From assembly GCA_024278975.1 (NCBI GenBank), contig JAJRSD010000069.1:1-53932 (forward strand): a stretch of 53,932 nucleotides of DNA, written 5' to 3'. The notes under the pieces were generated by a model. The model made no database searches. It had not been told where the DNA came from and worked only from the letters and a program-made list of their open reading frames with translations. Origin of the DNA: Bacteroidota bacterium (lineage in GTDB: Bacteria; Bacteroidota; Bacteroidia; Bacteroidales; Prolixibacteraceae). A program made the position numbers and the translations under genes. Below are positions 1-53,932 of this stretch, piece by piece (the stretch's first letter is position 1; every line of letters starts with the position of its first letter).

Positions 1-294
1 CAACTGAGTTAATGTCCCAAAATGTCAAATATAAATAATTGTAAAAAAACCAGCGACTTCCACCCTGTCATCCGTCGGCTGACGGACTAAACCAACTGAG
101 TTAATGTCCCAAAATGTCAAATATAAATAATTGTAAAAAAAACCAGCGACTTCAACCCTGTCATCCGTCGGCTGACGGACTAAACCAACTGAGTTAATGT
201 CCCAAAATGTCAAATATAAATAATTGTAAAAAAAACCAGCGACTTCCACCCTGTCATCCGTCGGTTGACGGACTAAACCAACTGAGTTAATGTC
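1..294. repeat. 93-bp tandem repeat, three copies plus a stub
   Basis: Copies lie at 1-92, 93-185 and 186-278, with 16 bases of a fourth at 279-294. They differ by one base in an A-run (7 versus 8 A) and by a few substitutions. Each unit carries an inverted repeat CCGTC/GACGG. Because 93 is a multiple of three, one minus-strand frame stays open through the array, but it has no start signal or recognisable domain and I do not treat it as a gene. The array may continue left of the window. Confidence 0.9.
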
Positions 295-310
295 TCTTTC
301 GGCAAAAATA

Positions 311-353
311 TAAAACAAGTTCATTAACAAAAAATATTAATGAACTTGTTTTA
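311..353. terminator. Strong hairpin terminator after the purine permease
   Basis: A perfect 17-bp stem (311-327 with 337-353) closes a 9-base loop just past the permease stop codon. On the minus strand it is followed by a T-rich run (TATTTTTG). It separates the permease operon from the tandem repeat array. Confidence 0.8.
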
Positions 354-367
354 ATAATTGTAGGTAT

Positions 368-1660
368 TTATATAAAAAATTTCAGAATAAACAGAATGGC
401 CAAAACAACCATCACAATTGAAACATCTTTGAATTTGCCTGTGAACACTTTTAATAGTACATACGAAAGCATTCCAAATACGATACCTTCAGCAATACTG
501 TAAGTAAGTGGCATTGCAATTATTGTGATAAATGCCGGAATTGAATCGGTATAATTATCGAAATCGATTTTTAAAATTGGCGACATCATAAAGAAACCGA
601 CTAAAATTAATGCAGGTGCTGTTGCCGCAGCAGGTACCATAGTAAATACCGGGGCAAAGAAAAGTGCAACTAAAAATAGCATGGCAACTGTTAACGAAGT
701 TAGCCCTGTTCTTCCTCCCTCGGCAACACCCGATGCACTTTCTACATAAGTTGTAACAGTACTTGTTCCGAAAATTGCTCCAAAAAATGTTCCTATTGAA
801 TCGGCAAAAAGTGCTAGTTTAACCCTAGGTACATTCCCATTTTTGTCGAGCATTCCTGCTTTTGACGATACTCCAACCAATGTTCCAACTGTATCGAACA
901 TATCAACAAAAAGAAATGTAAACAGAACAATTAGCATATCGAAAGTAAAAATGTTTGAGAATTCAAACTTCCAGAAAATTGGTTCTAATGAAGGAGGGGT
1001 ATCCACTAAAGTACCCTCGGGAATATGTGTAACTCCAAAAGGAAGTCCCGCAATTGTGGCTGCAAAAATTCCTATTAGAAGTGCACCTCTTACTTTTAAC
1101 GATAGAAGTACTCCTGTTAAAATAACTCCTCCCAAAGCAATTAATACAGCGGGAGAACCCATGTCTCCCAAACCGACTAAAACGGCATCGTTGTTTGTTA
1201 TTATACCTGCATTTTGCAATCCAATAAATGCGATAAAAAGTCCGATACCTGCAGAGACGGCATGTTTTAATGGTAATGGAATTGCATTTACAATCAGCTC
1301 GCGGATATTAAATGCTGTTAAAGCTATGAATATTATACCCTCGAGAAATACGGCTGTAATGGCAAATTGCCAGGTGTGCCCCATTCCTAGAACTACGGTA
1401 AAAGCAAAAAAAGCATTAAGCCCCATGCCTGGAGCAAGTGCAAAAGGTAGTTTGGCAACCAGCGCCATTACCATTGTTGCAACGAATGCAGATAAAGCTG
1501 TTGCTGTGAACAGTGCATTTTTATCCATGCCGGTGGCACTCAGTATATCAGGGTTTACTGCTAAAATATAAGCCATCGTCATAAACGTGGTAATACCTGC
1601 AAGTATCTCAGTTTTAACGGTGGTTTTGTTCTCTTTTAATTTGAAATATTTTTCTAACAT
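368..1660 (-). CDS. NCS2-family guanine/hypoxanthine permease (AzgA/PbuG type)
   Basis: A 430-residue polytopic inner-membrane protein of the nucleobase:cation symporter-2 family, AzgA/PbuG branch, expected to import guanine, hypoxanthine or adenine. The family signatures are visible: an N-terminal segment with AGITTFMTMAYI, the central FVDMFDTVGTLVG, and GTSTVTTYVESASGVAEGG, which line the substrate pathway in this branch. Length fits the family. It is the second gene of a two-gene operon: the upstream Tsx-like gene ends 17 bp before this start. A 17-bp terminator hairpin follows. The exact purine cannot be told from the sequence. Confidence 0.9.
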   Translation of the reverse strand: MLEKYFKLKENKTTVKTEILAGITTFMTMAYILAVNPDILSATGMDKNALFTATALSAFVATMVMALVAKLPFALAPGMGLNAFFAFTVVLGMGHTWQFAITAVFLEGIIFIALTAFNIRELIVNAIPLPLKHAVSAGIGLFIAFIGLQNAGIITNNDAVLVGLGDMGSPAVLIALGGVILTGVLLSLKVRGALLIGIFAATIAGLPFGVTHIPEGTLVDTPPSLEPIFWKFEFSNIFTFDMLIVLFTFLFVDMFDTVGTLVGVSSKAGMLDKNGNVPRVKLALFADSIGTFFGAIFGTSTVTTYVESASGVAEGGRTGLTSLTVAMLFLVALFFAPVFTMVPAAATAPALILVGFFMMSPILKIDFDNYTDSIPAFITIIAMPLTYSIAEGIVFGMLSYVLLKVFTGKFKDVSIVMVVLAILFILKFFI

Positions 1661-1676
1661 AATTATTATTTAAAGA

Positions 1677-2375
1677 TTAAAATATCCATTTTACAGCAAC
1701 GGTTGGTCTTACTTTAAAACCTTCGACACCTCCAAAGTTATTTGCGATTTCAACTTCGCTTCCAAAAGAGAAATGCTCGGTGGCATTAAACCAAAGCTGA
1801 GGTTGTGTAAGAAAAACATAATTTGCATCTGCTGTACCATCAAAATTAAAATCAGAATCTTCTTTCCAGAAGTCAGCAAATCCGGTGAAAGAGAATTTGC
1901 CATCTACAAAATTATAGTACCAAACACCTGTTAGCTGAAACGAACTTTGTTTATTCATTATATATTTGTAGAGAACCTGAAGAGTAAATCCTTTTGAGAA
2001 ATCTTCGGCATTCCACGAATAATCCAGTCCGGTCAACCATGCATTATTTATTGCATATCCACCAATACCATCTCCTGTGGGAAAGAGTCCGAGTCCTCCA
2101 TTATATTCGCCATGGAAACCAAAAGGTGAAGTCTTTCCTAATTTCATGCTTCTTGCAATTTCAAAATATGCACTGTTCATCGATTCTAAACCTGGCAGTC
2201 CATAAAAAAAATCGATAAAGAAAAATGTACTTCCCATATTATCGGGTTTAAACATTTCTACGGTTGTAAGCACACAGTTCCTGTCATCGGAAAAAACATA
2301 GTGAGTTTGAATGTTTTGTGCGTTTGTTGATACGACGTAAACAAATAGTGTAAGTAAAAGTAATACTTTTTTCAT
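1677..2375 (-). CDS. DUF5020 family outer-membrane protein, Tsx-like
   Basis: 232 residues with a clear signal peptide (MKKVLLLLTLFVYVVSTNAQ) and a mature part of alternating aromatic and polar strands ending in W-I-F, as expected of an outer-membrane beta-barrel. It resembles the DUF5020 family, which is related to Tsx nucleoside channels (family knowledge). Markers are QTHYVFSDDRN and TVEMFKPDNMGSTFFFIDF. It is transcribed together with the purine permease 17 bp downstream, which supports a role in outer-membrane passage of nucleosides or nucleobases. The role is inferred from this pairing and the Tsx resemblance. Confidence 0.75.
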   Translation of the reverse strand: MKKVLLLLTLFVYVVSTNAQNIQTHYVFSDDRNCVLTTVEMFKPDNMGSTFFFIDFFYGLPGLESMNSAYFEIARSMKLGKTSPFGFHGEYNGGLGLFPTGDGIGGYAINNAWLTGLDYSWNAEDFSKGFTLQVLYKYIMNKQSSFQLTGVWYYNFVDGKFSFTGFADFWKEDSDFNFDGTADANYVFLTQPQLWFNATEHFSFGSEVEIANNFGGVEGFKVRPTVAVKWIF

Positions 2376-2754
2376 GTTTTTAATTTATAAGGTTTAAGAT
2401 GCCAAAAGTATGGATTATACATACCTTTTATTAAGAGATTAATTATTAATATTCACAAAATTGAATGAAATTATTAACAATATGTTGAGTCAACTCTGAA
2501 AAGTCATCAGATGAATGATTTAGAAAAAAGCATTGGAACCCCGAGCATAGTAATCAGTTGATTACAGATTTATCAGATGACTATATTTCTATTCTTTTAC
2601 TTTTCGGAGAGGACTCTTATGTTTAAAGAAAAACTATTGACTGGAGTGTAATGGGGAGTGTTTTATTCGTGAAATACTCGCGTAAAGTGCTTATCTTTAG
2701 TTAGTTGTTTGCGGTAAGAGCTGTGTGTAATATTCAAAAATATATGGAAATTGT
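2376..2754. other. Intergenic gap, no gene seen
   Basis: 379 bp between the DUF5020 start and the porX stop. On the minus strand TACTTTTG (2410 to 2403) fits the Bacteroidota -7 box and could drive the purine operon, and a GTATG/CATAC inverted repeat sits just upstream of it. I see no convincing -33 element. The rest (about 2450-2754) holds only short interrupted frames. Confidence 0.5.
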
Positions 2755-4314
2755 TTACCTGTTTTTTGATGAAAGTGTAATAACTGGAATAATCAGCTCT
2801 TCCATAGAAATTCCGCCATGCTGGAAAGTGTTTTTATAATAATTTGCGTAATAATTATAGTTATTCGGATATGCAAAAAAATCGGTATTGCTGGCAAAAA
2901 TGTAGCTGGTACTAACATTCCGGGAGGGGAGGAATATTTTACGAGGGTCGCGTACTTCAAAAACATTCTTCGATTTGAAATTTAGATTTTTACCCAATTT
3001 ATATCGCAGGTTAGTATTTGTTTCGCGGTCGCCAATAACTTTAACAGGGTTGCTAACTCTTATGGAACCATGGTCGGTGGTTACTATAATTTTGATGTCG
3101 TTTTCTGCCAGACTTCTCAGTAATTCAAACAACGATGAATTCTGAAACCAACTTAAAGTAATTGAACGGTACGCTTTTTCGTTGTTTGCAAGTTCGCGAA
3201 TCATGTCCATTTCGGTACGGGCATGAGAAATCATATCAACAAAATTAACTACCATAACCGAGAGGTCGTTTGCCATGATATTATTAAGATTATCGGTAAC
3301 CCAACGCTCCTTTTTTACCCCGCCAACTTTCTCGAAGTAGAGACTCTCTTTTCTTCCAAACCTCGAAAGCTGTTTTATTATAAGTTCCTCTTCGTGCTTA
3401 TTTTTGCCTCCGTCATTATCATCGTCATCCCAAAGCTGCGGGTATAATTTTTCAATTTCAGAAGGCATTAATCCGGAGAACATTGCATTACGGGCATACA
3501 TTGTTGCCGCCGGTAAAATTCCACAATAAAGCTCTTCCGAATCGGTGCGAAAATAGTCGTTAAAAACCGGGCTGAGCATTCGCCACTGGTCGAACCGGAG
3601 ATTATCAATTACAAGTACCATAGTTTTTTTACCGGCATCGAGATGAGGGAAAACCCGGTGTTTAAAAATATCGGGCGAAAGCATCGGGCGCTCATCCAAA
3701 TCCTGGGTAAACCAGTCGATATAATGGTCTTTTACAAATTTGAAAAATGCCTTGTTGGCATCGTCTTTTTGCATTGCCAAAATTTCATCCATTGTCGAGT
3801 CATCCGACTCACTCAATTCAATTTCCCAATGCACAAGTTTTTTGTAAATATCTTTCCATTCGTCAAAATTAAGCCGGTCGTTAATTTGCATCCCAATTTT
3901 TCCAAACTGCATCTGATATCCCGAAGTAGTTTTCTGTGTAACAAGTCGTTTTTGGTCGATATTCTTTTTTAGCGAAAGTAAAATCTGTTTTGGATTGACG
4001 GGCTTAATCAGATAGTCGGCAATTTTAGAACCCACTGCTTCGTCCATAATATTTTCCTCTTCGCTCTTGGTAATCATTACTACCGGAATATTTGGCGAAA
4101 TGGCTTTGATTTCAGTAAGTGTTTCCAAACCTGTTAATCCGGGCATATTTTCGTCGAGAAAGATAATATCGTAAAATTCGGTTTTAACTTTTTCAATGGC
4201 ATCAGAACCATTGTTGGCAGTGTCAACTTCGTAACCTTTTTCCTCTAAAAAGATAATATGTGCGCGTAATAAATCTATTTCGTCGTCTGTCCAAAGAATT
4301 CGTGGTTTGTTCAT
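2755..4314 (-). CDS. porX: PorX: response regulator with PglZ phosphatase domain
   Basis: 519 residues. Residues 4-120 are a receiver domain with the acidic pair D10-D11, phospho-acceptor D54 and K104. Residues 230-515 are a PglZ/alkaline-phosphatase-superfamily domain with probable zinc and catalytic residues D237, T271, D360, H364, D414-H415 and H499. T271 matches the catalytic threonine known for PorX. PorX, with sensor PorY and sigma factor SigP, controls T9SS genes. It lies downstream of the sprE/porW-type gene on the same strand, but a terminator-like hairpin lies between them, so it may also have its own promoter. No porY is in the window. Confidence 0.93.
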   Translation of the reverse strand: MNKPRILWTDDEIDLLRAHIIFLEEKGYEVDTANNGSDAIEKVKTEFYDIIFLDENMPGLTGLETLTEIKAISPNIPVVMITKSEEENIMDEAVGSKIADYLIKPVNPKQILLSLKKNIDQKRLVTQKTTSGYQMQFGKIGMQINDRLNFDEWKDIYKKLVHWEIELSESDDSTMDEILAMQKDDANKAFFKFVKDHYIDWFTQDLDERPMLSPDIFKHRVFPHLDAGKKTMVLVIDNLRFDQWRMLSPVFNDYFRTDSEELYCGILPAATMYARNAMFSGLMPSEIEKLYPQLWDDDDNDGGKNKHEEELIIKQLSRFGRKESLYFEKVGGVKKERWVTDNLNNIMANDLSVMVVNFVDMISHARTEMDMIRELANNEKAYRSITLSWFQNSSLFELLRSLAENDIKIIVTTDHGSIRVSNPVKVIGDRETNTNLRYKLGKNLNFKSKNVFEVRDPRKIFLPSRNVSTSYIFASNTDFFAYPNNYNYYANYYKNTFQHGGISMEELIIPVITLSSKNR

Positions 4315-4340
4315 GTAATAATATTTTATCTAATAAATAA

Positions 4341-4364
4341 AAAACCCAAAAAATGCCGGGTTAG
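4341..4364 (-). terminator. Terminator-like hairpin between sprE/porW and porX
   Basis: On the minus strand AACCC pairs with GGGTT across a 10-base loop, followed at once by TTTTATTT. It sits 27 bp upstream of the porX start, so it could end sprE transcripts or attenuate readthrough into porX. Confidence 0.6.
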
Positions 4365-4393
4365 TATATGGTTAACAAACTTTAACTACAACG

Positions 4394-4464
4394 GTTCAGA
4401 GTTTCGAGTTCAGAGTTTCGGGTTTAAAATTTAAGAACTGAAAACTGCGACTGCGACTGAAAAC
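4394..4464. repeat. Short cryptic repeats at the 3' end of sprE/porW
   Basis: A 13-bp word GTTCAGAGTTTCG occurs twice (4394-4406 and 4408-4420), followed by AACTGAAAACTGCGACTGCG-type GCGACT repeats at 4436-4464 that touch the gene's stop codon. The GCGACT word recurs after dgt at 24305-24332. Confidence 0.7.
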
Positions 4465-4467
4465 TTC

Positions 4468-7400
4468 TTACTGCCCCAGATAAACTCGTTTATAGAAATC
4501 CATATATTCTATAATATTTTTTTCTTGCAAGAAAATATCATAGTTTATTTTCGAGATTAGGAAATTCCTGTAATTGGCTTTTCGTAGCGGTGCGTATAGT
4601 GTGCGTGTGTTTACAACTTTGCTGAAATATGGTCTTGCTGTTTCGGTGTCGGGCAATCCTGAAATAAGTACAATTTGTCGTAAATCGTCGAGTGGTTGCA
4701 CTTTAACTTTAAGGTTGAGATTTTCGTAGTTGGCAAGATTAAACTTCTCAATTCCGCTAATAAATGCAGGCTGGTCGATATCTAAGCGCGGAATTACAAA
4801 TACAAAAAACTGTTCTCCATCAATATTGTCGTTGTACGGACTTTGTTTTATTTCCGCTTTTTCGGAGCTATTATTTACTACATCGTTTTGAATAGACTCC
4901 CCGTTTTTTGTTGTGCCGGAAGTTGTTTTCGCCGGGGTTTTCGCTGGTGTCTGTTTTCGTTGAATATAGTATGTACGGAAGAAATCCAAATAGTCGTCAA
5001 CCTTATTTTGCTCCATTATTTTTTGTAGGTTTTCGTCGGTAACAAGAAAATTTCGGTAAGTTGTTTGCCCGAGCGAGGCAAATAAACTCCGGGTAGTTAC
5101 CACTTTTCTGAAATACGACATCGACTCGTTTAATGTTGGAATCCCTTTAATAACCAGCAATCTGTAATTATCGGTCTCTTTTAGCTGAAGTGCCAAACCC
5201 CAAAGTCTGAAATTATTCTGGTTGAATTTCGAGAAATCATTCAGAATTTGCCGTGTTGACAATTTTTTGTCCTTAATGGCAATCACAAAACTTTGTGTTG
5301 TGTCGATATTAATATTGAACATTTTTTCGGCACCGGTTTTTACAACCACAAATTTGCCTCGTTCCTGTAAAATATCATCCTCTTCTTTTGCACGTGCCAT
5401 CAACTCTTCAGGCGAAATGTCTGTCTCGTCGTCGGTAAAGTTTGAGCGGATAAACCGGCTATAATTTTTTACAAAGAATTTAAGATAATCGGCAGTCGAT
5501 TTTTCAGCCATTACCGTTCTGTAATTTGTCGATGAGATCACAAAATTCATGTAATCAACATCTTTCAGGGTTTTAAAAACTCTTGCCTTGCGAATAATTG
5601 CACCATGATAAATAAGCGAACTCTCTTTGTTTTCCATTGCACGAACAACTACAAAAGCCAGCTTATCATCTAAAAAGGCAGTTTCAATATCGTAATCTAC
5701 TTTTGTGTAATGGTCGATATTATAATTTGCAATATCGAATTTTAAGCGGTTCAAATCAATTTTCTCTTCACGCGGATATGCAATTATAAAATAGTGCAAC
5801 AAATCTTCTTCATAAGTATATCTACCACCAAATTCATCATTCTCGTTATTGTTTCCGGGCAATAATTCTTCATTCTGAATCTCTTCGCTTATGTATCCCA
5901 TTTCAACCAATTTCTGATAATCGGCGAGTGTGCTGTCCTGTATCAATGTCAGAATTTCTTTTGCCAGCGGGGTTGGTTCTTTATCCGGATAATCCTGAAC
6001 ATATCCTTTTAAAAGTGCTTCAAAATTATGAACATCAGTTTGCGTACCTTTTGCAACCATCTCCATAAAATCGATTTTCGGAATAAGTAAACTGTCTTCA
6101 ACCATCTGTTTCATTTGCCTTGAAAGCGAAATAACATTACGGTATCTTCCGGTTTTATAACTCCTGAAAGTTTCCTGATATAAACGATTTAAACTATCGG
6201 TACGCGCTTCCATTTCAATAAAGAAATTCGGATTAATTAGGTATTGCGCAAATTTACTTTCGGGGAATTGGTTGATTAAAAGATTTTTGTAATAGTTCGA
6301 ATTCTCCTGATTTCCCACCAGATCCCATAAATCATATAAATCGAAATATGCTGAAAGGAGATAAATGTTAGTTGGGTATCTTTCGTTTAAATCTTCGAAC
6401 GACTCGATTGAACGCGGGTAGTTGTTATACTCCGATTTGAATATTTTACCGGCATTGTAAAGTGCGTCCCTTATTTTTTCGTGAGAAATTTCCATTAACG
6501 AATCAGTTAACGGAAGATCTTGTGTATAAAACTCTTTTTTGAGGGGGTCTTCTTCGCGAATTTCTATCAAACTCGAATCCATAGCTTCTGCCATTTCATC
6601 CATGTCGATCATCGAAATGGAGTTTTTGTTAGATCTGCGCCAATCATCTTCCAGGGTTCGTTTTCCCCAAAGTTGTTGAAAAGTTACCCTGCCATAAGTA
6701 ACTACTTGCGGGCTGTAAAAATACCAACCTGCACCTGTCTGCCTTGATCCCATTCCCATCCGGCCACGGTTTCCACGGTTGTAACCTTGTCCCTGAGCTC
6801 CTTGCAAAGCTAGGTTGTCCATGTTGCGTTGCATCTCTTGTTCCTCTTTCATTAAGCGGGAAATTAATGCTTCACGCTCAATCTCAGGCATATTTGCAAT
6901 TCTTTGGAGACTGTCCTGAAGTTCAACAGTATAAAGATTTTCGACCAAATTTGTAAGACTTTTGTAATTAGCAGCGAGATGTTGATAATCGGGATAGGTT
7001 TCGTCGATAATAATCATTGCGCTATCGTAATACGCTTGTGCATCGCGATATGCTAAATTATCAAAATAAATATCGGCGAGAGTTATTGCCGAAAGTGCCC
7101 GTTGAAACTGGTTCTGATAACTATTTAAAACCGATAACCGATAATTTTCTATCGCAACATCGGTATTTCCCTCTTTATAATAAATGTTTCCGAGAGCATA
7201 ATAAATCTGATCCTGAAAGTCTATGTTTTTTTTGTCGCGAAGCATTTTATGCAACTCTTTTTTTATTTTTTCTGAATCGCCTTCAGCAAAAAACAGACTG
7301 GCAGCATTAATTTTTGCATTGAATGCCATTTTGTAACCAGGATTCATTTTTGTTACTGCCGCGAATGCACTTCTAGATTCCTCATCTTTACCAACCTCTT

Positions 7401-8160
7401 TGTACAGTTGTGCTACAATATACTGAAGTCTTGCCTTTTTCTTTTTAGGATGAATTTTTTTAATTGCGATGTCGAGAAACTTAATGGCTTCGTCGTATTC
7501 TTCCTGCATCATAAAATAATCGGCAGTTGCAATTGCTAAATCCTTCTCGAGTTTTCTTGGGAAATCTTCTTCGTTTTGTACTGCCTGAATAACTTCTGAT
7601 GCTTCAATAAATCTCTCTAATCGAGTATAACTTTTAATCAGCCATATTTGTGCTTCGTTGCGAGAATCTTCATCGGGGTATTTTCTGGTTACATACGCGA
7701 AATTATCTATTGCAGCCACAAAATTATGTTGATAGAAATATGCTTTCCCCATCAATAAGTAACTGTCATCAATCCAATTGTTAAACTCCTCTTTACTTGC
7801 AAACTGCTGATATTTACGGGTACGTTTCTTTTTCCGTTTGGGCTTTTTTGTTATAGAATGAATTTCGATAAGTTTCGAGCATTTTATAACGGCATTGTCC
7901 ATGTCGGACTTTACCATTTGTGCAGCCGATGGGTCGCTCGATTTATAAATGGGAAGAGTACGTGTGTAGTCATTTTGAATACTCTCTTCAATATTTAGCA
8001 CACCGTTTTTTACACTCTCGCTGGCATTAAAATAGATATTGTAATGCGAAGTTACATTATGAAATGCACGCGATGCACGGGTGTTCTTTTCAGTAGTACA
8101 TCCGGAGAATAACGACACTAAAAAAAGGATGGCAATTGTATATAAAAATATTCTCTTCAA
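4468..8160 (-). CDS. porW: SprE/PorW-type T9SS lipoprotein with TPRs and a triplicated C-terminal domain
   Basis: 1230 residues. The N-terminus is a lipoprotein signal (lipobox LFSGC, C21). Residues about 120-400 are tetratricopeptide repeats. The middle has a Gly/Arg/Gln-rich linker near 455-475 and a second helical region at 555-750. The C-terminus holds three related units of about 110 residues (787-903, 955-1065, 1117-1227), each starting with a strand like FVIAI and ending with YRNFLV...YLDFF. SprE/PorW is an envelope lipoprotein needed for T9SS and gliding. Flavobacterium SprE is about 870 residues from memory, so this one is long. A -7 box TATTTTTG lies at 8257-8250. Confidence 0.88.
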   Translation of the reverse strand: MKRIFLYTIAILFLVSLFSGCTTEKNTRASRAFHNVTSHYNIYFNASESVKNGVLNIEESIQNDYTRTLPIYKSSDPSAAQMVKSDMDNAVIKCSKLIEIHSITKKPKRKKKRTRKYQQFASKEEFNNWIDDSYLLMGKAYFYQHNFVAAIDNFAYVTRKYPDEDSRNEAQIWLIKSYTRLERFIEASEVIQAVQNEEDFPRKLEKDLAIATADYFMMQEEYDEAIKFLDIAIKKIHPKKKKARLQYIVAQLYKEVGKDEESRSAFAAVTKMNPGYKMAFNAKINAASLFFAEGDSEKIKKELHKMLRDKKNIDFQDQIYYALGNIYYKEGNTDVAIENYRLSVLNSYQNQFQRALSAITLADIYFDNLAYRDAQAYYDSAMIIIDETYPDYQHLAANYKSLTNLVENLYTVELQDSLQRIANMPEIEREALISRLMKEEQEMQRNMDNLALQGAQGQGYNRGNRGRMGMGSRQTGAGWYFYSPQVVTYGRVTFQQLWGKRTLEDDWRRSNKNSISMIDMDEMAEAMDSSLIEIREEDPLKKEFYTQDLPLTDSLMEISHEKIRDALYNAGKIFKSEYNNYPRSIESFEDLNERYPTNIYLLSAYFDLYDLWDLVGNQENSNYYKNLLINQFPESKFAQYLINPNFFIEMEARTDSLNRLYQETFRSYKTGRYRNVISLSRQMKQMVEDSLLIPKIDFMEMVAKGTQTDVHNFEALLKGYVQDYPDKEPTPLAKEILTLIQDSTLADYQKLVEMGYISEEIQNEELLPGNNNENDEFGGRYTYEEDLLHYFIIAYPREEKIDLNRLKFDIANYNIDHYTKVDYDIETAFLDDKLAFVVVRAMENKESSLIYHGAIIRKARVFKTLKDVDYMNFVISSTNYRTVMAEKSTADYLKFFVKNYSRFIRSNFTDDETDISPEELMARAKEEDDILQERGKFVVVKTGAEKMFNINIDTTQSFVIAIKDKKLSTRQILNDFSKFNQNNFRLWGLALQLKETDNYRLLVIKGIPTLNESMSYFRKVVTTRSLFASLGQTTYRNFLVTDENLQKIMEQNKVDDYLDFFRTYYIQRKQTPAKTPAKTTSGTTKNGESIQNDVVNNSSEKAEIKQSPYNDNIDGEQFFVFVIPRLDIDQPAFISGIEKFNLANYENLNLKVKVQPLDDLRQIVLISGLPDTETARPYFSKVVNTRTLYAPLRKANYRNFLISKINYDIFLQEKNIIEYMDFYKRVYLGQ

Positions 8161-8249
8161 ACAGTAGATTTTACAGGCTCTATGAATAAACTCAATATCA
8201 ACCAGATTATTGTCTGTTTTTTGTTGATTTTATTGTTTTCTAAAAGGTG

Positions 8250-8257
8250 CAAAAATA
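8250..8257 (-). promoter_or_regulatory. Putative -7 box upstream of sprE/porW
   Basis: TATTTTTG on the minus strand fits TAnnTTTG and lies about 90 bp upstream of the start codon. No good -33 TTTG is seen, so this is tentative. Confidence 0.45.
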
Positions 8258-8357
8258 TAAAAAAATGAATGGAGAGCGGGATTATTTTTTAAAAGGAGAT
8301 CTCTTTTTTTACGATATAAAGATATTTGTCAGAATCTCACCTAAAATTAGGAAAAAC

Positions 8358-8403
8358 AAAGAGGAGAAATCTCATTTCTAAATGAAAAATATTTCTCCTC
8401 TTT
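8358..8403 (-). terminator. Terminator after mrp
   Basis: A 13-bp perfect stem (8358-8370 with 8391-8403) with a smaller CATTT/AATG hairpin in the loop. On the minus strand it is followed by GTTTTTCC. It lies 22 bp past the mrp stop codon. Confidence 0.75.
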
Positions 8404-8425
8404 TGTTGAATCTTATGGTTATTTT

Positions 8426-9541
8426 CTACTTTCTCGAAATCTTTACAACTTTAGTTGGTGCCCGCTGGATATTTCGAATATGAACGCGGTGCTCAACATC
8501 TTTTGCAATCTTGGCAAACGATTTGCCCGATACAGATTCAGTATCAACAGCAACCGGCATTCCTTCGTCGCCACCCTCGCGAATACTTTGAACAATTGGA
8601 ATTTGCCCCAGAAGTGGCAGCCCTAATTTATCAGCAAGTTTAATACCCCCGTCTTTCCCGAAAATGTAATATTTATTATCGGGCAGTTCTTCGGGTGTAA
8701 ACCATGCCATATTTTCTATTAATCCTAAAACCGGAACGTCAATAGATTTACTTTGGAACATACTCGTTCCGCGAATAACATCGGCAAGAGCAACATCTTG
8801 CGGAGTAGTTACAATTACCGCCCCTGTTACCGGAACCGACTGAACCAGTGTTAAATGAATGTCGCTGGTACCTGGAGGCAAGTCGATAAGCAGATAATCT
8901 AAATCTCCCCAGTTTCCTTCCGAAATTAGTTGTTTAAGTGCATTTGTTGCCACGGGTCCACGCCAAATCATGGCACTTTCGGTATCTACAAAAAAGCCAA
9001 CCGAAAGGAATTTAACCCCATATTTTTCAAGCGGGTTTATCATTTCTCTCCCGTCGATTTTTATTCCTGCCGGACGTTCACCTTCTGTTCCAAACATTTT
9101 TGGAATTGAGGGACCAAAAATGTCGGCATCTAACAAACCCACTTTTTTACCTGCATTTGCCAAAGCCACAGCTAAATTAACAGCAACTGTAGATTTACCT
9201 ACACCTCCTTTCCCCGATGCCACGGCAATAATATTTTTTACGTTTGGTAAAACAGGGCGTTCCATATCGTGAATAAATTTTACCGAAATGTTGTCCTCAA
9301 TTTCAACGTGGTCGCCAATATATTTTTTAATTGCCTGCTCGCATTCTAAAACCAACGCTTCAATATTTGGGTCGTCGCTACGTTGAAAAACCAGAGAGAA
9401 ACTTACTCGCTGCCCGGCAATACGGATTTCCTGTGGCATTTCGAGTTTTACAATATCTTCTTTACTTCCCGGAAATATTACGGTGCGCAGTGCGTCGGTA
9501 ACATTTTTTGGTACTATTAAACCTTTTGGTATCGCTGACAT
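8426..9541 (-). CDS. mrp: Mrp/ApbC family P-loop ATPase (Fe-S cluster carrier family)
   Basis: 371 residues. Residues 10-90 are a DUF59/MIP18-like domain. The P-loop domain starts at 100 with the deviant Walker A SGKGGVGKST (109-118) and has DADIFGPSIPKMFG and DLPPGTSDIHL. This family carries Fe-S clusters to target proteins. The CxxC that normally follows ENM[AS] is absent: residues 276-295 read ENMAWFTPEELPDNKYYIFG, and C67 is the only cysteine. It may bind its cluster differently or act in another way. A -7 box TATTTTTG lies at 9604-9597. Confidence 0.9.
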   Translation of the reverse strand: MSAIPKGLIVPKNVTDALRTVIFPGSKEDIVKLEMPQEIRIAGQRVSFSLVFQRSDDPNIEALVLECEQAIKKYIGDHVEIEDNISVKFIHDMERPVLPNVKNIIAVASGKGGVGKSTVAVNLAVALANAGKKVGLLDADIFGPSIPKMFGTEGERPAGIKIDGREMINPLEKYGVKFLSVGFFVDTESAMIWRGPVATNALKQLISEGNWGDLDYLLIDLPPGTSDIHLTLVQSVPVTGAVIVTTPQDVALADVIRGTSMFQSKSIDVPVLGLIENMAWFTPEELPDNKYYIFGKDGGIKLADKLGLPLLGQIPIVQSIREGGDEGMPVAVDTESVSGKSFAKIAKDVEHRVHIRNIQRAPTKVVKISRK

Positions 9542-9596
9542 TTTATAATTTATTAGTTATTATTTTTTATTGATAATTATTTTCTGCAAAAATAAT

Positions 9597-9604
9597 ATAT
9601 ACTT
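9597..9604 (-). promoter_or_regulatory. Putative -7 box of mrp
   Basis: TATTTTTG on the minus strand, about 55 bp upstream of the mrp start codon, in the 160-bp gap after the ATL gene. This suggests mrp can be transcribed apart from trmB and the ATL gene. Confidence 0.45.
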
Positions 9605-9701
9605 TTTAATAAAATACTTTTTTGTATTAATTGTTTGTGTTTGAAAAAAGAAATAAACAAATGATTGAATAATAATTGTGCTCCAGACAGATTTTACTGT
9701 T

Positions 9702-10028
9702 TTAGCCCAACTCTTCCCCCGGATCCCAAAACTTCTTCTTAAAATCAAGAATCTGGTCGCCATCTAATTTTATCCCTTCGTTTTCCAGAAGTTCATTCAT
9801 TGCATTTGGGTTATCGAAATGGTGTTTGCCGGTTAGCAGTCCGTTACGGTTAACCACGCGGTGTGCCGGTACAAATTCCGGGTGAGAGCTGCATGCATTC
9901 ATTGCCCAGCCTACCATTCGTGCCGATCCGGTTGTACCAAGATATTTTGCAATTGCACCATACGAAGTTACCCGCCCCGGTGGAATTTGTTTTGCAACTT
10001 CGTAAACTTTGTTGAAAAAATCGGACAT
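9702..10028 (-). CDS. Alkyltransferase-like (ATL) protein
   Basis: 108 residues matching the DNA-binding domain of O6-alkylguanine-DNA alkyltransferases: VTSYGAIAKYLG, the RMVGWAMNAC arginine-finger region, and the active-site block. The alkyl-accepting Cys of PCHRV is replaced by Ala (PAHRVVNRNG), so it cannot repair DNA by methyl transfer. ATL proteins bind alkylated guanine and hand it to nucleotide excision repair. It is 73 bp downstream of trmB on the same strand, separated by TAGTAGTGAG-type repeats. Confidence 0.88.
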   Translation of the reverse strand: MSDFFNKVYEVAKQIPPGRVTSYGAIAKYLGTTGSARMVGWAMNACSSHPEFVPAHRVVNRNGLLTGKHHFDNPNAMNELLENEGIKLDGDQILDFKKKFWDPGEELG

Positions 10029-10037
10029 GGTTTTTAT

Positions 10038-10111
10038 TAGTAGTGAGTAATTAGTAGTGAGTAGTGAGATAAGAAAGTTTGTTTTTTCCTGTTACTACTT
10101 ACTAACTACTT
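10038..10111. repeat. TAGTAGTGAG-type cryptic repeats between trmB and the ATL gene
   Basis: TAGTAGTGAG-like words recur three times at 10038-10069. TTACTACTTACTAACTACTT (10092-10111) reads as the opposite-strand version and runs into the end of trmB. TAGTAGTGAG recurs at 51061, also just upstream of a start codon. Confidence 0.65.
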
Positions 10112-10845
10112 CCCCCGGCACTTCTCCCAAAACTTCGGTATTCGTCTTTTTCAATATCAATTTCGGGTTCAATAAAATCTTTATCGGCAAGTTTAAACGA
10201 AATATATTTAATTGTAATTCCGCGGCTTAACCACTGTTTTTCGTAATAAGTTTTAACCTGAAGTATTTCTGTCAGAATTTCCGATTCATATAAATTATCG
10301 GTTTCGACAATAACCTCAAGTTTATTTAAATGTACCAACGCGCGTGTATATGTATATTGAAAATTACTGTCGGTTTTCAGGTGTACTATTCCGTCTTTTT
10401 TTAGGAACAGTTTGTACTTATTTAAAAATACGGTTGAAGTTAATCGCTTTCGGGTCTTCTTCATTTGAGGGTCGGGGAAAGTTAGCCATATTTCAGCAAT
10501 CTCCTCATCGCCAAAAAACTGAGTAATTATTTCGATATTGGTACGTAAAAAGCCAACATTTTTCAACCCTTTATCGAGCGAATCTTTTGCCCCGTTAAAC
10601 AGGCGAGAACCTTTTATATCGATTCCAATAAAATTGAGATTGGGGTTTCGTTCTGCCAGAGCCACGGTATATTCTCCTTTGCCACAACCAAGTTCGAGAA
10701 TAATAGGATTTTCGTTCTTAAAAAACTCTTTCGCCCAATTTCCTTTCAGATAAAAATTCTCTTTTTCTATTTTATTGTATGGAGCCTGAACAACATGTTC
10801 GAAAGTCTCCATCTCGCTAAATTTCTCTAATTTATTTTTACTCAC
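10102..10845 (-). CDS. trmB: tRNA (guanine-N7-)-methyltransferase TrmB
   Basis: 247 residues. The SAM-binding motif ILELGCGKGEYTVALAERNP and the TrmB-specific WLTFPDPQMKKTRKRL (catalytic Asp within FPDP) are present. It makes m7G46 in the tRNA variable loop. The N-terminal 25 residues are a Lys/Glu-rich extension. It follows gldH by 17 bp and is probably in the same transcript as psp1 and gldH. Confidence 0.95.
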   Translation of the reverse strand: MSKNKLEKFSEMETFEHVVQAPYNKIEKENFYLKGNWAKEFFKNENPIILELGCGKGEYTVALAERNPNLNFIGIDIKGSRLFNGAKDSLDKGLKNVGFLRTNIEIITQFFGDEEIAEIWLTFPDPQMKKTRKRLTSTVFLNKYKLFLKKDGIVHLKTDSNFQYTYTRALVHLNKLEVIVETDNLYESEILTEILQVKTYYEKQWLSRGITIKYISFKLADKDFIEPEIDIEKDEYRSFGRSAGGSS

Positions 10846-10862
10846 TGTTTCTAAAAATTATT

Positions 10863-11336
10863 TTAGTCCATTTTCTCTACCCGAAAACCAATATCGGTAA
10901 TTCCTTCCAGCAGTTCATCGCGCATTCCGTGTTGTATATTAATATTGTATTCTCCTGAAACCGGGAAATATACACTTCCTTTGTACTTAATTTGCCGGGT
11001 TTTAATTCCACCAAAACCTTCGCCCAGCCATTTCCCCGTCGGGTCGGCAAGTAATATCTCCAATGTATCGGTAGTCCCAATTTTGCCGGGTTGGTTTATT
11101 TCAATAAACAGCCACAGATTACTGTATTTGTATTCAACATCGTTTCTTACATTTATATATAAGTTATGATTTTGGAGTGTGTCGGTAATCGGAATAGAAA
11201 ACACTACCAACGAATCTTTATGCCATCCGCTTTCCTGAATTGGTTGATACTTTTCGAAAACCAGATTTCTGTCGCAAGCTGAAAAAATAGTCAGTATAAA
11301 AACAGAAAATAAAATTTGAAATCTAATCTTGTTCAT
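10863..11336 (-). CDS. gldH: GldH gliding motility lipoprotein
   Basis: 157 residues with lipoprotein signal MNKIRFQILFSVFILTIFSA before C20. The mature part fits GldH: CDRNLVFEKYQPI, WHKDSLVVFSIPI and a C-terminal beta-rich domain. GldH is a periplasmic-facing lipoprotein needed for gliding and chitin use in Flavobacterium and is part of the T9SS/gliding set. Its start overlaps the psp1 stop by four bases (ATGA), which implies translational coupling. No other gld genes are adjacent. Confidence 0.9.
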   Translation of the reverse strand: MNKIRFQILFSVFILTIFSACDRNLVFEKYQPIQESGWHKDSLVVFSIPITDTLQNHNLYINVRNDVEYKYSNLWLFIEINQPGKIGTTDTLEILLADPTGKWLGEGFGGIKTRQIKYKGSVYFPVSGEYNINIQHGMRDELLEGITDIGFRVEKMD

Positions 11337-12463
11337 CGTTGATTTTGATTACGATTAGGACGGCGTTTATGATACCGTTTTTTATTACGCGATTGTTTTT
11401 TTGGGCGGTCGAAACGGTGCAGATCGTCTTGTCCGACAACATTTTTAAAAGTCTCTTTCTCTTCTGTTATTGCATTTACATCAACACGTAAAATTCTCTC
11501 CGGCTTTTTACCTCTTTTATTTAAACGCTGGATCTCTTTTACTCTTTGCACCGGAACTGTAACCTGAGCCGACGGTGTATTTCCCTGCAACATGTACGAA
11601 TAGGTGCCACTTAAAATATCGGCTTTTATAAAATAGTAAAGTCCGTTTTCTGTTTCCAATGGAATATTATTCGACGGGAAATCTCTCTGAGCATCCATGT
11701 ATGTTGCCAGTTCGAAGTTAAGGCAACATTTTAGTTTACCACACTGCCCCGCAAGTTTTTGTGGATTTAACGAAATCTCCTGATATCGTGCCGAATTTGT
11801 TGTTACCGATACAAATTTATGCATCCATGTTGAACAGCAAATCTCTCTGCCGCATGGACCAATTCCGCCAATTCGTCCAGCTTCCTGGCGGGCACCAATT
11901 TGTTTCATCTCCACACGGATACGGAAATTTTCGGCCAATACTTTTATCAGTTCGCGAAAATCTACACGTTCGTCGGCTATGTAATAAAATATTGCTTTTG
12001 TACGGTCGCCCTGATATTCCACATCGCCAATTTTCATGTTCAGGCGTAAGTCGGCAGTAATTTGACGCGAGCGAATCATGGTTTCGTGTTCAAGCGAAAT
12101 TGCCTCTTTCCATTTATCGATGTCAACCTGTTTTGCCTTTCGATATACTTTTCTGAACTCGCCATTTATAAGTGTAACTTTGTGCTTTTGCATTTGCCGT
12201 TCCACAAGTTCGCCCATTAACGAAATTACGCCAATATCGTGTCCCGGGCTGCTCTCGACAGCAACTAAATCGCCAACTTTTAATTTTAGGTTATTTACAT
12301 TCCGGTAGTAATCTTTGCGCGTATTTTTAAACCGAATCTCAACAACATTATCTAATCGTGTTGCCGATTTTATATCTTTTAACCAATCGGTAACCTGAAG
12401 TTTTGCACAACACGCCGATTTGGAATTACAAACACCTCTTTCTATGGTTTCAACATCTTGCAT
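11333..12463 (-). CDS. PSP1/RicT-family regulatory protein
   Basis: 376 residues from MQDVETIERG. The PSP1 C-terminal domain is clear (GDLVAVESSPGHDIG, RIGGIGPCGREICCS, QCGKLKCCLNFE), with paired cysteines that in RicT/YaaT family proteins help bind Fe-S clusters. The C-terminal 50 residues are very basic. An ATG at 12481 exists, but a -7 box covers 12486-12479, so transcription should begin inside that longer frame and I chose 12463. In B. subtilis RicT acts in RNA maturation. The role in Bacteroidota is unproven, though the pairing with gldH is notable. Confidence 0.85.
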   Translation of the reverse strand: MQDVETIERGVCNSKSACCAKLQVTDWLKDIKSATRLDNVVEIRFKNTRKDYYRNVNNLKLKVGDLVAVESSPGHDIGVISLMGELVERQMQKHKVTLINGEFRKVYRKAKQVDIDKWKEAISLEHETMIRSRQITADLRLNMKIGDVEYQGDRTKAIFYYIADERVDFRELIKVLAENFRIRVEMKQIGARQEAGRIGGIGPCGREICCSTWMHKFVSVTTNSARYQEISLNPQKLAGQCGKLKCCLNFELATYMDAQRDFPSNNIPLETENGLYYFIKADILSGTYSYMLQGNTPSAQVTVPVQRVKEIQRLNKRGKKPERILRVDVNAITEEKETFKNVVGQDDLHRFDRPKKQSRNKKRYHKRRPNRNQNQR

Positions 12464-12478
12464 ATTACTATTTTGGCA

Positions 12479-12486
12479 CAAATATA
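12479..12486 (-). promoter_or_regulatory. -7 box of the psp1-gldH-trmB transcript
   Basis: TATATTTG is an exact TAnnTTTG match. TTTA lies 20 bases upstream at the -33 position (minus strand, 12510 to 12507). Expected transcription start is about 12474, 11 bases before the ATG at 12463. Confidence 0.6.
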
Positions 12487-12644
12487 TTTTATGGCGTTGA
12501 AGCTAATAAAAATTATTTTTTGTTGCACAAAAATAGTGATTTATATTAAATGAGTGAATGTTAATTCTCTCTGTACCCAATTTTACAGCGTTTTATTATC
12601 CGATAAATTGTCTTATTTTCGTGCGATTATAAAGAATTGATTTT

Positions 12645-15050
12645 ATGTGGTTTAAGGTTTCCGGGCTTATCCTTCGGAATAAAATATTATTACTCAGCAT
12701 TTTAGCTGTCATTACAATATTTTTTGGGTGGCATGCAAAGAGGGTCGAAATGTCGTATTCGTATGCGTCGATGCTCCCCAAAAAAGATCAGGCATTTAAA
12801 GATTATCAGAAATTTGTTGAAGTTTTTGGGGAGGAAGGAAATATAATTATTGTTGGTACTCACGACACAAGTTTTTTCCAGTTAGAAAAGTTTCAGAAAT
12901 GGCGTGAGCTGTGTAATAATTTATCAGAAATTGAGGGTGTCGAAAATTTACTGTCGGCATCGAATACATACAACCTTCGTAAAAACTCAAAAAAGAAACA
13001 GTTTGAGATAGAAAATATTTTTCCCGATACCATTGCAACACAGGAAGAACTTGATGTCTATACTAAAAAATTTAAAAGTTTACCTTTCTATAAAGGATTG
13101 GTTTACAATAGTAAAACCGATGCTTATTTACTGGCGATTACCGTAAATAAAGACAAGATGAAAACCAAGGAGCGCGAGCAGATGGTTTTATCTATTCAAC
13201 AACTTTGCCAGCAGTTCGAAAAGGAGGAGAATGTAAAGCTACACTACTCCGGGCTTCCGTATATTCGTGTGGTAAATGCCATTAAAATCAGGTCCGAATT
13301 GTATCTGTTTAGTGCGCTGGCACTGCTTGTTTGTATAATCGTTCTTTTTATATTTTTCCGTTCGTTTAAAGCAGTATTTTTCCCGGTGTTGATTGTACTT
13401 ATCGGTGTAGTTTGGTCGTTGGGAATGTTACATCTGTTTGGATATAAAGTTACAATTCTATCGGGAATGATTCCACCTCTACTTATTGTAATAGGGATTC
13501 CCAACAGTATTTATATGCTGAATAAGTTTCATCATGAATATGTTAGTCATGGAAATAAAATAAAAGCACTGCAACGTGTAATAATTAAAATTGGGAATGC
13601 CACGTTTTTAACCAATTTAACCACTGCCTCCGGCTTCGCAACTTTTATAATTGTAAAAAGCGATATATTAAAAGAGTTTGGTATTGTTGCATCGTTGAAT
13701 ATTTTGGGGCTTTTTGTGCTATCATTATTGTTAATTCCAATAATCTTCAGCTTTGTAGAGCCGCCCTCGCCACGACATGTTAAGCATTTAGAGAGTAAGT
13801 TTATTGCGAACATTATAGAGCGGTTAATTAAAATTACCCAACATTACCGAAAGGTTGTTTATGTTGTAACAGTAATTGTTCTTGGTGTGGGAATTTATGG
13901 AATTACGTTAATGAGAAGTTCAGGTCGTATTCTTGATGATATTCCTAAAATTGACCCCGTTTATGTTGATCTAAAATTCTTCGAAAGAAATTTTAATGGA
14001 TTAATGCCTCTCGAAGTAATGATCGACACTAAAAAACCGGGTGGTGTAATGCAACTATCTACTTTCAAAAAAATAGATCAGTTGGAAAAAAGATTGGCTA
14101 ATTATAGCGAACTTTCGCCTCCAATGTCATTATTAAACTTGTTGAAATTTTCGAAACAAGCCTTTTATAACGGATACGAAAAATATTATAGTTTACCCAA
14201 TAATCGAGAGAAAAATTTCATTTTACAATACGCTTCAACCGGTGAAAGAAATGCAGAATTTCTACACTCTTTTTTAGATAGTACCCGGCAAACTACTCGT
14301 ATAAGTATCCGTGTAAAAGATGTTGGAACCAAACGAATGGAGGAGTTGTACACCGATTTCATTGCTGATATAGACACTGTTTTTAATCCAGACAAGTTTG
14401 ATGTTACAGTAACCGGTTCCAGTATTACAATATTTAAAGGAACTCAGTATTTGCTAAAGAATCTGATTACAAGCCTGGCACTGGCAATTTTCCTTATTTC
14501 TGTATTTATGGCAGTCATGTTTTCGTCGTGGAGGATGGTAATTATGTCGCTTACTCCCAATGTGATTCCGCTTATTTTTACAGCAGCAATTATGGGTTTT
14601 GCTGATATTCCCATAAAAGCATCAACCATTTTAATCTTTAGTATTGCGTTCGGTATTTCGGTTGACAATACTATTCATTTTCTCGCCAAATACAGACAGG
14701 AACTAAAAGCCACAAATTGGGATATAAAAAAATCGGTGATTTTGGCTTTAAGAGAGACCGGTGTTAGTATGTTATATACTTCGGTAGTACTGTTTTTTGG
14801 ATTTGGAATATTTTCTATTTCGAGTTTTGGCGGAACACAGGCTATGGGAATTTTGGTGTCGCTAACTTTACTGGTAGCAGTTACATCGAACCTTATTTTG
14901 TTACCTTCGTTGCTGTTCGGTCTCGACAGGTTAACAACTACCAAAGCATTTAAAGAACCACTTCTGAATATTTACGATGAGGAAGAGGATATTGAACTTG
15001 AAGATTTGGAAATATCGTATTCTAAAGATAAACCGAAAACTGCTGATTGA
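12645..15050 (+). CDS. MMPL/RND-family exporter
   Basis: 801 residues with the RND layout: a TM near 15-30, a large periplasmic loop (35-215), five or six TMs (220-370), a second TM and loop (400-600) and a final TM bundle (605-755). The second bundle has the sterol-sensing-like segment IAFGISVDNTIHFLAKYR, whose D and H are typical of MMPL proteins. The C-terminus is acidic. MMPL proteins export lipids or hydrophobic compounds using the proton gradient. The substrate is unknown. A polyprenyl synthase gene follows by 49 bp. Confidence 0.85.
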   Translation: MWFKVSGLILRNKILLLSILAVITIFFGWHAKRVEMSYSYASMLPKKDQAFKDYQKFVEVFGEEGNIIIVGTHDTSFFQLEKFQKWRELCNNLSEIEGVENLLSASNTYNLRKNSKKKQFEIENIFPDTIATQEELDVYTKKFKSLPFYKGLVYNSKTDAYLLAITVNKDKMKTKEREQMVLSIQQLCQQFEKEENVKLHYSGLPYIRVVNAIKIRSELYLFSALALLVCIIVLFIFFRSFKAVFFPVLIVLIGVVWSLGMLHLFGYKVTILSGMIPPLLIVIGIPNSIYMLNKFHHEYVSHGNKIKALQRVIIKIGNATFLTNLTTASGFATFIIVKSDILKEFGIVASLNILGLFVLSLLLIPIIFSFVEPPSPRHVKHLESKFIANIIERLIKITQHYRKVVYVVTVIVLGVGIYGITLMRSSGRILDDIPKIDPVYVDLKFFERNFNGLMPLEVMIDTKKPGGVMQLSTFKKIDQLEKRLANYSELSPPMSLLNLLKFSKQAFYNGYEKYYSLPNNREKNFILQYASTGERNAEFLHSFLDSTRQTTRISIRVKDVGTKRMEELYTDFIADIDTVFNPDKFDVTVTGSSITIFKGTQYLLKNLITSLALAIFLISVFMAVMFSSWRMVIMSLTPNVIPLIFTAAIMGFADIPIKASTILIFSIAFGISVDNTIHFLAKYRQELKATNWDIKKSVILALRETGVSMLYTSVVLFFGFGIFSISSFGGTQAMGILVSLTLLVAVTSNLILLPSLLFGLDRLTTTKAFKEPLLNIYDEEEDIELEDLEISYSKDKPKTAD

Positions 15051-15099
15051 GGTTATCTAATTTCATCTTCAAGAAAACTGTAAAATTGAAATAAAAGTG

Positions 15100-16083
15100 A
15101 TGTATTCAGTTAAAGAGCTTCAAGAAATTATTATTGCCGAAATTGAAAACCGGTCGGGGAAATTAAAGAAACTGGAGCCCTCAAATTTATATTCACCTGT
15201 AAATTATTCGCTCGAAATTGGTGGTAAAAGATTACGACCTGTACTTTTACTTTTAAGCTACAATCTCTTTTCCGACGATGTAAAAGCTGCTCTTCCGGCT
15301 GCCGTTGCAATCGAGGTTTTTCATAATTTCACATTGCTGCACGATGATATTATGGATAAAGCCGAAGTGCGAAGAAATCAGCCAACTGTTCATAAAAAGT
15401 TTGATGAAAACAGTGCAATTCTTTCGGGTGATGCCATGGCATTTTTAGCGTACAAAAATTTACTCGAATGTAAATCTGAAGGTCTGATTAATGTAATAAA
15501 ACTATTTTCAGATACCGCCATCGAAGTTTGCGAAGGGCAGCAATTCGATATGGATTTTGAAACCCGGTTGGATGTTTCGGAAACGGAGTATCTTGAAATG
15601 ATCAGGCTGAAAACAGCGGTGTTATTGGCATGTAGTTTAAAGGTGGGTGCGCTGCTTGCAAATGCTGATAATAAAATTACAAATCAGCTTTATGAATTCG
15701 GGATAAATCTTGGTTTGGCATTTCAGTTGCAAGACGATCTGCTGGATTCGTTTGGAGACCAAAATACATTTGGTAAAAAAATTGGCGGCGATATTCTATT
15801 CAATAAAAAAACTTTCCTGCTAATTAAAGCGCTCGAAAATTGTTTGCCTGCAGAAAAAACAGAACTATTAAGTTGGATAAACAGAAAAGATTTTGTTGCT
15901 GAAAAGAAAATAAAAGCAGTGCTCGATATTTACAATCGGTTAAATATAAAAGAGTTAACGCAAATGAAAATTGAATATTACTTTCAAAAGTCAACTGCTA
16001 TTTTGCAAAATATTTCGGTTGGTAAAAACAAAACAGAAGCACTTGCAGAATTAAGCAATCAGGTATTAAAGCGAAACCATTAA
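15100..16083 (+). CDS. Trans-isoprenyl diphosphate synthase (polyprenyl synthetase)
   Basis: 327 residues from ATG at 15100 (a GTG one codon earlier is possible). First Asp-rich motif HDDIMDKAEVRRNQPT, second motif QLQDDLLDSFGD, and GGKRLRPVLLLL are all intact. It condenses IPP with an allylic diphosphate. Chain length, hence farnesyl/geranylgeranyl versus quinone side chain, cannot be fixed with confidence. It follows the MMPL exporter at 49 bp and precedes atpD by 113 bp. Confidence 0.92.
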   Translation: MYSVKELQEIIIAEIENRSGKLKKLEPSNLYSPVNYSLEIGGKRLRPVLLLLSYNLFSDDVKAALPAAVAIEVFHNFTLLHDDIMDKAEVRRNQPTVHKKFDENSAILSGDAMAFLAYKNLLECKSEGLINVIKLFSDTAIEVCEGQQFDMDFETRLDVSETEYLEMIRLKTAVLLACSLKVGALLANADNKITNQLYEFGINLGLAFQLQDDLLDSFGDQNTFGKKIGGDILFNKKTFLLIKALENCLPAEKTELLSWINRKDFVAEKKIKAVLDIYNRLNIKELTQMKIEYYFQKSTAILQNISVGKNKTEALAELSNQVLKRNH

Positions 16084-16196
16084 GAAATTAAGATATGTTT
16101 CAAAAAATATTTAATTTCATTGGCAAAATGCAAAACAATGCTAAATTTGTTGAGTGTAAAAATATCGATATCAAATCATTTAAAATCTAAATATAA

Positions 16197-17702
<1,506 letters not shown>

Positions 17703-17718
17703 TTCCGAAAAGTAAATC

Positions 17719-17961
17719 ATGTATTTAGAGATAGTTACACCCGATAAAAAAGTGTTTGAAGGGGAAGTGAAATTAATTCAACTTCCCGGGAGTAAAGGTG
17801 GTTTTGAGATTTTATCAAACCATGCTCCTATTATTTCTACTCTCGACAAAGGGACTATTAAAGTTCAGGATAAAAACGACAAAGAACATCTGTTTGAAGT
17901 TAATGGCGGTGTAATTGAAAATAAGTCGAACAAAATAATTGTTCTGGTTGAATCAGTTTAA
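17719..17961 (+). CDS. atpC: F1 ATP synthase epsilon subunit, short form
   Basis: 80 residues covering only the N-terminal beta-sandwich (MYLEIVTPDKKVFEGEVKLI, LSNHAPIISTLDKGTI). The C-terminal helical hairpin that inhibits ATP hydrolysis in other bacteria is missing, as is usual in Bacteroidota. It starts 16 bp after atpD and is followed by a terminator, so atpDC forms a unit. Confidence 0.93.
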   Translation: MYLEIVTPDKKVFEGEVKLIQLPGSKGGFEILSNHAPIISTLDKGTIKVQDKNDKEHLFEVNGGVIENKSNKIIVLVESV

Positions 17962-17980
17962 AGTGAAAATATAATATTCA

Positions 17981-18015
17981 AAAATTCCCCGGAGGTTTAT
18001 GCTTTCGGGGATTTT
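17981..18015 (+). terminator. Terminator after atpDC
   Basis: AAAAT-T-CCCCG pairs with CGGGGATTTT across a 15-base loop, with T-rich sequence after. It lies 20 bp past the atpC stop and just before the GT9 start at 18025. Confidence 0.75.
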
Positions 18016-18024
18016 AGTTTAAAT

Positions 18025-19014
18025 ATGAAAGTAAAATTTCTTGTAATAAGGTTTAGTTCAATTGGCGATATTGTTTTAACATCGCCCGTAGTTCGTTGCT
18101 TAAAAGAGCAGGTCGAAAATGCTGAAATACATTTTATTACAAAACGGAAGTATGAACCTATTTTGTCTGCAAACCCAAATATCGAAAAGGTTCATGTTTT
18201 TGATGAGAATTTAATTGGTATGTTTCCTTCGTTAAAGGAGGAGAAATTCGATTATATAATCGACCTTCATCATAATTTCAGAAGTGGCAGGATTAAACGT
18301 AGAATTAAAGCTCCGTCTTTTTCGGTGAATAAATTGAATTGGCGGAAAATGCTGCTTATTCGGTTGAAAATTAACCGGCTTCCCAAAAAACATATTGTCG
18401 ATAGATATTTGGAAACTGTATCAACATTTGATGTGAAAAACGATGGGAGAGGACTCGACTATTTTATTCCTGAAAAAGAGGAGTTCAAAAAGGAAGAATT
18501 GCCAAAACCTTTTCAAAATGGATATTTGGCATTTGTGATTGCAGGAACTTATTTTACCAAGAAATTCCCGGTTGAAAAAGTTTCTGAAATTTGTCAGAAT
18601 ATTGATTTCCCGGTCATTTTACTTGGCGGTAAAAACGAGTTTGATGAAGGTGAAACAATTTTGTCGCAATCGAAAGGAAATGTGTTAAACTATGCCGGAA
18701 AAATAAGTTTAAATCAGTCGGCATCTTTAATCCGGAATGCAAATTTAGTTCTTTCGAACGACACCGGATTAATGCACATTGCAGCTGCCTTTAAAAAGAA
18801 GATACTTTCGTTTTGGGGGAATACAGTTCCCGATTTTGGGATGATTCCATATCAACCAAATCAAGTGTCTAAAATAGTTGAAATACCCGATTTAAAGTGT
18901 CGTCCATGCTCGAAACTAGGGCATAAAAAATGCCCCAAAAAGCATTTTAAATGTATGATCGACATTGATAACGGGCAAGTTATTGAATGGATAAATAAGA
19001 ACTTTTCATCGTAG
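18025..19014 (+). CDS. GT9-family glycosyltransferase (heptosyltransferase-like)
   Basis: 329 residues. N-terminal FLVIRFSSIGDIVLTSPVVR and C-terminal SNDTGLMHIAAAFKK are the hallmark GT9 motifs of ADP-heptose:LPS heptosyltransferases. The tail has a Cys cluster (CRPCSKLGHKKCPKKHFKC) common in Bacteroidota members. It likely adds a sugar to the LPS inner core on the cytoplasmic side. Its own promoter must lie in or just after the atpC terminator. Confidence 0.9.
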   Translation: MKVKFLVIRFSSIGDIVLTSPVVRCLKEQVENAEIHFITKRKYEPILSANPNIEKVHVFDENLIGMFPSLKEEKFDYIIDLHHNFRSGRIKRRIKAPSFSVNKLNWRKMLLIRLKINRLPKKHIVDRYLETVSTFDVKNDGRGLDYFIPEKEEFKKEELPKPFQNGYLAFVIAGTYFTKKFPVEKVSEICQNIDFPVILLGGKNEFDEGETILSQSKGNVLNYAGKISLNQSASLIRNANLVLSNDTGLMHIAAAFKKKILSFWGNTVPDFGMIPYQPNQVSKIVEIPDLKCRPCSKLGHKKCPKKHFKCMIDIDNGQVIEWINKNFSS

Positions 19015-19065
19015 TTTTGTAGTTAAAAATATCGACCAATGACAGGTTTTGTTTTACTATTTTGA

Positions 19066-19201
19066 AAGACCCTGAAACGAGTTCAGGGTGACGTTCTAAA
19101 CAAATAGCAATAACTTATGTAAGCAAATAACTACGCCTAAAAGAAGCATTTATTTATTTACAGTTCCTTAGGATGTCATTCTGAATTTATTTCAGAATCT
19201 C
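19066..19201. repeat. REP-like pair of inverted palindromes
   Basis: Arm 1 (19066-19093) is a hairpin CCCTGAA/TTCAGGG followed by TGACG. Arm 2 (19174-19201) is a hairpin ATTCTGAA/TTCAGAAT preceded by TGTCA. The reverse complement of arm 2 lines up with arm 1 (TGAAA....TTCAG..TGAC), so the pair is an inverted BIME-like unit with about 80 bp between. It fills the gap between the convergent GT9 and glmM genes, where it may also terminate transcription. Confidence 0.75.
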
Positions 19202-19243
19202 TCTCCTAATAAAAATTAGATGAACTTTCAGAAAGACACAAGT

Positions 19244-20626
19244 TTAAAACAAAGCCTTTATTTGCGTAATAATGGTCTCAGCCAGATTATCTGCATTCTC
19301 CATCGAATCTGCTTCGGCATAAATCCTAATTATTGCTTCGGTATTAGATTTGCGAAGATGCACCCACGAATTCTCAAAATCTATTTTCACACCATCGATA
19401 TCTGTTATTTTTTCATTTGAATGTTTCTCCTTTATTTTAACAAGAATATCATCCACATCAATTTCGGGTGTCAGTTCAATTTTATTTTTCGAGATAAAAT
19501 AATCAGGATATGTTTTTCTTAATTCAGAACATTTCAATCCTGATTTTGCCAAGTGTGTTAAAAACAGAGCTGCTCCAACTAACGAATCGCGACCGCTGTG
19601 ACTTGCCGGATAAATAATACCACCATTTCCTTCGCCACCAATTACAGCATTTGTATCTCTCATTTTAGCTACTACATTTACTTCGCCAACGGCAGATGCC
19701 GAGTAACTTTGGCCATGCTTTTCGGTTATAATACGCAAAGCTCTGCTCGACGATAAATTTGAAACCGTGTTACCCGGTGTCTGGCTCAAAACGTAGTCAG
19801 CAACAGAAACAAGTGTGTATTCTTCGTTAAACATTGTTCCGTCTTCGTTTATTATTGCAAGGCGGTCGACATCGGGGTCAACAACAAAGCCAACATCAAC
19901 TTTACTGTTACTAATAATTTCTGATGTTTCAACTAAATTCTCGGGAAGCGGTTCGGGAATATGTGCAAAATGCCCGGTTGGCTCGCAATTAATTTCAACA
20001 ATATTTTTAATACCCAACGCTTTAAAAAGTGTGGGCATTGCAACTCCACCAACCGAATTTACTGCATCGATTGCAACTGTAAAACCGGCATTTTTAATGG
20101 CATCAACATCAACCAAGTCTAAACTTAAAACATGTTGAACATGAATATTGGTATAATCTTTTTCAGAGATTTTTCCCAAACCATCTACTTCAGAAAAAAT
20201 AAAATCTTCAGCTTCAGCAATTTCAAGAATCTTTTCTCCTTCGTCTGCATTTAAAAATTCTCCTTTATTATTTAATAATTTTAGTGCATTCCACTGTTTC
20301 GGATTGTGGCTGGCAGTTAAAATAATTCCACCATCAGCAGCCTCTTCTGTAACAGCAATTTCGGTAGTTGGTGTTGTAGCCATTCCAATATTTACTACAT
20401 CGCAGCCCATTCCAACTAACGTTGAAATCACTATTGCACTAACCATCTCGCCGGATATTCGTGCATCGCGACCAACTACAATTTTGAGCTGTTCTTTGCC
20501 TGCATTCTGCTTCGCCCATGTTGCATACGAAGCTGTAAATTTTACTACGTCCAGCGGACTTAATCCTTCGCCCGGTTTTCCGCCAATAGTTCCACGAATT
20601 CCTGAAATAGATTTTATAAGAGTCAT
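19244..20626 (-). CDS. glmM: Phosphoglucosamine mutase-type phosphohexomutase
   Basis: 460 residues from MTLIKSISGIRGTIGG. The catalytic phosphoserine loop is LTASHNPKQWNALK. The metal loop DPDVDRLAIINEDG and sugar loop GGEGNGGIIYP are present, with a C-terminal phosphate-binding SNTEAIIRIYAE. It interconverts glucosamine-6-P and -1-P (peptidoglycan and LPS precursor); phosphomannomutase or glucomutase activity is the alternative. An in-frame start 18 codons upstream would add a hydrophobic stretch foreign to the family, so I chose 20626. Confidence 0.9.
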   Translation of the reverse strand: MTLIKSISGIRGTIGGKPGEGLSPLDVVKFTASYATWAKQNAGKEQLKIVVGRDARISGEMVSAIVISTLVGMGCDVVNIGMATTPTTEIAVTEEAADGGIILTASHNPKQWNALKLLNNKGEFLNADEGEKILEIAEAEDFIFSEVDGLGKISEKDYTNIHVQHVLSLDLVDVDAIKNAGFTVAIDAVNSVGGVAMPTLFKALGIKNIVEINCEPTGHFAHIPEPLPENLVETSEIISNSKVDVGFVVDPDVDRLAIINEDGTMFNEEYTLVSVADYVLSQTPGNTVSNLSSSRALRIITEKHGQSYSASAVGEVNVVAKMRDTNAVIGGEGNGGIIYPASHSGRDSLVGAALFLTHLAKSGLKCSELRKTYPDYFISKNKIELTPEIDVDDILVKIKEKHSNEKITDIDGVKIDFENSWVHLRKSNTEAIIRIYAEADSMENADNLAETIITQIKALF

Positions 20627-20686
20627 TTTGTATGAGTTTAGTAAGTAAAAATAATAAGTAAAAAACGAAAAAACGAACAAATTTAA

Positions 20687-21361
20687 TTAATCATCAATTT
20701 CGTTTAACTCTTTTAAAGTTTGTTTTAATTTGTGATAGTAATTACCATAAAGACGACGAAAACCCCAACGAAAAAAGACAAAAATACCTCCGACTGTAAC
20801 TACAAGAAAAACCAGACCAACTATTATTTGGAGAAATAACTGGTCAAATTGTATTTCCGAAAATTGTATTCCCTGACTTTCTAATTCCATTGCCGATTCT
20901 TGGTAAAGTCCGGTTGTAAAACCCAAAGTCATTGTAAATGTCACCGAAATTAGGGCTAAGTAAAATAGTCGTTGATAAAGTTTAAGTGTGTCAATTATTT
21001 TAGTGAGTGTCTCTTTTAGATTACAAGTCATATCGCAACTACGTTTTACTAAATAGTATTTAATTGCGAAATAAATAAAAGTTGTAAAAATAAGTGTGTT
21101 ACTGAATATGCCTAGAAATAGCAGCCAGTTTGGAGCTGTCAGGTTTTCAGTGTCTAACATTAATGGAGTAACTAAAAACTTGTCGAACGCGATAAGCACA
21201 AAAAGCAAAAGTAAAATAATAAAACCAATTTTAATATTTCGCTCAACGCGCTCAATTAAGTTTTTGGTGCGTTTACCCAGCATAGCTTTAAGTTGCTCTT
21301 CGTTCAACTCTTGCTCAGAAGACAATTTACTCCACGTTTTTTTTAAATCTGTTAATTCCAT
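20687..21361 (-). CDS. Membrane protein cotranscribed with an ECF sigma factor
   Basis: 224 residues, not recognised as a known family. An N-terminal soluble helical part (ELTDLKKTWSKLSSEQELNE), then about four TM segments near 44-65, 80-105, 125-150 and 170-195, and a short charged tail. It starts 4 bp after the sigma gene stop, so the two are surely cotranscribed. An anti-sigma or signal-coupling role is inferred from position only; there is no zinc-binding anti-sigma motif. Confidence 0.7.
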   Translation of the reverse strand: MELTDLKKTWSKLSSEQELNEEQLKAMLGKRTKNLIERVERNIKIGFIILLLLFVLIAFDKFLVTPLMLDTENLTAPNWLLFLGIFSNTLIFTTFIYFAIKYYLVKRSCDMTCNLKETLTKIIDTLKLYQRLFYLALISVTFTMTLGFTTGLYQESAMELESQGIQFSEIQFDQLFLQIIVGLVFLVVTVGGIFVFFRWGFRRLYGNYYHKLKQTLKELNEIDD

Positions 21362-21365
21362 TAAT

Positions 21366-21854
21366 CTACTCTTCTGTTGTCATTAACTTTTTTAGTTTTT
21401 TCTTAATCCGGTTCATTTTCACCCGCACATAGTTTTGTGTAATTCCCGTTATTTCAGCAATCTCTTCGTACTTTTTATTCTCGAAATAGAGAAGCACAAT
21501 CGACTTTTCGATACCTGAAAGTTGAGCCACTGCACGATGTAGTTGCTTTATATTTTCCTCAGTTTCTGTGTCATAGCTGTTATCTTCAATCTGAAAATTG
21601 TCATAAGTCAGTCTGTTTTGATCCGGTCGGCGTTTTGCTTTTTTGAACGAAGTGATAGCAGTATTCAAAGCCACCCGGTACATCCATGTCGAAAATTTCG
21701 ACCTGTTTTGAAAAGTAGGAAATGATTTCCAGAGCTGTGCCACAATCTCCTGAAACAAGTCGTTGCGATCTTCTTGTACATCACAATAAATGTTACACAC
21801 CTTGTGAATAATACCCTGATTCTTTTGAACTATTTGTAAGAATTCCTTTTCCAA
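21366..21854 (-). CDS. ECF-type RNA polymerase sigma factor
   Basis: 162 residues with region 2 (DLFQEIVAQLWKSFPTFQ, STWMYRVALNTAITSFKK) and region 4 (LSGIEKSIVLLYFENKKYEE, helix-turn-helix ITGITQNYVRVKMNRIKKKL). Linker residues 95-110 are acidic. The partner gene 4 bp downstream encodes a membrane protein that may control it. Target genes are unknown; it should not be equated with SigP on this evidence. Confidence 0.9.
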   Translation of the reverse strand: MEKEFLQIVQKNQGIIHKVCNIYCDVQEDRNDLFQEIVAQLWKSFPTFQNRSKFSTWMYRVALNTAITSFKKAKRRPDQNRLTYDNFQIEDNSYDTETEENIKQLHRAVAQLSGIEKSIVLLYFENKKYEEIAEITGITQNYVRVKMNRIKKKLKKLMTTEE

Positions 21855-21916
21855 AACTAATTAATTAGTAACTTAAAATCATTAAAATTACAAATCTCAA
21901 TCCCAATAATTAAAAG

Positions 21917-22831
21917 TTAGTTCATTTTTAAAAAGTGAATCTCTTTTTCCGAAAGGAAACGCCATTTTCCGCGTGGCAGATTTTTCTTGGTAAGTCCTGC
22001 AAAATATACACGGTCTAATTTTTTTACACGGTATCCAAAATGTTCAAAAATACGGCGGACAATCCGGTTTTTTCCGGAGTGAATTTCGATACCTACCTCC
22101 GTTTTCTCCTCTTGTTTAATATAACTTATTTCGTCGGCAGCAATTCGTCCGTCTTCAAGTTCAATACCATTTGCAATATCGTCAAGATGATTTTTTTCGA
22201 TGGGTTTATCCAACGAAGCCTGATACACTTTTCTCATGTTGTGACTCGGGTGAGTTAGTCGTTTAGAAAGGTCGCCATCATTTGTAAACAGTAGTACTCC
22301 GGTGGTATTTCTATCCAGTCTTCCAACCGGATAAATTCTTTCTGTGCAGGCATCTTTTATCAAATCCATTACAATTTTATCGGCGTGCGGATCGTCTGTT
22401 GTTGTTACAAAGTTTTTGGGTTTATTAAGCAAAAGGTAAACTTTTTTCTCCGGATTTAACTTCCGTCCATCGAAACGAACTTCGTCAGTAGGTATTACTT
22501 TTAACCCCATTTCTGCCACCTGTTTTCCGTTAACAGTAACCATTCCGGCAGCAATAAAAGTATCGGCTTCGCGCCTCGAACAAACTCCTGCATTTGCAAT
22601 ATATCGGTTTAACCGCATTTCGTCGGCTGATCCTTTTTTCTTGGGAATATTTCCGCTATTCGCAGCTTTCTTCGATTTCGAAAAAGACTTTCGGTAAACG
22701 GGTTTTGGCGATTTAAAAGAGCGCTCCGATTCTGCTTTTTTATCTGGCTTGGAATTTTTTGTTATGCGACTTTTTCCAACTCTTTTACCGCCAGATTCTT
22801 GCGGCTTTCTTTTATTGAAATTACTTTTCAT
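21917..22831 (-). CDS. RluB/RsuA-family pseudouridine synthase
   Basis: 304 residues from MKSNFNKRKP. The first 75 residues are Lys/Arg/Ser-rich and disordered. Then an S4 domain (RLNRYIANAGVCSRREADTFIAAG) and the catalytic domain with YPVGRLDRNTTGVLLFTNDG, whose Asp is catalytic. It modifies rRNA, most likely 23S. An ATG 21 bases upstream overlaps the ATPase stop; the 22831 start leaves a 5-bp gap and begins at the basic tail typical of the family. Confidence 0.9.
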   Translation of the reverse strand: MKSNFNKRKPQESGGKRVGKSRITKNSKPDKKAESERSFKSPKPVYRKSFSKSKKAANSGNIPKKKGSADEMRLNRYIANAGVCSRREADTFIAAGMVTVNGKQVAEMGLKVIPTDEVRFDGRKLNPEKKVYLLLNKPKNFVTTTDDPHADKIVMDLIKDACTERIYPVGRLDRNTTGVLLFTNDGDLSKRLTHPSHNMRKVYQASLDKPIEKNHLDDIANGIELEDGRIAADEISYIKQEEKTEVGIEIHSGKNRIVRRIFEHFGYRVKKLDRVYFAGLTKKNLPRGKWRFLSEKEIHFLKMN

Positions 22832-22836
22832 GTGTT

Positions 22837-24111
22837 TTATTGATTTGTGCAAAGGTCGGAAAAAATATCATTATTCAATATCAATTTCCAAAAGGGTATA
22901 AATTGAACATGAGTTTTGCCGATGGTTATTTTTGAATTGAACCCGGGGCTGATAATATACCCGGTTTTAGGTGAGTACTTATTCAGAAAACTGCGGAACG
23001 ATCTGCTGACAGTTGGTTTTTTAATGTCCGAAAATTTTACTTCAACCGGAGTTATTCCATCGTGACAGTGGATAACGAAATCAACCTCAGCTTTATCTTT
23101 CGACCGCCAATAGTTTACTTTTGCAAGCCCTTTTGTGAAATTTGTATTTAAAATTTGGTGAATAAAATTCTGAAATATCATTCCACCAGGATTATTTGTG
23201 GTGGTTCCAAACATTCCTCTGCTAAAATTACACATTCCCAGATCGGTAAAATATATGGTTGGCGATTTAGTTATCTCTTTTCTGCCATTTGTAAAATATG
23301 GGCGAACAGTTTGTGTAATAAAAGTTTGTTCTGCATACCAAAGATAAGTTTTCAGAGTTTCGGTGCGAAGACCTGTTTCTTGCGCCAGTTGCGAATAATT
23401 GATGATAGAACCGGTGTAAACAGCAAGTAACCGAATGAGTTTTATAAACTTGTCGGGTGCTCGCACTCCCAATAAATATGTGATGTCTTTTGTTATGTAC
23501 GAGTTAAAAATCTCGTTCATCACTTCTCTTTTGTCTGTTGTATTGCTCGCTGTAATTACTGCCGGGTAGCCGCCAAAAGTTAAATATTCATTTAATAAAA
23601 GTCGTGTTTTTTCAGTTTCGAGTTCAAAAAAAAGTTCCAATCGGTTTTTGTATTTGTAACCGGTTTTATAATTGATAAACTCCCTGAAATTTACCGGATA
23701 CATTTCTATTAAGTGTTTGCGCCCGGTTAGTGCTTCGCTTATTTTCTCTTTTAACTCGAGACTGCCAGATCCTGTTACCACAAATTTATAAGGTAAATTC
23801 ATATCGAAAAGACCCTTGAGAAATCTGCCGGCATCTTCTTTTTGCTGAATTTCGTCGATAAAAACGAACGATGCTCCATCGCCATTTTCGAGTTGTATTT
23901 TGCTAATTAGTAATTGCTGCGATGCAAAATACTGACTGTCTTGTTCAATGTCGAGATTAAAATAGAGTACCTTTTTACTCTGGCTTTTTAGTTTCGAAAT
24001 AATATGTTTTAGTATTGTTGTTTTGCCAACTTGCCGTGCGCCTGCAATAATTGTTACTTCTTTTTTTTTGAGGCTGTCGAATATCCTGTTTTCAATGTCT
24101 CTGTTAATCAT
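22837..24111 (-). CDS. AAA ATPase with DUF4143 (AAA_14) nuclease-like C-terminus
   Basis: 424 residues from MINRDIENRIF. Walker A IIAGARQVGKTT and Walker B FVFIDEIQQ in the AAA_14 domain (1-150), a winged helix near 210-255, and a DUF4143 C-terminus with KAEVDFVI...TPVEVKF, a PD-(D/E)xK-like pattern. Function of this widespread, horizontally mobile family is unknown; toxin, DNA-transaction and defence roles have been proposed. A GTG eight codons upstream lies on the -7 box, so I chose 24111. Three 33-bp repeats sit directly upstream of its promoter. Confidence 0.85.
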   Translation of the reverse strand: MINRDIENRIFDSLKKKEVTIIAGARQVGKTTILKHIISKLKSQSKKVLYFNLDIEQDSQYFASQQLLISKIQLENGDGASFVFIDEIQQKEDAGRFLKGLFDMNLPYKFVVTGSGSLELKEKISEALTGRKHLIEMYPVNFREFINYKTGYKYKNRLELFFELETEKTRLLLNEYLTFGGYPAVITASNTTDKREVMNEIFNSYITKDITYLLGVRAPDKFIKLIRLLAVYTGSIINYSQLAQETGLRTETLKTYLWYAEQTFITQTVRPYFTNGRKEITKSPTIYFTDLGMCNFSRGMFGTTTNNPGGMIFQNFIHQILNTNFTKGLAKVNYWRSKDKAEVDFVIHCHDGITPVEVKFSDIKKPTVSRSFRSFLNKYSPKTGYIISPGFNSKITIGKTHVQFIPFWKLILNNDIFSDLCTNQ

Positions 24112-24134
24112 CTTATCTATCTTCTTGTCAGACA

Positions 24135-24165
24135 CAAATGTATGATTATTTATTTAGATTTCAAA
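24135..24165 (-). promoter_or_regulatory. Consensus promoter of the DUF4143 ATPase gene
   Basis: On the minus strand TTTG (24165 to 24162), 19-base spacer, then TACATTTG (24142 to 24135), a full match to the Bacteroidota consensus. Expected start of transcription is about 24130, giving a leader near 20 bases to the ATG at 24111. Confidence 0.7.
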
Positions 24166-24168
24166 ACC

Positions 24169-24261
24169 TAATAGGTAAAAACTCGGGTTAAACGACTGTT
24201 GTAATAGGCAAAAACTCGGGCTAAATGGCTATTATAATAGGTAAAAACTCGGGTTGTTGAA
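24169..24261. repeat. 33-bp direct repeats abutting the ATPase promoter
   Basis: Units at 24169-24201 and 24202-24234, plus a partial third at 24235-24261, share TAATAGGTAAAAACTCGGG. The array begins 3 bp upstream of the -33 box. The 33-bp period is about three helical turns, so all units face the same side of the DNA. Confidence 0.85.
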
Positions 24262-24304
24262 GTTTTTTCTTCCAAAAATAGAGCCTGTAAACTAATCTTT
24301 TTAA

Positions 24305-24332
24305 CTGTAAACTGCGACTGTAAACTGCGACT
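24305..24332. repeat. Short repeat at the 3' end of dgt
   Basis: CTGTAAACTGCGA occurs twice in tandem (24305-24317, 24318-24330), ending 4 bp from the dgt stop codon. It shares AACTGCGACT with the repeat at the end of sprE/porW (4441-4459). Confidence 0.7.
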
Positions 24333-24335
24333 TTC

Positions 24336-25670
24336 TTAAACTACCCCCGGCAAACTAATTCCATTTATTTTTCGATATAAATCGAGGGCAAAAATATCGG
24401 TCATTCCCGAAACAAAATCTACTATTGATTGAATTTTAAGGTAAACAGAATCGCTTTCGACTTTATATTGTTGTGGTAAAAGCGAAAGTATTTTTTTGCT
24501 GTACATATCTTTTGGATTCATAATTGCGCCCACAAATTCTTCCAGCAAAGTTCCTATTATTTTATATCCTGCAATCTCTATTTCAACCACCGAACGGTGT
24601 GCATAAATATCTGAATACGAAATATCTTTTACCGTATTCATCGCCTCTGCTTGTTTTTTTTGTAACGAGCCAATTAAACTTCCGGCAAAGTTCCCTTCCA
24701 AAATATCTTGCTGATTTTCTTCATAAATACGAATGCATTCGTAAATAAGTTTCCCGATAACTCCAGCTCGTAAATAGCTGATTTGTTCATTTCTATCAGC
24801 AACTTTTAACAATGTATTTTCGATATTTGTTAATGTTTTTTTGTCTGAATCGGCATCATAAAATCCCAGATACAGTTCTTTGGTTTGCCCAAAACTTAAA
24901 ATACCAAGTTTAAAAGCATCTTCCAAATCCATAATCTGGTAGCAAATATCGTCGGCTGCTTCAACTAAATAAACCAGCGGATGGCGAACAAAACTTTCAG
25001 AATTTACGGGTTGTGAAATAATTTCTAATTCGGCTGCAATTTTCTTGTAGTCATCTTTTTCCGACTGAAAAAAACCAAATTTCGGTTTTTTTGCTAATAC
25101 CGATTCATAAGGATATTTTACAATTCCGGCAAGTGTTGCATAAGTCAGCGCAAATCCGCCCGGTCGTTTTCCGTTAAATTGGTGAGTTAAAAGCCGAAAG
25201 GCATTTGCATTTCCATCGAAGCAGGTAAAATCTTTCCACTCACCTGCTAAAAGTTTCGTCTGAAATTCCTGACCGGCGCCCTTTGTAAAGAAGTTTGAAA
25301 TGGCAGCTTCGCCGGAATGTCCAAAGGGTGGATTACCTAAATCGTGTGCTAAACACGATGTTGAAACAATAGTTCCAAGTTCGGAAATAAATGGATTATT
25401 GAGATGTTCAGAAACTAATTTCTCTGACAGTAAACTTCCCAGCGACCGCCCGACACTTGCAACTTCCAGGCTGTGAGTTAGTCGGTTGTGTACAAAAATA
25501 TGTTCGGGCAGAGGAAAAACCTGTGTTTTATTTTGCATTCTTCTAAAAGGCGACGAGAAAATAATACGGTCGTAATCGCGCTGAAACTGCGTGCGATCCT
25601 CCGATTTATTTGAAGATTCCCATCCTTCCATTCCCAGCCGCTTTGTTGAAAGCAATTTATTCCAATCCAT
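24336..25670 (-). CDS. dgt: Deoxyguanosine triphosphate triphosphohydrolase (dGTPase)
   Basis: 444 residues with the HD-domain signature: HNRLTHSLEV then CLAHDLGNPPFGHSGE, and a downstream EAADDICYQIMDLEDA. It hydrolyses dGTP (or other dNTPs) to the nucleoside and triphosphate. Length fits the non-enterobacterial dGTPase branch. N-terminal FSSPFRRMQNKTQVFPL is typical. Confidence 0.92.
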   Translation of the reverse strand: MDWNKLLSTKRLGMEGWESSNKSEDRTQFQRDYDRIIFSSPFRRMQNKTQVFPLPEHIFVHNRLTHSLEVASVGRSLGSLLSEKLVSEHLNNPFISELGTIVSTSCLAHDLGNPPFGHSGEAAISNFFTKGAGQEFQTKLLAGEWKDFTCFDGNANAFRLLTHQFNGKRPGGFALTYATLAGIVKYPYESVLAKKPKFGFFQSEKDDYKKIAAELEIISQPVNSESFVRHPLVYLVEAADDICYQIMDLEDAFKLGILSFGQTKELYLGFYDADSDKKTLTNIENTLLKVADRNEQISYLRAGVIGKLIYECIRIYEENQQDILEGNFAGSLIGSLQKKQAEAMNTVKDISYSDIYAHRSVVEIEIAGYKIIGTLLEEFVGAIMNPKDMYSKKILSLLPQQYKVESDSVYLKIQSIVDFVSGMTDIFALDLYRKINGISLPGVV

Positions 25671-26131
25671 AATTTTAATATTCTGATTTGTACTTTATCA
25701 AAGCTTTTTTTGATACTTGTGTTTTTAATCCACTGCCGAATATTTCAATTTTAACAATGAATAATTTAATGCTTTATCCTTTACTGCTTTGGTGAACGGT
25801 GATTAGTCGCAAAGTTAGCCAATCTTTCGAAATGAGTATCAAACTGATATGATAAATTGTCAAAACTACGGTTCTCTATTGTTGCTAAATCTATCACAGT
25901 AATATTGGAGTTCTTTAAAATTATCATAAATAAAAAAGTAATTTTTTATTAACTTGCCGTTTTTATTCTTGGAAATCATATCTAAAATGTCAATTCATAA
26001 TCGACTATAAGATATTGATTTGCACGATAATATGTAAACTTTGTGTGCTTGTTTTTTTACAATTTCAATGAACTTTGACTTTGTTTTCAGCCCTCGATTT
26101 ACATTATTAATATTAAACTAATAAAAAAGAT
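25671..26131. other. Divergent intergenic region between dgt and pgi
   Basis: 461 bp with no gene. For pgi, ATTG (26014-26017) and TAAACTTTG (26035-26043, one base longer than TAnnTTTG) at 17-base spacing are the best promoter candidate. Nothing clear is seen for dgt. The rest is AT-rich without repeats. Confidence 0.4.
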
Positions 26132-27778
26132 ATGCTGCCAAAAATCAATCCAACAACAACAAACGCCTGGAAAAAACTGGAAGAGTACTACTTCGGATTT
26201 GAAGGAACTCATATTAAAGAACTTTTCGAGAAAGACAGCGAACGTTTTCAAAACTACTCGTTAAAATTTGAAGATATTTTAGTCGATTTTTCAAAAAATA
26301 TAATTGACAACACGGTTCGCGAATTGTTAATAGAACTTGTCAATGAATGTGGCTTAAAAGATGCAATAAAAAGTTTCTATTCAGGAGAAAAAATTAATGT
26401 AACCGAAAACCGCTCAGTATTGCACACTGCATTGCGCAACCGGAGTAACACACCAATTATTGTTGACGGCAAAGATGTGATGCCCAAAATAAATGTGGTG
26501 CTCAATCAGATGAAAGATTTTTCTGTAGATGTAATTTCAGGAACATGGAAAGGTTATTCAGGCAAGTCAATTACCGACATTGTAAATATCGGAATTGGGG
26601 GCTCTGATTTAGGTCCATTAATGGTAACTGAGGCGTTAAAACCTTATAAAAACCATATCAAATTGCACTTTGTTTCCAATGTTGACGGAACGCATATTGT
26701 AGAAACCCTTAAATTAGTTAATCCGGAAACAACCCTTTTTATTATTGCATCGAAAACATTTACAACACAGGAAACCATGACCAATGCCAATACAGCGAGA
26801 GACTGGTTTTTAAATTCGGCAAAAGATGAGGATTTTGTAAAAAAACATTTTGTAGCAGTTTCAACAAATGCCGATGCAGTTTCTGCCTTTGGAATTGACA
26901 CCAAAAATATGTTTCGATTTTGGAACTGGGTTGGTGGTAGATATTCGTTGTGGTCGGCAATCGGACTTACAATTGTTTGCGGAATTGGCTACGATAATTA
27001 CATCGAATTACTGGAGGGTGCCCATGCAATGGACAACCATTTCAGCGATACAGATTTCGATCAAAATATTCCGGTAATTTTAGCATTAATAGGTGTTTGG
27101 TATAACAATTTTTATGGTGCCGAAAGCGAGGCTATTTTACCTTACGACCAATACATGTACCGTTTTTCTGCCTATTTTCAGCAAGGAAATATGGAGAGTA
27201 ACGGAAAATCGGTTGACCGAAATGGCGAGCAGGTTGATTACCAAACTGGTCCGATAATTTGGGGAGAACCGGGAACAAACGGACAGCATGCTTTTTATCA
27301 GTTAATACATCAGGGAACAAAATTAATTCCGTGCGATTTTATTGCTTCGGCAATAAATCATAATCAAATTGGCGACCACCACCCAAAATTACTGGCTAAC
27401 TTTTTTGCACAAACAGAGGCGATGATGGTGGGGAAATCTGCAGGGCAAGTTACAGCCGAGTTAAAAGCAGCCGGGAAATCGGAAGCCGAAATTGCTGAGT
27501 TAGTTCCATTTAAAGTATTTATGGGAAATATTCCGACTAACTCAATTCTATTAAAAAAACTTACTCCACGCGCACTTGGTAGTTTAATAGCAATGTACGA
27601 ACACAAAATTTTTGTACAGGGCGTAATCTGGAATGTTTATAGTTTCGACCAGTGGGGAGTTGAATTGGGAAAACAACTGGCAAGTGAAATTTTACCCGAG
27701 CTAACAAACGAAACAGTGGTTACCAAACACGATGCATCTACCAACGGATTAATTAATGCTTATAAGATGATGCGGTAA
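26132..27778 (+). CDS. pgi: Glucose-6-phosphate isomerase
   Basis: 548 residues, the long enterobacterial-type PGI. Signatures: [37 protein letters not shown], and the active-site [13 protein letters not shown] with its His. It interconverts glucose-6-P and fructose-6-P. It stands alone, with a lipoprotein gene converging 65 bp downstream. Confidence 0.97.
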
Positions 27779-27843
27779 TTCCTTTATAAAATCTTATTTT
27801 TTGTTATAAATGTAAGTATTTTACAACTGCTGAATAGTTGCTG

Positions 27844-28638
27844 CTATTTTACTTTCAATTTTTTTTGCAGTGCCTTAATTTCACCTTCCAATTTTGATTT
27901 CGCTTTTATTGCTTTCGACAGAGCTAAAGCATCTTTTACGGCTACTTTATCGTAGGTTTCCAGTATAATATAGTAGTACTCTTTTCCCAGAAAAACAGCC
28001 TTTAACCGGCGGTCGGTATTGTTGGCAATAAACTCGATAACACCATTATCTTTACCATTCCGATACGACACTTTTTCCCATTTCGATTCCATAAAATCGC
28101 TGTGGTGGTTGTGTGTATCGTTCAACGGAATCGAATCAGTTTTTGCAGCATCGCCACTGTCGTAAACTCGCAGTCCGGTATGGTTTAGCCAGTTTTTGCC
28201 GTGGTAATTACTACTCAAATATAAATTACCACGCTCGTCTAAATGTACCTGAATATACGAACGATCCCAGGCGCGTTTAAATGTTTGTCGTTTATGAATG
28301 TATTGTGTGTACCTGTCGAATTCTGTTTTCTCTTTTACGAAAGATTTTTCCAACTCCGCAATTTTAACTTCTACGGTATCAAGCAATAACTCTTTACGCT
28401 GCATCACCGAAAAACTAATTTCGGTAATTAAATTTTTTGCTGCGTTTGCTGTGTAAATTGCCTCGGGATATAATTTCGGAATACTATCTAACTTAACCAA
28501 AGCAGCAGCAGTGTCTTGCATTGCCAAAAGCGATTTTGCCTCGTTAAGTTTTATACGCGCTTTTTCTTCGTCGGAGAGACCGCACGCAACAAATAATATT
28601 GCTATCAAAAGTGTTAAAAGTTTAAATGAAATCCTCAT
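27844..28638 (-). CDS. Putative lipoprotein with coiled coil
   Basis: 264 residues. Lipoprotein signal ends LFVAC (C19). Residues 22-75 look like one or two TPR-type helices (ARIKLNEAKSLLAMQDTAAA), 90-110 a charged coiled coil, 120-220 a beta-rich domain (YIQVHLDERGNLYLSSNYHG), and the last 35 residues a Lys/Glu helix. I do not recognise the family. It is a single gene, divergent from the SpoU methylase gene 58 bp away. Confidence 0.75.
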   Translation of the reverse strand: MRISFKLLTLLIAILFVACGLSDEEKARIKLNEAKSLLAMQDTAAALVKLDSIPKLYPEAIYTANAAKNLITEISFSVMQRKELLLDTVEVKIAELEKSFVKEKTEFDRYTQYIHKRQTFKRAWDRSYIQVHLDERGNLYLSSNYHGKNWLNHTGLRVYDSGDAAKTDSIPLNDTHNHHSDFMESKWEKVSYRNGKDNGVIEFIANNTDRRLKAVFLGKEYYYIILETYDKVAVKDALALSKAIKAKSKLEGEIKALQKKLKVK

Positions 28639-28696
28639 TATTAATAGTTTTGTACAAAATTACTATTTTAAACGAAATTAGAGATACCAATATTAT

Positions 28697-29209
28697 ATGA
28701 ACACAAATTCAGTAACTTTTTTTAACAGCCATATTTCTAAACCTGTTCCCGATAATCATGAATTAATTCTTGCCGTTTGGGAAATTGGAAACCCTGAAAA
28801 CATTGGTTCCATAATTCGGCTGGCTCATAATGTTGGAGCACAAAAAGTACTTTTTGTTAATGAAAATATAAATTTTAGAGAATCGAAAATCAAAAAGATT
28901 GCCGGTTTCTCTTTCGAACAAATGACCTGGGAATTTATTTTTCACAAAGAATTTTTAGAACTTTTAAATACCGAATATCAACTTTATGTTCTGGAAACCT
29001 GCGAAGGTTCTGAAAATATTTTCAAAACAACATTTCCCAAAAAAACTATAATTCTTGCCGGCAGCGAATCGCGGGGTTTACCTGCAATTATTATCGAAAT
29101 TAGCAATAAGCAAATTCATATTCCAATGCCGGGTGGCTGCAAATCAATGAATATTTCGCACGCACTTTCGGTGGCTGCATTCGAGTGGTACCGACAAAAG
29201 ACATTGTAA
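28697..29209 (+). CDS. SpoU/TrmH-family RNA methyltransferase
   Basis: 170 residues, a bare SPOUT domain. Motif 1 NPENIGSIIRLAHNVGA, motif 2 ILAGSESRGLP and motif 3 IPMPGGCKSMNISHALSVAA are intact; the trefoil knot binds SAM. It is expected to 2'-O-methylate a tRNA or rRNA ribose. The short length and lack of an N-terminal domain resemble TrmL/TrmH-type tRNA enzymes. Confidence 0.88.
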   Translation: MNTNSVTFFNSHISKPVPDNHELILAVWEIGNPENIGSIIRLAHNVGAQKVLFVNENINFRESKIKKIAGFSFEQMTWEFIFHKEFLELLNTEYQLYVLETCEGSENIFKTTFPKKTIILAGSESRGLPAIIIEISNKQIHIPMPGGCKSMNISHALSVAAFEWYRQKTL

Positions 29210-29252
29210 AACCACGTGTTCTATATTACAATAATAAAATAAGTATTTAATA

Positions 29253-29285
29253 TTTGGTATTTTCAATAGATTTCGTCTATCTTTA
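29253..29285 (+). promoter_or_regulatory. Promoter of the oxyR-like gene
   Basis: TTTG (29253-29256), 21-base spacer, TATCTTTA (29278-29285), 7 of 8 to TAnnTTTG. It lies 24 bp before the start codon. Confidence 0.55.
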
Positions 29286-29308
29286 AAAAATCAAAAATTA
29301 ACTACACC

Positions 29309-30250
29309 ATGGTTACTTTAACTCAATTGGAATATATTGTTGCGGTTGATACTTATCGTCATTTCGGGAAAGCTGCCGAGCACTGTTTTATCACCCAACC
29401 AACACTTTCGATGCAAATTAAAAAGTTGGAAGAAGATTTGGAAATTATAATCTTCGACCGAAGTAAACAACCACTCATTCCCACCGATGTTGGCACGCGT
29501 ATTGTCGAACAGGCAAGGGTGACTTTAAAGCAGTCTGAAGAAATTACAAACATTGTAAAAGACCATAAAGGACAGGTTTCAGGAATGTTACGGATTGGAA
29601 TTATCCCAACACTAGCGCCATATTTATTACCTGTTTTTATAGGTCGTTATAAAAAGAAGTATCCAAATATTTTTATTAAAGTACTCGAATTAACAACCGA
29701 AAATATTGAAGAGAATCTGAGCAAAGATTTAATCGATGTGGGTATTTTGGTAACACCTCTTCACGATGAAAAGATTCTTGAAAAACCTATTTTTTACGAA
29801 GAGATGTTACTTTATGCAAATAAAAATCATAAGTTACACTCGCAAACAAAAGTTAAACTGGCAGATATCAATACTCCTGAAATATGGTTACTTAGCGACG
29901 GGCATTGTTTTCGCGATCAGGTAATAAATCTATGTTCTAATTTAGGTACTACCGATAGTAGTTTGCCCTTCCATTTCGAGGCTGGTTCTCTCGAAACTAT
30001 CATGAATATTGTTGACCGCGAAGGTGGAATTACCCTGATTCCTGAACTTGCTTTGGATACAATGTCGGAAAAAAGGTTAAGTAATGTCCGGCATTTTTCA
30101 GAACTAACACCACTGCGCGAGGTGAGTCTGGTTTACTCACGGCATTTTGCTAAACACAAACTAATTACTCTTTTATGGCGCGAAATAAAAGAAGCTCTTC
30201 CACAAGAGTTACAAACCGAAGATCGCGGAACAATTGTTGAATGGAGGTAG
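29309..30250 (+). CDS. oxyR: LysR-family regulator, OxyR type
   Basis: 313 residues. N-terminal winged helix (TLTQLEYIVAVDTYRHFGKAAEHCFITQPTL region, residues 2-32) and a C-terminal periplasmic-binding-like domain. The redox cysteines would be in the GHCFRDQVINLC segment (near 205 and 214), which fits OxyR's conserved first Cys and close second Cys. It likely senses peroxide and controls catalase or Ahp genes, none of which is in the window. Confidence 0.85.
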   Translation: MVTLTQLEYIVAVDTYRHFGKAAEHCFITQPTLSMQIKKLEEDLEIIIFDRSKQPLIPTDVGTRIVEQARVTLKQSEEITNIVKDHKGQVSGMLRIGIIPTLAPYLLPVFIGRYKKKYPNIFIKVLELTTENIEENLSKDLIDVGILVTPLHDEKILEKPIFYEEMLLYANKNHKLHSQTKVKLADINTPEIWLLSDGHCFRDQVINLCSNLGTTDSSLPFHFEAGSLETIMNIVDREGGITLIPELALDTMSEKRLSNVRHFSELTPLREVSLVYSRHFAKHKLITLLWREIKEALPQELQTEDRGTIVEWR

Positions 30251-30298
30251 TGTTTCGCAAGCTATAATTTACATAGAATATTTTATTTATAAAATTCA

Positions 30299-30327
30299 TT
30301 GCAAAAATGATTTTTTAATTACCTTTG
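30299..30327 (+). promoter_or_regulatory. Promoter of tRNA-Leu
   Basis: TTG (30299-30301) and TACCTTTG (30320-30327), an exact TAnnTTTG, 18 bases apart. Transcription should begin about 30333, just before the tRNA 5' end at 30340. Confidence 0.7.
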
Positions 30328-30339
30328 CGCCGCTTATTT

Positions 30340-30421
30340 GCGGGCGTGGCGGAATTGGTAGACGCGCTAGACTTAGGATCTAGTGCCATATGGCGTGGGG
30401 GTTCGAGTCCCTTCGCCCGTA
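30340..30421 (+). tRNA. tRNA-Leu (anticodon UAG)
   Basis: Acceptor stem GCGGGCG (30340-30346) pairs with CGCCCGT (30414-30420), discriminator A at 30421. The anticodon arm CTAGA-CTTAGGA-TCTAG gives anticodon TAG (Leu, CUA). A long variable arm GCC-ATAT-GGC marks a class II tRNA, and the T-loop is TTCGAGT. CCA is not encoded. Confidence 0.97.
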
Positions 30422-30428
30422 CACGAGA

Positions 30429-30466
30429 AACCGTCAACATTCCAGAAATGGCAGGTGTTGGCGGTT
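30429..30466 (+). terminator. Hairpin after tRNA-Leu
   Basis: AACCGTCAACA (30429-30439) pairs with TGTTGGCGGTT (30456-30466), 11 bp with one G-T pair, followed by ATTTAATT. It separates the tRNA from tig. Confidence 0.7.
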
Positions 30467-30502
30467 ATTTAATTAAAATGGGTTGAATAAAACTTTATCA
30501 TC

Positions 30503-31855
30503 ATGAACATTAGCAGGGAAAATATTGACGAATTAAATGCGGTAATTAAATTACTTATCGAAAAAGCTGACTACGAAAAAGAGGTGGCAAGTAAATTGAA
30601 AGAGTATCGCCAACAAGCTTCTATTCCGGGTTTCAGACCGGGAAAAGCTCCTGCCGGACTTATCAAAAAACGTTACGGAACAGCAGTTTTGGTTGAAGAG
30701 GTTAACAAACTTCTTTCGCAAAAATTATCATCATACATTTACGAGGAGAAACTAAATCTTTTGGGAGAACCACTTCCAAACGAAGAGCAACAAAAGGCTA
30801 TAAGTTGGGAAAATGATGAGAGTTTCGAATTTGCTTTCGATATTGCACTGGCTCCCGAAGTTACTGTTACGCTCGACAAAAGAAGCAAATACAAATATTA
30901 TAAAATTGCTGTTTCAGACGAAATGATTGACCTGCAGGTTGAAAGTGCCGTATCGCAACTGGGACAAAATATACAGGTTGATGTTGCCAAAGACAATAGT
31001 ACTGTTCGTGGAAATTTTGTTCAACTTGACGAAAAGGGAGATGAAGTTGAAGACGGAATCAGACCAGAAAATATTGTGGTTGCAGTTGATGTGATGAAAG
31101 ACGAAGAGATTAAAAACTCATTTATTGGATGTAAGAAAGACGATATTATAATTTTCGACCCCGTAAAAGCTTTCGAAAACAGAACCGAGGTTAGTAGCAT
31201 GTTAAATATCTCGAAAGAGGAGGCAGAGGAGCTAAACAGCGAATTCAGATTTACCGTTACAGAAATTCTGCAATGGGAAAAAGCCGAAATGAACGAAGAT
31301 TTTTTCAAAAAACTTTATGGTGATGATACCGAAGTTAAAACTATTGAAGATTTCAGAAAACGAATTTCGGAGGAGATTGCTGGGAATTTAACTCACTCGT
31401 CGGATTATAAATTTGCACTTGACACGCGAGATGCTTTGGTCGAGAAAATTGGTATAGAACTACCTGAGGTATTTTTAAAACGTTGGTTAATTGCAGTTAA
31501 CAAAGAATTAACTGTTGAACAAGTTGAAGCCGAATTCGACTTCTTTATTAAAGATTTGCAATGGCAGCTAATTAAAGATGACATTGCCAAAGACAACGAA
31601 ATAAAAGTTACCGAAGAAGAGACAGGCGAATTTGCCAAACAAATGGCACGTGCACAATATAATCAGTACGGAATTTACGATATTCCCGATGAGCAATTAG
31701 AATCTTTTGCAAAAGTAATTCTTGAAAAACCTGAAGAGAAAGAGCGTATCTACAAAAAGCTATACGAAGATAAAGTAATTGCTGTTGTCAGAGAAAAAGT
31801 AACTATTCAGGAGAAAGAGATTAGTCAGAAGGAGTTTGACGAAATGATGAAGTAA
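30503..31855 (+). CDS. tig: Trigger factor
   Basis: 450 residues. The ribosome-docking signature appears as IPGFRPGKAPAGLIKKRYG (residues 36-55). The middle PPIase domain (150-245) is divergent from FKBP, as in Bacteroidota. The C-terminal helical arm runs from about 270 to 445. It is a ribosome-bound chaperone for nascent chains. It is followed by clpP and clpX in the classic order. Confidence 0.95.
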   Translation: MNISRENIDELNAVIKLLIEKADYEKEVASKLKEYRQQASIPGFRPGKAPAGLIKKRYGTAVLVEEVNKLLSQKLSSYIYEEKLNLLGEPLPNEEQQKAISWENDESFEFAFDIALAPEVTVTLDKRSKYKYYKIAVSDEMIDLQVESAVSQLGQNIQVDVAKDNSTVRGNFVQLDEKGDEVEDGIRPENIVVAVDVMKDEEIKNSFIGCKKDDIIIFDPVKAFENRTEVSSMLNISKEEAEELNSEFRFTVTEILQWEKAEMNEDFFKKLYGDDTEVKTIEDFRKRISEEIAGNLTHSSDYKFALDTRDALVEKIGIELPEVFLKRWLIAVNKELTVEQVEAEFDFFIKDLQWQLIKDDIAKDNEIKVTEEETGEFAKQMARAQYNQYGIYDIPDEQLESFAKVILEKPEEKERIYKKLYEDKVIAVVREKVTIQEKEISQKEFDEMMK

Positions 31856-31917
31856 TATCATTTTTATAGGTTTCCGAAAGAAATATTTTGTTGAATGAGG
31901 CAGCAATAAAATTTTTG

Positions 31918-31925
31918 TAACTTTG
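31918..31925 (+). promoter_or_regulatory. -7 box of clpP
   Basis: TAACTTTG, an exact TAnnTTTG; the nearest TTG (31891-31893) is 24 bases upstream, a little far. The implied transcription start near 31931 argues for the clpP start at 31984 rather than 31930. Confidence 0.5.
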
Positions 31926-31983
31926 TGGTTTGTTTTTAATAACGAACTTTACAAAGTTACTTTTTTTTATATCAGTTTATAAA

Positions 31984-32661
31984 ATGGAAAATCACAACGA
32001 ATTTAAGAAATACGCGGTTAAACACAGCGGAATTAGTAGTGTAACAATGGAACGTTATACATCGATATATGGTAATTATATATCGCCAACAATTATTGAG
32101 GAGCGCCAGTTGAACGTTGCTTCAATGGATGTTTTTTCGAGATTAATGATGGACAGAATAATTTTTCTTGGCGTACCAATCGACGATACGGTGGCCAATA
32201 TTATTCAGGCACAACTACTTTTTCTTGAGTCAACCGACCCCACAAAAGAGATTCAAATTTATTTTAACTCTCCGGGAGGCTCGGTTCATGCAGGTTTGGG
32301 AATTTACGATACCATGCAATATATTTCTGCCGATGTAGCAACCATTTGTACCGGAATGGCAGCATCGATGGCAGCCGTATTATTAACTGCCGGAACAAAG
32401 GGAAAACGTTCGGCACTCACACATTCGAGAGTAATGATTCATCAACCGATGGGAGGTGCGCAAGGGCAAGCCTCTGACATTGAAATTACTGCCCGCGAAA
32501 TTATGAAGATTAAAAATGAACTTTACGAGATCATTGCCAATCATTCGGGACAAACGGTTAAAAAAGTTGAGAAAGACTCTGACCGCGACCACTGGATGAC
32601 AGCCGAAGAAGCTGTGAAATATGGTATGATTGACGAAATTTTAGTTCGAAATAATAAGTAA
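31984..32661 (+). CDS. clpP: ATP-dependent Clp protease proteolytic subunit
   Basis: 225 residues from MENHNEFKKY. Catalytic triad S128 (GMAASMA), H153 (MIHQP) and probably D202 (DSDRDHWM). It assembles into two seven-membered rings. An in-frame ATG 18 codons upstream adds a hydrophobic stretch and sits at the predicted transcription start, so I rejected it. The stop overlaps the clpX start (TAATG). Confidence 0.95.
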   Translation: MENHNEFKKYAVKHSGISSVTMERYTSIYGNYISPTIIEERQLNVASMDVFSRLMMDRIIFLGVPIDDTVANIIQAQLLFLESTDPTKEIQIYFNSPGGSVHAGLGIYDTMQYISADVATICTGMAASMAAVLLTAGTKGKRSALTHSRVMIHQPMGGAQGQASDIEITAREIMKIKNELYEIIANHSGQTVKKVEKDSDRDHWMTAEEAVKYGMIDEILVRNNK

Positions 32662-33893
32662 TGCCAAAAAAAAGTAACATGGATAAGTGTTCGTTTTGCG
32701 GACGGGAGAAAAAAAACGTTGACCTCTTAATTGCAGGAATCGACGGACATATTTGCGAACGTTGCGCCGAGCAGGCATACTCCATTATTAAAGAGGAAGT
32801 TAAAAAGGATGACTCATTCGATCTGAATTCAGTTAAACTTTTAAAACCGCGAGAGATAAAAGGATTTGTAGACCAGTATGTTATTGGGCAAGATCAGGCA
32901 AAAAAGATTCTTGCAGTTTCGGTTTATAATCACTACAAAAGGCTTACACAACGTATTGACGATGATGAGACTGAAATTGAAAAATCAAACATTATTTTAG
33001 TTGGTGAAACAGGGACAGGAAAAACACTTTTGGCACGTACAATTGCGAAAATGTTACATGTTCCGTTTACAATTGTCGATGCTACAATTTTAACCGAAGC
33101 CGGTTATGTTGGCGAAGATATTGAAAGTTTGCTAACTCGTTTGCTACAAGCTGCCGACTATAATGTTGAAGCCGCCCAGCGTGGAATCGTATTTATCGAC
33201 GAGATTGATAAAATTGCCCGTAAAGGCGATAATCCATCAATTACCCGCGATGTTTCGGGAGAAGGAGTTCAGCAAGGATTACTTAAACTTTTGGAGGGAT
33301 CTATTGTAAATGTACCGCCGCAGGGAGGACGAAAACATCCGGAACAAAAACTTATTCCGCTCGATACAAAAGATATTCTTTTTATATGTGGTGGAGCTTT
33401 CGATGGTATCGAACGTAAAATTGCAAACCGGTTAAATACAAAAGTAATTGGCTACAGTGCAGCTAAAAATTCCGACCGCATTGAACGCGAGAATATGCTA
33501 CAATATATCTCACCTCAGGATTTAAAATCGTTTGGATTGATTCCCGAAATTATTGGTCGGTTGCCGGTACTTACTTACCTCGATCCGCTCGATAAAAAAA
33601 CATTGCGTAATATTCTAACCGAGCCAAAAAATTCGGTTATTAAACAGTATAAAAAACTGTTTAAAATTGATGGGATTACACTTGAGTTTGAGGAAGATGC
33701 ATTACAATATGTTGTTGACAAAGCCATAGAATATAAATTGGGTGCGCGTGGATTACGCTCGATTTGCGAAAGCATAATGAATGATGCGATGTTCGATTCG
33801 CCATCAGAAAAAATTGATAATCTGTTTGTATCTTTAGAATATGCAGAGGGGAAATTAAATCGTTCGAATATTCAGCGACTAAAAGCAAGTTAA
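32661..33893 (+). CDS. clpX: ClpX ATPase, specificity subunit of ClpXP
   Basis: 410 residues. N-terminal zinc-binding domain with C10, C13, C32 and C35. Walker A GETGTGKT (115-122), Walker B VFIDEIDK (177-184), and the GARGL sensor-2 motif near 371. It unfolds tagged substrates and feeds them to ClpP. Start overlaps the clpP stop by one base; an alternative ATG is six codons in (MDKCSFCG). A good terminator follows. Confidence 0.97.
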
Positions 33894-33904
33894 ATATTTC
33901 AAAC

Positions 33905-33928
33905 CGGATAAAATATCCGATTTTTTTT
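33905..33928 (+). terminator. Terminator after clpX
   Basis: CGGATA (33905-33910) pairs with TATCCG (33914-33919) around AAA, followed by A and eight T. It starts 11 bp past the clpX stop. Confidence 0.85.
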
Positions 33929-33949
33929 ATTCAGATAAAACCAACCTTT

Positions 33950-34993
33950 ATGAAAAGAATTACACTCTTTTTACTCATCTCTCTTTTAAGTTTTTCAATA
34001 TATTCACAAGTTAATTATCTGAACGAATCTCAAGCCGACACAGAAAAACGTATGAAATGGTTTGATGATGCAAAGTATGGAATGTTTATACATTTCGGAT
34101 TGTATAGTCAGTTGGGTGGCGAGTGGGAAGGCAAAATATATAAAGAGTATGCTGAGTGGATTCAGGCAAATGCCGACATTCCGACACAGGTTTATGCAAT
34201 GTTGACTTCAACATTTAACCCTAAAAATTTTGATGCCGATTTTATTGCAAAAACAGCAAAGGCAGCAGGAATGAAATACATAGTTATTACAACAAAACAC
34301 CACGAAGGATTTTGTTTGTGGGATAGCAAATACACAACTTTCGATGTTGCCAGTACCCCATTTGCAGGGCGCGATATTTTGGCCGAATTAAGCACTGCAT
34401 GTAAAAAATACGACTTGAGATTTTGTACATATTACAGTATTATCGACTGGCATCACCCATCGCAAGAGCGTAATATAGACGGAGATGACCGCTGGGGACA
34501 CTGGGGAAATGTACGAATGAAATCGGGAAAAAAAGCAGAGTATATAACGTATATGAAAAATCAGATTCGCGAATTGATAGAGAATTATGATACTGAAATT
34601 TTATGGTTCGATGGTGATTGGGTTTATTGGTGGGATATGGCTTCGGGCGAAGATTTGTACCAATACATTCGTGAATTAAAACCAAGTATTATTATTAATA
34701 ACCGCGTTGCAAAACGAAAAATATTCAAAAAAGATTTTGGTACACCCGAGCAAGAACATTTGGCTGAAGCTGTAAAATACAGGTGGGAAGCTTGTTATAC
34801 AATGAATAATTCGTGGGGTTTTAAAAAGAACGATTCTGACTGGAAAAATGCTGATGTAGTGTATAATAAGTTGAATGAGATTAATTCTACCGGTGGAAAT
34901 TTTTTACTGAATATTGGTCCGAAAGGAGATGGAACTGTTCCCGAAGAATCAGTAAAAATTTTATTGGAAGTTGGAAAAATGTTGAAAAAATAA
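33950..34993 (+). CDS. GH29 alpha-L-fucosidase, short single-domain form
   Basis: 347 residues. Signal peptide (residues 1-19, SFSIYSQ) then the GH29 barrel: WFDDAKYGMFIHFG, TTKHHEGFCLWDS, YYSIIDWHHP, and LWFDGDW with probable nucleophile D221. The acid/base is probably in TPEQEH (265-270). The usual C-terminal beta-sandwich is absent. It likely removes fucose from glycans in the periplasm. No SusC/D pair lies nearby, so it is not in a typical polysaccharide-utilisation locus. Confidence 0.9.
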   Translation: MKRITLFLLISLLSFSIYSQVNYLNESQADTEKRMKWFDDAKYGMFIHFGLYSQLGGEWEGKIYKEYAEWIQANADIPTQVYAMLTSTFNPKNFDADFIAKTAKAAGMKYIVITTKHHEGFCLWDSKYTTFDVASTPFAGRDILAELSTACKKYDLRFCTYYSIIDWHHPSQERNIDGDDRWGHWGNVRMKSGKKAEYITYMKNQIRELIENYDTEILWFDGDWVYWWDMASGEDLYQYIRELKPSIIINNRVAKRKIFKKDFGTPEQEHLAEAVKYRWEACYTMNNSWGFKKNDSDWKNADVVYNKLNEINSTGGNFLLNIGPKGDGTVPEESVKILLEVGKMLKK

Positions 34994-35070
34994 GCTGCAA
35001 TAATTACGTATGATTTTAAGAAAAACGATACGACTCAATTATACAACTTCACAAACTATTATTTGCAAAA

Positions 35071-35101
35071 TTTGCATTTTTAACTAATCGCAATATCTTT
35101 A
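35071..35101 (+). promoter_or_regulatory. Promoter of the DUF819 gene
   Basis: TTTG (35071-35074), 19-base spacer, TATCTTTA (35094-35101). The predicted start near 35107 leaves a leader of about 135 bases before the ATG. Confidence 0.6.
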
Positions 35102-35104
35102 CAT

Positions 35105-35242
35105 CTTAATATTCTATTAAGCCAGAAAAGAAAACAATAGAAAACAATTCCAAATGGGGTGAAATTTAGTGTGTTACTAATTTCAAACTCTGGAATGCAG
35201 AGACAAAGCATAGATTATTAGTTGTTATTAAAAATTGAATTT
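35105..35242 (+). other. Structured 5' leader of the DUF819 gene
   Basis: Three hairpins can be drawn: CTTAATA/TATTAAG, GAAATT(T)AGT/ACTAATTTC, and CTCTG/CAGAG. No known riboswitch class is recognised. Confidence 0.4.
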
Positions 35243-36508
35243 ATGAATGCTAACATTTTTGTTCTCGTTTTTCTTGCAATCTTTTTTCCGGCAATCATCA
35301 TTTTTCTTGAAGGGAAATATGCAGTTATAAAAAAAATTGGTGCAGTATTAGTGTGTTACGGCATTGGTTTGGTAGTTGGAAATATTGGATTATTTCCGGT
35401 AGTATCAGCAGGATATACAGATTTATTAGGACATTTAGTATATATTCCATTTAACAAAATAAAAGAGTTTTTAGCATCAGGTCAAATAACTGAGCAGGAT
35501 GCAGCACGAAATACTATTTCGTTTTTACAAGATGCACTAACCAAGTACCCAATTCTTCTCTCATTGCCACTTATTCTATTTTCTATGGATGTAAAGAAGT
35601 GGATTAAAAATGCCAAGTCAGCTTTTGGTTCGTTGCTAATTGGATTGGTATCGGTGCTGATAATGATTTTTATTGGTTACTGGATATACAAAGGAAGTAT
35701 AAAAGATATTTGGCAAGTATCGGGAATGTTGGTTGGAATATATACAGGAGGAACTCCAAATATGGCGGCCATTAAAACTGCACTTGGAGTTTCGCAAGAA
35801 TTATATATTTTAACACATACCTACGAAATGACCTTTGGTGCTATCTATCTTGTTTTTGTACTTTCAATTGCACAGCGGGTTTTCCGTTGGGTTTTACCGG
35901 CTTACAATTCTCATTATGATGAAACAATTAAAACAGGTAAATTAAATCTGGAAGATGAATTTGAGTCTTATGACGGTATTTTAAAAAAGAAAACAATATT
36001 GCCATTATTTGGTGCATTCGGGCTCTCGGTTGTAATTTTAGGAGTTAGCTTTGCAATTAGCTTATTGTTTCCAAAAGATATTCAATCTGCTGTAATTATC
36101 TTATGTATAACCAGTTTTGGAATTGCATTTTCGTTTGTCCCTAAAATAAAAGAGATTAAAAAAACATTTCAACTGGGTATGTATCTTATCCTCATTTTTT
36201 GTATAACAGTTGCATCAATGGCAGATATTAGTAAACTTGTCGATGTATCGTTTTCGCTTTTTTACTATGTTGGATTAGTTATGTTTGGGTCGCATTTCTT
36301 ACATGTTTTAATTGCCCGTATTTTTAAAATAGATGCAGATACAGTTATAATATCGGGTGTTGCACTTATTTGCTCGCCACCATTTGTGCCGGTTGTTGCC
36401 AGTGCATTAAAAAACCGCGAAATTATTTTAACCGGAATGGTTGTAGGGATTGCCGGCTATGCAATTGGAAATTACCTTGGTATTGCTGTTGCGTATTTTT
36501 TGAAATAG
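35243..36508 (+). CDS. DUF819 family membrane protein
   Basis: 421 residues, about eleven TM segments, made of two similar halves as in DUF819 (YjcL-like) putative transporters. The conserved small-residue stretch VGIYTGGTPNMAAIKTALG is in the middle, with a matching FVPVVASALKNREIILTGMV near the end. Substrate unknown. An ATG seven codons upstream is possible; I chose the one at 35243, which starts directly with the first TM. Confidence 0.8.
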   Translation: MNANIFVLVFLAIFFPAIIIFLEGKYAVIKKIGAVLVCYGIGLVVGNIGLFPVVSAGYTDLLGHLVYIPFNKIKEFLASGQITEQDAARNTISFLQDALTKYPILLSLPLILFSMDVKKWIKNAKSAFGSLLIGLVSVLIMIFIGYWIYKGSIKDIWQVSGMLVGIYTGGTPNMAAIKTALGVSQELYILTHTYEMTFGAIYLVFVLSIAQRVFRWVLPAYNSHYDETIKTGKLNLEDEFESYDGILKKKTILPLFGAFGLSVVILGVSFAISLLFPKDIQSAVIILCITSFGIAFSFVPKIKEIKKTFQLGMYLILIFCITVASMADISKLVDVSFSLFYYVGLVMFGSHFLHVLIARIFKIDADTVIISGVALICSPPFVPVVASALKNREIILTGMVVGIAGYAIGNYLGIAVAYFLK

Positions 36509-36516
36509 AGAAAAAA

Positions 36517-36599
36517 GTTGGAAGTTGGGAGGCGGGAGGCGGAAGAAATATACAACCAGTAACTCTGTAACTTGTAAACTTTTCCTTTCAACCTGTAAC
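36517..36599. repeat. Cryptic short repeats between convergent genes
   Basis: GTTGG(A)AGTTGGGAGGCGGGAGGCGG-like words (36517-36542, GGCGGGA repeated) and TAACTCTGTAACTTGTAAAC-type words (36558-36599). They fill the gap between the DUF819 and M14 peptidase stops and resemble the repeats at 4394 and 24305 in style. Confidence 0.5.
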
Positions 36600-36619
36600 A
36601 TTCTTCATCCACAATTCAA

Positions 36620-37870
36620 CTACAAATCCGCATAATTTTTCATTGCCCGCCTCAACATAATTTCTGAATCGTCCATAATTTTTGTCCGCCATTTTTCGGA
36701 TGTAGGATTATACATCTCCATAAACGAGTGCATAATCTTCAGACTGTCTTTTGCACTTTTAAAACCATGCTGAACACCTTGATTTTCTAAAACCATATTA
36801 TGAATAGATTTTATTGACCCCACTGTTGATTGCGAATTTAAAGTTCCAAATTCCAACACCATCGGGTAGTATGTTTTATTTGCCAGCAACTTACCAATGT
36901 AATCGGTAAACGAGCCATTAATAATATAAAAATCGTCAGAGTCGCCCCAGTTAATTTCATATCCTTTAAAGATATTTTCTAACCCCAATTTTATTTTTTT
37001 ATCGTCAATAGGGTTTGGAAAAAGATGTGCTTCGCCACGGCTTCCGTAACCGGTGTGTAAGTCGATATTAAAAACTGTTTCGTAATCTGTTGCATACTCT
37101 TTAAAAACAGCTCCTAAAATTTCAATTTGGGGTTCAAAATCGGTTCCTCCAAAATATAATCCCCTGGGATATTCGTACTGTCCTTGTAAAATTGCCTGAC
37201 GCAGACTTGCCATCGACTTTCTTACTAATTGATTAATGGCAACCAGCATGAAAAACCTATTTTTTAAACTTGCTGAATTTACTTTTCCCTCGGGATTCAG
37301 CATTCCAATAAGTTTTCCGTAACCCTCGTTTTCAGATGAAAACAGTGTTTGTTCGGTATCGCAATTTCTGTTAAAATCGACATTATTTTCGGTTACCCGG
37401 CGCGAGTATTTAAAGCCAAACGGATTTACGCTGTGTACCAATAAAACGCCAACATCGTCTAACATCTCGTCTGTTAAAATTTCATTCATAAACATTTGCT
37501 GAACTGCACTTCCAACATATCCTTCAACACCGTGTGTGCCCGAAGTAATTATTATTAATTTTTCAGCCTTATTTTGAGCAGGTATATAACAAAAATCGAT
37601 TGTTAAATTGTTATCTATTTTACTGGGCACATTTCGCGAAAATAGTTGTACACTGTCAAATTTTGTTTGTATTTTATTTGCCTGAACTTTAAACGCATTT
37701 CTGTTATCGATATACGAATTATGAAAGTATTGTTGTACAGTTTGGTTAATCTCCACATCGGGATCGGCAGGTGAATAGGAATTGAAGGCGATATAAGTAT
37801 ATCCCAGAACACTCACAATTAAAACTGCGATTACAATTGCAACAATTTTTAGAAATTTTTTCATTTTCAT
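36620..37870 (-). CDS. M14-type metallopeptidase, DUF2817 family
   Basis: 416 residues from ATG at 37870 (37864 is equally good). An N-terminal membrane anchor (FLKIVAIVIAVLIVSVLG). Zinc site HGVEG (H and E, within TSGTHGVEGYVGS) and the later His in IDLHTGYGSRGEAHLF. NVDFNRN supplies the substrate-binding Asn-Arg. It resembles carboxypeptidase-like DUF2817 proteins. An open frame continues 69 codons upstream, but that part is read from a MITE and is not protein coding. Confidence 0.82.
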   Translation of the reverse strand: MKMKKFLKIVAIVIAVLIVSVLGYTYIAFNSYSPADPDVEINQTVQQYFHNSYIDNRNAFKVQANKIQTKFDSVQLFSRNVPSKIDNNLTIDFCYIPAQNKAEKLIIITSGTHGVEGYVGSAVQQMFMNEILTDEMLDDVGVLLVHSVNPFGFKYSRRVTENNVDFNRNCDTEQTLFSSENEGYGKLIGMLNPEGKVNSASLKNRFFMLVAINQLVRKSMASLRQAILQGQYEYPRGLYFGGTDFEPQIEILGAVFKEYATDYETVFNIDLHTGYGSRGEAHLFPNPIDDKKIKLGLENIFKGYEINWGDSDDFYIINGSFTDYIGKLLANKTYYPMVLEFGTLNSQSTVGSIKSIHNMVLENQGVQHGFKSAKDSLKIMHSFMEMYNPTSEKWRTKIMDDSEIMLRRAMKNYADL

Positions 37871-37897
37871 TTGAATTAAATTTTGAGCTAATAAAAC

Positions 37898-38103
37898 TAA
37901 ATGATTATCCGTATTTATACCTAACACTTTACCCTTTCGTCTATCGGCAATTCCCCTCGTTGAGGGGAAGCAGCTCCCAGCAAACGTTGGAGCAAACATC
38001 GAAAAACTATGAACTGTGTTGCGAGCTTTCTCCCCGTCAGCTGACGGAAGATGTCGACAGACAGAGGGGTAGAGCAATAGGTAATTATATGGATAGTCAT
38101 TTA
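37898..38103. repeat. MITE-like element, intact copy
   Basis: 206 bp bounded by TAAATGA/TCATTTA, with terminal inverted repeats of about 52 bp (38 of 52 identical by eye) and a possible 4-bp target duplication AAAC on both sides. Inside are two hairpins: CCCCTC-GAGGGG near 37953-37967 and the perfect palindrome CCGTCAGCTGACGG at 38034-38047. No coding capacity. It sits 3 bp from the glpF stop and 27 bp upstream of the M14 start. A second copy lies at 52219. Confidence 0.8.
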
Positions 38104-38106
38104 AAA

Positions 38107-38853
38107 CTATACTAAACTATTAATAAACAGATAAACCAAAGCAGCCAACCCTGCTCCCACAATCGGTCCGATTATCGGAATCCAAGAATAACCCCAATCA
38201 TTATTATCTTTATTTTTCAGAGGAAGTAGAGTATGTACAATCCGAGGACCTATATCGCGAGCCGGATTAATTGCATAACCTGTAGTTCCGCCTAAACTCA
38301 TCCCAATTGAAAAAACTACCAACGCAACCGGCATTGCACCAAGCGAGCCAAGTCCGACTTTTGAGCTTCCCAAACTTACGTACTCTAATTGTGGTAAGGT
38401 TATTAGTAAAACGGCAAGTATTAATACAAATGTTCCAACCACTTCAGAAAAGAAATTGCTTTTGAAATCTCTTATTGCAGGAGCAGTACAAAAGCACGCT
38501 TTTTTTGCACCCGGGGCGGTTGTAATTTTAAAGTGATTCAGAAAAAAGAGGTAAACAAAAGATGCACCCACCATTGCACCTAACATTTGAGCGATTATAA
38601 AAGGGACTACTTTTGCCCACTCAAATAATCCGGCAAAGGCTAATCCGATAGTTACGGCGGGATTAATATGCGCACCACTTAAATCTGCTGTTGCCACCAC
38701 TGCAACAAAAACTGCCATTGCCCAACCGGCGGTTATCACAATCCAGCCGGCACCGTTGCTGTATGTTTTGTCTAAATTTACATTTGCAACAACACCGTTT
38801 CCGAGTAAAATAAGAATAAATGTTCCGAGAAATTCGCCAAATAGTTCTAACAT
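38107..38853 (-). CDS. glpF: Glycerol facilitator (aquaglyceroporin)
   Basis: 248 residues with two NPA boxes: HINPAV (64-66) and INPARD (196-198). The Arg-Asp after the second box is the glycerol-conducting signature, unlike water-only aquaporins. Six TM segments. It starts 12 bp after glpD, completing a glpK-glpD-glpF operon. The stop abuts a MITE. Confidence 0.95.
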   Translation of the reverse strand: MLELFGEFLGTFILILLGNGVVANVNLDKTYSNGAGWIVITAGWAMAVFVAVVATADLSGAHINPAVTIGLAFAGLFEWAKVVPFIIAQMLGAMVGASFVYLFFLNHFKITTAPGAKKACFCTAPAIRDFKSNFFSEVVGTFVLILAVLLITLPQLEYVSLGSSKVGLGSLGAMPVALVVFSIGMSLGGTTGYAINPARDIGPRIVHTLLPLKNKDNNDWGYSWIPIIGPIVGAGLAALVYLFINSLV

Positions 38854-38865
38854 AAATTTTGGTTT

Positions 38866-40434
38866 TTATTTATCGAAATAGTAATTTTTAGCTATCTCTT
38901 TATAAGTTTTTAATTGAGTAATTTCCCAATCTTTGTCTTGCCCCAACTCTTTCGCCATAATTTTCGCAACTTCGGGAGCAATCCTCAAACTCTCTCTGGC
39001 ATCGAGAAACAGTGCCCTTGTTCGGCGAGCCAAAACATCTTCGACAGTTCTCGCCATCTCTTTACGTACCGCCCACGCAACCTGCGATTTGTAAATATGC
39101 AATTTTTCGCTTAAAAAACCTGCTAATTCCGGCTCATCTTCTCCAATAGCGATAATTTTTTCTTTGTCTAAACCGTATGCTGCCATCGAATCTGTAACAG
39201 GGTCGATATCCATTCGGAACCCATGGATTGGCAGATGTTGTGTTATGCAATTCCGTTCGGGTAACCCTCCCAGCATTATTGCTTTTTCAATAGTATCTTC
39301 TGCCATTTTTCGGTAGGTTGTCCATTTGCCGCCAATAATTGTAATCAATCCCGCTATCGAAATTAATATTTTATGGCTTCGCGAAATTTCTTTGGTGGCT
39401 TTTCCATCATCCTCAGGTTTTGCCAATGGACGCAACCCTGCAAATATGCTCAACACATCTTTTCGGGTGGGTTGTTTTACCAAATATTGACCGGAAGTTT
39501 CAAGCAGAAAGTTAATCTCCTCTTCAAGTGCTATCGGTTCGAGCGAATGATTTTCTATTAAAGTATCTGTTGTACCCACAATAACATGGTTGTGCCACGG
39601 AACGGCAAACATAACTCGTCCGTCGGAAGTATGTGGAACCATGATTGCATTTTTGTTATCTAAAAAAGATTTATCTAAAACGATGTGAACTCCCTGACTT
39701 GGAGTTATCAAATCTTTTTTTCCGGGTTCATCAAACTGAATAATTTCATCGGCAAAAACTCCGGTTGCATTAATAACCACTTTCGATTTTATTGAATACT
39801 CTTTGTTCGATTCCTGATCAACGGCATTTACTCCGCAAATTAGCTCATCCTTTTTTATTAACCCGGTAACCTTGCAATAATTCATCACTGTTGCACCATA
39901 ATCAATGGCGGTTTGCGCTAAACTAATTGCCATTCTCGAATCGTCAAATTGTCCATCATGATAAATAACGCCCCCTGTTAATCCGTCCTTTTCAACCGTT
40001 GGTAGTGCTTCAATTGCCTCTTCGCGCGAAAGATGCATTGATGGCCCCAACCCAAGTTTGCCGGCCATAAAGTCGTAAACTTTTAACCCGACAGTATAAA
40101 ACGGACCACCCCAGAAATCGTAAGTTGGAATAATAAATGATTGATTTGTTACCAAATGAGGAGCATTTTTAAACATCAGCCCGCGCTCTTTTAATGCCTC
40201 GAAAACCAACGAAATATCGCCTTGCTGAAGATAGCGGACTCCGCCGTGAACCAACTTTGTACTTCGGCTCGATGTTCCTTTCGAGAAATCGACTTGTTCG
40301 ATCAAAAGAGTTTTATATCCGCGAGAAGCCGCGTCAACCGCGCAACCCAACCCCGTTGCGCCACCACCAATTATTACAATATCCCACTCTCTGTTTTTTT
40401 TGCTGATTTTTTTTAGAACGGAAACTCTGTTCAT
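38866..40434 (-). CDS. glpD: Glycerol-3-phosphate dehydrogenase (FAD, aerobic type)
   Basis: 522 residues. FAD-binding IIGGGATGLGCAVDAASRG at 21-39, SKGTSSRSTKLVHGGVRYL (signature of GlpD), and the C-terminal domain with EPELAGFLSE and MARTVEDVLARRTRALF. It oxidises glycerol-3-P to DHAP at the membrane and passes electrons to quinone. Second gene of the glpKDF operon. Confidence 0.97.
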   Translation of the reverse strand: MNRVSVLKKISKKNREWDIVIIGGGATGLGCAVDAASRGYKTLLIEQVDFSKGTSSRSTKLVHGGVRYLQQGDISLVFEALKERGLMFKNAPHLVTNQSFIIPTYDFWGGPFYTVGLKVYDFMAGKLGLGPSMHLSREEAIEALPTVEKDGLTGGVIYHDGQFDDSRMAISLAQTAIDYGATVMNYCKVTGLIKKDELICGVNAVDQESNKEYSIKSKVVINATGVFADEIIQFDEPGKKDLITPSQGVHIVLDKSFLDNKNAIMVPHTSDGRVMFAVPWHNHVIVGTTDTLIENHSLEPIALEEEINFLLETSGQYLVKQPTRKDVLSIFAGLRPLAKPEDDGKATKEISRSHKILISIAGLITIIGGKWTTYRKMAEDTIEKAIMLGGLPERNCITQHLPIHGFRMDIDPVTDSMAAYGLDKEKIIAIGEDEPELAGFLSEKLHIYKSQVAWAVRKEMARTVEDVLARRTRALFLDARESLRIAPEVAKIMAKELGQDKDWEITQLKTYKEIAKNYYFDK

Positions 40435-40483
40435 TTTTATTGATTTTTAAGTGTTGTTTATTAATAAATCTGCTTTAAATTTA

Positions 40484-41980
40484 TTACTCTGAATCGTACC
40501 AGTTTTTACTACGTTCCACTGCCCTTTTCCAATGCGAAATTACTTTTTGAATTTCAGAATTATCAGCAATCGGCTCAAACTTTTTATCAACGTGCCATTG
40601 AAGTTTTATTTCATCAATATTTTTCCAGAATCCGGTTGCTAAACCTGCAAAGTATGCAGCACCAAGTGCAGTTGTTTCAGTAACCTTTGGTCGAACAACT
40701 TGAGTATTTATACAATCTGCCTGAATTTGCATAAGTAAATTATTTACCGATGCACCTCCGTCAACACGCAGCTCGTTTAATTCTATTCCCGAATCTTTTA
40801 CCATAGTTTCAATAACTTCCATCGAGCGAAAAGCAATTGCTTCGAGAGCTGCCCGAGCAATGTGTGCTTTCCCTGTACTGCGGCTCAATCCAATTATCGC
40901 ACCGGTTGCATATTGATCCCAGTGCGGTGCGCCAAGTCCCACAAATCCTTGCGCAAACGAAACTCCACCATTATTTTCCACTTCCAGTGCCAGTGCTTCA
41001 ATTTCTGACGATGAATTGATAATTCCCAGTTGGTCGCGCAACCACTGAACAACTGCACCTCCCATAAAAATACTGCCTTCGAGTGCGTAGATAACTTTTC
41101 CATTAATCTGCCACCCAATTGTAGTTAACAATCTGTTTTTCGAAACGATGGGTTTTTCACCGGTATTCATTACTACAAAACAGCCGGTTCCATAAGTGTT
41201 TTTCACCATTCCGTCTTCTATACACATTTGCCCGAACAGTGCTGCCTGCTGGTCGCCGGCAATTCCGGAGATGGGTATTTCAACTCCAAATAATTCATTT
41301 GATGTTGTGCCGTAAATCTCGCTACTCGATTTTACTTCGGGCAGAATTTCTTTTGGAACATCTATCAAACTTAATAATTCATCATCCCAGCTTAGTGTTT
41401 TTATGTTGTAAATTAATGTACGACTTGCATTACTAACATCGGTAACATGTACATTTCCGTTTGTTAGTTTCCAGATTAACCAGGTGTCAACCGTGCCAAA
41501 AGCAAGTTTTCCCGCTTTTGCCAAATCGCGTGCACCCTCAACTTTATCGAGAATCCATTTTATTTTTGTTCCCGAAAAATATGCATCGAGAACCAATCCG
41601 GTTTTTTCAGTGATGGTTTTTTCCAGCCCTTTCTCTTTTAGCTCATCGCAAAACTCAGCTGTTCGGCGGTCTTGCCAAACAACTGCATTGTAAATTGGTT
41701 CGCCGGTTTCCCTGTTCCAGATTATGGTAGTCTCGCGTTGATTTGTAATTCCAATTCCTGCAATTTGCGATGCCGAAATTCCAGTTTGTTTAATTATATC
41801 TTGAGCAACTTTAAGTTGAGATTCCCAAATGGTCATCGGATTATGTTCGACCCAGCCGGCTTGCGGGTAAATTTGTTTAAATTCTTGTTGAGCTGAGCCA
41901 ATAATTTCGCCTGAATGATTAAAGAGAATTGCCCGGTTGCTGGTTGTTCCGGCATCGAGCGACATGATATATTTTTTCAT
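40484..41980 (-). CDS. glpK: Glycerol kinase
   Basis: 498 residues from [17 protein letters not shown]. coli GlpK is about 502. FGGY-family motifs: [50 protein letters not shown] and [15 protein letters not shown]. Seven extra N-terminal codons are possible but absent from the family. First gene of glpKDF, divergent from gpsA. Confidence 0.97.
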
Positions 41981-42033
41981 AATAGTTAATTTTTTTTTCA
42001 CACTGAAATGTACAATATTATTTTAGATTTTCG

Positions 42034-42086
42034 AATACTTTTGAACAAAGTATTTTTTTTTGGAATGGTGTGTTTCCTACAGGAAA
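42034..42086. promoter_or_regulatory. Two palindromes between glpK and gpsA
   Basis: AATACTTT-TGAAC-AAAGTATT (42034-42054) and TTTCCT-AC-AGGAAA (42073-42086). On the minus strand a TTTG (-33 like) lies inside the first one, upstream of glpK. These are candidate operators for control of the glycerol operon. No regulator gene is nearby. Confidence 0.45.
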
Positions 42087-42237
42087 TACTTATACGAAAA
42101 AAAAATATTGCTTGAGTATAAACAAAAGTTAATTTGAGAAACAGGATATTTAGTATTGTCTGTGTTTAAAGTTTGAGTCAAAAACTTGTAGAACCCGTAA
42201 AAAATATTTTTAAATTAGCCGCGCGAAATAACAGATT

Positions 42238-43236
42238 ATGAATATCAAAACAAATAAAGTAGCAGTAATAGGAAGTGGGAGTTGGGCAACTGCGGTTGCT
42301 AAAATGTTACTGGAAAATGTTGAACATATCAACTGGTTTTTCAGGAAGCCGGAGACTGTTGAGCAATTCGAAAAGTATAAAAATAATCCGCGGTATTTGC
42401 GGAGTGTAGAGTTCGATACCGACCGTATCAGTTTTTATAACGACATCGACAAAATTACCGAAGAGTCTGATATTCTGGTGTTGGCGATTCCATCGGCGTA
42501 TTTGCCTGTTATCATGAAAAATTTAAAAACCGACATCAGTAAAAAGTATATTTTGTCGGGGATTAAAGGAATTGTTTCTGATGAAAACCTTTTGGTTGTT
42601 GAATACCTGAATCGACATTTTAATGTTCCGTTTGATATGATGGGTGTAATTGCCGGTCCGTGCCATGCAGAAGAGGTGGCTCTCGAACGATTGTCGTATT
42701 TAACAATTGCCAGTTTGGATGAGGAGAAAGCAGAAAGTTTTGCAGCATTAATTAAATGCGATTATATATACACAAGTGTTTCGGATGATATTTGGGGTAC
42801 AGAATACACTTCGGTTATAAAAAATATTTTTGCCATTGCAAGCGGAATTTCTCATGGTTTGCGATACGGCGATAATTTTCATGCGGTGCTTATTTCTAAT
42901 GCCATTCAGGAGATGAAACGTTTTGTTGATACGGTGCATCCGATTACCCGCGATATAAAAAGCTCAACCTATCTGGGCGACCTTTTAGTAACTGCCTATT
43001 CGCAATTTAGCCGTAACCGGATGTTTGGGACAATGATAGGAAAAGGATACTCAGTTCAAACAGTAAAAATAGAGATGAACATGGTTGCCGAAGGTTATTT
43101 TGCTGCACTTTCAATTCACGAAATCAATAAAAAATATAAAGTTGATATGCCTATTTCGGAGGCAGTTTATAAAATTCTTTACGAAAATGTTTCGCCCAAA
43201 TGGGAGATGTTAAGATTGACTGAAAAATTGAGTTAG
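42238..43236 (+). CDS. gpsA: NAD(P)H-dependent glycerol-3-phosphate dehydrogenase
   Basis: 332 residues. Rossmann motif GSGSWATAVAK (family usually GAGSWGTALA), catalytic Lys in YTSVIKNIFAIASGISHGL, and the substrate loop NAIQEMKRFV. It makes sn-glycerol-3-P from DHAP for phospholipid synthesis. It is divergent from glpKDF, so opposite fluxes share one intergenic region. Confidence 0.93.
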   Translation: MNIKTNKVAVIGSGSWATAVAKMLLENVEHINWFFRKPETVEQFEKYKNNPRYLRSVEFDTDRISFYNDIDKITEESDILVLAIPSAYLPVIMKNLKTDISKKYILSGIKGIVSDENLLVVEYLNRHFNVPFDMMGVIAGPCHAEEVALERLSYLTIASLDEEKAESFAALIKCDYIYTSVSDDIWGTEYTSVIKNIFAIASGISHGLRYGDNFHAVLISNAIQEMKRFVDTVHPITRDIKSSTYLGDLLVTAYSQFSRNRMFGTMIGKGYSVQTVKIEMNMVAEGYFAALSIHEINKKYKVDMPISEAVYKILYENVSPKWEMLRLTEKLS

Positions 43237-43290
43237 CCGTAACCTTAAGTTTTTTAAAATAGTCGACTTCTTTCTATCAGTATAAAATAA

Positions 43291-44316
43291 TGCTTTTTTT
43301 TTACAAAAAAACTTTTTGCTGTGGGATGTTATAGTATTGGCACCAATCAGGTTGATTTAATGACAGCCAAACAGCTTGGGATTCCTGTTTTTAATGCACC
43401 ATTTTCCAACACCCGGTCGGTTGCCGAACTTGTAATTGCCGAGATAATAATGCTAATGCGCGAAGTGCCTGCAAAAAATGCAGCAGCACATAAAGGTGGC
43501 TGGCTAAAGGCGGCCAGGAATTCTTATGAGGTACGTGGTAAAATACTTGGAATTATTGGCTACGGTCATATTGGGTCGCAGGTTTCTATTCTTGCCGAAT
43601 CGCTAGGAATGAAAGTGCATTATTATGATGTTGAAAAGATGCTAAGTTTAGGAATGGCAACAGTTTGTAATTCAATGGAGGAGCTTCTCCGCATTTCTGA
43701 TGTGGTTACTTTGCATGTTCCCGAAACAGAGTTAACTGCAAATATGATTTCTACAAAGCAGCTTAGCGAAATGAACCCCGGCTCAATTCTTATAAATGCA
43801 TCGAGAGGTTCGGTTGTCGATTATTTTGCGCTTGCCGAAGCATTAAAAAGTGGTCATTTAGCGGGAGCTGCAGCCGATGTATTTCCGAAGGAGCCAGCTT
43901 CAAACGATGAAGAATTTATTTCGGTTCTTCAGGAGTTTGACAATGTAATTTTAACTCCACACATTGGCGGAAGTACTTCGGAAGCACAGGAAAATATAGG
44001 GTCTGAAGTTACCGAGAAGCTAATTCGTTACAGCGATAATGGCTCAACTGTTGGAACTGTCAATTTCCCGCAAATATCGTTGCAGCCCAATCAGAACAAA
44101 CAGCGATTTTTACATATTCATAAAAATATGCCGGGATTGTTAAACGATATAAATTCTGTTTTTACTGAAAAGAGTATCAATATTGCATCACAGTTTCTGC
44201 AAACCGATACCGATATTGGTTATGTAATTGTTGATACTGAAAGTGATTTAAGTAAAATTATAATCAAGGAACTTAAAAAAATACCTCACACAATAAAGGC
44301 GAGGATTTTATATTAG
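43291..44316 (+). pseudogene. serA: 5'-truncated D-3-phosphoglycerate dehydrogenase (serA)
   Basis: Similar to E. coli-type SerA from about residue 80 to the end: GTNQVDLMTAKQLGIPVFNA, NAD motif GIIGYGHIGSQV, catalytic His in LTPHIGGSTSEAQ, and a C-terminal ACT domain (FLHIHKNMPGLLNDINSVF to KARILY). The first 80 or so codons are missing: only 54 bases separate the gpsA stop from the remnant. Homology begins at KKLFAVGC, before the first possible start (GTG at 43321). An ATG at 43290 would enter the frame only if one T is lost from the T9 tract. Catalytic residues remain, but the N-terminal half of the substrate domain is absent. Confidence 0.7.
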
Positions 44317-44369
44317 CGAGTGAGTTAGATCTGCTCAACCCGAAAAGCTATTTAGTTTCAGAATAGTTA

Positions 44370-44708
44370 CTAAATAATTTGCTCAATATTTTCGGGCGGG
44401 TTTGCAAGTACCGCTTTGTCGCCGTTTACCACAATCGGACGTTGTAACAACTTTGGATTTTCTGACAGAATTGTAATCCACTCATCATCAGAAAAATCTT
44501 TTCCTCTGAAATTTGCTTTATAATCAGCTTCCTGAGTACGCACAAAATCAAAAGTTTTTTTGCCGGTTTTTGCAATTATCTCTTTTAACTTTTCCTTTGA
44601 AATTCCATCGGTCAGATACTTTCTAATCTCAACATCGTAACCTTTTTCTTCGATGTATTGTAAACCTGCCCTGCTTTTTGAGCAGCGTGGATTGTGATAT
44701 ATTTCCAT
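44370..44708 (-). other. ArsC/Spx-like module, perhaps a separate gene
   Basis: 112 residues from MEIYHNPRCSKSRAGLQYIE, with the ArsC-family thioredoxin fold, a Cys in PRCSKSR, and the RPIVVNGDKAVLANPP loop that holds arsenate-reductase-type substrates. It reads in frame from ppk1 with no stop between. Its own ATG at 44708 could serve as an internal start. Confidence 0.75.
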
Positions 44709-46769
44709 AATAATATGATGTTTATTTTTTATAAAATTGTAATAATCTTCCTGTGCGCGATATTTATTTTCATCCCCAATATTATATCTGTTTTTTAATT
44801 CAGGGTCTAAAATACGTGCTTTCGTATTGTCTTTTAACTGAATAGTTAGCATCTTTTTTAGTTCGGCACGAATCTCCGGATCATAAATGGGACATGCAAT
44901 TTCGATACGGCGATTCAGGTTGCGTGGCATCCAGTCGGCCGACGAGATGTACATTTTTTCATCACCATCGTTCCCAAAAAGAAAAATACGCGAGTGCTCC
45001 AGATATTTATCGACGATACTAATTGCAGTAATATTTTCTCCAAGGTTTTTTTGCCCAACCTTCATTCCAAAAATTCCACGAATAATAAGGGTAATTTTTA
45101 CTCCTGCCTCATCTGCTTCATAAATCTTACGCATCATTTTTGGGTCGATTAAGCTATTCATTTTAAGAGTCATACACGCTTTTTTGCCCATTTTTGCCAA
45201 CTCAATTTCGCGATCTATATTTTTAGTAAAGGTGTCGCGCATTATAAACGGGCTCACAACCAGATGTTTATAATCGAAATGACGATAATTGTGTTTGAAA
45301 AATCCAAATACATTTTCTACTTCATCGGCAATTCGTGGGTCAGAAGTCATCAATCCATCGTCGGCATAAACACCTGCAGTACCTTCATGAAAATTACCGG
45401 TGCCAATATATGCATAGTTCCGAAACCCTCCATTTTCCTTGCGTTTTATCCAGGTTAGTTTGCTGTGCACCTTCATTCCGGGCACACCATTAATAACAGT
45501 GGCACCCTCTTCCTGCAATTTATTCGACCAGTAAATATTGGCTTCCTCGTCGAATCGCGCCTGCAACTCGATTACAACAGTAACAGCTTTTCCATTTCTG
45601 ATAGCATTTAAAAGTGCGTTTACAACTTTAGAAGAGAATGCAACCCGGTAGATTGTAATGCCAATCTCTTTTACCTGCGGGTCGATGGCGGCTTCGCGTA
45701 ATAGATCGAGAAAATGATTAAATGTTTGATAAGGAAAATGCAACATCACATCTTTTCGCCGCAATACGTTTAAAATACTTTTGTGCTGATATAAATCTTT
45801 ATGCCTGAATGGCGGTAGTTTCGGATAATAATGTTTTTTCTTCCCTATTTTTGGGAAGTCCATAAAATCTCGATTGTTATGATATCGGCCTCCGGGAACA
45901 TTATTTTTTTCTGTATCCAGTCTCATCTTTTTCAAAATAAAACCTTTTATATCCTCGGGCATCTCGCGGTCGTAGATAAGATAAACCGGCTTTCCAATTT
46001 TCCTTTTTTTCAGGCTGCTACTCATCTTTTCCATAAAACTTTTCGATATATCATCGTCAATATCCAGCTCGGCATCTCGTGTAACTTTTAGTGTATGCGC
46101 TTCGTAGGTGTCGTAATCGAAATAGAAAAAAAGGTCGTTTAAACAGTATCTTATCACATCATCAAGAATCATTACATATTTTTCTTTTCCGGTTTTTGGC
46201 AGAACAAGAAAACGGTGAACTGATTTACTGGGAATTCGAATAAGTGAATATGCAATTTTTTCAGGCTCTGATTTTTTTGAAAGCTTTACAGCAAGATAAA
46301 CCGAACGGTCGCGCAGATATGGAAATTTAGTTTTTTTGTGCAACATTATCGGAACCAGATTGGGCAGGACTTTATTGTAGAAGTATTTTTTTACAAAAAC
46401 TCCTTGTTGGTGATTAAGATCAGTCTCCTTTAAAATGAAGATATTATTCTCTTTCAGTTCTTTAAAAATATCTGAAAAAATTGACTGAACTTTTTCCTGA
46501 TGAACATTTACAATTTCCAAAATTTTTTCGAACAACTCTTTTGGTGCATAGTTTCCCAGCAGGTTCTCCTTGTCTTTTCCCAAGTCAACCATACGCCGAA
46601 CTGTGGCTACCCGAACCCTGAAAAACTCATCGAGGTTGTTCGAGAATATTCCGATAAAACGAATTCTTTCGAAAAGCGGAGTATTAATATCTTCAGCTTC
46701 CTGTAAAACACGCTCGTTAAATGAGAGCCAACTTATTTCGCGATTTATAAAATCTTGCCCTGAAAACAT
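44370..46769 (-). CDS. ppk1: Polyphosphate kinase PPK1 fused in frame to an ArsC-like domain
   Basis: 799 residues. 1-687 is a full PPK1 (N-terminal NREISWLSFNERVLQEA, catalytic H435 in VHSKLTW, H592 in LEHSRIFLF, CPIYDPEIRAELKK). PPK1 makes polyphosphate from ATP at the membrane. Residues 688-799 form an arsenate reductase-like protein (see 44370-44708). The join is at an A6 tract: with seven A the frame reads AAA AAA TAA, giving a normal PPK1 stop 13 bases before the arsC ATG. So this may be a recent fusion or a base-call error. Confidence 0.88.
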   Translation of the reverse strand: MFSGQDFINREISWLSFNERVLQEAEDINTPLFERIRFIGIFSNNLDEFFRVRVATVRRMVDLGKDKENLLGNYAPKELFEKILEIVNVHQEKVQSIFSDIFKELKENNIFILKETDLNHQQGVFVKKYFYNKVLPNLVPIMLHKKTKFPYLRDRSVYLAVKLSKKSEPEKIAYSLIRIPSKSVHRFLVLPKTGKEKYVMILDDVIRYCLNDLFFYFDYDTYEAHTLKVTRDAELDIDDDISKSFMEKMSSSLKKRKIGKPVYLIYDREMPEDIKGFILKKMRLDTEKNNVPGGRYHNNRDFMDFPKIGKKKHYYPKLPPFRHKDLYQHKSILNVLRRKDVMLHFPYQTFNHFLDLLREAAIDPQVKEIGITIYRVAFSSKVVNALLNAIRNGKAVTVVIELQARFDEEANIYWSNKLQEEGATVINGVPGMKVHSKLTWIKRKENGGFRNYAYIGTGNFHEGTAGVYADDGLMTSDPRIADEVENVFGFFKHNYRHFDYKHLVVSPFIMRDTFTKNIDREIELAKMGKKACMTLKMNSLIDPKMMRKIYEADEAGVKITLIIRGIFGMKVGQKNLGENITAISIVDKYLEHSRIFLFGNDGDEKMYISSADWMPRNLNRRIEIACPIYDPEIRAELKKMLTIQLKDNTKARILDPELKNRYNIGDENKYRAQEDYYNFIKNKHHIIMEIYHNPRCSKSRAGLQYIEEKGYDVEIRKYLTDGISKEKLKEIIAKTGKKTFDFVRTQEADYKANFRGKDFSDDEWITILSENPKLLQRPIVVNGDKAVLANPPENIEQII

Positions 46770-46903
46770 AAACTGTTATTTATTATTTTTCCCTAATATC
46801 AGAAAAGAGTACGATATTTCAAAATATTAAGGAATAGGAAAGAGAAGATCGTGGTTATTTATTGTGATTTGTAGAGATTAGTTGCATCTCTTTATTTTCA
46901 ATT

Positions 46904-46949
46904 AATCACTACCAATCACTACCAATCACCACCAATCACCACCAATCAC
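46904..46949. repeat. 10-bp tandem repeat after prfB
   Basis: AATCACTACC twice, AATCACCACC twice, and AATCAC, directly downstream of the prfB stop codon (46959). Not a CRISPR: units are contiguous with no spacers. Confidence 0.85.
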
Positions 46950-46958
46950 ATTTTTTCC

Positions 46959-48048
46959 TCACTCTCCACCAAACTCCATTAAATAAGCTTTTATAAACCC
47001 ATCTAACTCGCCATCGAGAACAGCATTTACATTTCCGGTTTCGTATCCGGTGCGTACATCTTTAACCATTTTGTAGGGTTGTAATACATACGAACGTATT
47101 TGTGAACCCCATTCAATTTTCTTTTTTTGTGATTCGATGGCATTGGTTTTTTCGCTACGTTTTCGTAGTTCAATTTCGTAGAGTTGCGATTTTAACAGGC
47201 GCAGTGCATTCTCTTTATTTCCGAGTTGCGAGCGACTTTCGGTGTTTTCAATAATTATTCCGGATGGGGCGTGTCGCAACCGAACTCCGGTTTCAACTTT
47301 ATTTACATTTTGCCCGCCGGCGCCACCACTGCGGAATGTGTCCCATGTAATATCTGCCGGGTTAACTTCAATATTTATTGTATCATCGATTAGGGGTGCA
47401 ACATAAACCGATGTAAACGAGGTCATTCGTTTGTTTTGCGCATTAAATGGCGACAGCCGAACAAGGCGGTGAACCCCGTTTTCGCTCTTTAGATAACCGT
47501 AAGCAAAATCGCCTTCAATTTCTATGGTACAGCTTTTTATGCCCACTTCGTCGCCGGCTTGCATATCGGCAATTTTAAGTTTGTAGCCATTTTTTTCTAC
47601 CCAGCGCGAGTACATTCTAAAAAGCATTTCAGCCCAGTCGTTGCTTTCCGTTCCGCCAGCACCGGCATTAATTTTTAAAACTGCGCCAAGTTTATCCTCT
47701 TCGTTACGAAGCATATTTTTTGCTTCCAGCTCCTCAACGGTTTCAATAACCTCGGCATACGATTGGTCAACCTCTGTTTCGGTGGCTTCTTTGGCTTCGA
47801 AAAATTCATATAAAACCAGAAAGTCTTCAATCTGCTCATTCATTTTTTCGAAACCATTTGTCCACGCTTTTATGGTGCGGATAACTTTCATTTGGGTTTC
47901 GGCCTCTTTCGAATTGTTCCAGAATTCGGGGTCCTGAGTTTTTAGTTCCTCCTCTTGTAGTTGAATTATTTTTGCATCGTAGTCAAAGATGCCTCCTCAA
48001 CGCGTCCCGGCGTTCCAGAAGTTTATTTATCTGGTCTTTTAAAATCAT
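46959..48048 (-). CDS. prfB: Peptide chain release factor 2, with programmed +1 frameshift
   Basis: Starts at ATG 48048. 21 codons are read, then TGA at 47985-47983; skipping its T places GAC (47984-47982) in the frame that continues to 46959, for a 362-residue RF2. Key motifs: SPF anticodon mimic (RLSPFNAQ) and GGQ loop (RSGGAGGQNVNKVE). RF2 ends translation at UGA and UAA. The shift site AGG AGG CAT CTT TGA C is the classic autoregulation signal. recX lies 41 bp upstream. Confidence 0.95.
47982..47997 (-). promoter_or_regulatory. RF2 programmed frameshift site
   Basis: AGGAGG (47997-47992) acts as internal Shine-Dalgarno, then CAT CTT TGA C. CTT-TGA-C is the known slippery site; when RF2 is scarce the ribosome shifts +1 and makes RF2. 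Confidence 0.95.
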
Positions 48049-48089
48049 TAAATCTATTTTTTGTTGAATGGCAAATGTAGTAAGATTTT

Positions 48090-48560
48090 TTACTCCAATA
48101 CAGAATTCATATACCGGTGTATTAATTCCGGTTCGAAACCACGGGTTTGTGCAAAGCGGATTATTTGTCCCATTTTTTCGAATCTGTTTTTTTTCTTGAT
48201 GGTTTTAGCTTTGGTTTTCATTGTTTTAATTAAAACGGCTTTGTACTTTTCTTCATTAATATCTTCTAATTCTTTTCGTATGATATCTTCCGGTAGTCCT
48301 TTCATTTTCAGGTAATGACGCATCTTAATTTTGCCCCATTTATTAATTCTGAATTTATCGGCAATATATGCTTTTACATATCTTTTGTCATCGAGATATT
48401 TTTCTGATTTTAGCTTTTCAATAATATCATCAACTACTTCGCTAACCAATTCAAAAACAATTATCTTTTTTCTGATATCGGCTGAACACTGCTCCGAGCG
48501 GCTACACAACCGAGCCATTTTTGAATATGCCTGTTTTGCAATTTCTTCTTGATTTTCCAT
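48090..48560 (-). CDS. recX: Regulatory protein RecX
   Basis: 156 residues, three-helix repeats. KMARLCSRSEQCSADIRKKI, LKSEKYLDDKRYVKAYI and WGKIKMRHYLKMKG are typical of RecX, which limits RecA filament growth. No recA is adjacent, which is common outside Proteobacteria. The 5' region of prfB follows at 41 bp. Confidence 0.9.
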   Translation of the reverse strand: MENQEEIAKQAYSKMARLCSRSEQCSADIRKKIIVFELVSEVVDDIIEKLKSEKYLDDKRYVKAYIADKFRINKWGKIKMRHYLKMKGLPEDIIRKELEDINEEKYKAVLIKTMKTKAKTIKKKNRFEKMGQIIRFAQTRGFEPELIHRYMNSVLE

Positions 48561-48652
48561 TGTGAATAATTGACGTTGAATTTTTATCTAAAATTACAAA
48601 AAAATAATAGCTACTCAATAATTATACGAAATTTTAAAACTGTATAGTTAAT

Positions 48653-49381
48653 CTACAACTCATCAAGAAACGAATCTTCCACTTTTACACCCGTAAAAAA
48701 CTCCTCTAAATCAGATAGTGTAGATTCTGTTTTCTGAACGTCTTTTACCACTTTCCCTTTTTCGAGGATTACAATTCGCTGGCAAACATCGGTGATATTG
48801 TCGAGGTTGTGGCTCGAAATAATAAACGTATTTTTCTGATTTGCAGCAAACTCTTTAATTATCTGACGCAGTTTAAATTGCGACGAGGGGTCGAGATTTG
48901 CAAATGGTTCGTCGAGAATTACCAGCCCGGGTTTTCCCATTAATGCACCCACAACACCCACTTTTTTCTGGTTTCCTTTGGATAGGTCGCGGATATATTT
49001 CTTTTTACCTACAATCTCATCGTTAAAAAACTCCTCAAAATCTTTTAAAAATTCCGACACATCGGTTTTATTCATCCCGCGCAATTCGCCAATAAAACTA
49101 AAATATTCGTCGGGTGTTAAATAGCCAATCGTAAAACTCTCGTCGATGTAAGCTCCGGTTATCTCTTTCCACTCCTCCGATTTAGCCACCGCAATCTCGT
49201 TCACCAAAACCTTACCTCGCGTTGCACGAATTAAATCGAGTATCAACGAAAGGAATGTTGTTTTGCCCGCACCGTTATTTCCTACTAATCCAAAAACTTC
49301 GCCACTCTCTATTTTCAATTCCGGAAGGTCGAGAACAGTTGTTCCGTTGTATGTTTTTTGTAAGTTAATTGTTTGTATCAT
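48653..49381 (-). CDS. ABC transporter ATP-binding protein
   Basis: 242 residues. Walker A GLVGNNGAGKTT, ABC signature modified to LSKGNQKKVG, Walker B LVILDEPFANLDP, H-loop SSHNLD. It pairs with the DUF5687 permease 205 bp upstream as an ABC export system. The gap between them holds an inverted repeat and a GC-rich hairpin. Confidence 0.9.
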   Translation of the reverse strand: MIQTINLQKTYNGTTVLDLPELKIESGEVFGLVGNNGAGKTTFLSLILDLIRATRGKVLVNEIAVAKSEEWKEITGAYIDESFTIGYLTPDEYFSFIGELRGMNKTDVSEFLKDFEEFFNDEIVGKKKYIRDLSKGNQKKVGVVGALMGKPGLVILDEPFANLDPSSQFKLRQIIKEFAANQKNTFIISSHNLDNITDVCQRIVILEKGKVVKDVQKTESTLSDLEEFFTGVKVEDSFLDEL

Positions 49382-49402
49382 TTTATTAATTTTTACGGTA
49401 AC

Positions 49403-49511
49403 CTCTAAAAATCCAAATCTCTGCGTTACTCTATTTTTTTAAGACACTCATTTACAAAAGTAAAATTGAGCCTTAAAAAATCTGAAAGCCTTGATATTTG
49501 AATTTTTAGAG
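49403..49511. repeat. 16-bp inverted repeat between the ABC genes
   Basis: CTCTAAAAATCCAAAT (49403-49418) faces ATTTGAATTTTTAGAG (49496-49511) with one mismatch and a 77-base interval. It lies in the gap between the two ABC genes. Confidence 0.65.
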
Positions 49512-49554
49512 AACACCTGTTCATTGACTGTTATTTTATTCATTTATTAGTTTT

Positions 49555-49586
49555 AGCCCCCTCCTTTGGAGGAGTTCGGGGAGGCT
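49555..49586 (-). terminator. GC-rich hairpin touching the DUF5687 stop codon
   Basis: CCTCC-TTT-GGAGG (49560-49572), with outer AGCC/GGCT (49555-49558 and 49583-49586), directly after the stop codon and followed on the minus strand by TAAAACTAAT. It may end some transcripts before the ATPase gene. Confidence 0.55.
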
Positions 49587-51056
49587 CTAAGTTGCTTTAT
49601 AAGCAGCAACCATTTTATGTTTACGTTTTAAATATTGTTTGGTAAAATAGTCGATGAGGCGTGGGTGTAAAACTATGCCTATTAAACCGAGTGCACCGAG
49701 AACAATGTACGCAACAATATTCCCAAAAAGGAGTGTAATTACTCCATAAACGGCAAGTGGACCAAACAAAATGGGAAAGGTAATCAGCCACTGCGAAGCT
49801 CCCATTCCCTGATAATTAAACATGGCTTTTTGTTCGAGGTCGATTGATTTTCGGCTGGTTAACCCGAGTGCAAAAATTACAAACGTATTTACACCAATAT
49901 TATAAAGCATCACCACAAAATGTATGTATAAAACTTTTGGCGTGATATACATGTACCCCAGCGACAGCAGATAAAATATGATATTAGTTACTGCCATCAG
50001 AAAAAATGCCGATTGTAAAATCTGTTTCATTCTAACATTTTGTGCCATTAAAAGTGGGTAGTATCTGCTGTGCCACGCCGGGAAAAACTGTCCGTACATC
50101 ATTCCAAAAATGCCGGTCATAAACATTCCGCCAAGTACAAGAATAACCTCCGGAGTATCGGCATTGTAATCTTTATAAATCATTAATCCGTAAAAAATAA
50201 AAAGCACCGACATAATCGCTGTGGTTCGCGGGCGTTTGTTACGGGTAATCATTTTTACCTCCAACGACAGCATTTTACCATATTCGCCAATTTGATTGAG
50301 CCACGAAAAATCGTATGTGCTGCCCTCCTTTTTCTTTTGCGAAAGTTCGTCGATATAGAACCGATTGTAGAGATAATTGCGATTCAGAATATAGAGTGCG
50401 GTAATTGTTAGAGGGAAAATTACAACTACTGCGGGATACTGTACAACTAGGTCGAAAAGTTTTCCGAATGTTATCACAAAATCGAAAATACCAAAGTAGT
50501 TAATTGCAAAAATAGCGGCTGCCACAGATAGAAATCCGTAGAAAAAATAGTTCGATTCGTTGGTGCGCCACTTTATATAAATTGCGAGAAAATGATTTAC
50601 AAAAATCATAAAAATAAGCGATGCGAACCATGCAATTAAGTTTGGTGTTTCTAATACATTAACCGCCGCTCTTAACGCGAATGGTAAAATTAAAAGCAGT
50701 GGCAGAAAATTAAAAAAGTGCAACAACGATTTGTTGAGCATATATTTTGCAATACGTTTCCGTTTTACAGGAATTATAAGAAATGGCTGAAACCCGAAAG
50801 TTGGCAGATTTTGCATCATAACCCGAAGCACCAAATCGAAACCAACATAAATAAAAATTAGCGAGTTGAATGCTGCGATTTGATTGTCGGGGTTTGTTTC
50901 AATAAGTTTTTCGCTTAATTGTAAACCCATAAAAAGAGCAACTGCCGAAAAATAGATAGCAAGAAAAATAAGGACTCCTTTTGCTGCCCTGTTTTTTCGC
51001 AGGTTTGCCGACCGTGTGAGTTCGCGCCATGCGAAGTAAAAAAGGTTACGTTTCAT
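49587..51056 (-). CDS. DUF5687 ABC permease
   Basis: 489 residues with about 12 TM segments. The start FAWRELTRSANLRKNRAAKG is typical of this family. It is probably the membrane part of the exporter whose ATPase is encoded next. It follows a membrane protein and PadR regulator on the same strand; the substrate is unknown, with self-protection against membrane-active compounds only a guess. Confidence 0.85.
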   Translation of the reverse strand: MKRNLFYFAWRELTRSANLRKNRAAKGVLIFLAIYFSAVALFMGLQLSEKLIETNPDNQIAAFNSLIFIYVGFDLVLRVMMQNLPTFGFQPFLIIPVKRKRIAKYMLNKSLLHFFNFLPLLLILPFALRAAVNVLETPNLIAWFASLIFMIFVNHFLAIYIKWRTNESNYFFYGFLSVAAAIFAINYFGIFDFVITFGKLFDLVVQYPAVVVIFPLTITALYILNRNYLYNRFYIDELSQKKKEGSTYDFSWLNQIGEYGKMLSLEVKMITRNKRPRTTAIMSVLFIFYGLMIYKDYNADTPEVILVLGGMFMTGIFGMMYGQFFPAWHSRYYPLLMAQNVRMKQILQSAFFLMAVTNIIFYLLSLGYMYITPKVLYIHFVVMLYNIGVNTFVIFALGLTSRKSIDLEQKAMFNYQGMGASQWLITFPILFGPLAVYGVITLLFGNIVAYIVLGALGLIGIVLHPRLIDYFTKQYLKRKHKMVAAYKAT

Positions 51057-51060
51057 ATTT

Positions 51061-51091
51061 TAGTAGTGAGATGTTTGTATTTAGTAATGAG
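51061..51091. repeat. TAGTAGTGAG repeat upstream of the DUF5687 permease
   Basis: TAGTAGTGAG at 51061-51070, 4 bases beyond the start codon, and TTAGTAATGAG at 51081-51091. The same word lies upstream of the ATL start at 10038. Confidence 0.5.
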
Positions 51092-51125
51092 AATTGTCAA
51101 ATTAGTATGTTTTGTTTGAATATTG

Positions 51126-51830
51126 TTATACTGCAAATTCGGCAAAGTGTTCCATAAAGTGTTCTTTTATTTTTTTAGGAATGAAGAAGAATTGTCCGTA
51201 TAACAAAATACTGAATGCAACCATAAAAAATGAAATTGTAAACATAATCCATTGGTTGTAGCTATGTTTCTCAAACAAATTGTAAAAAGTTAAACTCTGT
51301 AATGGAAATTGAGCTAAGAAAATTATTGATATCTGAATTGATTTTAAATAATTAATTAAGATAAAACTTTTCCCTGGTTTTAGTTTTATCTTATAATCGT
51401 TACGTGTAAAATTGAAATAGTAATAAACAATAAAGATTAGGATTAATAAAAAGTAAGTTAAAATAATCCAACTGGATTTGATTGATGTTTGAAATAGAAG
51501 AAACAGTCCTAATGTAAATGCAAACGTCATAATTACTTTTGGCAACTTATAAAATTCAAGAAAATATTTCCATAGCAATCTATTATATTTTCGTCGTAGT
51601 TCTTTCTCTTTTTGCTTTTTTATTTTGCTAAAACCATAAATTCCAAACTTTGCAAACGACTTTTTAAGAGCTTCGTTAAAAGTTAATTCCGAATCTGTTT
51701 TCCATTGCTCCTCAATTGCCGAGGCAAGATGGTCAACCAATTCTATTTGTAAATCGTAGTGATAGACATATCTTTTTCGGCAAAATAAAAATAGTTGTTT
51801 GGTTTCTTCTTCTGTAATTTTTCGGTTCAT
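51126..51830 (-). CDS. Membrane protein paired with a PadR regulator
   Basis: 234 residues. N-terminal 80 residues are soluble and charged (HYDLQIELVDHLASAIEEQW, a helix pattern seen in permease-associated HAAS-like domains); the rest has about five TM segments. It starts 1 bp after the padR stop, so they are cotranscribed. I do not know its function; it may regulate or assemble the ABC exporter. Confidence 0.75.
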   Translation of the reverse strand: MNRKITEEETKQLFLFCRKRYVYHYDLQIELVDHLASAIEEQWKTDSELTFNEALKKSFAKFGIYGFSKIKKQKEKELRRKYNRLLWKYFLEFYKLPKVIMTFAFTLGLFLLFQTSIKSSWIILTYFLLILIFIVYYYFNFTRNDYKIKLKPGKSFILINYLKSIQISIIFLAQFPLQSLTFYNLFEKHSYNQWIMFTISFFMVAFSILLYGQFFFIPKKIKEHFMEHFAEFAV

Positions 51831-51831
51831 T

Positions 51832-52164
51832 TTAAGCCAGTTTTGGATTTAATATTATTTCCATATTTTCTATGAATGACTTCATCTCTCTCAGTAAATT
51901 AACTGTCTCTTTTTTCCCTTTTTCGGTAATAAAATAGTACTTCCGAACACGGTTGTTTACCTTTTTAATTTCAACACTTAATAAGCCTTTTGCTTCTAAT
52001 TTGTGTAGTGTTGGGTAAAGTGCGCCTTCGGTAATTACCATTTGCCCCGAAGTTATTTTTTCAACTTCGCGCGTTATTTTGTAGCCGTACATTTTGCCTT
52101 GCTCTTTTAACAGCGACAAAATAATGGTTGAAAGACTGCCTTTGTACAAATTGTTTTTTTGCAT
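51832..52164 (-). CDS. PadR-family transcriptional regulator
   Basis: 110 residues, winged helix of the short PadR-s2 type: KGSLSTIILSLLKEQGKMYG, TEGALYPTLHKLEAKGLLS, and a C-terminal helix for dimerisation. The start at 52164 was chosen because a TTG two codons upstream lies on the -7 box TATATTTG (52175 to 52168), so transcription should begin at about the ATG. It heads the operon padR, membrane protein, permease, ATPase and probably represses it. Confidence 0.9.
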   Translation of the reverse strand: MQKNNLYKGSLSTIILSLLKEQGKMYGYKITREVEKITSGQMVITEGALYPTLHKLEAKGLLSVEIKKVNNRVRKYYFITEKGKKETVNLLREMKSFIENMEIILNPKLA

Positions 52165-52167
52165 ACA

Positions 52168-52175
52168 CAAATATA
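52168..52175 (-). promoter_or_regulatory. -7 box of the padR operon
   Basis: TATATTTG, an exact match, 3 bp from the padR ATG, which would make a leaderless transcript. No clear -33 element is seen. Confidence 0.5.
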
Positions 52176-52218
52176 TAAAATATTTAATACATAAGAAAGT
52201 TAGGTATAGTTATTATGT

Positions 52219-52387
52219 TTAATGACTATCCGTATAATTACCTATTGCTCTACCCCTCTGTCTGTCGACATCTCCCCTTTTAAGGGGAGAAAGCTTGCAG
52301 CACAATTCAGCACTATTTCGAAGTTTGCTCCAACGTTTGCTTGGAGCTGCTTCCCCTCCTTGAGGGGAAGTGCCGATAGGCAAAGGC
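52219..52387. repeat. MITE-like element, second copy, broken at the IS110 end
   Basis: About 168 bp matching 37898-38103 in reverse orientation, starting TTAATGACTATCC. Hairpins CCCCTTTTAAGGGG (52273-52286) and CCCCTCCTTGAGGGG (52353-52367) occupy the same places as in the other copy. Similarity stops near 52386, and the last 35 bp and terminal repeat are missing where the transposase element begins. Confidence 0.8.
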
Positions 52388-52403
52388 AGTATGTTTGTAA
52401 AAG

Positions 52404-52473
52404 CATAAGTCTTCAAAATTTAGTAATTTTAATATGATAGTATTATTTATTCACTAAAAAAAGAAGACTTATG
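52404..52473 (+). promoter_or_regulatory. Inverted repeat that can hide the transposase start codon
   Basis: CATAAGTCTTC (52404-52414) pairs with GAAGACTTATG (52463-52473), which includes the ATG at 52471. A smaller AAAATT/AATTTT stem is in the loop. Readthrough transcripts would fold and block initiation. Confidence 0.6.
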
Positions 52474-53547
52474 AAAACTCAAGTTAAAACATTAAGTTTT
52501 AAGGGACAAAAAATTTATGTAGGAATTGATGTACATTTAAAAAGATGGACAGTGACAATATTATTAGAAAATATATTTTTTCGTAAATTCAGTCAAAATG
52601 CGAGTGCTTCAGAATTGGGACGCTATTTGCGTAAACATTTTCCAAAAGGGGAATATTATTCTGTTTACGAATCTGGTTTTTGTGGTTACAGCGTTCATCG
52701 AGAACTAGAATCAGAAGGAATTCATAATATTATTGTTAACGCAGCCGATATCCCGACCACAGATAAAGAACGCAAGCAGAAAGACGATGGTAGGGACAGT
52801 ATGAAGTTAGCTAAATCATTAAGAAGCGGAGAATTAACAGGAATTTATATTCCCAAAATAAGTACTGTTGAGATTCGTGGTCTGGTAAGGTTTCGCAAGA
52901 CTACGGTTAAAGAGATAAGCCGTAATAAGATACGAATAAAATCCTATTTGTATTTTAACGGAATTTCAATTCCCCGTGAACTTGAGGTATCATCAAAATA
53001 TTGGTCAGGCAGATTTACTCAATGGCTGTCCACAGTTCGGTTATCTACTGATGCCGGTAATATGGTACTAAAAAAAACACTTGAAAATGTTCATCATTTA
53101 AGGAGTCAATTATTGGAAATCAACCGAACCTTGCGGTCGATGGCAGAAGAAGGTCCGTATTCAATAAAGTTAAAATTACTAATGAGTATTCCTGGTATTG
53201 GACCTATATCTGCTGTAACTTTCCTTTCTGAACTGGAAGATATAACCAGATTTAAAAGTCTTGATACATTTTGTTCTTACGTGGGGCTGATTCCTTCTAC
53301 TCACTCGTCCGGAGAGAATGAAGTCATTCGGGGCATAACACCAAGGTCTAACAATCACTTGCGAAATGTAATAATCGAATGTTCCTGGATTGCAATAAAA
53401 CATGACCCTGCATTATTGTTACGGTTTAGCGAACTTAATCAACGTATGAAAAAGAATAACGCCATAGTTCGAATAGCTAAAAAATTATTAAACAGAATAA
53501 GATATGTAATGAAAAATGGAACTGAATATGTTTGTGCAGTTGTATAA
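52471..53547 (+). CDS. IS110-family transposase (DEDD recombinase)
   Basis: 358 residues. N-terminal RuvC-like domain with D20 (YVGIDVH), E67 (VYESGF), and D106/D109 (KQKDDGRDSMKLAKSL). Middle coiled coil near 195-225. C-terminal Transposase_20 domain with SIPGIGPISAVTFLSELED and VGLIPSTHSSGE, S280 being the likely serine nucleophile. It recombines DNA guided by a bridge RNA in characterised members. It appears intact. Confidence 0.95.
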   Translation: MKTQVKTLSFKGQKIYVGIDVHLKRWTVTILLENIFFRKFSQNASASELGRYLRKHFPKGEYYSVYESGFCGYSVHRELESEGIHNIIVNAADIPTTDKERKQKDDGRDSMKLAKSLRSGELTGIYIPKISTVEIRGLVRFRKTTVKEISRNKIRIKSYLYFNGISIPRELEVSSKYWSGRFTQWLSTVRLSTDAGNMVLKKTLENVHHLRSQLLEINRTLRSMAEEGPYSIKLKLLMSIPGIGPISAVTFLSELEDITRFKSLDTFCSYVGLIPSTHSSGENEVIRGITPRSNNHLRNVIIECSWIAIKHDPALLLRFSELNQRMKKNNAIVRIAKKLLNRIRYVMKNGTEYVCAVV

Positions 53548-53881
53548 AAATAAAAGCAGCTTAAAAAACATTCAACAACCGGAAAGACTGTTATTTATCC
53601 GTTGCGGCTTGGGGTAACCCAATGTCCGTTTGGCAAAGGCCACAGCTTTCCACTATAATAAATTAAACTACTGAATTGCAGCTTTCTCGAAAGTCTGTTG
53701 ATAGAAGGATGTTTTTATAGCTTGCTTAATCTACCAAGAGGGAAACCGACGGCGATATTTTATACCGAAGGTTTTAAAAGTATTACTGGGTATCGAACCC
53801 AGTAATACTTTACCAAGAGGAGAAGACCTCAGGGCTCAATATTGCCCGAAGTCAAAAAAATAAAATTATAAATACTTGAAT
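53548..53881 (+). ncRNA. Structured region after the transposase, candidate bridge RNA
   Basis: Seen: a stem GGAAAG-A-CTG/CAGCTTTCC (53581-53590 with 53643-53651) enclosing TTGGG-GTAA-CCCAA (53609-53622) and TGGC-AAAG-GCCA (53631-53642); a 15-bp perfect hairpin AAAGTATTACTGGGT (53777-53791) with its partner at 53797-53811; two copies of TACCAAGAGG (53732-53741 and 53811-53820). GGCAAAGGC (53632-53640) equals 52379-52387, at the left junction. Inferred: a bridge RNA with a target-guide loop. No transcript evidence. Confidence 0.5.
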
Positions 53882-53932
53882 ATGAATAAAAAAGAAACTT
53901 ATAAATTTGGATTACAACATAGAAGGGGTAAA
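53882..53932 (+). CDS. Partial open frame cut by the window end
   Basis: 17 codons open to the edge, starting MNKKETYKFGLQHRRGK. No Shine-Dalgarno is visible, as usual here. I do not recognise it. It could begin a gene beyond the IS element or belong to its right end. Confidence 0.35.
   Translation, partial: MNKKETYKFGLQHRRGK

Follow-up and report, generated by a model that had tools for sequence, protein, structure and literature searches.

In the RNA of IS621, an element of the IS110 group, the guides stand in the reverse of the order seen in the IS1111 group. For the latter, excerpts of Siddiquee 2024 (PMC11187229) describe a gene followed by a long non-coding region, subterminal inverted repeats, the recombinase motif GL-P----S(t)G, and a guide RNA (seekRNA) in which the top-strand match comes first (5') and the bottom-strand match second; the same excerpts report a reversed guide order for ISEc21 of the IS110 family and a longer seekRNA form for other elements. 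The bridge RNA of IS621 is described in excerpts of Durrant 2024 (PMC11208160) as carrying four guides (LTG, RTG, LDG, and RDG) around a core and as having REP targets, and many IS1111 elements are said there to have a multi-loop donor loop.

We analysed a 53,932-nt stretch of DNA from a Bacteroidota genome (the window), which stops inside the right target of an IS110-family element (Table 1). From sequence matches, covariation between guides and their partners, a conserved structure, and repeats at the target, all of them observed in this element or its relatives, we are nearly certain that an IS1111-type element has its bridge RNA (seekRNA) encoded here, shortly downstream of the recombinase gene, with target guides in the 5' stem-loop and donor guides in the 3' stem-loop, meeting at an AG core. 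The recombinase contains both the DEDD RuvC-like N-terminal domain (PF01548, DEDD_Tnp_IS110, 1.6e-11) and the Transposase_20 domain (PF02371, 1.4e-22) that characterise the IS110 family, and matches NCBIfam NF033542 with 195 bits (cutoff 140). D20, E67, D106, and D109 do not vary across 11 aligned rows, and residues 272-281 (GLIPSTHSSG) correspond to the IS1111-group motif. This transposase gene was the sole one found by a protein search of the assembly. Among solved structures, the recombinase weakly resembles ISCro4 (9t56) and, distantly, IS621 (8wt6, E 4.6e-4), both with E about 4e-4. The non-coding flanks inside the element measure 85 nt to the left of the transposase gene and 378 nt to the right, the latter being the long downstream region of the IS1111 group, and the subterminal repeats are paired at 10 of 11 positions with one extra T, within the 7-17 bp of that group.

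Similar arrangements are found in ISEc11, ISPa11, and ISKpn4, whose IS1111 seekRNAs, according to excerpts of Siddiquee 2024 (PMC11187229), share with our element the downstream non-coding region, the subterminal inverted repeats, the top-strand match 5' of the bottom-strand match, and a specific target. The present element differs from these three in its Bacteroidota lineage and its own REP-like target, and its target and donor guides were placed by covariation. Its recombinase of 358 aa is slightly longer than the 330-350 aa given for the IS1111 group (same excerpts), and its donor loop is a simple internal loop, whereas IS1111 elements often have a multi-loop one (excerpts of PMC11208160). 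Target and donor loops, four guides, a shared core dinucleotide, and a REP target are common to this element and IS621; by contrast, the RNA of IS621, as in the IS110 group, lies upstream of the gene and not downstream, the core is CT and not AG, and the right-target guide has four bases and is longer here (excerpts of PMC11208160). As in the IS1111 group, the right-target guide precedes the left-target guide and the RNA lies downstream of the gene (excerpts of PMC11187229). Each feature of IS1111-group and bridge RNA systems that we looked for is present, the recombinase tree covering relatives only.

Table 1. Coordinates of the element, its parts, and related loci; positions are those of the window unless a locus (L) or contig (C) is named, and the functional names of RNA parts are predictions.
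Feature	Position	Strand	Remark
IS110-family (IS1111-type) element	52386..53925	+	1,540 bp including one AG core copy; ends may float within AAGG
Left target GGCAAAG	52379..52385	+	identical to left-target guide 53632-53638; in REP-like repeat
Core AG closing left target	52384-52385	+	
Left subterminal inverted repeat TATGTTTGTAA	52390..52400	+	pairs with 53912-53921 TTACAACATA
IS110-family DEDD recombinase, 358 aa	52471..53547	+	Pfam and NCBIfam profiles
Predicted bridge RNA, two stem-loops	53577..53720	+	3' of transposase gene; covariation on 13 sequences
Target-binding stem-loop	53581..53651	+	outer stem 53581-53591/53642-53651, apical hairpin 53604-53629
Right-target guide TTTATCCGT	53594..53602	+	pairs with top strand AGGGGTAAA; position validated in relatives
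Left-target guide GGCAAAG	53632..53638	+	same as top strand of left target
Donor-binding stem-loop	53653..53720	+	outer stem 53653-53663/53711-53720, apical hairpin 53678-53698
Right-donor guide TACTG	53669..53673	+	pairs with left-end CAGTA (52387-52391)
Left-donor guide ATAGAAG	53701..53707	+	same as right-end ATAGAAG (53919-53925)
Separate 3' module	53732..53856	+	two CCAAGAGG..GGC..CCGAAG units around 15-bp hairpin (53777-53811)
Right subterminal inverted repeat TTACAACATA	53912..53921	+	partner of TATGTTTGTAA
Right target GGGTAAA	53926..53932	+	goes on as GCGTAGG in contig C64
Dispersed REP-like repeat, predicted target	window 37949-37928; C12, C87, C109, C40, C58, C104	- (window)	
3' module in other IS types	L111 463-584; L112 1501-1623; L113 1501-1622	- (L111), + (L112), - (L113)	
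IS110 relatives with TTGCTNNYRRGTTGCTCNYCAGCAGNGC motif	L017, L018, L019, L029, L044, L045, L053, L054, L021		
74-codon frame	L007 from 2606; L072 from 1724; L020 from 2791 on its reverse complement	+ (L007, L072)	

The left junction of the element was seen in two copies (C76 and C40), and the right junction runs on into contig C64, whose first 141 bases equal the last 141 bases of the window. We took C64 as the right flank on the strength of this overlap; with at least two copies in the genome, it may be the flank of the other copy. The left flank ends in GGCAA-AG, and the right end of the element, ATAGA-AG, is followed by the target. Since the bases AAGG are common to the empty site and the element ends, the junction floats within them; the core was set at AG, and the start of the element at 52386, because the left flanks of nearly all relatives point there. 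The last 131 bases of contig C40 are identical to window positions 52381-52511 and follow a different left flank; the genome therefore carries at least two copies, and the contig of the window is repeat-broken.

The left flanks of both copies are REP-like repeats, in which a short GGGGAA-type hairpin is followed by TGCCGATAGGCAAAG or TGTCGAAGACAAAG, and uninterrupted repeats of this kind are present at window position 37959 (minus strand), in C40, and in C68. Allowing at most three mismatches, TGCCGATAGGCAAAGGGGTAAA was found at seven places genome-wide, against none for a reversed control pattern, and the place in C109 contains the exact empty site GGCAAAGGGGTAAA. With two insertions in REP-like repeats and an empty site in the same genome, the element would appear to spread by targeting a repeat that is scattered through the genome. 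The genome also encodes a second bridge RNA (C79:153653-153781, 86.5 bits with the covariance model R2 described below), followed by a right end (locus L010, C79 153653-153924). Its right-target guide CTGCCCCT matches its own right flank at seven of eight positions, no recombinase gene was found beside it in the 2-kb stretch read, and the locus appears to be what remains of a related element.

Relatives were gathered from three sets of genomes, namely 393 of the same order (74 of which gave a match at E ≤0.001), 395 of the class (8 at E 1e-60), and 395 of the phylum (13 at E 1e-60), the element's own genome being counted in each set, and from one named contig, the sole relative from a contig scan. 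The loci L060 and L063, and likewise L012 and L071, are pairs from single genomes and not independent. Thirteen RNA rows, the window's included, were hand-picked for clear RNA and aligned. In these, 86.2% of the bridge RNA cells form standard pairs compared with 78.2% after shuffling (0 of 500 shuffles), two-sided changes occur in 23 of the 38 pairs, and slid control structures have just 40-49% of their cells paired. Support comes from both outer stems and from the basal part of each apical hairpin (80.6 to 98.4%); the hairpin tips are poorly conserved, with 64.6% pairing in helix 3 on the target side and 47.6% in helix 6 on the donor side. A conserved structure with two guide loops is what bridge RNAs and seekRNAs have, and the covariance check across homologous IS ends proposed in the initial annotation thus returned a structure kept by compensatory changes; the GTAA-loop hairpin described there lies in the target-binding stem-loop, within 53604-53629. 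The covariance model R2, built from the 13 rows, matches 33 of the 48 loci supplied (its building rows included) and gives the window RNA, itself one of those rows, 128 bits, the second best score of the 33.

In a blind test, the flanks of the window's element and of 34 relatives (35 oriented loci) were each compared with their own RNA and with those of all the others; 28 loci had a usable right end and 22 of these also a recognisable left end, the rest being dropped. For the reverse-complemented right flank, the summed longest match was 214 (28 elements), which 0 of 20,000 permutations reached (maximum 177), and for the left flank it was 131 (22 elements; 0 of 20,000, maximum 129); the strand-swapped controls were flat (11,990 and 11,657 of 20,000). 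This signal resides in the set of elements and not in each single one: the best match of several of them, including the window's right flank, fell outside the guide position, and the longest exact match of that flank (CTTTACC) falls in the 3' module instead of the guide.

When the guide positions were anchored on the 13 RNAs, the left-target guide agreed with its own flank at 6.15 of 8 positions compared with 3.34 for the flanks of others, and the right-target guide at 6.31 compared with 3.48; neither value was reached in 100,000 permutations, and this held with the core removed. The weak rows were L016 (2/8, with a one-base alignment shift) and L054 (4/8) for the right guide, and five of the 13 rows for the left guide (5/8 each). 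Outside the model, that is, in elements that were not used to build R2 and whose sequences had been viewed beforehand, the right-target guide scored 7.47/8 in 19 elements against 3.98 for swapped flanks (0/100,000), with 11 perfect matches, seven with one mismatch, and 5/8 in L051. The left-target guide scored 6.00/8 against 4.03 in 11 such elements (0/100,000), the worst being L024 (4/8). Offsets of two bases were permitted for these outside-model target guides and of one base for the left-donor guide, for own and swapped partners alike, and the right-end boundary of L020 was shifted by one base after its guide had been seen. In the window itself, the left-target guide matches 7/7 at its own site and 6/7 at the C40 copy. 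The right-target guide is among the weaker ones: over nine pairs it forms seven Watson-Crick pairs, one wobble, and one mismatch, which corresponds to 6/8 identities with one more position as wobble and the mismatch at the core G.

Both donor ends likewise have their guides, as in bridge RNAs and seekRNAs. At three right-donor positions, picked as variable after inspection of the 13 rows, 30 of 39 cells pair with the left end compared with 17.3 expected (0/100,000). Left-end position 3 is paired in all 13 rows, through A-U, U-A, C-G, and G-C, while position 1 is paired in 7/13 and position 4 in 10/13. The left-donor guide reproduces the final seven bases of the right end exactly in 29 of 32 elements and at 6/7 positions in L020, L051, and L057. 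Twelve elements with a variant right end, with ends such as ATAAAAG, ATAGGAG, ATAGCGG, ATAAGAG, and ATAACAG among the matches, agreed at 82 of 84 positions (0/100,000). L060 and L063 have GG and not AG as the right-end core; their right-target guides end in CC to suit, their left-donor guides end in GG accordingly, and the left-target guide of L063 retains AG despite the GG core at the ends.

These features suggest how the element may work. The recombinase would use the bridge RNA to pair the joined ends of the circular element with the target GGCAA-AG-GGGTAAA. In the 5' stem-loop, the right-target guide would pair with the top strand to the right of the core and, 3' of it, the left-target guide with the bottom strand to the left; in the 3' stem-loop, the right-donor guide comes first and would match the left end of the element, followed by the left-donor guide for the right end. 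The guides would meet at the AG core dinucleotide, the likely place of strand exchange, and the circle junction of the joined ends would read ATAGAAG-GCAGTATG. Transcription of the RNA, its binding by the recombinase, and catalysis are expected by analogy with IS621, ISEc11, and related elements. In this Bacteroidota branch of RNA-guided recombinases, the sequence by itself reveals the four guides and the core, and candidates for targeted insertion are therefore easy to choose and test.

The initial annotation had already proposed the locus as a candidate IS110/IS1111 bridge RNA, a reading which the variation of all four guides with their DNA partners and the covarying structure now support. 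Of the guides it had found the left-target one and missed the right-target and both donor guides. Its 9-base word GGCAAAGGC is indeed identical at 53632 and 52379, and with the core set at AG its final bases GC (52386-52387) belong to the left end of the element, which had been placed about 2 bp too far right. The true target match is GGCAAAG, or eight bases with the G that comes next in the empty site as well; the final C is the element's own, since the empty site shares GGCAAAG and G only. As had been conceded from the start, such a match is weak when it stands alone, the word occurs a third time at 38632, and one or two bases at its end come from the element itself. All this would fit a chance match, with hairpins that are just structure at the transcript end and a protein that chooses the target. 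It is the cross-element comparison that decides: permutation tests across many elements for all four guides, with flat strand-swapped controls, refute the chance reading at the family level and leave it scarcely credible. The proposed comparison of loop and flank in homologues points the same way, as GGCAAAGGC is not kept and the loop word changes with the flank (AACTCAG in L012, CCTTTAG in L014, CCGATAG in L019, AGGAGAG in L018). A genuine bridge RNA in a decayed, non-functional copy would account for the weak right-target guide with its 6/8 identities and core mismatch. We consider such decay unlikely, given a recombinase frame that is open with invariant DEDD residues, a second copy in another REP that is identical over the visible 131 left-end bases, and the high R2 score of this RNA, second best of 33 with the window as a building row.

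The region 53548-53881 had been proposed as a single candidate bridge RNA, and only its first part has kept that name: the 15-bp perfect stem (53777-53791/53797-53811) and the two copies of TACCAAGAGG (53732 and 53811), each confirmed, are contained in a separate 3' module. One RNA over the whole 330 nt, with the module as part of the guide RNA, would agree with the adjacency of the two on the same strand and with the longer seekRNA form known for other elements (excerpts of PMC11187229). We regard it as distinctly unlikely. L016 has a bridge RNA without the module, followed after about 50 nt by the right-end motif, L073 has a short tail with one hairpin only, the same module accompanies IS3- and IS256-type transposases, and R2 matches none of the three loci with such transposases (L111-L113). 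The favoured reading is therefore a bridge RNA followed by a distinct module, and the module is the novel part, the bridge RNA itself belonging to a known kind.

A covariance model of five stretches of the 3' module type (R1), searched under Infernal's stricter filters, matched 7 of 393 genomes, with IS110-type elements in four. Transposase genes of two further types carry the module at their 3' end, in the same orientation as in the IS110 elements: one of IS256/Mutator type (L111, E 6e-14; PF00872, 1.2e-79) and two of IS3 type (PF00665; L112, E 3e-11, and L113, E 1e-9), the module of L112 lying inside terminal inverted repeats (245-272/1647-1674). A weaker match (L115, E 2e-6) lacks a clear transposase in its neighbourhood, and the strong hairpin yields two faint antisense matches. 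In eight sequences, 86.9% of the module pairs are formed compared with 75.0% after shuffling (0/500), and two-sided changes occur in 8 of 20 pairs, a number reached by 17 of 500 shuffles. The module begins 184 nt past the transposase stop codon in the window and overlaps the end of the transposase frame in L111 (44 nt), L112 (61 nt), and L113 (all 122 nt), where it may have a coding part. Coding is disfavoured in the IS110 elements: by eye, the units of the relatives are set off from one another by single-base shifts, and frames within window positions 53541-53932 have at most 52 codons. A tRNA mimic suggested by the T-arm-like loop GGGTATCGAACCC was dropped, relatives carrying other loops (CAGTGAG, CATTGAG).

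Rfam 15 gave no match up to E 1 in window positions 50000-53932, and among nine relatives it gave sub-threshold matches to sraA (E 0.14; 33.3 bits against a gathering score of 56) in the 3' region of L054 and to mir-235 in L053, outside the module. A search for the module in plasmids found nothing; a 24-place match on a Haliscomenobacter plasmid adjoins cas2, is probably a CRISPR array, and was discarded. Likewise, a narrow literature search returned nothing on a 3' module common to different IS families. Because the module accompanies transposases that are unrelated, it is more likely to act in transcript ends or host control than in target choice. We see an even chance that the 3' half represents an unrecognised structured RNA family, an interchangeable IS accessory in Bacteroidota that would act on something common to IS110, IS3, and IS256 elements (transcript end, host factor, or transposition control) and not on target choice. 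A module common to unrelated IS families raises the question of shared RNA-level transposon control.

Other IS110 relatives carry a different motif, TTGCTNNYRRGTTGCTCNYCAGCAGNGC, in place of the module (23 of 393 genomes, control 0). This second motif, in a similar place, is common to IS110-, IS3-, and Mutator-like elements: it was found 3' of an IS3-type transposase (L081) and of Mutator-like transposases, identified by Pfam (L082 and L085 above the cutoff, L091 below) or by eye (L084, L093, and L104), and is enclosed by terminal inverted repeats in L085 and L091. In L089 the IS3-type gene is on the opposite strand, L090 adjoins an ADP-ribosylglycohydrolase gene, and L077, L083, L100, L101, and L105 are without a clear transposase. 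Rfam gave no match at the gathering score for seven of the TTGCTNNYRRGTTGCTCNYCAGCAGNGC loci. Only inspection by eye suggests a pseudoknot in the motif. In a tree built from 26 recombinases, with good support for only 4 of its 23 inner branches, the module types change seven times (minimum 3, shuffles averaging 12.4); L019, with a stop inside its transposase, was omitted from the tree and the protein alignment. In one IS110 branch (L007, L020, and L072), a 74-codon frame lies between the bridge RNA and the right end, and Pfam assigned no family above cutoff to the proteins of L007 and L020. In L020, there are two tandem copies of the left end TCCCTATGTTTGTAATTGAAAAAGTTCCGG, which would fit a second insertion there or a partial duplication.
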